Shown piece after piece: positions 1 through 37,519 of a DNA stretch of 37,519 nt. Both the position numbers and the translations under genes were made by a program. Where the stretch lies: contig JACIZP010000174.1 in NCBI GenBank assembly GCA_014359355.1, positions 1 through 37,519 on the forward strand. The letters run 5' to 3'. Below the pieces are notes generated by a model. That model did not search any database, had not been told where the DNA came from, and saw only the letters and a list, made by a program, of their open reading frames with translations. The DNA is from Calditrichota bacterium (GTDB taxonomy: Bacteria > Zhuqueibacterota > Zhuqueibacteria > JANLFK01 > Oleimicrobiaceae). How positions within the stretch are numbered: position 1 is the first letter of the stretch; each line of letters starts with the position of its first letter.

Positions 1-2
1 GC

Positions 3-425
3 AAGAGTCCACTTTTCAACGGCTGGAAAATGGGCGATTTTGACCACCTCTCGCAACGGGATGTTGACCAGCCGCAGGGGGCATTTCTCCTGGCGCGTCG
101 CGAGGCGGTAGCCTCCGTAGGAGTGCTCGACGAACGATTCCTGATGTTCTTTAGCGACGTGGACTGGTGTCGCCGCTTCTGGGAAGGAGGATGGCGCGTG
201 ACGTTCGTGCCGGAGGTGCACGCCATCCATCACAAGGGCGCCAGTGTATTCGCCCATCGCGTGCCGGCGCTCATTGCCTCGCACCGCGACTTCTTGCGCT
301 ACTTCCGCAAGTACCCTGCACAATGTGCAGCAGTGGACTTTTGCGTCGCTGCGTTGCTCCTCGTGAGCTTGTGGCCGCGGGTGGCATGGACACTCCTGAC
401 AACTGGGCGGCGAAGGCAGAGGTGA
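3..425 (+). CDS. Glycosyltransferase family 2, C-terminal part (5' truncated by window edge)
   Basis: The reading frame is open from the first bases, so the gene begins upstream and about 140 C-terminal residues are visible. The stretch DQPQGAFLLARREA, followed by DERFLMFFSDVDWCRR, is the acceptor-side signature of rhamnosyltransferase-like GT-A family 2 enzymes (WcaE/RfbN type): a small-residue loop, then the ED/DVDW motif carrying the likely catalytic acid/base Asp, then a conserved HHKGAS. The last 25 residues include a hydrophobic stretch (AVDFCVAALLLVSLW) that may be a membrane anchor. Such enzymes move a sugar from an NDP-sugar onto a polysaccharide or lipid-linked intermediate at the cytoplasmic face of the inner membrane. 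The stop lies 3 bases before the next start, so the two genes are probably cotranscribed. The sugar specificity cannot be read from the sequence. Confidence 0.85.
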   Translation, partial: KSPLFNGWKMGDFDHLSQRDVDQPQGAFLLARREAVASVGVLDERFLMFFSDVDWCRRFWEGGWRVTFVPEVHAIHHKGASVFAHRVPALIASHRDFLRYFRKYPAQCAAVDFCVAALLLVSLWPRVAWTLLTTGRRRQR

Positions 426-428
426 GGG

Positions 429-3400
429 ATGAAGAGGCAAGTCAGGCAGGTCTTGGTCCTTTACGCGTTGCTCACCATTTCGGCGCACCTTGTCGCCGGG
501 GAAGGCCACGGCCTCATTGAGGTCATCGTCAAGACGCGCCACCCCCTGCGCGCGCTGGGCAAAACCGCCGGGGGCAGCATTAGCACCGGCTTGGCGGCTT
601 TGGACCACCTCTGCCAGGTGCATCGGGTTGAGAGCGTCCATGCCACCTTTGTCCGCCCCGCAAGACCGCGTCATCCCGAATTGCGCCACTCCGTCGGCTT
701 GGATCGCATCTACAAGGTGCGTCTTCCTGCCTCCGAAGCGGAAACGTTTGTCGCCGCACTGGGGAACGATCCGGAGGTGGAGTATGCGCATGTCAATCAT
801 GCCTTTTTCCTCCACTACGTGCCAAATGACCCCTTGTTCCCCTCCCAGTGGGCGCTCCATCGGATACAGGCGAGCGCCGCATGGGAGGTGACCGCTGGTT
901 CTAAGAACGTTGTGGTGGGCGTCATTGACACCGGTATCGATTACCGGCACGAGGACCTGGCAACAAACATCTGGATTAACCCCGGCGAGGATCTCAACGG
1001 CAACGGCGCGGTCGACTCCACCGATCTTAACGGAATAGACGACGACGGCAATGGCTTTGTCGACGACGTGCAGGGGTGGGACTTTACCGATGCGCCGTAT
1101 TTCGCCGACGGCGGGGACTATCTGGTGCGCGACAACGACCCGGCCGACGAGCACGGGCATGGCACTGCAGTGGCAGGGATTATTGCCGCCGTCGCCGACA
1201 ATGGGGTGGGCATCGCCGGTCTGGCATTCGGCTGTCGACTCATGAATCTGCGCGCCGGGACAAGTCGCGGCCTACTGGAAGAAGACGACGTGGCCTCAGC
1301 GCTGGCCTATGCAGCCGAAAACGGTGCGCAGGTGGTGAACATGAGCTTTGGCGACGTCGTGTGTACGCCTCTCCTTCGCGACGCCGTCGCGTACGCGCAT
1401 GCCTGCGGGGTGCTGCTGGTCGCCTCCGCCGGCAATAGCGCCAGTAGCGAGGTTCACTACCCTTCGGGCTTCGACGAGGTGCTGGCCGTCGGGGCTACCG
1501 ACTCCACCGACTACTTAGCCGGCTTTTCCAACTATGGTGCCACTCTTGATCTTGTGGCGCCTGGATCCGGCATTCTCACCACCGACATCAAGGGCGGGTA
1601 CATGAGGTTCAGCGGCACCTCCGCCGCTGCGCCTTTCGTGAGCGCCTTAGCCGCCTTGATCCTCACGCAGCATCCAGACTATGCAAACGACAACGTCCGG
1701 GGAACTCTCCTTGCGACTGCCGACGACTTGGGCAGCGCGGGGTGGGACCGCTACTATGGCGCAGGCAGGATCAATGCAAACGCTGCCCTCCATAGTCCCA
1801 ACTTTGCCGTGGCCCGCATTGCGTGGCCGCGGTTGAACCAAGGGATTGCTGGGGGGAGCGTGCCGGTCATCGGCACGGCAGCAGGGGTGTACATGCGCGC
1901 GTACGAGCTCTCGTATGGCGCAGGAGTCGATCCCAATGCCTGGCAACCCCTCGTGCGGGTGCAGAACCGGCAAGTCATCGATGACACGCTGGGCGTGTGG
2001 GACGTCACCGCGCTGCCGGATACGCAGTACACCTTGTGTCTGGCGGTAGAAAACGCCGACGGCGGCGTGGTGTCGCAGTCGGTGCAAGTATTTGTCGACC
2101 GCACCCCACCGCGCATCAGCCAGCTCGCGCAGACTCCGATGCTTGAAGAGGACTATTTTGCCACGCTCCTCTCTTTCGCCACGGACGACCTTTGCGATGC
2201 AGCTGTGCAGTACTTGACTCCCGGCGGCCAATGGCAGGAAGTGCGCCTCGCCTACCAGACCGCTGCGCACCGCATTCTGTTGACCCCCAAAATGCTGCCT
2301 GGGGAGAGGCGCTTTCGCATCGCCGCGACCAACCGGGCGCAGCTCACCACTATCGACGACAATGCCGGTCAACTCTACTCTTTAACCTTGCCTACGACGC
2401 CGGTTTCCTCGCTGGACATGGTGTTCCTGCCGCTGTCACTCCCGCCGGCCTATCTGCTGGCCCAGGCGTACGATTTCGATGCTGACGGCAAAGAGGAACT
2501 TGTCGGCTGCCAGTATCAGAATGGCAGTTCTTTCGGGCCGCTGGTGGTCTGGCAAAACAGGGAAGGCTCGCTTGTTCCCGTCTGGGAAAGTCGCGAGCCG
2601 GCTATCCCGCGCAGCATCGGCGACGTCGACGGCGACGGCCTTGTGGAAATCCTTGCTGGCTATGGCGGCACCTCCGTGCTCTTTGAGCAGACCGCGCCGC
2701 ACGCGGTAAACTTTCAGGCGGTATGGCGCAACAGCAGCAATGTCTGGGGGGCGCGCATCGCCGACGTGGATGGCGATGGTCGCCCCGAGCTCATCGTGCG
2801 CGTGGACGCCACCTACCAGGTGTGGCGTGCCTTCCCGGGCCCTTCCTTTGCTCTGCTCGATTCCCTGCCCAATCGCACACCCTTCACCAACATCACGGGC
2901 GTGCCCCACGTGGAGGTGCAGGACTTTGACGGCGACGGGCTCATGGAGATCCTCATCGGCGACTATGACGGCGACGTGTTCATTTACGAGCGCACAGAAA
3001 ACGGCCGCTTCCAGATGACGTGGTCAGAGCACCTGCCGCTCATGGACGCTATTGACTTCTTGAGCAGCGGCGACTATGACGGTGACGGGCGCCCGGAATT
3101 CGTGGCCGGCTGCCACTCCGACCCCAGTCTGGACGCCGAGCACGAGTACGACGCCCGGCACTGGCTCTATCGGGTGTACAAAGCCTCAGGCAACGACCGC
3201 TACTCGCCCCAGGCCGAGCTGCGCTTCTTCGGCTTTGCCTCACCAAAGGATTTTGACGCCGGGGTCTCCTCCGGAGACATCGACAACGACGGGCGCGACG
3301 AGGTGCTGATCAACGTCTTCCCGGACTTTTACGTGCTCAAGTTCATGCCAGAAGCAGGCGAGTATCGGCCGGTTTGGCACTATCGTCCGAACCGGAGCAA

Positions 3401-4649
3401 TGTGGCCCCTGTGGCCGACACGGACGGGGACGGCGTGCGCGAGCTCTATTTCAACGACGGCAGTGGCATTATCGCGCATCAATATCTGCCCACCGGGGGA
3501 CGCCCCCCACGGCCAAAGACGGTCGATGCCTTCCCGCTGGACACTTCGCGCGTCGTCCTCACCTGGAATCCGGTCGAGCAGGCCGACGGATATTGGGTCA
3601 AATACGGCACGCATCCGGATAGCTTGCGGCAAAGCATTTGGACAACTGCTCCCCCATGCTCTCTGCGCGGCCTTCAACAGGACCAGACGTATTGGCTCGC
3701 CGTGAGTGCGGTGGACTCAAGCCGCCAGTTGCCCGAGAGCCTACCATCGCGGCTGGTGACCGCCAAGCCGAATCGCCCCCCGTGGCTGGTTGCCGCCACG
3801 GCGTTGGGCGAAACAAGTGCGCGCCTGCGCTTCAGCGAGCCTATGAATGACTCTGTCAAGGACCCCTCCTGCTACGTCCTTTCTCCCGCCAGGAGGGTGC
3901 ATTCCGTGCTCCACGACCGCTCTGGACAAGAAGTGATTCTGACCCTTGCGGAACGCTTGCGCAATGGCGAGGCGGTCACCGTGCAAGTCCGGGGTGTCTC
4001 GGACTGCGACCGCACCCCTATTGACACGACGCGCAGCAGTGCCACCTTCAGCTTCGGTAGTGCGCCGGAGCCGCCTTACCTCACCGGGTTGTCGTTGAGC
4101 GGGCGCGCGCAGGTCGTCCTCACCTTCAGCCAGCCCTTGGAGAGGACGAGCGCAGAAACGGTGAGCAACTACCGGATCGAACCGGAGGTGCGCATCGTCA
4201 GCAGCACTCTTGACCCCAAAGACCCTCGGCGGGTGATGCTTGAGGTCGGACATCTTGCCCCCCTGGGGGGCCCCAACGCGCACCACATCCTCTACGTGAG
4301 CGGAGTGAAGTCGCAGGAGGGAATTGCGGTGGTACCCGGCCGCGGCGACCGGCTGGCGCTCCGCTTGGTCCGGCCGGACCTGTCGCAGGTGTTCACCTAC
4401 CCGAATCCTTTCCTTCTCCACAGCGGTACGGGGCATGTCACCTTCGCCAACCTGACGGAAAAGGCCACCATCTCCATTATGACGGTGGAAGGGCAGGTGG
4501 TTCGCGTTCTCGAAGAGAGAGACGGCAACGGCGGCATGTTTTGGGACGGCAGGGACGGCAGTGGCCAGCTTGTTGGCTCTGGCGTCTACCTGTACATGAT
4601 AAGCAACGACAAAGAGCGCGTGATGGGCAAGCTGGCGGTGGTGCGGTAG
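429..4649 (+). CDS. Secreted subtilisin-like serine protease (S8) with FG-GAP repeats and type IX sorting domain
   Basis: A 1406-residue exported protease. The order of parts is: signal peptide (residues 1-24, hydrophobic core VLYALLTISAHLVA); I9-like propeptide (about 60-125); S8 catalytic domain (about 135-455) with Asp167 in GVIDTGID, His244 in HGHGTAVAG, oxyanion Asn336 in SAGNS and nucleophile Ser398 in SGTSAAAP; Ig-like segments; seven FG-GAP/VCBS-type units (about 678-1000) with DxDGDG-like calcium loops such as DVDGDGRPEL; a fibronectin type III domain (about 1026-1110); two SbsA-like Ig domains; and from about 1321 a FlgD-like C-terminal domain beginning YPNPF and ending in GKLAVVR. 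All catalytic residues are present, so it should be active. The C-terminal domain is the kind recognised by type IX secretion, so the mature protease is probably released or anchored at the surface. The ATG follows the upstream stop by 3 bases. Confidence 0.95.
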   Translation: MKRQVRQVLVLYALLTISAHLVAGEGHGLIEVIVKTRHPLRALGKTAGGSISTGLAALDHLCQVHRVESVHATFVRPARPRHPELRHSVGLDRIYKVRLPASEAETFVAALGNDPEVEYAHVNHAFFLHYVPNDPLFPSQWALHRIQASAAWEVTAGSKNVVVGVIDTGIDYRHEDLATNIWINPGEDLNGNGAVDSTDLNGIDDDGNGFVDDVQGWDFTDAPYFADGGDYLVRDNDPADEHGHGTAVAGIIAAVADNGVGIAGLAFGCRLMNLRAGTSRGLLEEDDVASALAYAAENGAQVVNMSFGDVVCTPLLRDAVAYAHACGVLLVASAGNSASSEVHYPSGFDEVLAVGATDSTDYLAGFSNYGATLDLVAPGSGILTTDIKGGYMRFSGTSAAAPFVSALAALILTQHPDYANDNVRGTLLATADDLGSAGWDRYYGAGRINANAALHSPNFAVARIAWPRLNQGIAGGSVPVIGTAAGVYMRAYELSYGAGVDPNAWQPLVRVQNRQVIDDTLGVWDVTALPDTQYTLCLAVENADGGVVSQSVQVFVDRTPPRISQLAQTPMLEEDYFATLLSFATDDLCDAAVQYLTPGGQWQEVRLAYQTAAHRILLTPKMLPGERRFRIAATNRAQLTTIDDNAGQLYSLTLPTTPVSSLDMVFLPLSLPPAYLLAQAYDFDADGKEELVGCQYQNGSSFGPLVVWQNREGSLVPVWESREPAIPRSIGDVDGDGLVEILAGYGGTSVLFEQTAPHAVNFQAVWRNSSNVWGARIADVDGDGRPELIVRVDATYQVWRAFPGPSFALLDSLPNRTPFTNITGVPHVEVQDFDGDGLMEILIGDYDGDVFIYERTENGRFQMTWSEHLPLMDAIDFLSSGDYDGDGRPEFVAGCHSDPSLDAEHEYDARHWLYRVYKASGNDRYSPQAELRFFGFASPKDFDAGVSSGDIDNDGRDEVLINVFPDFYVLKFMPEAGEYRPVWHYRPNRSNVAPVADTDGDGVRELYFNDGSGIIAHQYLPTGGRPPRPKTVDAFPLDTSRVVLTWNPVEQADGYWVKYGTHPDSLRQSIWTTAPPCSLRGLQQDQTYWLAVSAVDSSRQLPESLPSRLVTAKPNRPPWLVAATALGETSARLRFSEPMNDSVKDPSCYVLSPARRVHSVLHDRSGQEVILTLAERLRNGEAVTVQVRGVSDCDRTPIDTTRSSATFSFGSAPEPPYLTGLSLSGRAQVVLTFSQPLERTSAETVSNYRIEPEVRIVSSTLDPKDPRRVMLEVGHLAPLGGPNAHHILYVSGVKSQEGIAVVPGRGDRLALRLVRPDLSQVFTYPNPFLLHSGTGHVTFANLTEKATISIMTVEGQVVRVLEERDGNGGMFWDGRDGSGQLVGSGVYLYMISNDKERVMGKLAVVR

Positions 4650-4662
4650 GTGGAGACAGCGG

Positions 4663-5304
4663 ATGGCGTCGAAGCAGGGTGCTGGGATCGTGGTCGGCCT
4701 CACCGGCGGAATTGGCAGCGGCAAGTCTGCAGTTGCGCGCCTGCTCTCGCGCTACGGCCTGCCCATTATCGACGCCGACGCGGTGGGGCACGAGGTCACC
4801 TCCTCGGACCCTACGGTGCAGGCGGCCCTCAGGGATGCCTTTGGGGAGCAAATCTTCGCTCCCGGTGGGGGGCTGCGCAGGGAGCAGTTGGCGGCCATCG
4901 TCTTCGCGGATCCGCAGGCCCGGCAGCGGCTGAACGCCATCGTGCATCCACCCATGCGCCAGCGCATTGACGCACAGGTTGCTGCCTGTCTTGCGGAGGG
5001 ACACCCCATCGTCGTGGTGGACGCAGCGCTGCTTGGCGAGGCAGACTTGGTGAGCCACATGGACTATCTTGTGGTGGTTTACGCGCCGCTCAAAGAACGC
5101 GTGGAGCGCATTCGCCGGCGCAACGGCCTGGGCGAGGAAGAGGTGCGCGCGCGCATAGCCGCGCAGATGCCGTTGGAGGAGAAAGTGCGACTGGCCGATT
5201 ACGTCGTCGAAAACACCGGCTCGCTCTTTGCCCTGCGCGCACAGGTCCGCGCCCTCTATTCCTGGCTGCAGGCCCGCCTACGGGAAAGGGGTCGTAACGT
5301 CTGA
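4663..5304 (+). CDS. coaE: Dephospho-CoA kinase
   Basis: Catalyses the last step of coenzyme A synthesis, ATP-dependent phosphorylation of the ribose 3'-OH of dephospho-CoA, in the cytosol. The 213-residue length is normal. The P-loop GGIGSGKS is at residues 15-22, followed by the substrate-binding DADAVGHE (about residues 37-44), the conserved IVHPPM motif and the lid-region sequence RIRRRNG. The family-typical C-terminal YVVENTGS is present. The ATG at 4663 is preceded by GGTGGAG at 4649-4655, a well-spaced ribosome binding site overlapping the stop of the protease gene, so the two are likely translated from one message although functionally unrelated. Confidence 0.96.
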   Translation: MASKQGAGIVVGLTGGIGSGKSAVARLLSRYGLPIIDADAVGHEVTSSDPTVQAALRDAFGEQIFAPGGGLRREQLAAIVFADPQARQRLNAIVHPPMRQRIDAQVAACLAEGHPIVVVDAALLGEADLVSHMDYLVVVYAPLKERVERIRRRNGLGEEEVRARIAAQMPLEEKVRLADYVVENTGSLFALRAQVRALYSWLQARLRERGRNV

Positions 5305-5367
5305 ACAGGGCCCGCCACAGTAGCCGGAGATTGCCAAGAGGAGGATCATTCTCCGTTAGGGGGCGCA

Positions 5368-7809
5368 ATGAGGGGAAAGCCGGCGGTTCCTTGTTGCGTG
5401 GCATTTGCCATAGGGGTAGCGGTGTCCCGCTACTTGCTGCAGGATTGCGTCTCTGCCCAAACGGCGTGGGCAGCGCTGGGGTGCTGCCTGGTGGCAGTGG
5501 GGATTGCCGCCCTACTGGTGCGCCGGGTTGAGGTCACCGGCGCCCTGTTGGTCTTCAGCATGATGGTGGCTGGAGCGCTCCGCTATTTGCTCGCAGCGGG
5601 GGTAACCGATGACCCTAAGCACATTATCCACTTCACTGGTCTACCGTTTCCCGTGCGTCTGCGCGGTATGGTCGCTTCTGCGCCAGACCAGCGCGAGGGG
5701 CGTGTACTGGTGACGCTGCAAGCGAGCACACTTGTGGTCTTGGGCGGCGAGGTGCCAGCGCACGGCAAGGTACTCCTCTCCGTGCAGGGCGGGCCAAGCC
5801 CCCTCCGCTACGGCGACTCCCTGGAGGTTGAGGGCACGCTGCGCCTGCCCCGGAACAGACGCAACCCTGGCGAGTTTGACTACCGCGAATACCTGCGGGC
5901 GCGCGGCGTACATGCGGTTCTTGCCTGCAGGGATGCCAAGAACATTCGCTACCTGAGCGGAGGGCACGGCGCGTGGCTTCTGCGCAAAGTGGTCTACCCG
6001 GTACGCGAGCACATGACCTCCGTGGTGGATCGTTCTCTGGCGGGCGATGAGGCGGCCTTTCTCAAAGGTTTGCTCGTCGGCGAAAGGGGAGAGATTAGGC
6101 CTGAGGTACGTCAGGCCTTTGCCAACACCGGCGTCGTGCACGTGCTGGCGGTGAGCGGGTTGCACGTGGGATATGTGGTGCTCATTGCCGCGTCGATCTG
6201 CGGGGTGCTCCGCCTACCGGCGGGCGGGAGGCTGCTTGCCATTTGCGCAGTGCTGGCCCTGTATGTGCTGGTCACTGAGGCCCGTCCCCCGGTCGTGCGA
6301 GCCTCCATCATGGCGGTGTTGCTCCTCAGCGGCACGGCCTTTCGACGGGTGGGCAATGTCTGGAACTCGCTGGCAGTCGCAGGACTGGTGGTGCTGCTCA
6401 TCAACCCCTTCGAGCTCTTCCAAGCGGGCTGCCAACTGTCGTTTGCTGCAGTGGGCTCTATTCTCGGCCTCTATCGCTGGCTGCAGCGTGCCTTTCGCGG
6501 CCTGTTGCTGAGCGCGGTGGAGAAGGACAGCTTTTGGGGAACCTCAGTGCTCCCTCTGTTCTTTGTCTCATTGGCCGCACAGCTTGGCACTCTCCCGTTG
6601 ACTGCCTACTATTTCGGGCGTGTGCCGCTGTTGTCCATCGTCGCCAATCTGCTGGTGGTGCCTACGGTGGGTGTCATCGTGCCGTTGGGCTACACCACGG
6701 CACTGCTCGCTCCGCTGTGCTGGCCACTGGCGAAGTTCTACGCCGCGACCAATTGGCTTTTGCTCAGGTGCCTGATCCACGGCGTCGAGTGGGTGGGGAG
6801 TCTGCCGTTTGCCTATGTTGCCTATCCCAGGCCGCGGCTCATGCACGCAGTGGCTTACTACGGTCTGCTGGTTTGTTTTCTGCACGTGCGCGAAGCCCGC
6901 TGGCGAGCGCGCACCTTGATTTTCGTCCTCGCCTTGGCGTGCCTCGCCGTGTGGGCGGATGCCTGGAGGCCACGCGGAAGACTTGAGGTCACTCTGCTCG
7001 ACGTGGGACAGGGCGATGCGGTATTTCTCCGCTTCCCCAACGGCAAATGCCTGTTGGTGGACGCCGGCCCGGCAGACTCAACCTACGACGCTGGCCGGCA
7101 GGTGGTGGAACCGTTCCTGCGCCATGAGGGCGTGCGTCGGCTGGACGGCATCGTGGTCACGCACCCGCACAGTGACCACTATGGAGGTGTCGCGCACCTG
7201 CTGCGCCAATTCCCCGTGGGACTGCTCTTTGAGCCTGGCCAGGAGCAACAGGAGCCTTTGTACCAGGAGCTTCTCAGAGTGGCCGACAGTGTCGGGGTCC
7301 GGCGGCAGATCATACGGGCCGGTGACGAACTGACCGGGTGGGAGCCGGCGCAGATCTTCGTGCTTCACCCTTCTGAGGCCTTTGTGCGGAATAGCGGGCC
7401 AGCGCCGTTCGGCCTCAACAACTGCTCTCTGGTGCTGCTGGTGACGTTTGGAAAGACACGCCTGCTGCTGACCGGAGATGCGGAAACGCCGGCCGAAGAG
7501 GCCATGTTGCGCTTTGGCCCGCTGCTGAGGAGTCAGGTCCTCAAAGTGGCCCACCACGGAAGCGGAGGGGCCTCGGGGGAGCGGTTCCTTGCAGCGGTGG
7601 CGCCGGAGCTTGCCCTCATCTCGGTGGGGGCACGGAACCCGCATCATCACCCCTCCCCTGCCACGCTGGCGCGCATCAAGAAGCAGGGGGCCCACATTTG
7701 GCGAACGGACCATTACGCGGCCGCCGTCTTGCGCAGCGACGCTCAGCATTGGGAGCTTGTCCGGTGGAGACGGAAGCTGCCGCCGCTGCCGGAACTTTTG
7801 GCCTGGTAG
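5368..7809 (+). CDS. comEC: ComEC/Rec2-family DNA-uptake channel protein
   Basis: An inner-membrane protein of 813 residues with the full three-part ComEC architecture: N-terminal membrane segments and an OB-like DUF4131 region (about 1-200, with FDYREYLRARGVHA), the polytopic Competence domain (about 230-520, with HVLAVSGLHVGYV and RPPVVRASIM), and a C-terminal metallo-beta-lactamase domain. The latter starts at LLDVGQGDAVFL and carries HPHSDH, giving metal ligands His599, His601, Asp603 and His604, and later KVAHHGS. In transformable bacteria ComEC passes single-stranded DNA across the inner membrane, and the beta-lactamase-like domain is thought to degrade the other strand. AGGGGG at 5358-5363 sets the start. 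No other competence genes are in the window, so competence itself is not shown. Confidence 0.95.
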   Translation: MRGKPAVPCCVAFAIGVAVSRYLLQDCVSAQTAWAALGCCLVAVGIAALLVRRVEVTGALLVFSMMVAGALRYLLAAGVTDDPKHIIHFTGLPFPVRLRGMVASAPDQREGRVLVTLQASTLVVLGGEVPAHGKVLLSVQGGPSPLRYGDSLEVEGTLRLPRNRRNPGEFDYREYLRARGVHAVLACRDAKNIRYLSGGHGAWLLRKVVYPVREHMTSVVDRSLAGDEAAFLKGLLVGERGEIRPEVRQAFANTGVVHVLAVSGLHVGYVVLIAASICGVLRLPAGGRLLAICAVLALYVLVTEARPPVVRASIMAVLLLSGTAFRRVGNVWNSLAVAGLVVLLINPFELFQAGCQLSFAAVGSILGLYRWLQRAFRGLLLSAVEKDSFWGTSVLPLFFVSLAAQLGTLPLTAYYFGRVPLLSIVANLLVVPTVGVIVPLGYTTALLAPLCWPLAKFYAATNWLLLRCLIHGVEWVGSLPFAYVAYPRPRLMHAVAYYGLLVCFLHVREARWRARTLIFVLALACLAVWADAWRPRGRLEVTLLDVGQGDAVFLRFPNGKCLLVDAGPADSTYDAGRQVVEPFLRHEGVRRLDGIVVTHPHSDHYGGVAHLLRQFPVGLLFEPGQEQQEPLYQELLRVADSVGVRRQIIRAGDELTGWEPAQIFVLHPSEAFVRNSGPAPFGLNNCSLVLLVTFGKTRLLLTGDAETPAEEAMLRFGPLLRSQVLKVAHHGSGGASGERFLAAVAPELALISVGARNPHHHPSPATLARIKKQGAHIWRTDHYAAAVLRSDAQHWELVRWRRKLPPLPELLAW

Positions 7810-7843
7810 TTTCTGAGTTGTGAACCACAGTTCGGAGCACACG

Positions 7844-9262
7844 ATGAGAAGGACGAAAATCTGCTGCACCATAGGCCCTGCAAGCGCGTGCCAGAAAACC
7901 ATCGAAGACCTCATCCGGGCGGGAATGGATGTGGCGCGCCTCAACTTCTCCCACGGGACGCACGAGCAGCACGCCGAGGCCATCGCCATGATCCGCAGCG
8001 CTTCGCAACGATTGGGCGCGCCGGTGGCGATCATGCAGGATCTGCAAGGGCCCAAATTGCGCATTGGGCCGGTGGCAGGCGGCTCGTTGACCCTGCATCG
8101 TGGGCAGGAGGTCACCATCCTTGCCCAAGAGGCAGAGGCAGGCCCAGGCGTTCTGACCACCTCCTATCAGCACCTGCCCAAGGACGTGCGTCCAGGAGAC
8201 AAGATTCTGATCGACGACGGCCTCATCCAGCTGAAGGTGCTGGCGACCACCGATGGGTCGGTGACCTGCAAAGTCGTTGAGGGCGGGACGCTCACCAGCT
8301 ACAAAGGGATTAATCTACCGGGAGTGGATGTCTCCTCCCCGGCGCTGACGGAAAAGGACAGGAAAGACCTCTTATTCGGCCTCGCGCAAGGGGTCGATTT
8401 TGTGGCCGTCTCTTTTGTGCGGCGGGCCGCCGACGTTGCAGCAGTGCGGGAGCTCATCGCTGCGCAGGAGGCGCCGGTGCGTGTGATTGCCAAGATCGAG
8501 AAGCCGGAGGCACTCGAGGACCTGGATGCCATCCTGCGCATCGCCGATGGGGTGATCGTGGCCCGCGGCGACTTGGGCGTGGAACTGCCGTTGGAAAGGG
8601 TGCCGGTTGTACAGCAGCAGATTGTCCACCGCTGCCGGCAGAAAGGGGTGCCCTGCATCGTCGCCACCCAGATGCTGGAGTCCATGCGCACGCAGCCGCG
8701 TCCCACCCGGGCAGAGGTCACCGATGTGGCAAATGCCATCCAGGAAGGGGCGGATGCGGTTATGCTCACTGCCGAGACTGCTACCGGCGAGCGCCCGGTG
8801 CAGGTGACGAGAATGCTGGCACGCATCATTCGTGCGGTGGAAGGGGAGGAGCGCTACTTGCGCACCGAGGCGCCGCCGCGCCCTGTCGCGACCCCCACCG
8901 TTGCCGATGCAGTTGCCGACTCGGCGTGCCGGGCGGCCGCAGACCTGAAAGCGAGGGCCATTGTGACGCTCACCCAGTCTGGCTACACCGCATGCATGAT
9001 CGCCAAGTACCGGCCGGAGGCGCCGATTATCGCCTTCACCCCGCATGAGGCGGTGCAGCGACAGATGCAGCTTGTCTGGGGTGTGCGTCCCCGCCTGCTC
9101 CAGTTTAGCGATGATTTGCAGGACCTCCTGGAAAGAATTGATGCGCACATGCTCGCCGCCCGCCTCGCCTCCTCAGGCGACCTGCTGGTGGTGGTAATGG
9201 GCTTCCCCATCCCCAGACGCGGCACGACCAACCTGATGACCGTCCACCAGGTGCGTGGCTGA
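7844..9262 (+). CDS. pyk: Pyruvate kinase
   Basis: Transfers phosphate from phosphoenolpyruvate to ADP, the last step of glycolysis. The 472 residues cover the A/B barrel and C-terminal domains. Visible motifs are the N-terminal CTIGPAS, NFSHG, the active-site AKIEKPEAL with the catalytic Lys, ARGDLGVELP with Mg-binding residues, QMLESM, and MLTAETATGERPV. The ATG at 7844 is preferred over an in-frame GTG at 7820 because GGAG at 7834-7837 sits 6 bases before the ATG, and the protein then begins MRRTKICCTIGPAS, as is usual for the family. The C-terminal domain keeps ALTQSG-like TLTQSG and the final strand region GTTNLMTVHQV. A phosphofructokinase lies three genes downstream. Confidence 0.96.
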   Translation: MRRTKICCTIGPASACQKTIEDLIRAGMDVARLNFSHGTHEQHAEAIAMIRSASQRLGAPVAIMQDLQGPKLRIGPVAGGSLTLHRGQEVTILAQEAEAGPGVLTTSYQHLPKDVRPGDKILIDDGLIQLKVLATTDGSVTCKVVEGGTLTSYKGINLPGVDVSSPALTEKDRKDLLFGLAQGVDFVAVSFVRRAADVAAVRELIAAQEAPVRVIAKIEKPEALEDLDAILRIADGVIVARGDLGVELPLERVPVVQQQIVHRCRQKGVPCIVATQMLESMRTQPRPTRAEVTDVANAIQEGADAVMLTAETATGERPVQVTRMLARIIRAVEGEERYLRTEAPPRPVATPTVADAVADSACRAAADLKARAIVTLTQSGYTACMIAKYRPEAPIIAFTPHEAVQRQMQLVWGVRPRLLQFSDDLQDLLERIDAHMLAARLASSGDLLVVVMGFPIPRRGTTNLMTVHQVRG

Positions 9263-9267
9263 GTCTG

Positions 9268-9323
9268 CCGAGCCTCCACCGCTCGGGTGCGATAGACCCC
9301 GACACAGCCCTTGGCTCACGGGG
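9268..9323 (+). terminator. Two stem-loops after pyk, without a U-tract
   Basis: Two inverted repeats follow the pyk stop. The first is CCGAGC at 9268-9273 with GCTCGG at 9281-9286 (7-base loop). The second is nested: CCCCG at 9297-9301 with CGGGG at 9319-9323, enclosing AGCC/GGCT around a 3-base loop. Neither is followed by a run of T, so they are not classic intrinsic terminators. Their place between pyk and the next promoter suggests transcription termination or mRNA 3'-end protection. Confidence 0.35.
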
Positions 9324-9334
9324 CCAAATGGCGC

Positions 9335-9363
9335 TTGCTTTTCTGCAGGGGCATTTATACATT
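9335..9363 (+). promoter_or_regulatory. Candidate housekeeping promoter for the PAP2/fabH/pfp genes
   Basis: TTGCTT at 9335-9340 and TACATT at 9358-9363 are separated by 17 bases, the same spacing as four other promoters in this window and the same -10 hexamer as the one at 32564. Transcription would begin near 9370, about 36 bases before the next start codon. The hexamers are only moderately close to consensus. Confidence 0.5.
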
Positions 9364-9405
9364 TTTTGCCCGTGTAGAATCAGAGAAAAGGATGAGAGAG
9401 CCTTC

Positions 9406-10410
9406 ATGAAGCCACTCTTCGTGCGTATACGGCAGTATTTCCAGAAGCCTTCGCGGCGGTGGCGCGTCTACGTGCTGTTGGCAGTGGTGCTCTACTTTGT
9501 CGCCATCAACCAGGTGATCCGCGTCCGGCCTGACCACGCCTTTGTGGCCTTGCTCATGTTGGCGACTCTCCTTGGCAAGGAGAAAGGCAAGCGCTTCCTC
9601 ATCGACTGGAGCCCATTCATCGTCTTCTGGACCGCTTACGACATGATGCGGGGCATCGCCGATTCAGTGCGCGGGGTCATCAACGTGGCGCTCCCCTACC
9701 GAGTGGAGCTGGCACTCTTCGGCCCACTGTTTGGCGGGCAAATTCCCTGTTTCTTCTTCCAACACTGGCAACAGACGTTGGGCGCTTCGCCCCTGCGCCA
9801 GCTCTTAGATGCTTCGGGGGGCCTGTTCTATACGCTCCACTTCGGCCTACCCATCGTCTTGGGCTGGTACTTCTGGCACACAAGGGACGATCGTCGGCTT
9901 TTCTACACCTTTGTTGCCACCTTGACGCTGTTGAATTTCTCCGCGCTGGCCACCTTCATGGTCTATCCTGCGGCTCCTCCCTGGTACGTGTATGCCCACG
10001 GCTTTGGCCAGCCGGCCAAGACCTCTTTCTGGGGCATGGGCGCAGGGGGCCTTCTCAACGTGGACCGCATGATCGGGACCAAGTTCTTCACCACCCTGTG
10101 GGGGGGATTCAATCCCAACCATTTTGCAGCCATCCCGTCCCTGCACGGAGCGTACCCGGTGGTAATCGCCCTGTTCGTCCGCAAGGGTCTGCGCTGGCCG
10201 GTGCCCCTTGTGGCGTTGTACCCTCTGTGCGTGTGGTTCTCTGCCGTGTACCTTAACCAGCACTACATTATCGATCTCCTGATTGGCACCGGCTATGTGG
10301 TGGTTGCTTACGCGGTGGTTTCACGGGTGCTTATGCCGCGAGTGATCGACCCCCTGCTGGCACGCCATGCCCGAAGGTCAGCCGTGCCGGTGACCGCAGA
10401 CGCGAACTGA
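9406..10410 (+). CDS. Aur1-like PAP2-superfamily membrane enzyme (inositol phosphorylceramide synthase-like)
   Basis: A polytopic inner-membrane protein of 334 residues with at least six hydrophobic segments. It carries the PAP2/lipid phosphatase motifs C2 (PSLH, 244-247, with His247) and C3 (NQHYIIDLLIG, with His286 and Asp290), and its overall pattern is that of the PAP2_3/Aur1 group, which moves a phospho-alcohol headgroup from one lipid to another. In yeast Aur1 the product is inositol phosphorylceramide. In bacteria, relatives may act on ceramide or diacylglycerol. The exact substrate cannot be deduced. The ATG at 9406 follows a purine-rich AGGATGAGAGAG; an upstream in-frame ATG at 9328 would precede the candidate promoter's -10 and is rejected. 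A FabH-like gene follows after 21 bases, consistent with a lipid role. Confidence 0.8.
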   Translation: MKPLFVRIRQYFQKPSRRWRVYVLLAVVLYFVAINQVIRVRPDHAFVALLMLATLLGKEKGKRFLIDWSPFIVFWTAYDMMRGIADSVRGVINVALPYRVELALFGPLFGGQIPCFFFQHWQQTLGASPLRQLLDASGGLFYTLHFGLPIVLGWYFWHTRDDRRLFYTFVATLTLLNFSALATFMVYPAAPPWYVYAHGFGQPAKTSFWGMGAGGLLNVDRMIGTKFFTTLWGGFNPNHFAAIPSLHGAYPVVIALFVRKGLRWPVPLVALYPLCVWFSAVYLNQHYIIDLLIGTGYVVVAYAVVSRVLMPRVIDPLLARHARRSAVPVTADAN

Positions 10411-10431
10411 ATTGAGGCGAGCGGATAACCT

Positions 10432-11421
10432 ATGATGAGAGCGCGTATTGCCGGCACAGGAATGTGCGTTCCTGAGCGCGTAGTAACCAATTTCGATTTG
10501 GAAAAGCTGATGGATACCAGCGACGCGTGGATTCGGGAACGCACCGGCATTGTGGAGCGGCGGTTCGTTGAGCCAGGCATCGGCTCTGCCGACCTGGGGT
10601 TGGGCGCGAGCCTGATGGCCCTGGAAGATGCCGGCAAGAGGCCAGAAGATATCGACCTTATCATCTTTGCCACGCTGAGCCCGGAGTACCCATTTCCTGG
10701 TTCCGGCTGTCTGCTGCAGGCCAAGCTGGGCCTCACGGGCATCGGTGCCCTTGACGTCCGCAATCAGTGCAGTGGCTTCATCTACGCCCTGTCCATTGCC
10801 GACCAGTACGTTCGCACCGGCATGTATCGCTGTGTGCTGGTCGTCGGAGCAGAGGTGCAGTCAATTGGACTTAACCTCAGCACTGCGGGGAGGGACACGG
10901 CGGTGCTGTTTGGCGACGGAGCTGGTGCAGTGGTGGTTACCCCCAGCGCAGACGGCTCTGGGATCCTCTCCACGCACCTCCATGCCGACGGTCGTTACGC
11001 CAAAGAGCTGTGGATGGAGCACCCCGGCTGCCTACGCAGTCCGCGTTTAACGCCGGAGATGCTCACCGATGGCAGCCTGGACCCCAAGATGAACGGCAGG
11101 GCCGTGTTCAAGCACGCCGTGACCCGCTTCTGCGAGGCCATCGAGGAGGCGCTGCAGGCCAACGAGCTCACCGTCGAGCAAGTGGCCCTCATCATTCCCC
11201 ACCAGGCAAATCTGCGCATCACCGAAGCGGTGGCCGAGCGCTTCGGGGGGATGGACAAGGTCTACTCCAACATTCACAAGTACGGGAACACAACAGCAGC
11301 CTCCATTCCCATCGCCTTGCACGAAGCGGTGAAAGAGGGTCGCGTACGGAAGGGCGACTACGTCGTGCTGGTGGCGTTCGGCTCGGGATTCACCTGGGCC
11401 TCGGCGGTGATGAAGTGGTAG
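10432..11421 (+). CDS. fabH: 3-oxoacyl-[acyl-carrier-protein] synthase III (FabH-like)
   Basis: A thiolase-fold condensing enzyme that starts fatty acid synthesis by joining an acyl-CoA primer to malonyl-ACP. The Cys-His-Asn triad is visible: Cys113 in RNQCSGF, His257 in IPHQANLRI and Asn286 in YGNTTAAS. The N-terminal DTSDAWIRERTGI is a slightly altered form of the usual NTSDEWI..RTGI. The length (329) is typical. ATG codons at 10432 and 10435 are both possible; no strong ribosome binding site separates them. The gene sits between an Aur1-like lipid enzyme and a phosphofructokinase, and no other fab genes are here, so this may be a dedicated or second FabH supplying a particular acyl chain. 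That is inference. Confidence 0.93.
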   Translation: MMRARIAGTGMCVPERVVTNFDLEKLMDTSDAWIRERTGIVERRFVEPGIGSADLGLGASLMALEDAGKRPEDIDLIIFATLSPEYPFPGSGCLLQAKLGLTGIGALDVRNQCSGFIYALSIADQYVRTGMYRCVLVVGAEVQSIGLNLSTAGRDTAVLFGDGAGAVVVTPSADGSGILSTHLHADGRYAKELWMEHPGCLRSPRLTPEMLTDGSLDPKMNGRAVFKHAVTRFCEAIEEALQANELTVEQVALIIPHQANLRITEAVAERFGGMDKVYSNIHKYGNTTAASIPIALHEAVKEGRVRKGDYVVLVAFGSGFTWASAVMKW

Positions 11422-11454
11422 GATGGACTTCTGCCTGGAGGTGAAGAGTCACTC

Positions 11455-12741
11455 ATGCCAAGAGGCAGCAAGAATCGTTTGGCGATCCTTGTGGGCGGTG
11501 GCCCGGCGCCGGGCATCAACGGCGTCATCAGCGCCGCCACCATTGAGGCGCGCAAATCGGACATCGAGGTGTTGGGCATCATGGACGGCTTCAAATGGCT
11601 CGTCGGCGACAACCTCGATGACCTCCGCCAAAACGTGCGGGAGCTGCACATGCGGGACGTATCACGCATTCACTTCACGGGCGGCTCCATCTTGCGCACC
11701 TCACGGGTCAACCCGACCAAAGATGAGCACACGCTGCGCAACTGCCTGCGCGCCTTCCGCCATTTGGGTGTCAACTATGTCATCACCATCGGCGGGGACG
11801 ACACCATCTACGCCGCGAGTAAGCTGGCCGCGGCAGCCAAGGGCAAGATCAAGTTCGCGCACGTGCCCAAGACCATCGACAACGACTTGCCGCTGCCCGA
11901 CAATCTGCCCACCTTCGGCTTCCAGACTGCCCGGCACTTAGGTGCCGAGTTGGTGAAGAATCTCATGGAGGACTCGCGCACCACCAACCGCTGGTACCTC
12001 ATCGTCGCCATGGGGCGGAAGGCTGGTCACTTGGCGCTGGGCATGGCCAAGGCAGCGGGGGCCACCTTGGCGATCATCGCCGAGGAGTTCAAGCCAGGTC
12101 CTATCACCGTGCAGACCGTGTGCGACGTGCTGGAAGGAGCCATCCTCAAGCGGCGGGCCATGGGCCATGAGCATGGCGTGGCAGTAATCGCCGAGGGGCT
12201 GGCCGAGCGATTCACGCCCGCCGAGCTCAAAGCCATCCCAGGAGTGGTCATTGACTATGACCCCTACGGGAATATCCGGCTGGCTGAGGTGGAATTGGGG
12301 AAAATTCTCAAGCTGCAGCTCGAAAACCGCTTTGCCGCCCGCCAAGACAAGATAGAGATCGTCGAAATCAACATCGGCTATGTGCTCCGCTGCGCCGATC
12401 CCATCCCCTTCGACTGCGAGTACGTGCGCGACCTCGGCTACAGCGCAGTGCGCTACCTGCTGAGCACGCGACCCGAGCACCGCGACAGCGCCCTGATTTG
12501 CGTGAATGGCGGCAAACTGCTGCCTGTACGATTCGAGGACGTGCTGGACCCGGCCACGGGCAAGACGCGTTTACGTCTGGTGGACGTGACCACCGAGTCC
12601 TATCAGGTGGCGCTCGAATACATGGTGCGCTTGCGCCAGCGCGACTTGGCAGACGCGAAGTTCTTGGCAGAAATGGCCAAGATAGCACGGGAGGACCCCG
12701 AGCACCTCCGTCAACGTTTGGCGCACATCGCCCTCCCTTGA
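11455..12741 (+). CDS. pfp: 6-phosphofructokinase with pyrophosphate-dependent motifs
   Basis: Phosphorylates fructose 6-phosphate at C1. The 428-residue protein has GGGPAPGING at 14-23, GGDDT at 113-117, PKTIDND at 138-144 (catalytic Asp142) and MGRKAGHLALG. In this family, Asp at the fourth position of GGDD in place of Gly of GGDGS, and Lys in PKTIDND in place of Gly of PGTIDND, are the residues that select pyrophosphate over ATP. Both are present, so the best reading is diphosphate-fructose-6-phosphate 1-phosphotransferase, a reversible enzyme working in glycolysis and gluconeogenesis. This rests on family knowledge, not assay. GGAGG at 11437-11441 is far (13 bases) from the ATG; a nearer GAAGAG may serve. 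Pyruvate kinase is encoded three genes upstream. Confidence 0.9.
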   Translation: MPRGSKNRLAILVGGGPAPGINGVISAATIEARKSDIEVLGIMDGFKWLVGDNLDDLRQNVRELHMRDVSRIHFTGGSILRTSRVNPTKDEHTLRNCLRAFRHLGVNYVITIGGDDTIYAASKLAAAAKGKIKFAHVPKTIDNDLPLPDNLPTFGFQTARHLGAELVKNLMEDSRTTNRWYLIVAMGRKAGHLALGMAKAAGATLAIIAEEFKPGPITVQTVCDVLEGAILKRRAMGHEHGVAVIAEGLAERFTPAELKAIPGVVIDYDPYGNIRLAEVELGKILKLQLENRFAARQDKIEIVEINIGYVLRCADPIPFDCEYVRDLGYSAVRYLLSTRPEHRDSALICVNGGKLLPVRFEDVLDPATGKTRLRLVDVTTESYQVALEYMVRLRQRDLADAKFLAEMAKIAREDPEHLRQRLAHIALP

Positions 12742-12782
12742 CACAGCCGGCACAGGCAGCGCAGCAGCGGGGAATTTTCTGG

Positions 12783-12811
12783 TTGTTTTTCCTGCGAGAA
12801 AGGCGTATATT
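12783..12811 (+). promoter_or_regulatory. Housekeeping promoter for the yggS-divIVA-ileS-lspA run
   Basis: TTGTTT at 12783-12788 and TATATT at 12806-12811 are separated by exactly 17 bases, a near-consensus sigma-70 arrangement in an AT-rich patch within GC-rich DNA. Transcription would begin near 12818, leaving a leader of only about 18 bases before the ATG at 12836. Confidence 0.75.
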
Positions 12812-12835
12812 TTAGGCCATCGCTGGTAAGGAGTT

Positions 12836-13552
12836 ATGGCAATCGAGGACAACGTCCGCCAGGTTCGGGAGCGCATCGCTGCGGCGTGCGCCCGGGCCGG
12901 TCGCGACCCGCGCGAAGTGGAAATCGTGGCGGTGAGCAAGACCGTGGACGTGGACCGCATTCGTGAGGCGATCGCCGCAGGCATCCGCATTATCGGGGAG
13001 AACAGAGTGCAAGAGGCCTGGCCCAAGGTACAGGCCATTGGCAGAGGGGTGGCGTGGCACATGGTGGGGCACTTGCAGACTAACAAGGTCAAACGTGCCC
13101 TGGAGTGCTTCGACCTGATCCAGTCGGTGGACAGTCTGCATCTGGCCGAAGAAATCAGTCGCCGCGCCACTGCCTGTGGGCGTCGGGTGGAGGTCTTTGT
13201 CGAGGTTAACACCTCTGGGGAACCGTCAAAGTTTGGCGTCCCCCCTGAGCAGGCACCGGACCTGGTGACGCGCATTGCTCGCCTGCCTGGCGTGCGCGTC
13301 CTGGGGCTGATGACCGTCGGTGCCTTCCTCCCTGACCCAGAGCTCGTCCGCCCCTGCTTCGTCACCCTGCGCCAACTGAAAGAGGAAATAGATCGCCTGG
13401 GGGTCGACAACGTGCAGCTCCAACATCTCTCCATGGGCATGACTGACGATTTTGAAGTGGCGGTCGAAGAAGGAGCAACATTGGTGCGCATCGGTAGGGC
13501 GATTTTCGGCCCACGCCAGGCGGGGGCTCAAGTGCTGCGCAACGCCAACTGA
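12836..13552 (+). CDS. yggS: YggS/PLPBP family pyridoxal 5'-phosphate homeostasis protein
   Basis: A 238-residue single-domain TIM-barrel protein of the alanine-racemase N-terminal fold. The PLP-binding Lys is in VAVSKT (about residues 31-36). Other family motifs are GENRVQEAWPK, WHMVGHLQTNK, VFVEVNTSGEPSKFG, LMTVGA, LSMGMTDDFEVAVEEGAT and RIGRAIFG. Members bind PLP without known catalysis and buffer the cofactor and amino-acid pools. The ATG at 12836 follows TAAGGAG (12827-12833) by only 2 bases, an unusually short spacing on a very short leader. The gene is 15 bases upstream of divIVA, a neighbourhood also known in Gram-positive bacteria. Confidence 0.95.
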   Translation: MAIEDNVRQVRERIAAACARAGRDPREVEIVAVSKTVDVDRIREAIAAGIRIIGENRVQEAWPKVQAIGRGVAWHMVGHLQTNKVKRALECFDLIQSVDSLHLAEEISRRATACGRRVEVFVEVNTSGEPSKFGVPPEQAPDLVTRIARLPGVRVLGLMTVGAFLPDPELVRPCFVTLRQLKEEIDRLGVDNVQLQHLSMGMTDDFEVAVEEGATLVRIGRAIFGPRQAGAQVLRNAN

Positions 13553-13567
13553 CCGGAGGGTGCGACG

Positions 13568-14221
13568 GTGAGACTGACGCCACTGGACATACGCAAGCAG
13601 GAGTTTCGACGCGCCGTGCGCGGCTTCGACGTCGATGAAGTGGAGACCTTCCTCGACATGGTGGCCGAACAGTTCGAAACCCTGCTCCGTGAACGCAATA
13701 CGCTCAACGAAGAGGTTCTCAAGCTCCGCACCCAACTGCGGGACTACCAGCAGGTAGAGAAGACCCTGCAGGAGACGTTGATGAACGCCCAGCAGAACAT
13801 CAACGAGTCCCGTGAGTCCTCCCGACGGGAGGCGGAGCTCATCGTGCGGGAGGCGGAGCTACGCGCCGAGGAGATCATCGAGGATGCTCGCAATCAGCTG
13901 CAACAACTGAAAAGCGAGCTCCTGCTGCTGCGCGCGGAAAAGGCCTCCTTCGTGAAACGGCTGAAGCAGCTCCTCCAGTCACAAGTGGAGCTCCTCGAGG
14001 TGTTGGGCAGTGACGACCTCGATCTTGGCCGCTTCAGGAGCGCGCAGCACCAGGAGGAACAAGAGACCCAAGGGGAAGAAGAGGCGGAAAAAAGCGAGCC
14101 GCGCATCGTCGGCTTGGATGAAGAGCCGGCAGCATCACCTGCTTCAGGAACAGAGCGCGCCGCCCCGGAAAAACCCTCTGCGCCACCTCCTGGGCGCCTG
14201 AGCGATGAGTTCATCATCTGA
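13568..14221 (+). CDS. divIVA: DivIVA-domain coiled-coil protein
   Basis: A 217-residue cytoplasmic protein. The first 60 residues are a DivIVA/GpsB lipid-binding domain (LTPLDIRKQEFRRAVRGFD, then DVDEVETFLDMVAEQFE), followed by a long coiled coil (about 35-150) and a charged, Glu- and Pro-rich tail ending in LSDEFII. DivIVA proteins sense negative membrane curvature and recruit division or polar-growth partners. The start is GTG at 13568, supported by GGAGGG at 13555-13560 and by the conserved N-terminus; a hydrophobic residue near the start and Arg14-Arg18 in the family bind the membrane. It follows yggS directly, as in Firmicutes, but with no sepF or yggT between them. Confidence 0.9.
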   Translation: MRLTPLDIRKQEFRRAVRGFDVDEVETFLDMVAEQFETLLRERNTLNEEVLKLRTQLRDYQQVEKTLQETLMNAQQNINESRESSRREAELIVREAELRAEEIIEDARNQLQQLKSELLLLRAEKASFVKRLKQLLQSQVELLEVLGSDDLDLGRFRSAQHQEEQETQGEEEAEKSEPRIVGLDEEPAASPASGTERAAPEKPSAPPPGRLSDEFII

Positions 14222-14262
14222 ACCGCAGGGTAACAGGCACAGAGCAACAGGGAGAATGCGGG

Positions 14263-14961
14263 ATGAACAGTGTGAGGTGGGTTGGTGTGGTGGCCGTGCT
14301 CAGCGCGGCTATGGGGTGCGCACACTGGACGGCGGTGTCCAAGGATGAGGTGAGGCCGAAAGAGACGGTGCAGCTCTCCCTCAGGTCCGGCACCGTGGTC
14401 CAGGGAGAGGTCCTTGCGGCAGACGCCACGCACCTGATTGTGCAGGGCGATGACGGTCGGGCATTTCGAGTGGCTACTCAGGACATCACCAGCCTCAAGC
14501 GCAGGCCTCCGGTTTGCGACGACAACGGCATGCCCATCTCCGAGCGGGAGATTGCCGCAGTTAAAGGGCATCGCCAACTTTTCTTGTACACCTTCGGCGG
14601 AACCGCCCTTAGCTGTGGAGTGAGCTTTTACCTGGGCTCGATGCTACAGCGTGGCTTGCAGGAAGACCAGACCGATAACACGCTGCGCATCGCTACCACT
14701 GCCGTGGGCACAGCTGTCGGCGCCCTCTATTTTGCCCTGAGGGGGGACAAGAAGGACCGCCAATACGCCATCCAGCAGATCAATGCTGAGCGGCTGCGTG
14801 CCTCGGAAGAGGAGCTGAACGCGGAGAGGGCGCGCAAGGCTCAGGTGGAGGCCGAATTAGAGAGGCTGCGCCGCGAGCAGGAGGCTCAGGAACGCGAGAT
14901 TGAGGCGCTGCGCAAGCAGATAGAGGCACAACAGCAAGGAAAGCAGAAACCGCCACGCTGA
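14263..14961 (+). CDS. Hypothetical lipoprotein with Sm-like segment and C-terminal coiled coil
   Basis: I do not recognise a named family. The first 19 residues are a lipoprotein signal with lipobox AAMGC (Cys19). Residues about 35-75 (ETVQLSLRSGTVVQGEVLA and following strands) resemble the beta-barrel Sm-like folds found in several FCB lipoproteins. Two hydrophobic stretches (about 105-125 and 140-158) with Gly-rich helices could be membrane-spanning or glycine-zipper segments. The last 70 residues are a strongly charged coiled coil rich in Glu, Arg and Gln. It is probably an envelope protein anchored at the inner or outer membrane. It lies between divIVA and the phosphorylase gene in the same direction. 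Confidence 0.75.
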   Translation: MNSVRWVGVVAVLSAAMGCAHWTAVSKDEVRPKETVQLSLRSGTVVQGEVLAADATHLIVQGDDGRAFRVATQDITSLKRRPPVCDDNGMPISEREIAAVKGHRQLFLYTFGGTALSCGVSFYLGSMLQRGLQEDQTDNTLRIATTAVGTAVGALYFALRGDKKDRQYAIQQINAERLRASEEELNAERARKAQVEAELERLRREQEAQEREIEALRKQIEAQQQGKQKPPR

Positions 14962-14978
14962 GAAGAGGTATCGCGGCA

Positions 14979-15800
14979 ATGCAGGGACTACGTCAACAGC
15001 TTGAAGAAACTACTGCCTTCATCCGCAAGCACACCCAGATGCAACCGGAGGTGGGGATCATCCTTGGCACCGGGCTTGGGGCCCTTGCTGACGAAATAGA
15101 AAAGGAAGCCGTGCTTCCTTACGAGGAGATCCCCCACTTTGCCCGCTCCACGGTGGAATTCCACGCGGGCAAGCTACTCTTCGGTAAGCTGGGCGGCAAG
15201 AGGGTGATGGCCATGCAGGGCCGCTTCCACTACTACGAAGGGTACACGATGAAGCAGATCACCTATCCGGTGCGCCTCATGAAGCACCTTGGGGCACACA
15301 CGCTGGTGGTCTCTTCAGCAAGCGGCTGCCTCAATCCGCTCTTCCGCCCTGGCCAGATCGTGATCATCACCGACCACATCAACCTCCTCGGGGATAACCC
15401 CCTCATCGGCGTCAACGATGACTCGCTGGGGCCGCGCTTTCCGGACATGTCCGAGCCCTACAGCCGGGCCCTCATCGCCTTGGCCGAGCAGGTGGCCATG
15501 GAGGAAAAGATCTGGGTGCAAAAGGGCGTATACGTGGCCATGACCGGTCCCTCGTTGGAGACGGCTGCCGAATACCGCTTCTTGCGTACCATCGGGGCAG
15601 ACGTGGTGGGTATGTCCACCGTGCCAGAGGTGATAGTGGCCGTGCATGCGGGTATGCGGGTGCTGGGCCTGTCCGTCATCACCGACGCCTGCTTTGCCGA
15701 CTGCCTGAAGCCGGCCGACATCAAGGAAATCTTGCATTTTGCAAAACAGGCCGAGCCCAGCCTGACGATTCTGATGCGCAAGGTCATCGAGAGAATGTGA
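14979..15800 (+). CDS. punA: Purine nucleoside phosphorylase, trimeric (PNP I) type
   Basis: Cleaves purine nucleosides with phosphate to the free base and (deoxy)ribose 1-phosphate in purine salvage. The 273 residues align throughout with the trimeric family: phosphate loop LGTGLG (29-34), GRFHYYEG (81-88), TGPSLETAAEYR (189-200) with the base-binding Glu195, and GADVVGMSTVPE (206-217). The residue matching human Asn243, in SLITN, is Asp236 here in SVITDACF. In the human enzyme this change widens use from 6-oxopurines to adenosine, so broader specificity is possible, though many bacterial relatives share the Asp. The gene is 17 bases after the lipoprotein gene and 34 before ileS. Confidence 0.95.
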   Translation: MQGLRQQLEETTAFIRKHTQMQPEVGIILGTGLGALADEIEKEAVLPYEEIPHFARSTVEFHAGKLLFGKLGGKRVMAMQGRFHYYEGYTMKQITYPVRLMKHLGAHTLVVSSASGCLNPLFRPGQIVIITDHINLLGDNPLIGVNDDSLGPRFPDMSEPYSRALIALAEQVAMEEKIWVQKGVYVAMTGPSLETAAEYRFLRTIGADVVGMSTVPEVIVAVHAGMRVLGLSVITDACFADCLKPADIKEILHFAKQAEPSLTILMRKVIERM

Positions 15801-15834
15801 ATTGACGAGTGCCAACCACACTGAGTCGAAGTGA

Positions 15835-18800
15835 ATGACTATGTATCGCGAGTTCTCGGGTCGGGTCGATTACCCTCAACTGGAAAGGGATGTGCTCAAG
15901 TTTTGGGAAGAGCAAAGAATCTTCCAGAAGAGCGTCGAGTCGCGGGACCCGGCCCACAAGTTCGTCTTTTATGAAGGTCCCCCTACCGCCAATGGGCGTC
16001 CTGGCATCCACCACGTCATCTCGCGCACGGTAAAGGATTTCGTCTGCCGCTGGCGGACCATGCAGGGCTATCGCGTGGAGCGGAAGGCGGGCTGGGATAC
16101 GCACGGCTTGCCAGTGGAAATCGAGGTCGAAAAGAAGCTGGGCATCCAGCGCAAAGACCAGATCATCGCCTACGGCATCGAGCGCTTCAACGAGGAATGC
16201 CGCAAATCGGTCTTTGCCTACAAAGAAGACTGGGACGAAATGACTCGCCGCATCGGCTTCTGGGTCGACCTCGAGAACCCGTACATCACCTACACCAACG
16301 ACTACATCGAGACGGTCTGGTGGATCTTGCACCAGTTTTGGAAGAAGGGCCTCCTCTACCAAGGGCACAAGATCCTCCCCTACTGTCCACGGTGCGAGAC
16401 GCCGCTCTCCAGCCATGAGGTCTCGCAAGGGTATGAAGAGGTCGAGGATCCCTCCATCTACGTGAAGGTGCCGATTGTCGGCCAGGAAAACACCTTCTTC
16501 CTGGTGTGGACGACTACCCCATGGACCCTCCTCTCTAACGTCGCTCTGGCTCTGCATCCGGAGCTCTCCTACGTGAAGGTGTGGCACCAAGGAGCACACC
16601 TCGTGCTTGGCCTTGACCGCCTCTCGTGTCTCGACGGCGAGTACGAAATCGAAGAGAAGATGCGTGGGGAACAGTTGGCAGGCGTGAGCTACGAGCCGCT
16701 GTTCAGCTACCTCTCCCCGGAAAAGCGCGCCTATTACACCATTCTCGCCGACTTTGTGAGCACCGAGGAGGGAACGGGCATCGTCCACATTGCCCCGGCC
16801 TTCGGCGAGGAGGACTACCAGGTAGGCGAACAGTACGACCTGCCCATATTGCAGCCGGTGGACAGGAGCGGGTGCTTCACCGCGGAGATTCAGCCTTGGC
16901 AGGGCATGTTCGTCAAGGATGCCGACCCCCTCATTATCGACAACTTGCGCCAGCGGCAGCTCTTGTACAAGGCCGAGCGCATCAGACATAGCTACCCCTT
17001 CTGCTGGCGGTGTTCCTCGCCGCTGCTTTACTACGCGCGCAAGTCGTGGTACCTGCGCACCACCGCGTTCAGGGAAGCCTTGATCCGCAACAACCGGTCG
17101 ATCAAGTGGTTCCCTCCTGAAGTGGGTGAGGGCCGCTTCGGCGAGTGGCTGGAAAACAACATCGATTGGGCCCTGTCACGGGACCGCTTCTGGGGCACAC
17201 CGCTCAACATCTGGATCTGCGAAGGCTGCGGAGCCCAGGAGAGTGTCGGCAGCGTGGCCGAGCTCATGGAACGCGGCGGACTGCGAGAGGTCATCGACCT
17301 GCACCGCCCCTACATTGACCAAGTCAGCATTCCTTGCCCCTCTTGCGGCCAGTCCATGCGGCGCACCCCAGAGGTCCTCGACTGCTGGTTCGATTCCGGG
17401 GCAATGCCTTACGCCCAGTTCCACTACCCCTTTGAGAACGTGGCGGTTTTCGAGCAGAACTTCCCTGCTGACTTCATCGCCGAGGGCGTAGACCAGACCA
17501 GAGGGTGGTTCTACTCGCTGCTGGTGCTCAGCACTCTGCTCTTTGACAAGCCCGCCTACAAGAGCTGCGTATCCCTTGGGCTCATTCTGGACAAAGAAGG
17601 CCAGAAGATGTCCAAGAGCCGTGGCAATACGGTTGACCCGTTCGACCACCTGAACAAGGAGGGCGCCGATGCCTTGCGCTGGTACTTGCTCACGGCCAGC
17701 GCGCCATGGCTGCCGACCCGTTTTGATCCCGCCGGAGTCGTGGAAGCACAGAACAAGTTCTTAGACACGTTGGTCAACGTGTACAACTTTTTCGCCATGT
17801 ACGCCAACGTTGATGGCTTTACCCTTAGCGGCGAACGTCTCCCGGTGGAAAAGCGCTCGCAGCTGGACCGCTGGCTGCTGTCGACGCTGCACAGCACCGT
17901 GCGCGTGGTCAACGACGATCTGGAGCACTATGAGCTGTCGCGAGCCGCGCGGCGCATCGGCGAATTCGTGATCGACGACCTATCCAACTGGTACGTACGA
18001 CGCTCCCGCCGACGCTTTTGGAAGGCAGAAAACAACCAAGATAAGCTAGCCGCCTATCAAACGCTCTACGAGGCGCTCATCACCAGCGTGCGTCTGGCTG
18101 CGCCTTTCGTGCCTTTCATCACCGACGAGCTGTACCGCCGGCTGAAAGAGGGCAGTGGCGTCTCTTTGCCAGAAAGCGTCCACTTGGACGCCTATCCAAG
18201 GCCTGACCAACCTCCGTGCGACTTCTGCGATGAGCAGCTGGAAGAGCGCATGAACTTGGTGCGCCAGATTGTGCTCCTCGGGCGCGCGTTGCGCAACCAG
18301 GCCGGCGTGAAAGTGCGGCAACCTCTGGCCAGGCTGGTGGTGGTCGACCCTCACGACCGGCGGCGGGCCATGCTGGACGGCATGGAGAACCTGCTCTTGG
18401 AGGAGTTGAACATCAAACGGGTGGAGTTTGTGGCCGATTCTTCTGCCCTACACAGCCGTCGCGCCGAGCCGGTCTTCCGCGCTTTGGGGCCGAAATTTGG
18501 CAACAAGGTCAATGCGGTGGCCCAGGCCATCCGCTCGCTGGGTGAGGAGCAGATCAGCACACTGCTGGCGCGCGGGGTTCTGTCCCTGGCGGTGGACGGC
18601 ATGGAAGTAACCGTCGCGCCCGAGGATGTGCAAGTGGTGATGCAACAGGCGCCGGGACTGGTAGTTGGCACCGAAGGCGAACTGACCGTCGCCTTGGATA
18701 CCACTCTGAACGAGGACCTTGAATTGGAGGGCTTGGCGCGGGAGTTTGTCAACCGAGTTCAGAACACCCGTAAGGAGGCGCAGTTCGACGTTGTGGACCG

Positions 18801-18987
18801 CATCATCATCTCGTGTGACGCTCAGGGCAAGCTGGCCAAGGCCATTTCGCGCCTTTCCTCCTACATCCGCAACGAGACGCTGGCTAAAGAGATCGTCTTG
18901 CCGGAGGTCAGCGGCGAATACACGAAGAAATGGAACATTGGCGAGGACGTGGTTACCATCGGGGTAAGTCGCATCAGGGAACGGTAG
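15835..18987 (+). CDS. ileS: Isoleucyl-tRNA synthetase, eukaryote-like (type 2)
   Basis: Charges tRNA-Ile; a class I synthetase of 1050 residues with an editing domain. The HIGH-region reads PPTANGRPGIHH (49-60), the form typical of the eukaryote-like IleRS clade, and KMSKS is at 591-595. The editing-domain threonine-rich motif TTPWTLLSN and the tryptophan motif WDTHGLPVE are present. Cys pairs (CPRC, CWRC, CEGC, CPSC) in the insertion regions suggest zinc or structural sites. The C-terminus lacks the type 1 zinc finger and instead carries the longer domain of type 2 enzymes, which are generally less sensitive to mupirocin. ATG 15835 is used here; ATG 15841 is a close alternative. No T-box leader is seen. 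Confidence 0.96.
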   Translation: MTMYREFSGRVDYPQLERDVLKFWEEQRIFQKSVESRDPAHKFVFYEGPPTANGRPGIHHVISRTVKDFVCRWRTMQGYRVERKAGWDTHGLPVEIEVEKKLGIQRKDQIIAYGIERFNEECRKSVFAYKEDWDEMTRRIGFWVDLENPYITYTNDYIETVWWILHQFWKKGLLYQGHKILPYCPRCETPLSSHEVSQGYEEVEDPSIYVKVPIVGQENTFFLVWTTTPWTLLSNVALALHPELSYVKVWHQGAHLVLGLDRLSCLDGEYEIEEKMRGEQLAGVSYEPLFSYLSPEKRAYYTILADFVSTEEGTGIVHIAPAFGEEDYQVGEQYDLPILQPVDRSGCFTAEIQPWQGMFVKDADPLIIDNLRQRQLLYKAERIRHSYPFCWRCSSPLLYYARKSWYLRTTAFREALIRNNRSIKWFPPEVGEGRFGEWLENNIDWALSRDRFWGTPLNIWICEGCGAQESVGSVAELMERGGLREVIDLHRPYIDQVSIPCPSCGQSMRRTPEVLDCWFDSGAMPYAQFHYPFENVAVFEQNFPADFIAEGVDQTRGWFYSLLVLSTLLFDKPAYKSCVSLGLILDKEGQKMSKSRGNTVDPFDHLNKEGADALRWYLLTASAPWLPTRFDPAGVVEAQNKFLDTLVNVYNFFAMYANVDGFTLSGERLPVEKRSQLDRWLLSTLHSTVRVVNDDLEHYELSRAARRIGEFVIDDLSNWYVRRSRRRFWKAENNQDKLAAYQTLYEALITSVRLAAPFVPFITDELYRRLKEGSGVSLPESVHLDAYPRPDQPPCDFCDEQLEERMNLVRQIVLLGRALRNQAGVKVRQPLARLVVVDPHDRRRAMLDGMENLLLEELNIKRVEFVADSSALHSRRAEPVFRALGPKFGNKVNAVAQAIRSLGEEQISTLLARGVLSLAVDGMEVTVAPEDVQVVMQQAPGLVVGTEGELTVALDTTLNEDLELEGLAREFVNRVQNTRKEAQFDVVDRIIISCDAQGKLAKAISRLSSYIRNETLAKEIVLPEVSGEYTKKWNIGEDVVTIGVSRIRER

Positions 18988-19018
18988 CAAACGGTGGGGG
19001 TTCTGCACACACCACAAC

Positions 19019-19037
19019 ACCTGTGATGTGTACAGGT
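19019..19037. repeat. Perfect inverted repeat next to the dksA-like ribosome binding site
   Basis: ACCTGT at 19019-19024 and ACAGGT at 19032-19037 form a perfect 6-base inverted repeat with a 7-base spacer, ending one base before the GGAGGAG ribosome binding site at 19039-19045. It could be an RNA hairpin that affects initiation or an operator for a dimeric regulator; chance is not excluded. Confidence 0.35.
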
Positions 19038-19048
19038 CGGAGGAGACA

Positions 19049-19426
19049 ATGACCAAGAAGGAACTGGAGTATTTCAAGAAACTGATCCTGCAGAAGCGGG
19101 AGGAGCTCCTCAGGGAATTGGAGAGGCTGAAAGAGTCGGGGTTGAACTCGACGCTGAAAGAGGCTACCGGAGACCACTCCTCCTACTCCTTCCACATGGC
19201 CGACCAGGGCACCGATACCATGGAGCGGGAGAAGGCCTTCTTCCTTGCCTCACGGGAAGGGAATCTCCTCTACCACCTGGACAAGGCTCTGGAACGCATC
19301 GAGGACGGCACCTACGGAAAGTGCGTGCAGTGCGGCAAAGATATTGGTAAAGAGCGCCTCGAAGCGGTGCCCCACGTGCGCCTGTGCGTCGAGTGCAAGG
19401 CCAAGGAGGAGAAGCAGCGTCAATGA
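19049..19426 (+). CDS. TraR/DksA-family C4 zinc-finger protein
   Basis: A 125-residue protein with an N-terminal coiled coil (about 1-35), a middle segment containing ADQGTDTMEREKAFFLASR, and a C-terminal zinc finger with Cys92, Cys95, Cys113 and Cys116 (CVQC ... CVEC). In E. coli, DksA binds the secondary channel of RNA polymerase and works with ppGpp. The characteristic DxxDxA tip of DksA is not obvious here; ADQGTDTMERE is the form found in the shorter DksA/TraR-like proteins, so the effect on polymerase may differ. The ATG at 19049 is set by GGAGGAG at 19039-19045; an upstream in-frame ATG (19028) would read through the inverted repeat. The placement between ileS and lspA is common in diverse bacteria. 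Confidence 0.9.
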   Translation: MTKKELEYFKKLILQKREELLRELERLKESGLNSTLKEATGDHSSYSFHMADQGTDTMEREKAFFLASREGNLLYHLDKALERIEDGTYGKCVQCGKDIGKERLEAVPHVRLCVECKAKEEKQRQ

Positions 19427-19446
19427 CCCCAACTGAGGTACGATAG

Positions 19447-19953
19447 GTGATCGAACGGTTAAGAGTGCTCCGCTACGCCGCGCTCGTTCTGCTGGCCGAT
19501 CAATTGACCAAAGTGCTGGCGCGCTATCTGCTGCCGCGCGACCACTCAGTACAAGTGGTGGGCGACTTGGTGCGCCTGACCTACGTGGAAAACCCAGGCA
19601 TTGCCTTCGGCATCAGGGTGGGCCATGGACCGGTTTTCACCGTGCTGATCGCCGTGGCGAGCATCGCCGTGCTTGTCTACCTACTGCGCGCTCACGCGGT
19701 GAGCAACACCGAACGGGTCGCCTTGGCCATCACCTTTGGCGGGGCACTTGGCAACCTCACCGACAGAGTTCTCTTCGGCCGGGTTGTGGACTTTGTCGAT
19801 GTGGATTTTCCGGATTTTCTGATGACCCGCTGGCCGGTCTTCAACCTCGCAGACGCCGCCGTCACCATTGGGGTCGTTATCCTCATCCTGATGATCTTGC
19901 TTGCCTCCGAGCATGGTGGCCACCGGCAGGCGAGCGAGCCACCCTCAACCTGA
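19447..19953 (+). CDS. lspA: Lipoprotein signal peptidase (signal peptidase II)
   Basis: Cleaves the signal peptide of prolipoproteins before the lipidated Cys in the inner membrane. The 168 residues have four transmembrane segments and the catalytic aspartates Asp115 (in GRVVDFVD) and Asp136 (in FNLADAAVTIG). ADQLTK (17-22) and ENPGIAFG (48-55) are also conserved. The start is GTG at 19447, shortly after the dksA-like stop. At least three lipoproteins encoded in this window are likely substrates. rluD follows 19 bases later, a very common lspA-rluD pairing. Confidence 0.96.
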   Translation: MIERLRVLRYAALVLLADQLTKVLARYLLPRDHSVQVVGDLVRLTYVENPGIAFGIRVGHGPVFTVLIAVASIAVLVYLLRAHAVSNTERVALAITFGGALGNLTDRVLFGRVVDFVDVDFPDFLMTRWPVFNLADAAVTIGVVILILMILLASEHGGHRQASEPPST

Positions 19954-19972
19954 GCTTGTCCGCAAGTGGCAC

Positions 19973-20947
19973 ATGCCGCGCGAACATCACACTCTCGTGG
20001 TCCCGCAGGCGGATGAGCGCCGACGCTTAGACAACTTTCTTCGCCAGCATCTGCCCCACCTGACGCGCTCGCGCATTCAACGTCTGATCGATGACGGGCA
20101 GGTGCTTCTCAACGGCGCGCCCACCAAGCCTGGCCACCGCGTCCGGCCGGGTCAGGTGGTGGAGGTGACCGTCCCCGAACCCAAGAAGTTAGAGATCCTC
20201 CCCGAGCAAATCCCTTTAGACATCCTTTACGAGGACGAACATCTCCTGGTGCTGAACAAGCCGGCAGGCATGGTGGTCCACCCCGCCTTCGCCAACTATA
20301 CGGGAACTTTGGTCAACGCCCTGTTGGCGCACTGCCAACAGCTTTCCGGGATTGGTGGCGTGCAGCGGCCAGGCATCGTCCACCGCCTGGACAGGGAGAC
20401 ATCGGGGGTCATGGTGGTAGCCAAGAGCGACGCGGCGCATGTGGCGCTGTCGCAGCAGTTTGCCGCACGCCAGGTGCGACGAGAGTACCGGGCAGTTGTC
20501 TGGGGACATTTCCGCTCGCCGACCGGCCGCGTGGAGACATTGCTAAGGCGCAGCCCCAAGAACCGCCTACGGATGACCGTCTCCAAACTCGGCAAGCTTG
20601 CCGTCACCAACTATGAGGTGCTGGAGGAATATCGCCTCCTCAGTCTGCTGCGCCTCAACCTGGGGACCGGCAGAACGCACCAGATTCGCGTGCACATGGC
20701 CTATATCGGCCATCCAGTCTTCGGCGATGCTACCTATGGCGGCAGAAGTAAGCGCTTGAGCGGCTTGAACCGCGAAAACCTCGCTTTCGCAGTGAAGCTC
20801 CTGAAGCAGTTCAACCGGCCCGCCCTCCACGCTCTCAGCCTTGGCTTCGTGCATCCGGTCCTGCGCCAGGAGATGTACTTTGAGGTCCCGCCCCCCGATG
20901 ACTTTCAGCGCCTGCTTGCCGCGCTGAAAGAAGTCCCGACCAAATAG
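19973..20947 (+). CDS. rluD: Large-subunit rRNA pseudouridine synthase, RluD family
   Basis: Converts uridines to pseudouridine in 23S rRNA (in E. coli, positions 1911, 1915 and 1917 of helix 69). An S4 RNA-binding domain covers about residues 18-66 (RLDNFLRQHLPHLTRSRIQ), followed by the catalytic domain with HRLDRETSG at 137-145 and catalytic Asp140, and the later GRTHQIRVHMA motif. Length 324 is normal. ATG 19973 is the only start compatible with the family N-terminus; longer in-frame forms would overlap lspA. The ribosome binding site is weak (AAGTGG), suggesting coupling to lspA translation. It converges with the minus-strand selenoprotein gene 17 bases away. Confidence 0.95.
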   Translation: MPREHHTLVVPQADERRRLDNFLRQHLPHLTRSRIQRLIDDGQVLLNGAPTKPGHRVRPGQVVEVTVPEPKKLEILPEQIPLDILYEDEHLLVLNKPAGMVVHPAFANYTGTLVNALLAHCQQLSGIGGVQRPGIVHRLDRETSGVMVVAKSDAAHVALSQQFAARQVRREYRAVVWGHFRSPTGRVETLLRRSPKNRLRMTVSKLGKLAVTNYEVLEEYRLLSLLRLNLGTGRTHQIRVHMAYIGHPVFGDATYGGRSKRLSGLNRENLAFAVKLLKQFNRPALHALSLGFVHPVLRQEMYFEVPPPDDFQRLLAALKEVPTK

Positions 20948-20964
20948 CCTTCGGAAAAAGCCCC

Positions 20965-21192
20965 CTACTGCATCGCGGTCCGAAGCAGGCGCACCACCTC
21001 GCCTTGCTCAGGAAAGCGACCGAGTTGCCTTTTTGAGAAAACCAGCTGGCCGTCCACTTCCACCTCGAACACGCCTCCGGTGGACTGGACGAGCTCTGCC
21101 TCTATGCCAAAATGCTGTGCTATTTCCTCCGCCAAACTGACGGCGCGCGCCCTGAAGCCTCACGTGGTGCAGTAGGTGATGCGAACGGTCAC
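20965..21192 (-). CDS. SelW-like selenoprotein of the SelT/SelW/SelH (Rdx) family, UGA-encoded selenocysteine
   Basis: Read on the minus strand from GTG at 21192, the frame gives 75 residues if the TGA at 21160-21162 is read as selenocysteine. It starts MTVRITYCTTUGF, so Cys8 and Sec11 form the CxxU redox motif exactly where the Rdx family has CxxU or CxxC in a thioredoxin-like fold. The rest also matches: an alpha-helical ARAVSLAEEI, then STGGVFEVEVDG and LVFSKRQLGRFPE, and a C-terminal helix EVVRLLR. The reading frame is open on both sides of the TGA and ends at TAG (20965-20967). GGAG sits 7 bases before the GTG. The start overlaps the preceding gene's stop as GTGA. Family members are small thiol-redox proteins, possibly tied to glutathione or oxidative stress; the precise role is unknown. 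Standard gene calling would miss it. Confidence 0.88.
21126..21157 (-). promoter_or_regulatory. Candidate bacterial SECIS hairpin downstream of the UGA
   Basis: On the mRNA, counting from U of the UGA (21162), CUUC (6-9) can pair with GAGG (34-37) and CGCC (18-21) with GGCG (30-33), leaving an 8-nt loop GUCAGUUU. The loop begins 21 bases from the U, in the range reported for bacterial selenocysteine insertion hairpins. The inner stem is short, and a competing pairing within GGCGCGCGCC exists, so the fold is only plausible. Confidence 0.35.
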
Positions 21193-22319
21193 GGTTCTTC
21201 TCCGCAAGTTGTGGCGTTCTTGTCTTCTCCTGCAGGTCTCCTCTCCTGCTCCAGCAACAGATTGGCTGCCTCCTCCAGGTCATTGGCGACAAAGTCGGCA
21301 GTGACAGCGTACTCGCCGTCACGGCCGCCTGTGCCGGTGCGTACCAGAATGCTCCTGCATCCCGCGCGGCGAGCAGTCTCGATGTCGGCTGTGCGGTCGC
21401 CGATCACCACGCTGTGGCTCAGGTCCACATTGAGCTGCTCCTTGGCCAGGTGGAGAAGAGCCGTGCCTGGCTTGCGACAATCGCACTGCTCGGCCAGGCC
21501 ATGAGGACAGAAGTAGACCTTGTCAACGCGCACCCCATGGGCATGGAGCAGCTTGAGCATGGCGCTGTTGACCCGGTAAAAGTCCTCAAGCGTGAAGTAC
21601 CCGAGGCCGATTCCCCCCTGATTGGTCAGCACCACAAGCCGATAGCCCATGTCCTGGAGGCGCTTCAGACCTGCGGCTGCCCCGGGGAGCAATCGCACCT
21701 TGTCGGGCTCGTGCAGAAAGGGCACATCCTCCAAGATGGTGCCGTCGCGGTCGACGAACGCGGCTGGCGCCTGCTTCGGAGGCGGCCGGCGGATATACAC
21801 GGCGCCTTCTCGTTCCACTGGCGCAGCCTGAGGCGCATTTGCTGCAGCCGCCCGCGCAATGATTTCCGTGCTCGACAGAGGGGTGGCCACCGGGATCAGG
21901 AGCACCCGCCCCCCGTAGCGTTCCACCACCTCGCTGGAGGTCAATTCCGTTGGCCGATAATCGCCTGCCTTGATGTACAGGTCCGGCCGCAAGAGCTCGA
22001 TGTTCACCTTGTTGCGTCGTTCCGAGAAGATGAAGACCAGATCCACGCATTCCAGTGCAGCCACCACCTCCGCCCGCTGTTCGGCGGGGATAATGGGCCG
22101 CTGGGGCCCTTTGTATGCCCGCACGGACGCGTCGGAGTTCACCCCCACCACGAGCAGGTCGCAGGCCTGGCGCGCCTTTTCCAGGTAGTCCACATGGCCG
22201 GCGTGGAGGAGGTCGAAGGCCCCAGAGGTGAAGCCAACCCTCTTGCCTTCCGCGCGTGCGCGTGCGCACAGAGCGGCAACTTCCTCCCGGGGCTTGATCT
22301 TTTCACTGCGCGGACGCAT
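21189..22319 (-). CDS. Fused heptose nucleotidyltransferase (HldE C-domain-like) and GmhB-like HAD phosphatase
   Basis: A 376-residue two-domain protein. Residues about 8-160 form an RfaE2/HldE-type cytidylyltransferase fold with TSGAFDLLHAGH (HxGH at 39-42), GVNSDASVRAYKGPQRP and KAGDY, which normally transfers AMP to heptose 1-phosphate. Residues about 185-345 are a HAD phosphatase of the GmhB group: nucleophile Asp190 and Asp192 in DRDGT, LTNQGGI, zinc ligands Cys271, His273, Cys279 and Cys281, and VIGDRTADI with Asp308. GmhB removes the 7-phosphate of heptose 1,7-bisphosphate, the step just before nucleotidyl transfer, so the fusion joins successive steps of ADP-heptose synthesis for LPS core. 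No HldA-type kinase domain is present. ATG 22319, 17 bases after the mannosidase stop, is chosen because longer in-frame starts overlap that gene. The stop overlaps the selenoprotein start. Confidence 0.88.
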   Translation of the reverse strand: MRPRSEKIKPREEVAALCARARAEGKRVGFTSGAFDLLHAGHVDYLEKARQACDLLVVGVNSDASVRAYKGPQRPIIPAEQRAEVVAALECVDLVFIFSERRNKVNIELLRPDLYIKAGDYRPTELTSSEVVERYGGRVLLIPVATPLSSTEIIARAAAANAPQAAPVEREGAVYIRRPPPKQAPAAFVDRDGTILEDVPFLHEPDKVRLLPGAAAGLKRLQDMGYRLVVLTNQGGIGLGYFTLEDFYRVNSAMLKLLHAHGVRVDKVYFCPHGLAEQCDCRKPGTALLHLAKEQLNVDLSHSVVIGDRTADIETARRAGCRSILVRTGTGGRDGEYAVTADFVANDLEEAANLLLEQERRPAGEDKNATTCGEEP

Positions 22320-22335
22320 GGGGCTCTCGGGCGCG

Positions 22336-25300
22336 CTACTTCCTGCTCCCCACCTGACTTGCAAATCGCACCAAGAGGGTCTTGATCTCGAAGGGAGCAA
22401 GCTTGGTGCTTACCGTGCGATCCGCAGCAGGCACCGCGGCGCCGATTTCCTCCAGAAGGTTCGTCTCAAATGCCTCGGCTACCCTCTCTTGGAATCGGAC
22501 CTGCACCGGAGTTTCCCTGCCGAAGACCTCAAAGAGGCGGACAACGGTCCCCTGACCCCTCTCCGCTCGCTTGACTGCGGAAAGGATCACACCCCCACCG
22601 GCGTCGAGGTGTGCGAAAGAACCCTCTTTGCCAAGCCGGCCTGCGTGAGGCTGTGTGAGCACGACATGCAGAGGGTAGTTCAGCTCGTAGGCGCGTCGGT
22701 GTGTCTCCGCCTCCTGCCAACTCCCAGCATGAGGGAGAAGGCTATAGCTGAATTCGTGCTCACCCATGTCCGCGTTGGGGTCGGGGTTCTTCGGAGAGCG
22801 GAGCAAAGTGATGCGCATGACGTTCCCGCGGATGTCGTGACCATACTTGCAGTCGTTGAGTAGACTCACCCCATAGAGCCCCGATTCGTCCGTCAGGTCG
22901 ACCCACTTTTGCGCGGGGACCTCGAACATCGCCTTTTCAGCAGACGTGACCGGCACGGTGGTGCGCTGGATCCAGCCGTAAGGGATCTCATACGTGGCAA
23001 CACGGCCCTGAACAGCCACCGGGAAAGCGGCCTTGGCGAGCACGTGCGCCTCATGCCAATCCGCCCGCGTAGTAATATCGATGCGCGGCAGGCGGCGGTA
23101 GAGGCTGATGTCTTGCACAAAGCGCGAGCCTCTGAACGGACGAACCACGCGCAGCGTGGCCCGCAGCGGGCCCTGGGAAATGACCTCAAGCTCCACAGGC
23201 CGGTCCGCGCGCCACTCCTTGCCCGTGTAGCCGATGTTCCATGCATCGTACTCCGAGGGCAGATCTTCGAAGAACTGGAGCTGGTTGCCAGGCCCGGCCA
23301 GCACCTCGCGGCCGCTTGTTCGGTCAACTACTGAGGCGATGTTGCCGGTCTCTGCATCGAGCTTCACTTCCCAGGCTCGATTCTGCAGAACCCAGGGGAG
23401 CGTCTGAGGGGCATCTGCCCAGGCGCGTCGGACTGCCGGCCGCAGCCAGAAGACCTTGTAGCCCAGAGCCGGCACGCCGCTGACTTCGAACAGCAGCCCA
23501 TCCATGTGGGGTTGTGTGGCATGGAGCACGCCCTTAGCATCCACCACTTCCCAGCTTTGCTCCAAGAGCTGTCCGGGTAGTCTCACCCAGGCCACGTCAT
23601 TTCTCTCCCATGACAGCGGGTTGAAAACCACCAGGGGGATGCCCTTTCCGCGCGTGTCGATTTCGGCGCCGAGGGCCTGCAGCGCCCTCTCCAGCGCCGC
23701 ACCGGCAAGGGCCTGGCAGGAGTCGTAGAGCGCGTGCGCATCTTTGTAAACCTCAGGAATGCTTGACCCTGGCAGGATGTCGTGGAACTGATTGAACAGC
23801 GTGCCCTGCCACGCTTGGCGCAGCTCCTGCTCCGGGTAGGGAATCGGGGCAAAGGAGGCGAACTTTTCTGCCGTCTCCAAGAGCACCTCCATCTGCCGAT
23901 TTCTCTTTTTGATGGCGCCCTGGGTGGTGTAGGTGCCACGGTGCGTCTGGAGGTAGAGTTCGCTGCGCACGATGGGCAGGTCCGGCTTGGTCTCCGCCGC
24001 GCCGAAGAACGCTTCCGCAGAGGACTTGATCACCGTGGGATAGAGGCGCGTGTCGGCCATGTGGTCGAAGCGGGCGAGCATCTCTTTGGTGGGGCCGCCG
24101 CCGTGGTCGCCGACGCCATAGAGAACGAGCGCGTGGTTCACGCCCGTAGCCTGACGAAAGTCGAGGAGGGTGCGCAGGGTCCGCACCTCCTCCAACTCCT
24201 CGACGTAGCTGAGCGGCACCACTGTCAGGATGCGCGAGCCATCCGGTGACTCCCACCAGAAGAGTTGATGCTCAGGCGGAGTCGTGTCGTTCCACCACAG
24301 CTTGCTGGTGACGAAGTAGTCGATGCCGCTCTTCTTGTAGATTTGCGGCAAGGTCCACGCATAGCCGAAAGTGTCGGGTGTCCAGCCGACCCGCGGATCC
24401 ACTCCCAACTTCTCTCGCAGATACTGTTTGCCAAGGAGGATCTGCCGCACGAGCGCCTCACCTGCAGGGAGGTTGCAGTCGGGTTCCACCCACATTCCGC
24501 CGACCACCAGCCATTGCCCCCGCCGCACCATCTCTTTGATGCCGGCGAGTATTTGCGGGTGAAACCGTTCCATCCACTGGTACGCCTGGGCCTGGCTCTG
24601 CGCATAGGTGAAGGTCGAGTCGGTCCTCATGAACTCCAGGGCCTGGCGGAAGGTCTGTTCGCAGACCTGCACCGTCTCCTGCCACCGCCACAGCCAGGCC
24701 ATGTCGATGTGCGCGTTGCCGACGACGTGGATGGTGTCTTGCTTCATCGCCTGCCGCAGCGGCTCCGATTTCTCCATAAAGTCCTGCACCGCTGCCCGCC
24801 AACCGCCGGCATCGGCAGCTTGGAATGCGTCCACCAGACGCCTCCACAACTCGGCCTGGCCAAAGTCGGTCCCCGGAGCGTACAGCTCGCCGAAACGCAG
24901 GTCGTCGAGCAAAGCAGCGTAGTCCAGGGCAGTGAAATCGATGAAAACGCGCGGGGCTTGCTTGGCCTGGGCCAGGTCGATGGCAAGGCGCACCTCCTTG
25001 GCCGAGTCAAGTCTGGGAAGGGCGAATCGGGCCTCTGGCGGTCGCACCTGCGCCTGCCACAGCCCTTGCCGACGCGGGAAAGAAACCAGAGCCTGGTCAT
25101 CGCAGCGAGCCGTCACCGCCTCCTGCGGGGCTGCCACCCTCAGGCAGAGGTCGTGGACAGCCAGCTCCTTCGGCAACCGCAGCCGTGCCTTGCCGTGCGT
25201 GCCGGACGGGGCTTGCGCGAACGAAAACAGCTCGGTGACTTCCACCCCTGCGAGCACAGGGGAAAGTGCATCTTGGCCAGTGAGCGAGAGCTCGCTCCTG

Positions 25301-26190
25301 GCCTTGCCCGTGCCCCAATCGAGCTTGGCCGTGAGGGCATGTCCCGCACTAGCAGCGCGCAGCACTTCCCGCAGCGGGACCGCCCATGAAATGGTGAACG
25401 GATCTCCGCGTAGCCCTTCGGTTCGCCGCGTCGGATACAGCTTGTCTGGGACCTGCAGCTCGCAGCGCAAGGCCGCCACTGGCGTCGTCCCATGGGGGCG
25501 AACTTGCGCCCGCACCGTGGTGATCAGCGAACCCGTCGTGGTCAATTGCGCATGGGGCGCCAGGGACAAGCGGGCCAAGTCGTACCGACTCGGCACGACG
25601 GCAGGCCGGTAGTCGGCAGGCAGTTCCGCCGCGTAACGTAGACCCTCAATTGCCTCGCCGTGCGGGCCGGTCACGCGCAGAGACAGGGCAAAGCCGCCGA
25701 GGTTGTTAAACACCTTGAACAGCACCTTATTCCACCCAGTGCCCAGCAGTTCGCGCACGGTGTCCTGGTCTGCGCGCCAGCCGCGAAGCACCAGATGCTC
25801 ATGCACAACGTTGCCGTTGACCCTCACCGTGACCCCGTCGTCGCTGCCCACCAAGAGAGTGGCCTCGACCGGGCGAGGCACAAAGACGTAGACGTGGGCG
25901 TAGACCACCGAGCGCTCCGGCGGGGTTACCCCCAGGCGGATGAAGTTCAAGCGGCCCAATGCGTCCGTCTGAGCGAGGAACCAACTCTTCTCGCCTGCAA
26001 CCTGGCCGAGTCGCGGCACGACATCCACCTCGCCTCCGAGATGGTCAGTGCCCAGCGGCTCGTGCTCCGGATCCACGCCAAAGGCCCCGACTACCAACCA
26101 CTCGCGGACAAAAGTATCTTGCGCGGGAGCGGCTGCAGCAGTCACCGAAACGGCAATCGCCAGACCAAGGGTAAGCAAGCGCTTTTGCAT
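22336..26190 (-). CDS. Secreted alpha-mannosidase, glycoside hydrolase family 38
   Basis: A 1284-residue exported enzyme. After a signal peptide (1-24, ending AAAAPAQ) there is an N-terminal region of about 450 residues with PA14-like or galactose-binding-like strands (VGSDDGVTVRVNG, GWNKVLFKVFNN). The GH38 catalytic domain follows: zinc ligands His494 and Asp496 in GNAHIDMAWLW, nucleophile Asp606 in WTPDTFGY, and His696 in GDHGGGPT. GGMWVEPDCNLPAGE is also typical of class II bacterial members. The C-terminal half is the family's beta-sandwich region. It should remove alpha-mannose residues from glycans in the periplasm or outside. GGAGG sits 8 bases before the ATG. The heptose fusion and selenoprotein genes follow in the same direction. 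Confidence 0.94.
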   Translation of the reverse strand: MQKRLLTLGLAIAVSVTAAAAPAQDTFVREWLVVGAFGVDPEHEPLGTDHLGGEVDVVPRLGQVAGEKSWFLAQTDALGRLNFIRLGVTPPERSVVYAHVYVFVPRPVEATLLVGSDDGVTVRVNGNVVHEHLVLRGWRADQDTVRELLGTGWNKVLFKVFNNLGGFALSLRVTGPHGEAIEGLRYAAELPADYRPAVVPSRYDLARLSLAPHAQLTTTGSLITTVRAQVRPHGTTPVAALRCELQVPDKLYPTRRTEGLRGDPFTISWAVPLREVLRAASAGHALTAKLDWGTGKARSELSLTGQDALSPVLAGVEVTELFSFAQAPSGTHGKARLRLPKELAVHDLCLRVAAPQEAVTARCDDQALVSFPRRQGLWQAQVRPPEARFALPRLDSAKEVRLAIDLAQAKQAPRVFIDFTALDYAALLDDLRFGELYAPGTDFGQAELWRRLVDAFQAADAGGWRAAVQDFMEKSEPLRQAMKQDTIHVVGNAHIDMAWLWRWQETVQVCEQTFRQALEFMRTDSTFTYAQSQAQAYQWMERFHPQILAGIKEMVRRGQWLVVGGMWVEPDCNLPAGEALVRQILLGKQYLREKLGVDPRVGWTPDTFGYAWTLPQIYKKSGIDYFVTSKLWWNDTTPPEHQLFWWESPDGSRILTVVPLSYVEELEEVRTLRTLLDFRQATGVNHALVLYGVGDHGGGPTKEMLARFDHMADTRLYPTVIKSSAEAFFGAAETKPDLPIVRSELYLQTHRGTYTTQGAIKKRNRQMEVLLETAEKFASFAPIPYPEQELRQAWQGTLFNQFHDILPGSSIPEVYKDAHALYDSCQALAGAALERALQALGAEIDTRGKGIPLVVFNPLSWERNDVAWVRLPGQLLEQSWEVVDAKGVLHATQPHMDGLLFEVSGVPALGYKVFWLRPAVRRAWADAPQTLPWVLQNRAWEVKLDAETGNIASVVDRTSGREVLAGPGNQLQFFEDLPSEYDAWNIGYTGKEWRADRPVELEVISQGPLRATLRVVRPFRGSRFVQDISLYRRLPRIDITTRADWHEAHVLAKAAFPVAVQGRVATYEIPYGWIQRTTVPVTSAEKAMFEVPAQKWVDLTDESGLYGVSLLNDCKYGHDIRGNVMRITLLRSPKNPDPNADMGEHEFSYSLLPHAGSWQEAETHRRAYELNYPLHVVLTQPHAGRLGKEGSFAHLDAGGGVILSAVKRAERGQGTVVRLFEVFGRETPVQVRFQERVAEAFETNLLEEIGAAVPAADRTVSTKLAPFEIKTLLVRFASQVGSRK

Positions 26191-26230
26191 TGCGGCACCC
26201 TCCGCACATTATCGTCAATGGCCAAGAACG

Positions 26231-26264
26231 AAAAAGGAGGTGCGGCACCCGGCCACATCCTCCT
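26231..26264 (-). terminator. Intrinsic terminator of tRNA-Val
   Basis: On the minus strand the bases right after the tRNA read AGGAGG, an inner GTGGC/GCCGC stem, and CCTCCT followed by TTTTT (26231-26235). This is a complete stem plus U-tract on the tRNA strand. It separates the tRNA from the mannosidase gene that begins about 40 bases further on. Confidence 0.75.
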
Positions 26265-26266
26265 TG

Positions 26267-26340
26267 TGGGCGATACTGGACTTGAACCAGTGACCTCTGG
26301 TATGTGAGACCAGCGCTCTGACCAGCTGAGCTAATCGCCC
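26267..26340 (-). tRNA. tRNA-Val, anticodon CAC
   Basis: A 74-nt cloverleaf on the minus strand. The acceptor stem GGGCGAT pairs perfectly with ATCGCCC; the D-stem is GCTC/GAGC, the anticodon stem CTGGT/ACCAG with loop CTCACAT (anticodon CAC, reading GTG), and the T-stem ACTGG/CCAGT with loop TTCAAGT. Discriminator is A and the CCA end is not encoded. A promoter lies 12 bases upstream and a terminator directly downstream, so it is its own transcription unit. Confidence 0.97.
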
Positions 26341-26352
26341 ATCACCGTCACA

Positions 26353-26381
26353 ATAATAGCAAAACAGCAGGTGAAAATCAA
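26353..26381 (-). promoter_or_regulatory. Promoter of tRNA-Val
   Basis: On the minus strand TTGATT (26381-26376) and TATTAT (26358-26353) are separated by exactly 17 bases. The -10 lies 12 bases before the mature tRNA, giving a leader of only about 5-6 bases for RNase P to remove. This is one of the closest matches to consensus in the window. Confidence 0.8.
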
Positions 26382-27201
26382 GGGAAAAGATTTGCTCATG
26401 TGCGACTGCCCCCGGCCCACCGGCACATTGGCGGGTGTTTTTGCTAAACCGTCAAGGGGACGTGGAGAAAGCGAACTGGCCGGCATAACTCGGGATCGCA
26501 CAACCGTTCGGCAGCCTCTTGCCAAAAAGGAGAGCACCTTCGCGAGGGACACAGAGCTGGGTTGCAGGTCCGCACAAAACTCTGAGGCTCTCCGCAGGTG
26601 CCAACGTACCCAAATCCCTCACAGATGAGTTGCGCGCTGCAGCTCGGCGGTTGCCTCTGCATGGGAATCGGAGCTCGGCAGCCCGCCAGGCACCAACGTC
26701 CTGGGGCGCGCAAGAAAATCGGGCCGAATTCTCTTGACGAGGGATGGAGACTCTTGGGTTCACAGAAGACCTCCACTGAAAAGATGTCCGGGTCTCTTCT
26801 CCAGGGACTTTGCCTTAGATCAATTCGACAGGCCGCTGGAGGGACCGGCCGCATCCCGCGCGTACCCATTGGGTTGGCGGCACGAAGCCCCAACCTTTGC
26901 TCCTCTTTTCCTTCGCTCGTCTTCGAGCGTGAGCCGGGCTTTCACGTCCCGCCTTGATGCCCAAAGGTATTCCAGCTTCTGCCGCCAGCCGCTATCCCCA
27001 GCCACAGGGTGACCCCGCTGGGACCGCCGGGGTTGAAAGCCAAAAGGGTGAGCTAAGCCAACTTACCATGTTGTGGACCCAGGGAACGCCACACACCTAT
27101 GAGGCGTGGCAACCTGACCTCTCGGAGGTCGGTGCAGAGTTTGGAAAGCCACACAGTCCTTGGGCACACCCCGGCGTGTCCAAGGAATGGGCACTTTGTC
27201 C
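26382..27201. other. Long intergenic region with no recognisable gene
   Basis: About 820 bases between the tRNA promoter and the next plus-strand promoter. Several short open frames exist on both strands, but none has a convincing ribosome binding site, a known domain or the codon pattern of the neighbouring genes. GC-rich perfect inverted repeats occur: GGCCG/CGGCC near 26831-26850, CGCTCG/CGAGCG at 26914-26929, and GACCTC/GAGGTC at 27116-27130. A weak CACC/GGTG stem followed by TTTTT lies near 26420-26446 on the plus strand. It may be a decayed gene, a dispersed repeat, or an RNA gene I cannot identify. No tmRNA, SRP RNA or RNase P signature is seen. Confidence 0.55.
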
Positions 27202-27230
27202 TTGCAAAAGTGGGGGAATTCTCCTATATT
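27202..27230 (+). promoter_or_regulatory. Promoter upstream of the lipoprotein/deacetylase/pdxJ genes
   Basis: TTGCAA at 27202-27207 and TATATT at 27225-27230 with a 17-base spacer, the same -10 as the promoter at 12806. Transcription would begin near 27237, giving a leader of about 115 bases before the GTG at 27353. Confidence 0.75.
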
Positions 27231-27352
27231 CGCCACGACCCACAGTCGGCTAAATCATGCAAGCTACAGTGCTGGCCACGGAGCAGGGCTGCGAGACGCA
27301 GCACTGGGTCGGCAAGGGAGAACGGTGCCAAAGGCGAGGTGCGACGCAGGCG

Positions 27353-27967
27353 GTGAGACGCACACGATGGAGCGCAAGTCTGAGGGGGGCAATCGTCATG
27401 CTCGCGCTGGTAGCGGTGCAGTGCAAGAACCCTTTTGCCACCCGGGAGGCAGAGCCACCCACCGGGGGACGGACCCCCTGGATCCCACCCACTTCACCCA
27501 CCCTGGTGCTGGCCAATCTGCGCAACGCCATTGCCGGCAAGAGCGTCGATAACTACCTGCGCTGCCTCAGCGATGGATCGTCCGGCCGCCGCCCATTCGT
27601 CTTCATCCCCGACCTTGGTGTTGCGTCGCTGAATCCCGGCTTTTTCGACCGCTGGGGCATCCTCAGCGAGGAGAACTATCTTCGGCAGCTCTTTGCAGTG
27701 GTACCTCAGGACTCGTCACATAAGCTGGAGCTTGAGCTGGTCTCGGAGAACTCTTTTCCCGACTCGGCCATGGTGGTAGAAAACTATGTGCTGACCATGC
27801 ATCACACCCTGAGGGACCCTTCATATCCACGCCAGGCGCAGGGCCAGGCCGAATTCCGTCTCCTGCTGGACCAGCAGAGTGGCTACTGGTACATTTGGCG
27901 CTGGCAGGACAGCGGTACAGGCCAGGCCCCTGCGTGGAGCACCTTCAAGGCGGTTTTTGGAAAGTGA
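27353..27967 (+). CDS. Hypothetical lipoprotein, CKNPF-type
   Basis: A 204-residue predicted lipoprotein with no named function. Starting at GTG 27353 gives MRRTRWSASLRG, a hydrophobic core and lipobox VAVQC with Cys24 followed by KNPF. An open frame from ATG 27257 would add 32 residues and bury the signal, and that start has no ribosome binding site. The mature part is Pro-rich near the Cys (PPTGGRTPWIPPTSP), then an alpha/beta domain with YLRCLSD, ending in SGYWYIWRWQD, a pattern like SnoaL/NTF2-type folds, which would be consistent with the NLRNAI and YWYIWRW elements. Similar small lipoproteins starting CxNPF are, to my recollection, frequent in FCB bacteria. The deacetylase gene follows after 24 bases. 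Confidence 0.75.
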   Translation: MRRTRWSASLRGAIVMLALVAVQCKNPFATREAEPPTGGRTPWIPPTSPTLVLANLRNAIAGKSVDNYLRCLSDGSSGRRPFVFIPDLGVASLNPGFFDRWGILSEENYLRQLFAVVPQDSSHKLELELVSENSFPDSAMVVENYVLTMHHTLRDPSYPRQAQGQAEFRLLLDQQSGYWYIWRWQDSGTGQAPAWSTFKAVFGK

Positions 27968-27991
27968 GGCGGGGCTCAGCGAGCGAAACGC

Positions 27992-29176
27992 ATGCGCAGA
28001 CGACGCACATACCGCAGGCCACGCCCTCGGCGAAGAAAGATCGGCTATCTGCTGCTCATCGGTGCGCTGGTCCTGGTGGTCCTCATCGTGAGCGGCAGGC
28101 ACCGGCGCCCCGGGGCGCATTCGCAGCGCAAGACGCCCTCAGTGGCTGAGCTCCGCTCGGCGGTGCTGCACGAGGCGGCCAGGCACGGCATCGGAGACCA
28201 GCACATTACATCGGAGGGGCAGTGGCTCGTCCTCTCTGTTCCGGGGGAAAAGTCCGTCCCAGCCCTGGCCGCGGACATAGCCCGGACCGCGCAGGCCATG
28301 GGTGCGACCGTGGAGCATTCTGAGCAAACGCCAGCTGGGGGTTCTGCGCGGCTCGTTCTGCGCCTGAAAGGGCAGGTGGCATTGCGTCTCCGCATCCAAA
28401 AGGCGTCGGCTGCTGACCAGGAGGGGCCGCTTATCGCCCTGGTCATCGATGACTTTGGCTACTCGGCGGGGGAATTGGCGAAGGAGCTTCTTAGCCTGCC
28501 CTATGCTCTGACCGTGTCCGTGATCCCTGGTCTACCCTTTTCCGCGCACGTGGCCGAACTGGCCGCGGCAGCAGGCAAAGAGGTGATGGTGCACATGCCC
28601 ATGGAGGCCTTGCACGAAGCAGTAGAAGACCGCGGCTACACGCTGTTTGTCCATCTCAGCGACGAGGAGATCCGCCAGCGAGTGGATAGTGCCATTGCCA
28701 CTGTGCCGCATGCCGCTGGCCTCAACAATCACCAGGGCTCTCGGGCCACTGCTGACGAGAGGGTGATGACCATCGTGATGCAAGAACTGAAAGAGCGTGG
28801 TCTGTACTTTGTGGACAGCCGCACGAACAGCATGAGCATCGCCCACGAGGTTGCCTCCCGCATGCAGGTGCCCTGCACTGTCAATGCCACGTTCCTGGAC
28901 GTCGAAGCAGACACGGCCAAGGTGCGGCAACAGCTTTGGCGCCTTGCCCATGTGGCAAAGCGGCAGGGGCGCGCACTGGGCATCGGCCACCTGCGTCGGA
29001 CAACCCTGGAGGCGCTTCGCCAGGAGGTCCCGAAGCTCCAGCAGCAAGGCTACCAGTTTGTGACCGTGTCAAGACTTCTTCGCGTATCCCCGCCCATCGC
29101 TTGGCATTCCGCCAGAGAAACCGATCTGAGAAGGTTGGCACAGAGGGGCAGAGTTTGGAGGACTGCACATGCTTAG
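27992..29176 (+). CDS. Divergent polysaccharide deacetylase family protein (PF04748)
   Basis: A 394-residue protein with a very basic N-terminus (MRRRRTYRRPRPRRRK), one membrane anchor (about 17-34) and an extracytoplasmic domain. The region from about 145 carries the family motifs ALVIDDFGYS (metal Asp pair), EVMVHMPMEA, NNHQGSRATADERVM, GLYFVDSRTNS and GIGHLRRTTLEAL. This group has a NodB-like deformed barrel and is usually found beside murein hydrolases of diderms; its substrate is not established. The GHPYPET motif of better-known members is GHLRRTT here. An N-terminal alpha/beta segment (about 50-125) may be a SPOR-like or partner-binding domain. Its stop overlaps the pdxJ start by 8 bases, so the two are coupled. 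Confidence 0.9.
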   Translation: MRRRRTYRRPRPRRRKIGYLLLIGALVLVVLIVSGRHRRPGAHSQRKTPSVAELRSAVLHEAARHGIGDQHITSEGQWLVLSVPGEKSVPALAADIARTAQAMGATVEHSEQTPAGGSARLVLRLKGQVALRLRIQKASAADQEGPLIALVIDDFGYSAGELAKELLSLPYALTVSVIPGLPFSAHVAELAAAAGKEVMVHMPMEALHEAVEDRGYTLFVHLSDEEIRQRVDSAIATVPHAAGLNNHQGSRATADERVMTIVMQELKERGLYFVDSRTNSMSIAHEVASRMQVPCTVNATFLDVEADTAKVRQQLWRLAHVAKRQGRALGIGHLRRTTLEALRQEVPKLQQQGYQFVTVSRLLRVSPPIAWHSARETDLRRLAQRGRVWRTAHA

Positions 29177-29906
29177 ACTCGGGGTGAACATCGATTTAGT
29201 GGCAGTGATCCGTGCGGATCGGCGCGGCAAGGAGCCCAACCCTGTGGCCGCCGCGCTGCAAGCGGAGGTCGGCGGCGCCGACGGCATCGTGGCTACCCTG
29301 CGCGAAGACCGGCGCTACTTGACTGAGCGGGACATGGCTTTGCTCAAAGAGACGGTGACTACCCACCTCAACCTGCGCGTGGCCGCGCAAGAAGAGATGG
29401 CCAAGAGGGCAGTGGCCATCCTGCCCGACATGGTGACCCTGATCCCTCCCTTAGCGCAGGGCGTAGTGCCAAGCACGGGACTGGACGTGGCTGCGGGTCC
29501 GGAGGCATTGGAGGACCTCGTGGCCACCTTGCGCTCCAGCAACATCGTGGTGGCGGTGCGCATCGAGCCGGATTTGCGGCAGGTGAAAGCTGCCGCCCAC
29601 GTCGGCGTCGACTACGTGGAACTGAACACGACACCGTTGGCCATGGCGCAGGATTTGGACGCCCAGACCGAACAATTGGAGAAACTGCGGGCGGCAGCGT
29701 TGGCAGCGAGCAAGCTGGGACTAGGGATCAGTGCTGCCGGAGGGTTGAACTTCCAGAACGTACGCGAGGTGGCAAAGATTCCCCAGATCGAAGAAGTCAA
29801 CATCGGCCATGCGCTCGTCTGTCGTGCCCTCCTGGTGGGACTGGCCCAGGCGGTGCGCGACATGACGACCCTTCTTCGAGAGTGCAGCCCCCCGGCGAGT
29901 GACTAA
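29169..29906 (+). CDS. PdxJ-like TIM-barrel protein lacking canonical catalytic residues
   Basis: A 245-residue protein that aligns along its whole length with pyridoxine 5'-phosphate synthase, which makes PNP from 1-deoxyxylulose 5-phosphate and aminoacetone 3-phosphate. With an offset of 2, many landmarks are kept: Asn7 and Asp9 (VNID), Arg45 (LREDRR), Glu151, Gly192, and Gly213-His214 (NIGHA). But the key positions differ: E. coli His45 is Thr43, His52 is Tyr50, Glu72 is Arg70, Thr102 is Val100, His155 is Asn153 and His193 is Gly191. Loss of all of His45, Glu72 and His193 argues against the standard ring closure. The E. coli comparison is from memory of that sequence. It may be a paralogue with a new or regulatory role. 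It overlaps the deacetylase gene and precedes an HD hydrolase and a PLP-dependent tryptophanase. Confidence 0.85.
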   Translation: MLRLGVNIDLVAVIRADRRGKEPNPVAAALQAEVGGADGIVATLREDRRYLTERDMALLKETVTTHLNLRVAAQEEMAKRAVAILPDMVTLIPPLAQGVVPSTGLDVAAGPEALEDLVATLRSSNIVVAVRIEPDLRQVKAAAHVGVDYVELNTTPLAMAQDLDAQTEQLEKLRAAALAASKLGLGISAAGGLNFQNVREVAKIPQIEEVNIGHALVCRALLVGLAQAVRDMTTLLRECSPPASD

Positions 29907-29933
29907 GCAGAACCAAAAGAGGAGTGCCGAATC

Positions 29934-30473
29934 GTGGAGAGCGCTGACAGGTTGCGAGAGCTATTCCCTGAGCTAGGTATGATTGACGATGAGGGCCTGC
30001 GCGAGAAGACGCTGGCAGTCATGGTCGACGCCTTAGCGCGCGGCGGCTGGTCGACCGAGGACCTTGCCACCATGCCCTTCACGCTCCTCATCCCTAACTG
30101 CAAGGTGAGTTACTTGACCCACGTGCGGGCAGTCACCCAAATCGCCATCAGAGCCGCCCAGGCGTTGTCTGAGCACTATGCGGGTCACCTCTCCCTGAAC
30201 AAGGATGTGCTGGTGGCCGGCGCGTTGCTGCACGATGTGGGCAAGCTCCTGGAGTTTCGGCGCGATGCCACTGGGTTCGCCAAGAGTACCGGCGGTAAAC
30301 TCCTGCGCCACCCGTTCAGTGGCGCTGGCTTGGCGGTGGCCCACGGCCTGCCCGACGAAGTGGTGCACGTCATCGCCGTGCACGCCAAAGAAGGGGACGG
30401 CGGCTACCGCAGCCCAGAGGCAGTCATCGTGCATCACGCCGACTTTATCACCTTTGAACCGTTGCGCGGTTGA
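29934..30473 (+). CDS. HD-domain phosphohydrolase
   Basis: A 179-residue cytosolic protein with the HD metal-binding pattern: His63 (LTHVRAV), His100-Asp101 (LLHDVGK), further His126/137/150 (RHPFSG, AHGLP, VHAKEG) and Asp170 (HHADF). These residues hold one or two divalent metals for hydrolysing a phosphate ester in a nucleotide or similar small molecule. The substrate is not identifiable. The start is GTG 29934, set by GAGGAG at 29919-29924. It lies between the pdxJ-like gene (27 bases upstream) and the tryptophanase (23 bases downstream). Confidence 0.88.
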   Translation: MESADRLRELFPELGMIDDEGLREKTLAVMVDALARGGWSTEDLATMPFTLLIPNCKVSYLTHVRAVTQIAIRAAQALSEHYAGHLSLNKDVLVAGALLHDVGKLLEFRRDATGFAKSTGGKLLRHPFSGAGLAVAHGLPDEVVHVIAVHAKEGDGGYRSPEAVIVHHADFITFEPLRG

Positions 30474-30496
30474 GCGATCAAGCACAGGGAGTGCGC

Positions 30497-31873
30497 ATGG
30501 AACAACTATTCGAGCCATTCAAAATCAAGGTTGTCGAACCCATCAAGCGCACCACGCGTGAGGAACGCGACCGCTTGCTGCGCGATGCGGGGCTGAATGT
30601 GTTCAACCTGCCCGCCGAAAGCATCCTCATTGACCTGCTCACCGATAGCGGCACCTCGGCGATGAGCGACAACCAGTGGGCCGGGATGATGTTGGGCGAT
30701 GAGTCCTACGCCGGCAGCCGCAACTACTTTCACCTGGAAGAGACCGTGCGTAGGATCTTCGGCTTCAAGCACATCATCCCTACGCACCAAGGACGCTCTG
30801 CCGAGAATCTCCTCTTCTCGGTGACGGTGACCAAGGGCAAAGTAGTTCCCAACAACAATCACTTCGACACGACGCGCGCCAACGTCCTCCATAACGGTGG
30901 CGTGCCCTTGGACCTGGTAATTGACGAGGGGCGCGACCCCCATCTTGACCATCCCTTCAAGGGGAACATGGACCTGGTCAAGTTGCAGGGGGCAATTGAC
31001 ACGTACGGCCCGGAGAACATCCCCCTGTGCATGATCACTGTGACCAACAACAGCGGGGGCGGTCAGCCAGTGTCCATGGAGAACATTCGCAAGACCAAGG
31101 AGCTGCTCAGCAGGTACGGCATTCCGCTCTTTTTCGATGCCTGTCGGTTCGCCGAGAACTGCTACTTCATCAAGGAGCGGGAGGAGGCGTACCGGCACAC
31201 CCCAGTCATCGATATCGCCCGCGAGATGTTTTCCTACGGCGACGGCTGCACCATGAGCGCCAAGAAGGATGGTCTGGTCAACATCGGCGGCTTCCTGTGC
31301 ATGAATGATGACAAGCTGTGCGAGAAGGTATCCAACCTGCTCATCCTGGTGGAGGGCTTTACGACCTACGGAGGCCTGGCAGGCAGAGATCTGGAGGCGA
31401 TCGCGCGGGGCCTGGAGGAGGTGCTGAACGAGGACTATCTCCGCTTCCGCATCGGGCAGGTGCGCTATTTGGGGGACCTGTTGGACCAGGCGGGGGTGCC
31501 GATCCTTAAGCCAGTGGGTGGCCATGCCGTATACCTGAACGCCCGCGAGTTTCTGCCGCACATCCCACAGGCTCAGTTCCCCGGCCAGGCGCTGGTGGTG
31601 GCTCTTTACCGAGAGTTCGGCATTCGCGCCGTGGAAATCGGCAGTCTGATGTTTGCGGAGAAGGACCCGGCCACCGGCGAGGTTCGCTATCCGGCCTTGG
31701 AACTGGTGAGGCTGGCCATACCCAGGAGGGTCTACACCACCACGCACATGAACTATGTCGCCGATGCGGTCATTCGCCTTTACCAGATGCGCGATACCAT
31801 CAAGGGGCTGCGGCTGGTCTACGAGGCGCCGCTGCTGCGCCACTTTACGGCACGGCTCGAGGAGGTGGCGTGA
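30497..31873 (+). CDS. tnaA: Tryptophanase (beta-eliminating lyase, TnaA-type by specificity residues)
   Basis: A PLP enzyme of 458 residues in the tyrosine phenol-lyase/tryptophanase family. The PLP Lys is Lys256 or Lys257 in MSAKKDGLVNIGG; FDACRFAEN and SAMSDNQWAG are also typical. Overall it resembles tyrosine phenol-lyase, yet the residue equivalent to the phenol-specific Arg381 is Ile381 in RAVEIGS, as in E. coli TnaA, and the C-terminus LRHFTARLEEV has the tryptophanase His (His449) instead of Phe. Both point to L-tryptophan cleavage to indole, pyruvate and ammonia. ATG 30497 follows GGGAG at 30487-30491; a TTG at 30470 would overlap the HD gene. It overlaps the HAD gene by 4 bases. No TnaC-like leader or tryptophan permease is seen. 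Confidence 0.9.
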   Translation: MEQLFEPFKIKVVEPIKRTTREERDRLLRDAGLNVFNLPAESILIDLLTDSGTSAMSDNQWAGMMLGDESYAGSRNYFHLEETVRRIFGFKHIIPTHQGRSAENLLFSVTVTKGKVVPNNNHFDTTRANVLHNGGVPLDLVIDEGRDPHLDHPFKGNMDLVKLQGAIDTYGPENIPLCMITVTNNSGGGQPVSMENIRKTKELLSRYGIPLFFDACRFAENCYFIKEREEAYRHTPVIDIAREMFSYGDGCTMSAKKDGLVNIGGFLCMNDDKLCEKVSNLLILVEGFTTYGGLAGRDLEAIARGLEEVLNEDYLRFRIGQVRYLGDLLDQAGVPILKPVGGHAVYLNAREFLPHIPQAQFPGQALVVALYREFGIRAVEIGSLMFAEKDPATGEVRYPALELVRLAIPRRVYTTTHMNYVADAVIRLYQMRDTIKGLRLVYEAPLLRHFTARLEEVA

Positions 31874-32544
31874 TTCGCGCGGTGCTGTTCGACTTCGACG
31901 GGGTGATTGGCGACACCATGTCGTGGCACTTGGCCGCGTGGAAAGAAGTGTTGGGCTCGGTGGGCATCGAGCTGAAACCGGAGATGGTGCTGAAGAACGA
32001 GGGGCGGCCGGCGGCAGAAATCGCCATGATCATTGCCAGCACCGTGGGCGTGCCTCTCTCGCCGGAAAAGGCAGAGGAGGTGGCACGCCGCAAGAACGAG
32101 CGTTTCCGGGTCATTCATCGGGCCTCGGCAGCGCCGGGCGCTCTTGAGTTGGTCACGGAGCTCAAGCGTCGGGGCGTGAAGGTAGCGCTGGTGACCGGCA
32201 CGGAACGCGCCAACGTGACGGCCGTGCTGCCCGCTGAGCTGGTGCACATGTTCGATGTCATCATCGCCGCAGGAGACGCGGCGCGCGGTAAACCCTACCC
32301 CGACCCCTATTTGCTTGCGGCGCAGAGGATGGGTGTGCCGCCAAGCAAGTGTCTGGTGGTGGAGAATGCCCCCTCCGGCATTCAGGCAGCGCGGGCGGCT
32401 GGCATGGCGTGCGTGGCTTTGCGCACCACCCTCGATGACGAGTACTTGGCGGACGCCGACCTGGTCCTTGCTGACCTGCGCGCCCTTCACGCGCACCTGG
32501 ACGCATTGAAGGTCGGAAAGCGGTCGCGCAGAAAAATGGCTTGA
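31870..32544 (+). CDS. HAD-superfamily phosphatase, beta-phosphoglucomutase-like
   Basis: A 224-residue HAD subfamily IA protein with a helical cap. Motif I is FDFDGVIGDT with nucleophile Asp8 and acid/base Asp10; motif II is VTGT; motif III Lys is in RGKPYPDPY; motif IV is VVENAPSG. The family usually has E-D in motif IV, and here the second Mg ligand is Asn, a variation seen in a subset of such enzymes. Likely to dephosphorylate or isomerise a sugar phosphate; the substrate is unknown. The start is GTG 31870, overlapping the tryptophanase stop as GTGA. The -35 of the next promoter overlaps this gene's stop codon. Confidence 0.88.
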   Translation: MIRAVLFDFDGVIGDTMSWHLAAWKEVLGSVGIELKPEMVLKNEGRPAAEIAMIIASTVGVPLSPEKAEEVARRKNERFRVIHRASAAPGALELVTELKRRGVKVALVTGTERANVTAVLPAELVHMFDVIIAAGDAARGKPYPDPYLLAAQRMGVPPSKCLVVENAPSGIQAARAAGMACVALRTTLDDEYLADADLVLADLRALHAHLDALKVGKRSRRKMA

Positions 32545-32569
32545 TTTTTCTTAGCTGTTTGGCTACATT
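32541..32569 (+). promoter_or_regulatory. Promoter of the structured leader or small RNA
   Basis: TTGATT at 32541-32546 and TACATT at 32564-32569, with a 17-base spacer. The -35 is identical to that of the tRNA-Val promoter and overlaps the stop of the HAD gene (32542-32544). Transcription would begin near 32576. Confidence 0.7.
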
Positions 32570-32575
32570 TGCGTG

Positions 32576-32746
32576 CGCACAACAGAGAATCTGGAGGTCG
32601 CCTCGAGTCGATTCTTGCTAGGGATTTGTCCGATTGCTGCATGCTTCATGGTCTGAGAACGCGTTCGATTTCCTAGCGGCTCGGAGGGCGACGTTGCCTT
32701 TTGGCTTGTGGACCGGGTGCCGACCGAGCAGACATCCGGTCTTTTT
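32576..32746 (+). ncRNA. Candidate structured RNA (small RNA or attenuating leader)
   Basis: About 170 bases bounded by a good promoter and an intrinsic terminator, with no open frame of note. A long hairpin is visible: GTCGCCTCGAG (32597-32607) pairs with CTCGGAGGGCGAC (32680-32692) over 11 base pairs with two bulged G; after a 9-base/2-base asymmetric bulge, GCTAGGGA (32617-32624) pairs with TTCCTAGC (32670-32677). CACAA (32578-32582) could also pair with TTGTG (32706-32710). The pattern of a closing stem, a bubble and an apical stem recalls 6S RNA, which mimics an open promoter, but I see no decisive 6S motif. The alternative is a terminator-controlled leader of the lipoprotein gene that starts at 32762. 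Confidence 0.55.
32711..32746 (+). terminator. Intrinsic terminator upstream of the lipoprotein gene
   Basis: GACCGG (32711-32716) and CCGGTC (32736-32741) form a 6-base stem, with TGC/GCA able to extend pairing inside the 19-base loop, followed at once by TTTTT (32742-32746). It lies only 15 bases before the next start codon and just ahead of that gene's GAGGG ribosome binding site, so it either ends a small RNA or attenuates the operon. Confidence 0.7.
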
Positions 32747-32761
32747 GTATGAGGGTGGATA

Positions 32762-33949
32762 ATGCGTTTCGCCTGCGGGCTCATTGTGGCCCTGTGCACA
32801 TGGCTGGCGTGCAGCTCAGAGCCGCCCAACCGCTGGGAGGCCGATGCACCGCGCATCGTGGAGATCAGGGTGCCGGCGGTGCTCAATCGCTCGCAAACGT
32901 ACCTTCTCCAGGCCGTGGTCGCCGACCCGCAGGGAGCATCTGACGTACGCTTTGTGCTCATAACACGCTACGCACAGGGGAGCGCCGTCGCCACCGACAC
33001 CTTGTGGGACGATGGCGCGTTCCTGCACTCAGACGATGGGGACGACATTGCCAAGGACGGCATCTTTTCGCAGCGGGTCAGTTGGACCTCAGCACAGAGC
33101 GGCGCGGAGAGCCTTTCCCTGGAATTCCGCGCCGTGGACCAGGCGGGCCACTGGTCGGACACGGTAGTCAAGACTGTGCTGCTGCGCCCCAACGCGCCGC
33201 CACAGATTCTCCACCTGAGCGTACCGGACACGCTGCCCAGCGGCTTTGCGGGGAGCTACCTGTTCTGTGCCGATGTATTCGATTCGCAAGGCGTGGCTGA
33301 CGTCAGCATGGTCAGTTTTCGCGCCTTACAAGGAGGAGCCTGGGCCTTCGAGGGTCTGCTGGTGGATGATGGCACTCAAGGAGATGAAGTCGCTGGCGAC
33401 GCGCGCTTTTCCATGCGCGTGGAGGCAGCCTTTGCCGCCGGCAAGAAGGGGGAGTACCAGCTTATCTTCGTCGCAGCAGATTTGGGGGGAGCGCACAGCC
33501 CTGAGGTGCAGGCGCAGCTCTTCATCGGCAACGGACCGCCGCTGCTGAGCCAATTGAGCCTGCCAGACTCCGTGAGCAAGCCGGCGAGCGGCGCCATCTT
33601 CGTGCCAATTACCGTGGCGGTGAGCGACCCCCAGTCGCTGGCCGACATCAAGCGCGTCGGCTTCACTTCGCAGAAGCCAGATCTGTCCTATGCCAACGGC
33701 GGGCAACCGATCCCGATGGTGGACAACGGCCTGCCGTTTGACCCGCTGGTGAATCAGGCCTACGGTGACCAGGTGGCTGGCGACGGAGTGTTTACTTTCA
33801 CGCTGGTGGTGTATGCCGATCAGGAGGCGAGCAAGTGGGACCCGCGGGGCACTCCGATCCAGCAGGGGTGGTACACCTTTACCTTCCAGGCGGAGGACAA
33901 AGTTGGAAACACCAGTGATGCTATTGCCCGCCGTTTCAAGATCAAGTAG
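32762..33949 (+). CDS. Lipoprotein with three Ig-like repeats carrying a DDG...GD..AGDG.F motif
   Basis: A 395-residue predicted lipoprotein with signal peptide and lipobox WLAC (Cys17). The mature protein has three similar beta-rich units of about 110-125 residues. Each contains a variant of one motif: DDGAFLHSDDGDD with DGIF, DDGTQGDEVAGDARF, and DNG...GDQVAGDGVF. The Asp/Gly-rich loops look like calcium-binding or the 'DxxxGDxxAGDGxY' loops of choice-of-anchor/Ig-like surface proteins. Each unit starts with a PP.I..L.VPD-type segment. Function unknown. It is probably an outer-membrane surface protein, given the sorting-domain and PorV-like neighbours. GAGGG at 32751-32755 precedes the ATG. 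Confidence 0.82.
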   Translation: MRFACGLIVALCTWLACSSEPPNRWEADAPRIVEIRVPAVLNRSQTYLLQAVVADPQGASDVRFVLITRYAQGSAVATDTLWDDGAFLHSDDGDDIAKDGIFSQRVSWTSAQSGAESLSLEFRAVDQAGHWSDTVVKTVLLRPNAPPQILHLSVPDTLPSGFAGSYLFCADVFDSQGVADVSMVSFRALQGGAWAFEGLLVDDGTQGDEVAGDARFSMRVEAAFAAGKKGEYQLIFVAADLGGAHSPEVQAQLFIGNGPPLLSQLSLPDSVSKPASGAIFVPITVAVSDPQSLADIKRVGFTSQKPDLSYANGGQPIPMVDNGLPFDPLVNQAYGDQVAGDGVFTFTLVVYADQEASKWDPRGTPIQQGWYTFTFQAEDKVGNTSDAIARRFKIK

Positions 33950-33953
33950 CCGC

Positions 33954-35405
33954 GTGCGTAGAATGTGGCGCTCGGCCCTCGTCGCAGGGCTCCTCGTCGC
34001 CATTGTCCCTGTTGCCAGCAGTGCGCAAGTGCTGGGCAAGTCAGGCTATCACTTCGACCAGCCTGCGCCGGTGCCGCGGCTGGCAGGCAACGCGGTCACA
34101 GACATTTTGCTCGCGGGGGGAAAGATATGGGCAGGCACCGGTGGCGGGCTCAGCGTGAGCGAGGACGGAGGCAGGAGTTGGCGTTCCTATTCCCGCGCCC
34201 ACGGCCTCGGCAAAGGAGGCGTCTCGGCACTGGCAATACGCGGGGATACCATCTGGACAGCCACTGCCTTCGACACGCTCATCACCAACATCGGCTACCT
34301 GCCGGCAGGCGGCGGGCTCTCCTACAGCATCGACGGAGGAGCCACCTGGCAGTGGATCCCCCAGCCTGGTCCGACCCCTGTGCAAAACGTCACCTACGAC
34401 ATCGCTCTCACCGGCGAGGCGGTCTGGATCACCAGCTGGGGAGGCGGGCTGCGACGGTCGCTAGACATGGGTCAGACCTGGGAGGTGGTGACGCCCGATA
34501 CCTTTCTTTTCGACCCCTACGGCAATCTCAACCACCGCGCCTTCGCGGTGATCGCCGTCGAGGACACGCTCTGGGTCGGCACTGCTAAAGGCATCAACAA
34601 GTCCATTGACGGCGGCCGCACATGGCTGAACATGAACCACCAGAATCAGCCGCAGCCTATTTCGGGCAACTTCGTGGTGGCTCTTGCCCATCAGCGCTAT
34701 GAGGGCAAGTCCCTCTTGTGGGCGGCGACCATTGAGGCGGAGGATCCGGATGAGTTCCGTGCGGTCTCCGTGTCCGACGACGGCGGCAAGAGCTGGCGCA
34801 CGGTACTGCGCGGCGAGTTTGTGCATAACTTCGGCTTTGACCCGGTCGCTGGCACCGTCTATGCGGTCTCCGACAACGGCCTTTGGAAGTCCGTGGCGCC
34901 CGATTCCTTTCTTGTCTTTCCGCCCATCGTCGATGCCAATACGGGGGAGCGCGTCTACACCACGCAATTCTATTGCGCGGCCTTGGGCCAGGACGGTTAC
35001 CTCTGGGTGGGCACGGCCGACGGGCTGGCCAGAACCAACAACAACGGCTTCACCTGGCAGGTGTTTCGGGCCTATGTGCCCACCGGTACCGCAGGAGCGC
35101 CGCGCACCTACGCTTACCCGAACCCGTTTTCGCCGATGCGCCACAACCAGCTGGGCGCGGATGGCTATGTGCGCTTCCAATACAACACGACCAAGCCCAC
35201 GCGGGTCACCATCCGCATCTACGATTTCGCTATGGATCTTGTGGCCACGGTGGTCGAGGGCAAAGCAAGGCCGGTTGGGGATTTCAGCGAGGCGTGGAAC
35301 GGTCGCAATGACGGTGGCGACCTCGTGGCCAATGGGGTTTACTTCTACCGCCTGGACATCGAGGGCGAAGGCACGTTCTGGGGCAAGGTGATGATTCTGA
35401 ATTGA
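33954..35405 (+). CDS. Secreted Asp-box (BNR) beta-propeller protein with type IX sorting domain
   Basis: About 483 residues. The signal peptide (WRSALVAGLLVAIVPVASSAQ) follows the start; GTG 33954 gives MRRMWRS and ATG 33963 gives a shorter version, and neither has a clear ribosome binding site, so the start is uncertain by 3 codons. At least six Asp-box repeats of the form S.DGG.SW are spaced along residues 50-380 (SEDGGRSW, SIDGGATW, SLDMGQTW, SIDGGRTW, SDDGGKSW, NNNGFTW), as in sialidase and Vps10-like propellers. No sialidase active-site arginine set is apparent, so a binding role is more likely. From about residue 383, YAYPNPFSP begins a FlgD-like sorting domain ending VMILN. Two PorV-like genes follow. 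Confidence 0.88.
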   Translation: MRRMWRSALVAGLLVAIVPVASSAQVLGKSGYHFDQPAPVPRLAGNAVTDILLAGGKIWAGTGGGLSVSEDGGRSWRSYSRAHGLGKGGVSALAIRGDTIWTATAFDTLITNIGYLPAGGGLSYSIDGGATWQWIPQPGPTPVQNVTYDIALTGEAVWITSWGGGLRRSLDMGQTWEVVTPDTFLFDPYGNLNHRAFAVIAVEDTLWVGTAKGINKSIDGGRTWLNMNHQNQPQPISGNFVVALAHQRYEGKSLLWAATIEAEDPDEFRAVSVSDDGGKSWRTVLRGEFVHNFGFDPVAGTVYAVSDNGLWKSVAPDSFLVFPPIVDANTGERVYTTQFYCAALGQDGYLWVGTADGLARTNNNGFTWQVFRAYVPTGTAGAPRTYAYPNPFSPMRHNQLGADGYVRFQYNTTKPTRVTIRIYDFAMDLVATVVEGKARPVGDFSEAWNGRNDGGDLVANGVYFYRLDIEGEGTFWGKVMILN

Positions 35406-35416
35406 CTGGAGGAGCG

Positions 35417-36385
35417 ATGAGGAGGCGGCTGTTAAGCGGGGTGATGGGCGTCGGCTGGTTGTTGCTGGGCTCCGTGGCCTTGGCAGGGGAGGGCATCGGC
35501 GGCTACGCGGGGGCGTTTCTTCGCATGGGGGTGACTCCCCGAGCTCAGGCAATGGGGGACGCCTTCGTGGCAGTGCCCGAGGGGCCATGCATTGGCCTGT
35601 ACAACCCAGCAGGGGTAGCGCTGCTCAGCGGGCCACAGCTGACTGCGAGTGCGGGCGCCTTGGCCTTGGATCGTTCCCTCTACGTGCTTGGTTTCGCGTT
35701 GCCCATTCACCCCAAGGGCATTGGCGCCATGGATGGTGGCCTCGGGCTGACGTGGGTCCACGGTGCAGTGCATGACATCGACGGCCGCGACGCGGACGGC
35801 GTGCACATTGGAACATTCTCCAATGCAGAGAACGCTTTCGTCTTCACCTTTGCGGTGCGGCCCCATCGTGCGGTAGCGGTGGGCATGACCGGAATGATCC
35901 TCTACAACCGCCTGCCTGGCGTGACTCGCGACAACGGAACTCTGACCAGCTCAGGGGTTGGCGTGCACCTGGGTGTGGCTGCCATGCCTGTGACCGGACT
36001 GGTGGTGGGGGCGGCAGTGCACAACATCAATGCCAAGTACACGTGGAACACCGAGAGCGTCTACGAGCGCGGCACCAGTGTGGTGGACCGCTTCCCGCTC
36101 GCGTTGCGCGCCGGGGCTTCCTATCGCCCGGCCTGGGGTTGGCTGCTGGCCAGCGCGGAGCTGGAACAGAGCGACAAGCAGGGCACATTGTACCGTCTTG
36201 GCGTAGAAGCCACCATCAGCCGGCAGTTAGCGCTGCGCGCCGGGGTGGACAACGGTCGACTGCGCTGCGGCCTTGGTTTCAGCTTTCCGGTGTTCGGTCG
36301 GGCCGTGGCGTTGGACTATGCCTTCCTGCCTACCGTCGAGGGTCTTGCCGCCGACCACATGTTCGCCTGGGTCTTCCACTTCTAA
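35417..36385 (+). CDS. PorV/PorQ-family outer-membrane beta-barrel protein
   Basis: A 322-residue protein with signal peptide (ending SVALAGEG) and the opening pattern of the family, GAFLRMGVTPRAQAMGDAFVAVPEG followed by LYNPAGVALL, in which the alternating barrel strands follow. Members of PF03687/UPF0164 include PorV, the outer-membrane shuttle that hands type IX cargo to the sortase PorU, and PorQ. The gene follows an Asp-box sorting-domain protein, which fits a role in exporting or anchoring that cargo. The ATG 35417 is set by GGAGG at 35408-35412, overlapping the end of the preceding gene. Confidence 0.86.
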   Translation: MRRRLLSGVMGVGWLLLGSVALAGEGIGGYAGAFLRMGVTPRAQAMGDAFVAVPEGPCIGLYNPAGVALLSGPQLTASAGALALDRSLYVLGFALPIHPKGIGAMDGGLGLTWVHGAVHDIDGRDADGVHIGTFSNAENAFVFTFAVRPHRAVAVGMTGMILYNRLPGVTRDNGTLTSSGVGVHLGVAAMPVTGLVVGAAVHNINAKYTWNTESVYERGTSVVDRFPLALRAGASYRPAWGWLLASAELEQSDKQGTLYRLGVEATISRQLALRAGVDNGRLRCGLGFSFPVFGRAVALDYAFLPTVEGLAADHMFAWVFHF

Positions 36386-36400
36386 CCGCAGGAGCGGCTC

Positions 36401-37309
36401 ATGCATCGTTGGCTCTCTCTGGGGATATTGCTATTAGCAGGAACCGCATGGGCAGGGCAGTCCGGCCGAACTGGATTTGCTCTCCTCAGGATGAACTCGG
36501 GCGCCAGGACGGCCGCCCTGGCAGGGGCAGGAACTGCCTCCGCGGTCGACGCGAGCGCTGCCCTCGCCAACCCGGCCGGTCTGCCCGCCTTGCGCGGCAG
36601 CGAGGTGTATCTCGCGCACGAGGAGTGGCTGCAAGGCATCGACCACGACCTCCTGGCAGTGGCAATTGTCGGCAGGAACAGCGCCTGGGCGTTGAGCCTG
36701 GCCCATCTAGCGGTGGGGGACATCGAGCTGCGCACTATGCCCTCCACTGAGCCGCTGGCTTCGGTTTCGGCACATGAGGTGGTTCTCGGCCTAAGCCATG
36801 CACGCCAGGTGCACGAGCGGCTGCGCCTCGGCATTACGGCGAAGTACTTGTATGACAAAATCTACCTCGACACTGCGGGAGGCCTGGCCGTGGATGTCGG
36901 TGCTTTGTACGAGACCGGCTGGTACGGCTTAACGTGCGGCGCAGCTGTGCGCAACCTAGGCGCCACCGGACGCCTGCGCGACGAGCGCGTAGCCTTGCCG
37001 TACCAGGTGCAAGCAGGACTCTCTAGGCAGGTGGATCTTCCGGCCCTGCAGAGCAAGTTGCTCGTGGTGGCGGACGTCCTTTTCGAGCGAGGGGAGAGCG
37101 CAAAGCTATTGTTGGCGATGGAAGGCCTGTTGCGCGACATCGTGGCGGTGCGCCTGGGCTATGCAGCAGGCTACGACTCGCGAGGGCTCTCGTTCGGCAT
37201 CGGCCTTGCCAGTGGCCGCTACCGCTTGGATTATGCCTACACACCCTTCGAAAATGATCTGGGCAATGCGCAGCAAGTTTCTCTTTCTATTGGTCTGAGC
37301 AAACGGTAA
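36401..37309 (+). CDS. Second PorV/PorQ-family outer-membrane beta-barrel protein
   Basis: A 302-residue protein with a signal peptide (1-18, ending TAWAGQ). It has the family's LLRMNSGARTAALAGAGTA and ANPAGLPAL, followed by alternating strands ending in a C-terminal strand (VSLSIGLSKR). It is clearly a distant copy of the preceding gene, 16 bases upstream, so the two are tandem paralogues. In each, the segment after the signal has the same LRM-x(5)-A-x(3)-G-x(2)-A core. The two may form a complex or serve different cargo. GGAG before the ATG supports the start. Confidence 0.84.
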   Translation: MHRWLSLGILLLAGTAWAGQSGRTGFALLRMNSGARTAALAGAGTASAVDASAALANPAGLPALRGSEVYLAHEEWLQGIDHDLLAVAIVGRNSAWALSLAHLAVGDIELRTMPSTEPLASVSAHEVVLGLSHARQVHERLRLGITAKYLYDKIYLDTAGGLAVDVGALYETGWYGLTCGAAVRNLGATGRLRDERVALPYQVQAGLSRQVDLPALQSKLLVVADVLFERGESAKLLLAMEGLLRDIVAVRLGYAAGYDSRGLSFGIGLASGRYRLDYAYTPFENDLGNAQQVSLSIGLSKR

Positions 37310-37327
37310 CTTCGCAGGAGGTGAGAG

Positions 37328-37519
37328 ATGGCAAAATATCGCATCGCGTGGCTACCGGGTGATGGCATCGGCAAGGATGTGATGGAGGCGGCGCGTATCG
37401 TCCTCGACAGGCTCGAGTTCGATGCCGAATATGTGCCCGGGGACATCGGCTGGGAGTTCTGGTGCAAGGAAGGCAACCCACTCCCGGATCGCACCATCAA
37501 GCTCCTGAAGGAGACCGAT
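37328..37519 (+). CDS. Isocitrate/isopropylmalate dehydrogenase family protein (3' truncated by window edge)
   Basis: The first 64 residues are visible. They begin MAKYRIAWLPGDGIGKDVM, the cofactor-loop signature of the decarboxylating beta-hydroxyacid dehydrogenases (isocitrate, isopropylmalate, homoisocitrate and tartrate), which use NAD(P) and a divalent metal in the TCA cycle or in leucine or lysine synthesis. The substrate loop that would separate these lies beyond the window, so the member cannot be fixed. AGGAGGT at 37316-37322 gives a strong ribosome binding site. It follows the PorV-like genes by 18 bases, with no promoter or terminator visible between. Confidence 0.88.
   Translation, partial: MAKYRIAWLPGDGIGKDVMEAARIVLDRLEFDAEYVPGDIGWEFWCKEGNPLPDRTIKLLKETD

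Follow-up and report, generated by a model that had tools for sequence, protein, structure and literature searches.

The selW-like gene and its surroundings

The window analyzed here, the whole stretch of 37,519 nucleotides, carries on its minus strand a small frame of the Rdx (SelW-like) family, lodged between a gene for a nucleotidyltransferase/phosphatase fusion and a convergent gene for an RluD-type pseudouridine synthase. The space between these two neighbors, the latter of which ends at 20947, would otherwise appear as a gap of about 240 bases. The features of the locus are:

21189..22400, minus strand: open reading frame for a fusion of a nucleotidyltransferase (HldE-C like) and a HAD phosphatase (GmhB like), with Pfam CTP_transf_like and HAD hydrolase domains
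20965..21192, minus strand: selW-like gene (Rdx family), 75 residues in read-through translation, with a GTG start, an in-frame UGA at codon 11 and a TAG stop
21169..21171, minus strand: codon of Cys8, the putative resolving cysteine of CxxU; TGC or TGT in 79/79 loci and invariant in the family alignment
21160..21162, minus strand: UGA codon predicted to be read as selenocysteine (Sec), the U of CxxU (C8-T-T-U11); TGA in 79/79 related loci
21129..21143, minus strand: SECIS-type hairpin CCGUC-AGUUU-GGCGG, recognized by its fit to published constraints and by synonymous covariation
19901..20947, plus strand: open reading frame for the RluD-type pseudouridine synthase, convergent and downstream of the selW-like gene, with Pfam PseudoU_synth_2 and S4 domains

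Read through from 21192 down to 20965, the minus strand yields VTVRITYCTTUGFRARAVSLAEEIAQHFGIEAELVQSTGGVFEVEVDGQLVFSKRQLGRFPEQGEVVRLLRTAMQ followed by the stop. The only TGA in this frame lies at codon 11 (21162..21160) and no other damage is apparent. The TGA stop of the fusion gene (21191..21189) overlaps the GTG start of the selW-like gene in the form GTGA, and another genome from the genus (G001) presents the same gene order, with ATG at the position of the selW-like start. The fusion gene itself joins an HldE-C-type cytidylyltransferase-like domain and a GmhB-type HAD phosphatase in one reading frame (21189-22400, minus strand) and probably covers two steps of ADP-heptose-type synthesis; its true start is likely to be an internal ATG near 22323, given that the homolog in G001 begins with ATG.

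Family membership is supported by a match to Pfam PF10262 (Rdx) with E = 2.5e-22 and 79.3 bits, well above the cut-off of 22.6, which spans positions 1-73 of the 74 in the profile. The NCBIfam model NF041051 is matched at 93.8 bits (cut-off 88) and TIGR02174 also scores above its own cut-off, while the column aligned with the UGA is Cys/Sec in the family HMM. These results bear out the earlier note, which had read the minus-strand frame as broken by one TGA only and closed by TAG, had placed that TGA at the redox Sec/Cys site of the Rdx family (as both the PF10262 and the NF041051 columns do) and had seen family resemblance on both flanks. Its description of the gene as overlooked holds for gene callers that treat TGA as a stop, but not for the family, the members of which are well known as selenoproteins and for which an NCBIfam model exists.

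Conservation of the UGA and selection on the frame

Related loci were collected with six query stretches as seeds, one of them covering the UGA, a design that does not exclude Cys forms. Among 147 related genomes searched, 53 gave a match, nearly all with an internal TGA, and in one of the genomes (G129) a weak match had no stop at all. From public genome contigs, 49 loci were obtained, with Gemmatimonadetes, Planctomycetes, Acidobacteria, Proteobacteria, Actinomycetota, Calditrichota and others among their sources. When the related loci were aligned codon by codon, position 11 was TGA in all 79, spread over many phyla, and a Cys codon in none of these 79, in a seeded search that favored close relatives of this SelW-like subtype. 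Very few Cys forms of SelW-like proteins have been reported in Sec-using bacteria (PMC1794560). The in-frame UGA is hence conserved at the redox position and aligned with the Sec or Cys of homologs, as is demanded of a bacterial selenoprotein.

Comparison of the 75 codons with G001 reveals 20 synonymous and nine nonsynonymous changes (dN/dS 0.113), distributed 8/3/18 over first, second and third codon positions, with dN/dS values of 0.16 before and 0.104 after the UGA. In either of the two alternative frames of the strand, these changes give values above 2. For the neighboring genes, the upstream gene presents a similar dN/dS (0.107) and rluD a dN/dS of 0.049. Between these two species of the genus, purifying selection thus acts on both sides of the UGA, and the low dN/dS after the UGA, together with the values above 2 in the other frames, therefore argues that the part 3' of the UGA is translated.

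Sec insertion in bacteria competes with termination, so that part of the product would be expected to be truncated in any event. That the UGA serves as a genuine stop, leaving just a 10-residue leader peptide upstream of a relic similarity, is nevertheless highly improbable in view of the dN/dS of 0.10 in the codons that follow it and of a family match that extends over the whole length of the protein. Somewhat less probable again is a pseudogene, in which a recent mutation from TGC/TGT to TGA would have disrupted a Cys-type Rdx gene. The gene can indeed decay, as demonstrated in G002, another member of the genus, where a remnant is interrupted by a TAG and frameshifts, but a recent lesion is contradicted by a UGA at the same codon in 79/79 loci from many phyla, by purifying selection on both sides of it between the window and G001 (dN/dS 0.11) and by a frame that is free of other damage.

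The remnant in G002 occupies the same syntenic place (L106, G002:C4:65000-75000, about 4900-5130). It keeps the TGA and the flanking genes and has acquired a TAG, a second TGA and two compensating frameshifts, in a genome that still possesses selB and tRNA-Sec. The earlier note had held that a stop or frame break at this place in a close relative would count against the selenoprotein; such a break does exist in G002, but its remnant retains the TGA, and the UGA frame is intact in the 79 other loci. The comparison thus points to gene loss, that is, to the loss of a selenoprotein within one genus, rather than to evidence against the reading of the window, with an assembly error in G002 being also possible. 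Loss of SelW-like genes of this kind has been described (PMC1794560).

The SECIS-type hairpin and the Sec-decoding genes

Bacterial SECIS elements have been described as stems of 4-16 bp with an apical loop of 3-9 nt bearing a G in its first two positions, the loop lying 16-37 nt after the UGA and the minimum free energy (MFE) being at most -7.5 kcal/mol (PMC13188914). The hairpin of the window complies with these constraints for loop, stem and spacing: the distance from the UGA is 16 nt to its 5 bp stem and 21 nt to its apical loop, and the loop, AGUUU, has a G in second position (21137) followed by U. The energy is borderline, with -10.3 kcal/mol for the local fold, within the limit, and -6.8 to -7.4 kcal/mol for the isolated hairpin. 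Single-sequence MFE folds of the window (z +1.4) and of G001 were no better than those of shuffled sequences, and the base-pair probability of the hairpin in the window was only 0.46. Single-sequence folding was consequently rejected as proof of a SECIS, and a comparative test was used instead because such folding was unremarkable against shuffles.

In this test, the amino acids of each of the 79 loci were kept fixed and the codons were redrawn from the usage of that locus in 2000 shuffles. Pairing was observed in 364 of 395 stem cells, against 276 expected, and the full stem in 57 of the 79 loci, against 10 expected. The third-position pair 20-32 was standard in 74/79 loci (30 expected) and occurred as six types (CG, TA, AT, GC, TG and GT). 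Every locus had the loop G (56 expected). None of the 2000 shuffles reached any of the observed stem, pair or loop-G values, and the result also holds for 57 non-redundant loci. Moreover, all 35 loci with Ser at residue 19 encode it by AGY, and therefore the loop keeps its G. We regard this comparative signal as decisive for a predicted hairpin that the earlier note had proposed to look for by folding the mRNA after the UGA: a hairpin with covariation does follow the UGA, but single-sequence folding does not by itself prove it.

The genome to which the window belongs (395 contigs, 95.6% complete) contains the selW-like gene as its only Rdx match. SelA is present (571 bits), as is SelB with EF-Tu, beta-barrel and winged-helix domains, and two SelD proteins score over the cut-off. 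The first of these (L020 1413-2451, minus strand) has itself a UGA at its active site (AAGUAAK), with a GUG-loop hairpin 33 nt downstream. Genes resembling YedF/DUF3343 and cysteine desulfurases adjoin this Sec-type SelD in what looks like a selenium-metabolism cluster. The second SelD (L019 316-2532, plus strand) has Cys at its active site (GLGCACK) and lies behind a NifS-like class V aminotransferase in a fused protein of 738 aa.

A covariance search identified a tRNA-Sec gene with anticodon TCA, at 53 bits against a gathering score of 47, some 870 bases after selB (L002 4255-4338); contig C378 ends before the gene does, so that its 3' end is missing. Complete tRNA-Sec genes are found at the corresponding distance from selB in G001 (75 bits) and G002 (74 bits). 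ARAGORN reported no tRNA-Sec at the selB locus because the contig ends inside the gene and the program needs a whole tRNA. A first search of the whole genome for tRNA-Sec had returned mostly Ser, Leu and Tyr tRNAs below the cut-off, which were discarded. The genome thus harbors selA, selB, selC and selD, with selC lacking its last positions at the contig end, in keeping with the working Sec pathway that the earlier note had deduced from the gene and for which it had suggested searching these four genes. In turn, the selW-like gene indicates decoding of UGA as Sec in this lineage, and a Sec-type SelD is present as well.

These genes and the location of the UGA at the Sec/Cys position leave a reassignment of UGA to an ordinary amino acid (a Trp or Gly code) as practically negligible, since UGA is also the commonest stop in the window, closing 13 of the 24 main ORFs and among them the gene just upstream, and nothing was found in favor of reassignment beyond the one read-through UGA. 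We infer from the conserved UGA, the hairpin and the decoding genes that the locus is almost certainly a genuine selenoprotein gene, the UGA at codon 11 of which would be read as Sec.

The predicted product and its relation to known SelW-like proteins

According to this interpretation, the selW-like gene would be translated as the last cistron after the fusion gene, from the GTG that overlaps its stop. At codon 11, SelB with Sec-tRNA-Sec would bind the downstream hairpin, and Sec would be inserted instead of termination taking place. The product would be a small protein of thioredoxin-like fold in which Cys8 and Sec11 of the CxxU motif make up a selenenylsulfide redox center. Alignment-based structure prediction (pLDDT 96.4) places C8-T-T-U11 directly after strand 3-8, as in the thioredoxin-like fold of Rdx proteins, and the best PDB matches of the model are the SelW-related bacterial crystal structures 2fa8, 2obk and 3dex (TM about 0.9). 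The same predicted fold is shared with the Cys-type bacterial structures of this group (2fa8, 2obk, 2oka, 2p0g and 3dex) and with mouse SelW (2npb, TM 0.66), and the sequence profile also matches 2fa8 (Agrobacterium Atu0228) with E 2.6e-16. The C terminus of the protein is shorter than in most of these solved proteins, from which it also differs by its predicted Sec at the redox position. A CxxU redox center in a thioredoxin-like fold implies a thiol-dependent oxidoreductase, and for the product a SelW/Rdx-type thiol-dependent reductase is therefore the most likely activity. The function of bacterial SelW-like proteins has been called unclear, with an interaction with glutathione being noted (PMC1088965).

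SelW-like proteins outnumbered every other selenoprotein family in the Sargasso Sea survey (PMC1088965), have been described in Geobacter, Desulfotalea, Symbiobacterium, Epsilonproteobacteria and marine metagenomes (PMC1088965, PMC1794560, PMC4607533) and are encoded by genes reported to have been completely missed in genome annotations (PMC4607533). Both these bacterial selenoproteins and their omission from annotations have thus been known since 2005 (PMC1088965, PMC1794560, PMC4607533), and the present gene adds one member, leaving knowledge of the family itself unchanged. It does illustrate neatly how ordinary gene callers lose a selenoprotein gene to an apparent intergenic gap, and gene lists of the lineage are incomplete without it.

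With the SelW-like bacterial selenoproteins (PF10262; TIGR02174; NF041051 SelTWH_Campy) the protein shares its size and the CxxU, FEVxxDG and FSK / GRFP motifs, and the gene shares the UGA at the Sec site and a SECIS inside the coding sequence. Unlike the described members, it is an overlapping cistron behind an HldE-C/GmhB-like fusion. It is tempting to speculate that this overlap is functional and that the CxxUG subtype helps to regulate, by redox, how envelope sugars (ADP-heptose type) are synthesized in this lineage, but we deem such a role very unlikely. The active site reads CTTUGF here, as opposed to the usual CxxUNY of the SelW-like family, and active sites of the CTTUGF type are common to a few of the related loci, such as L056, L061, L060, L095 and L097.
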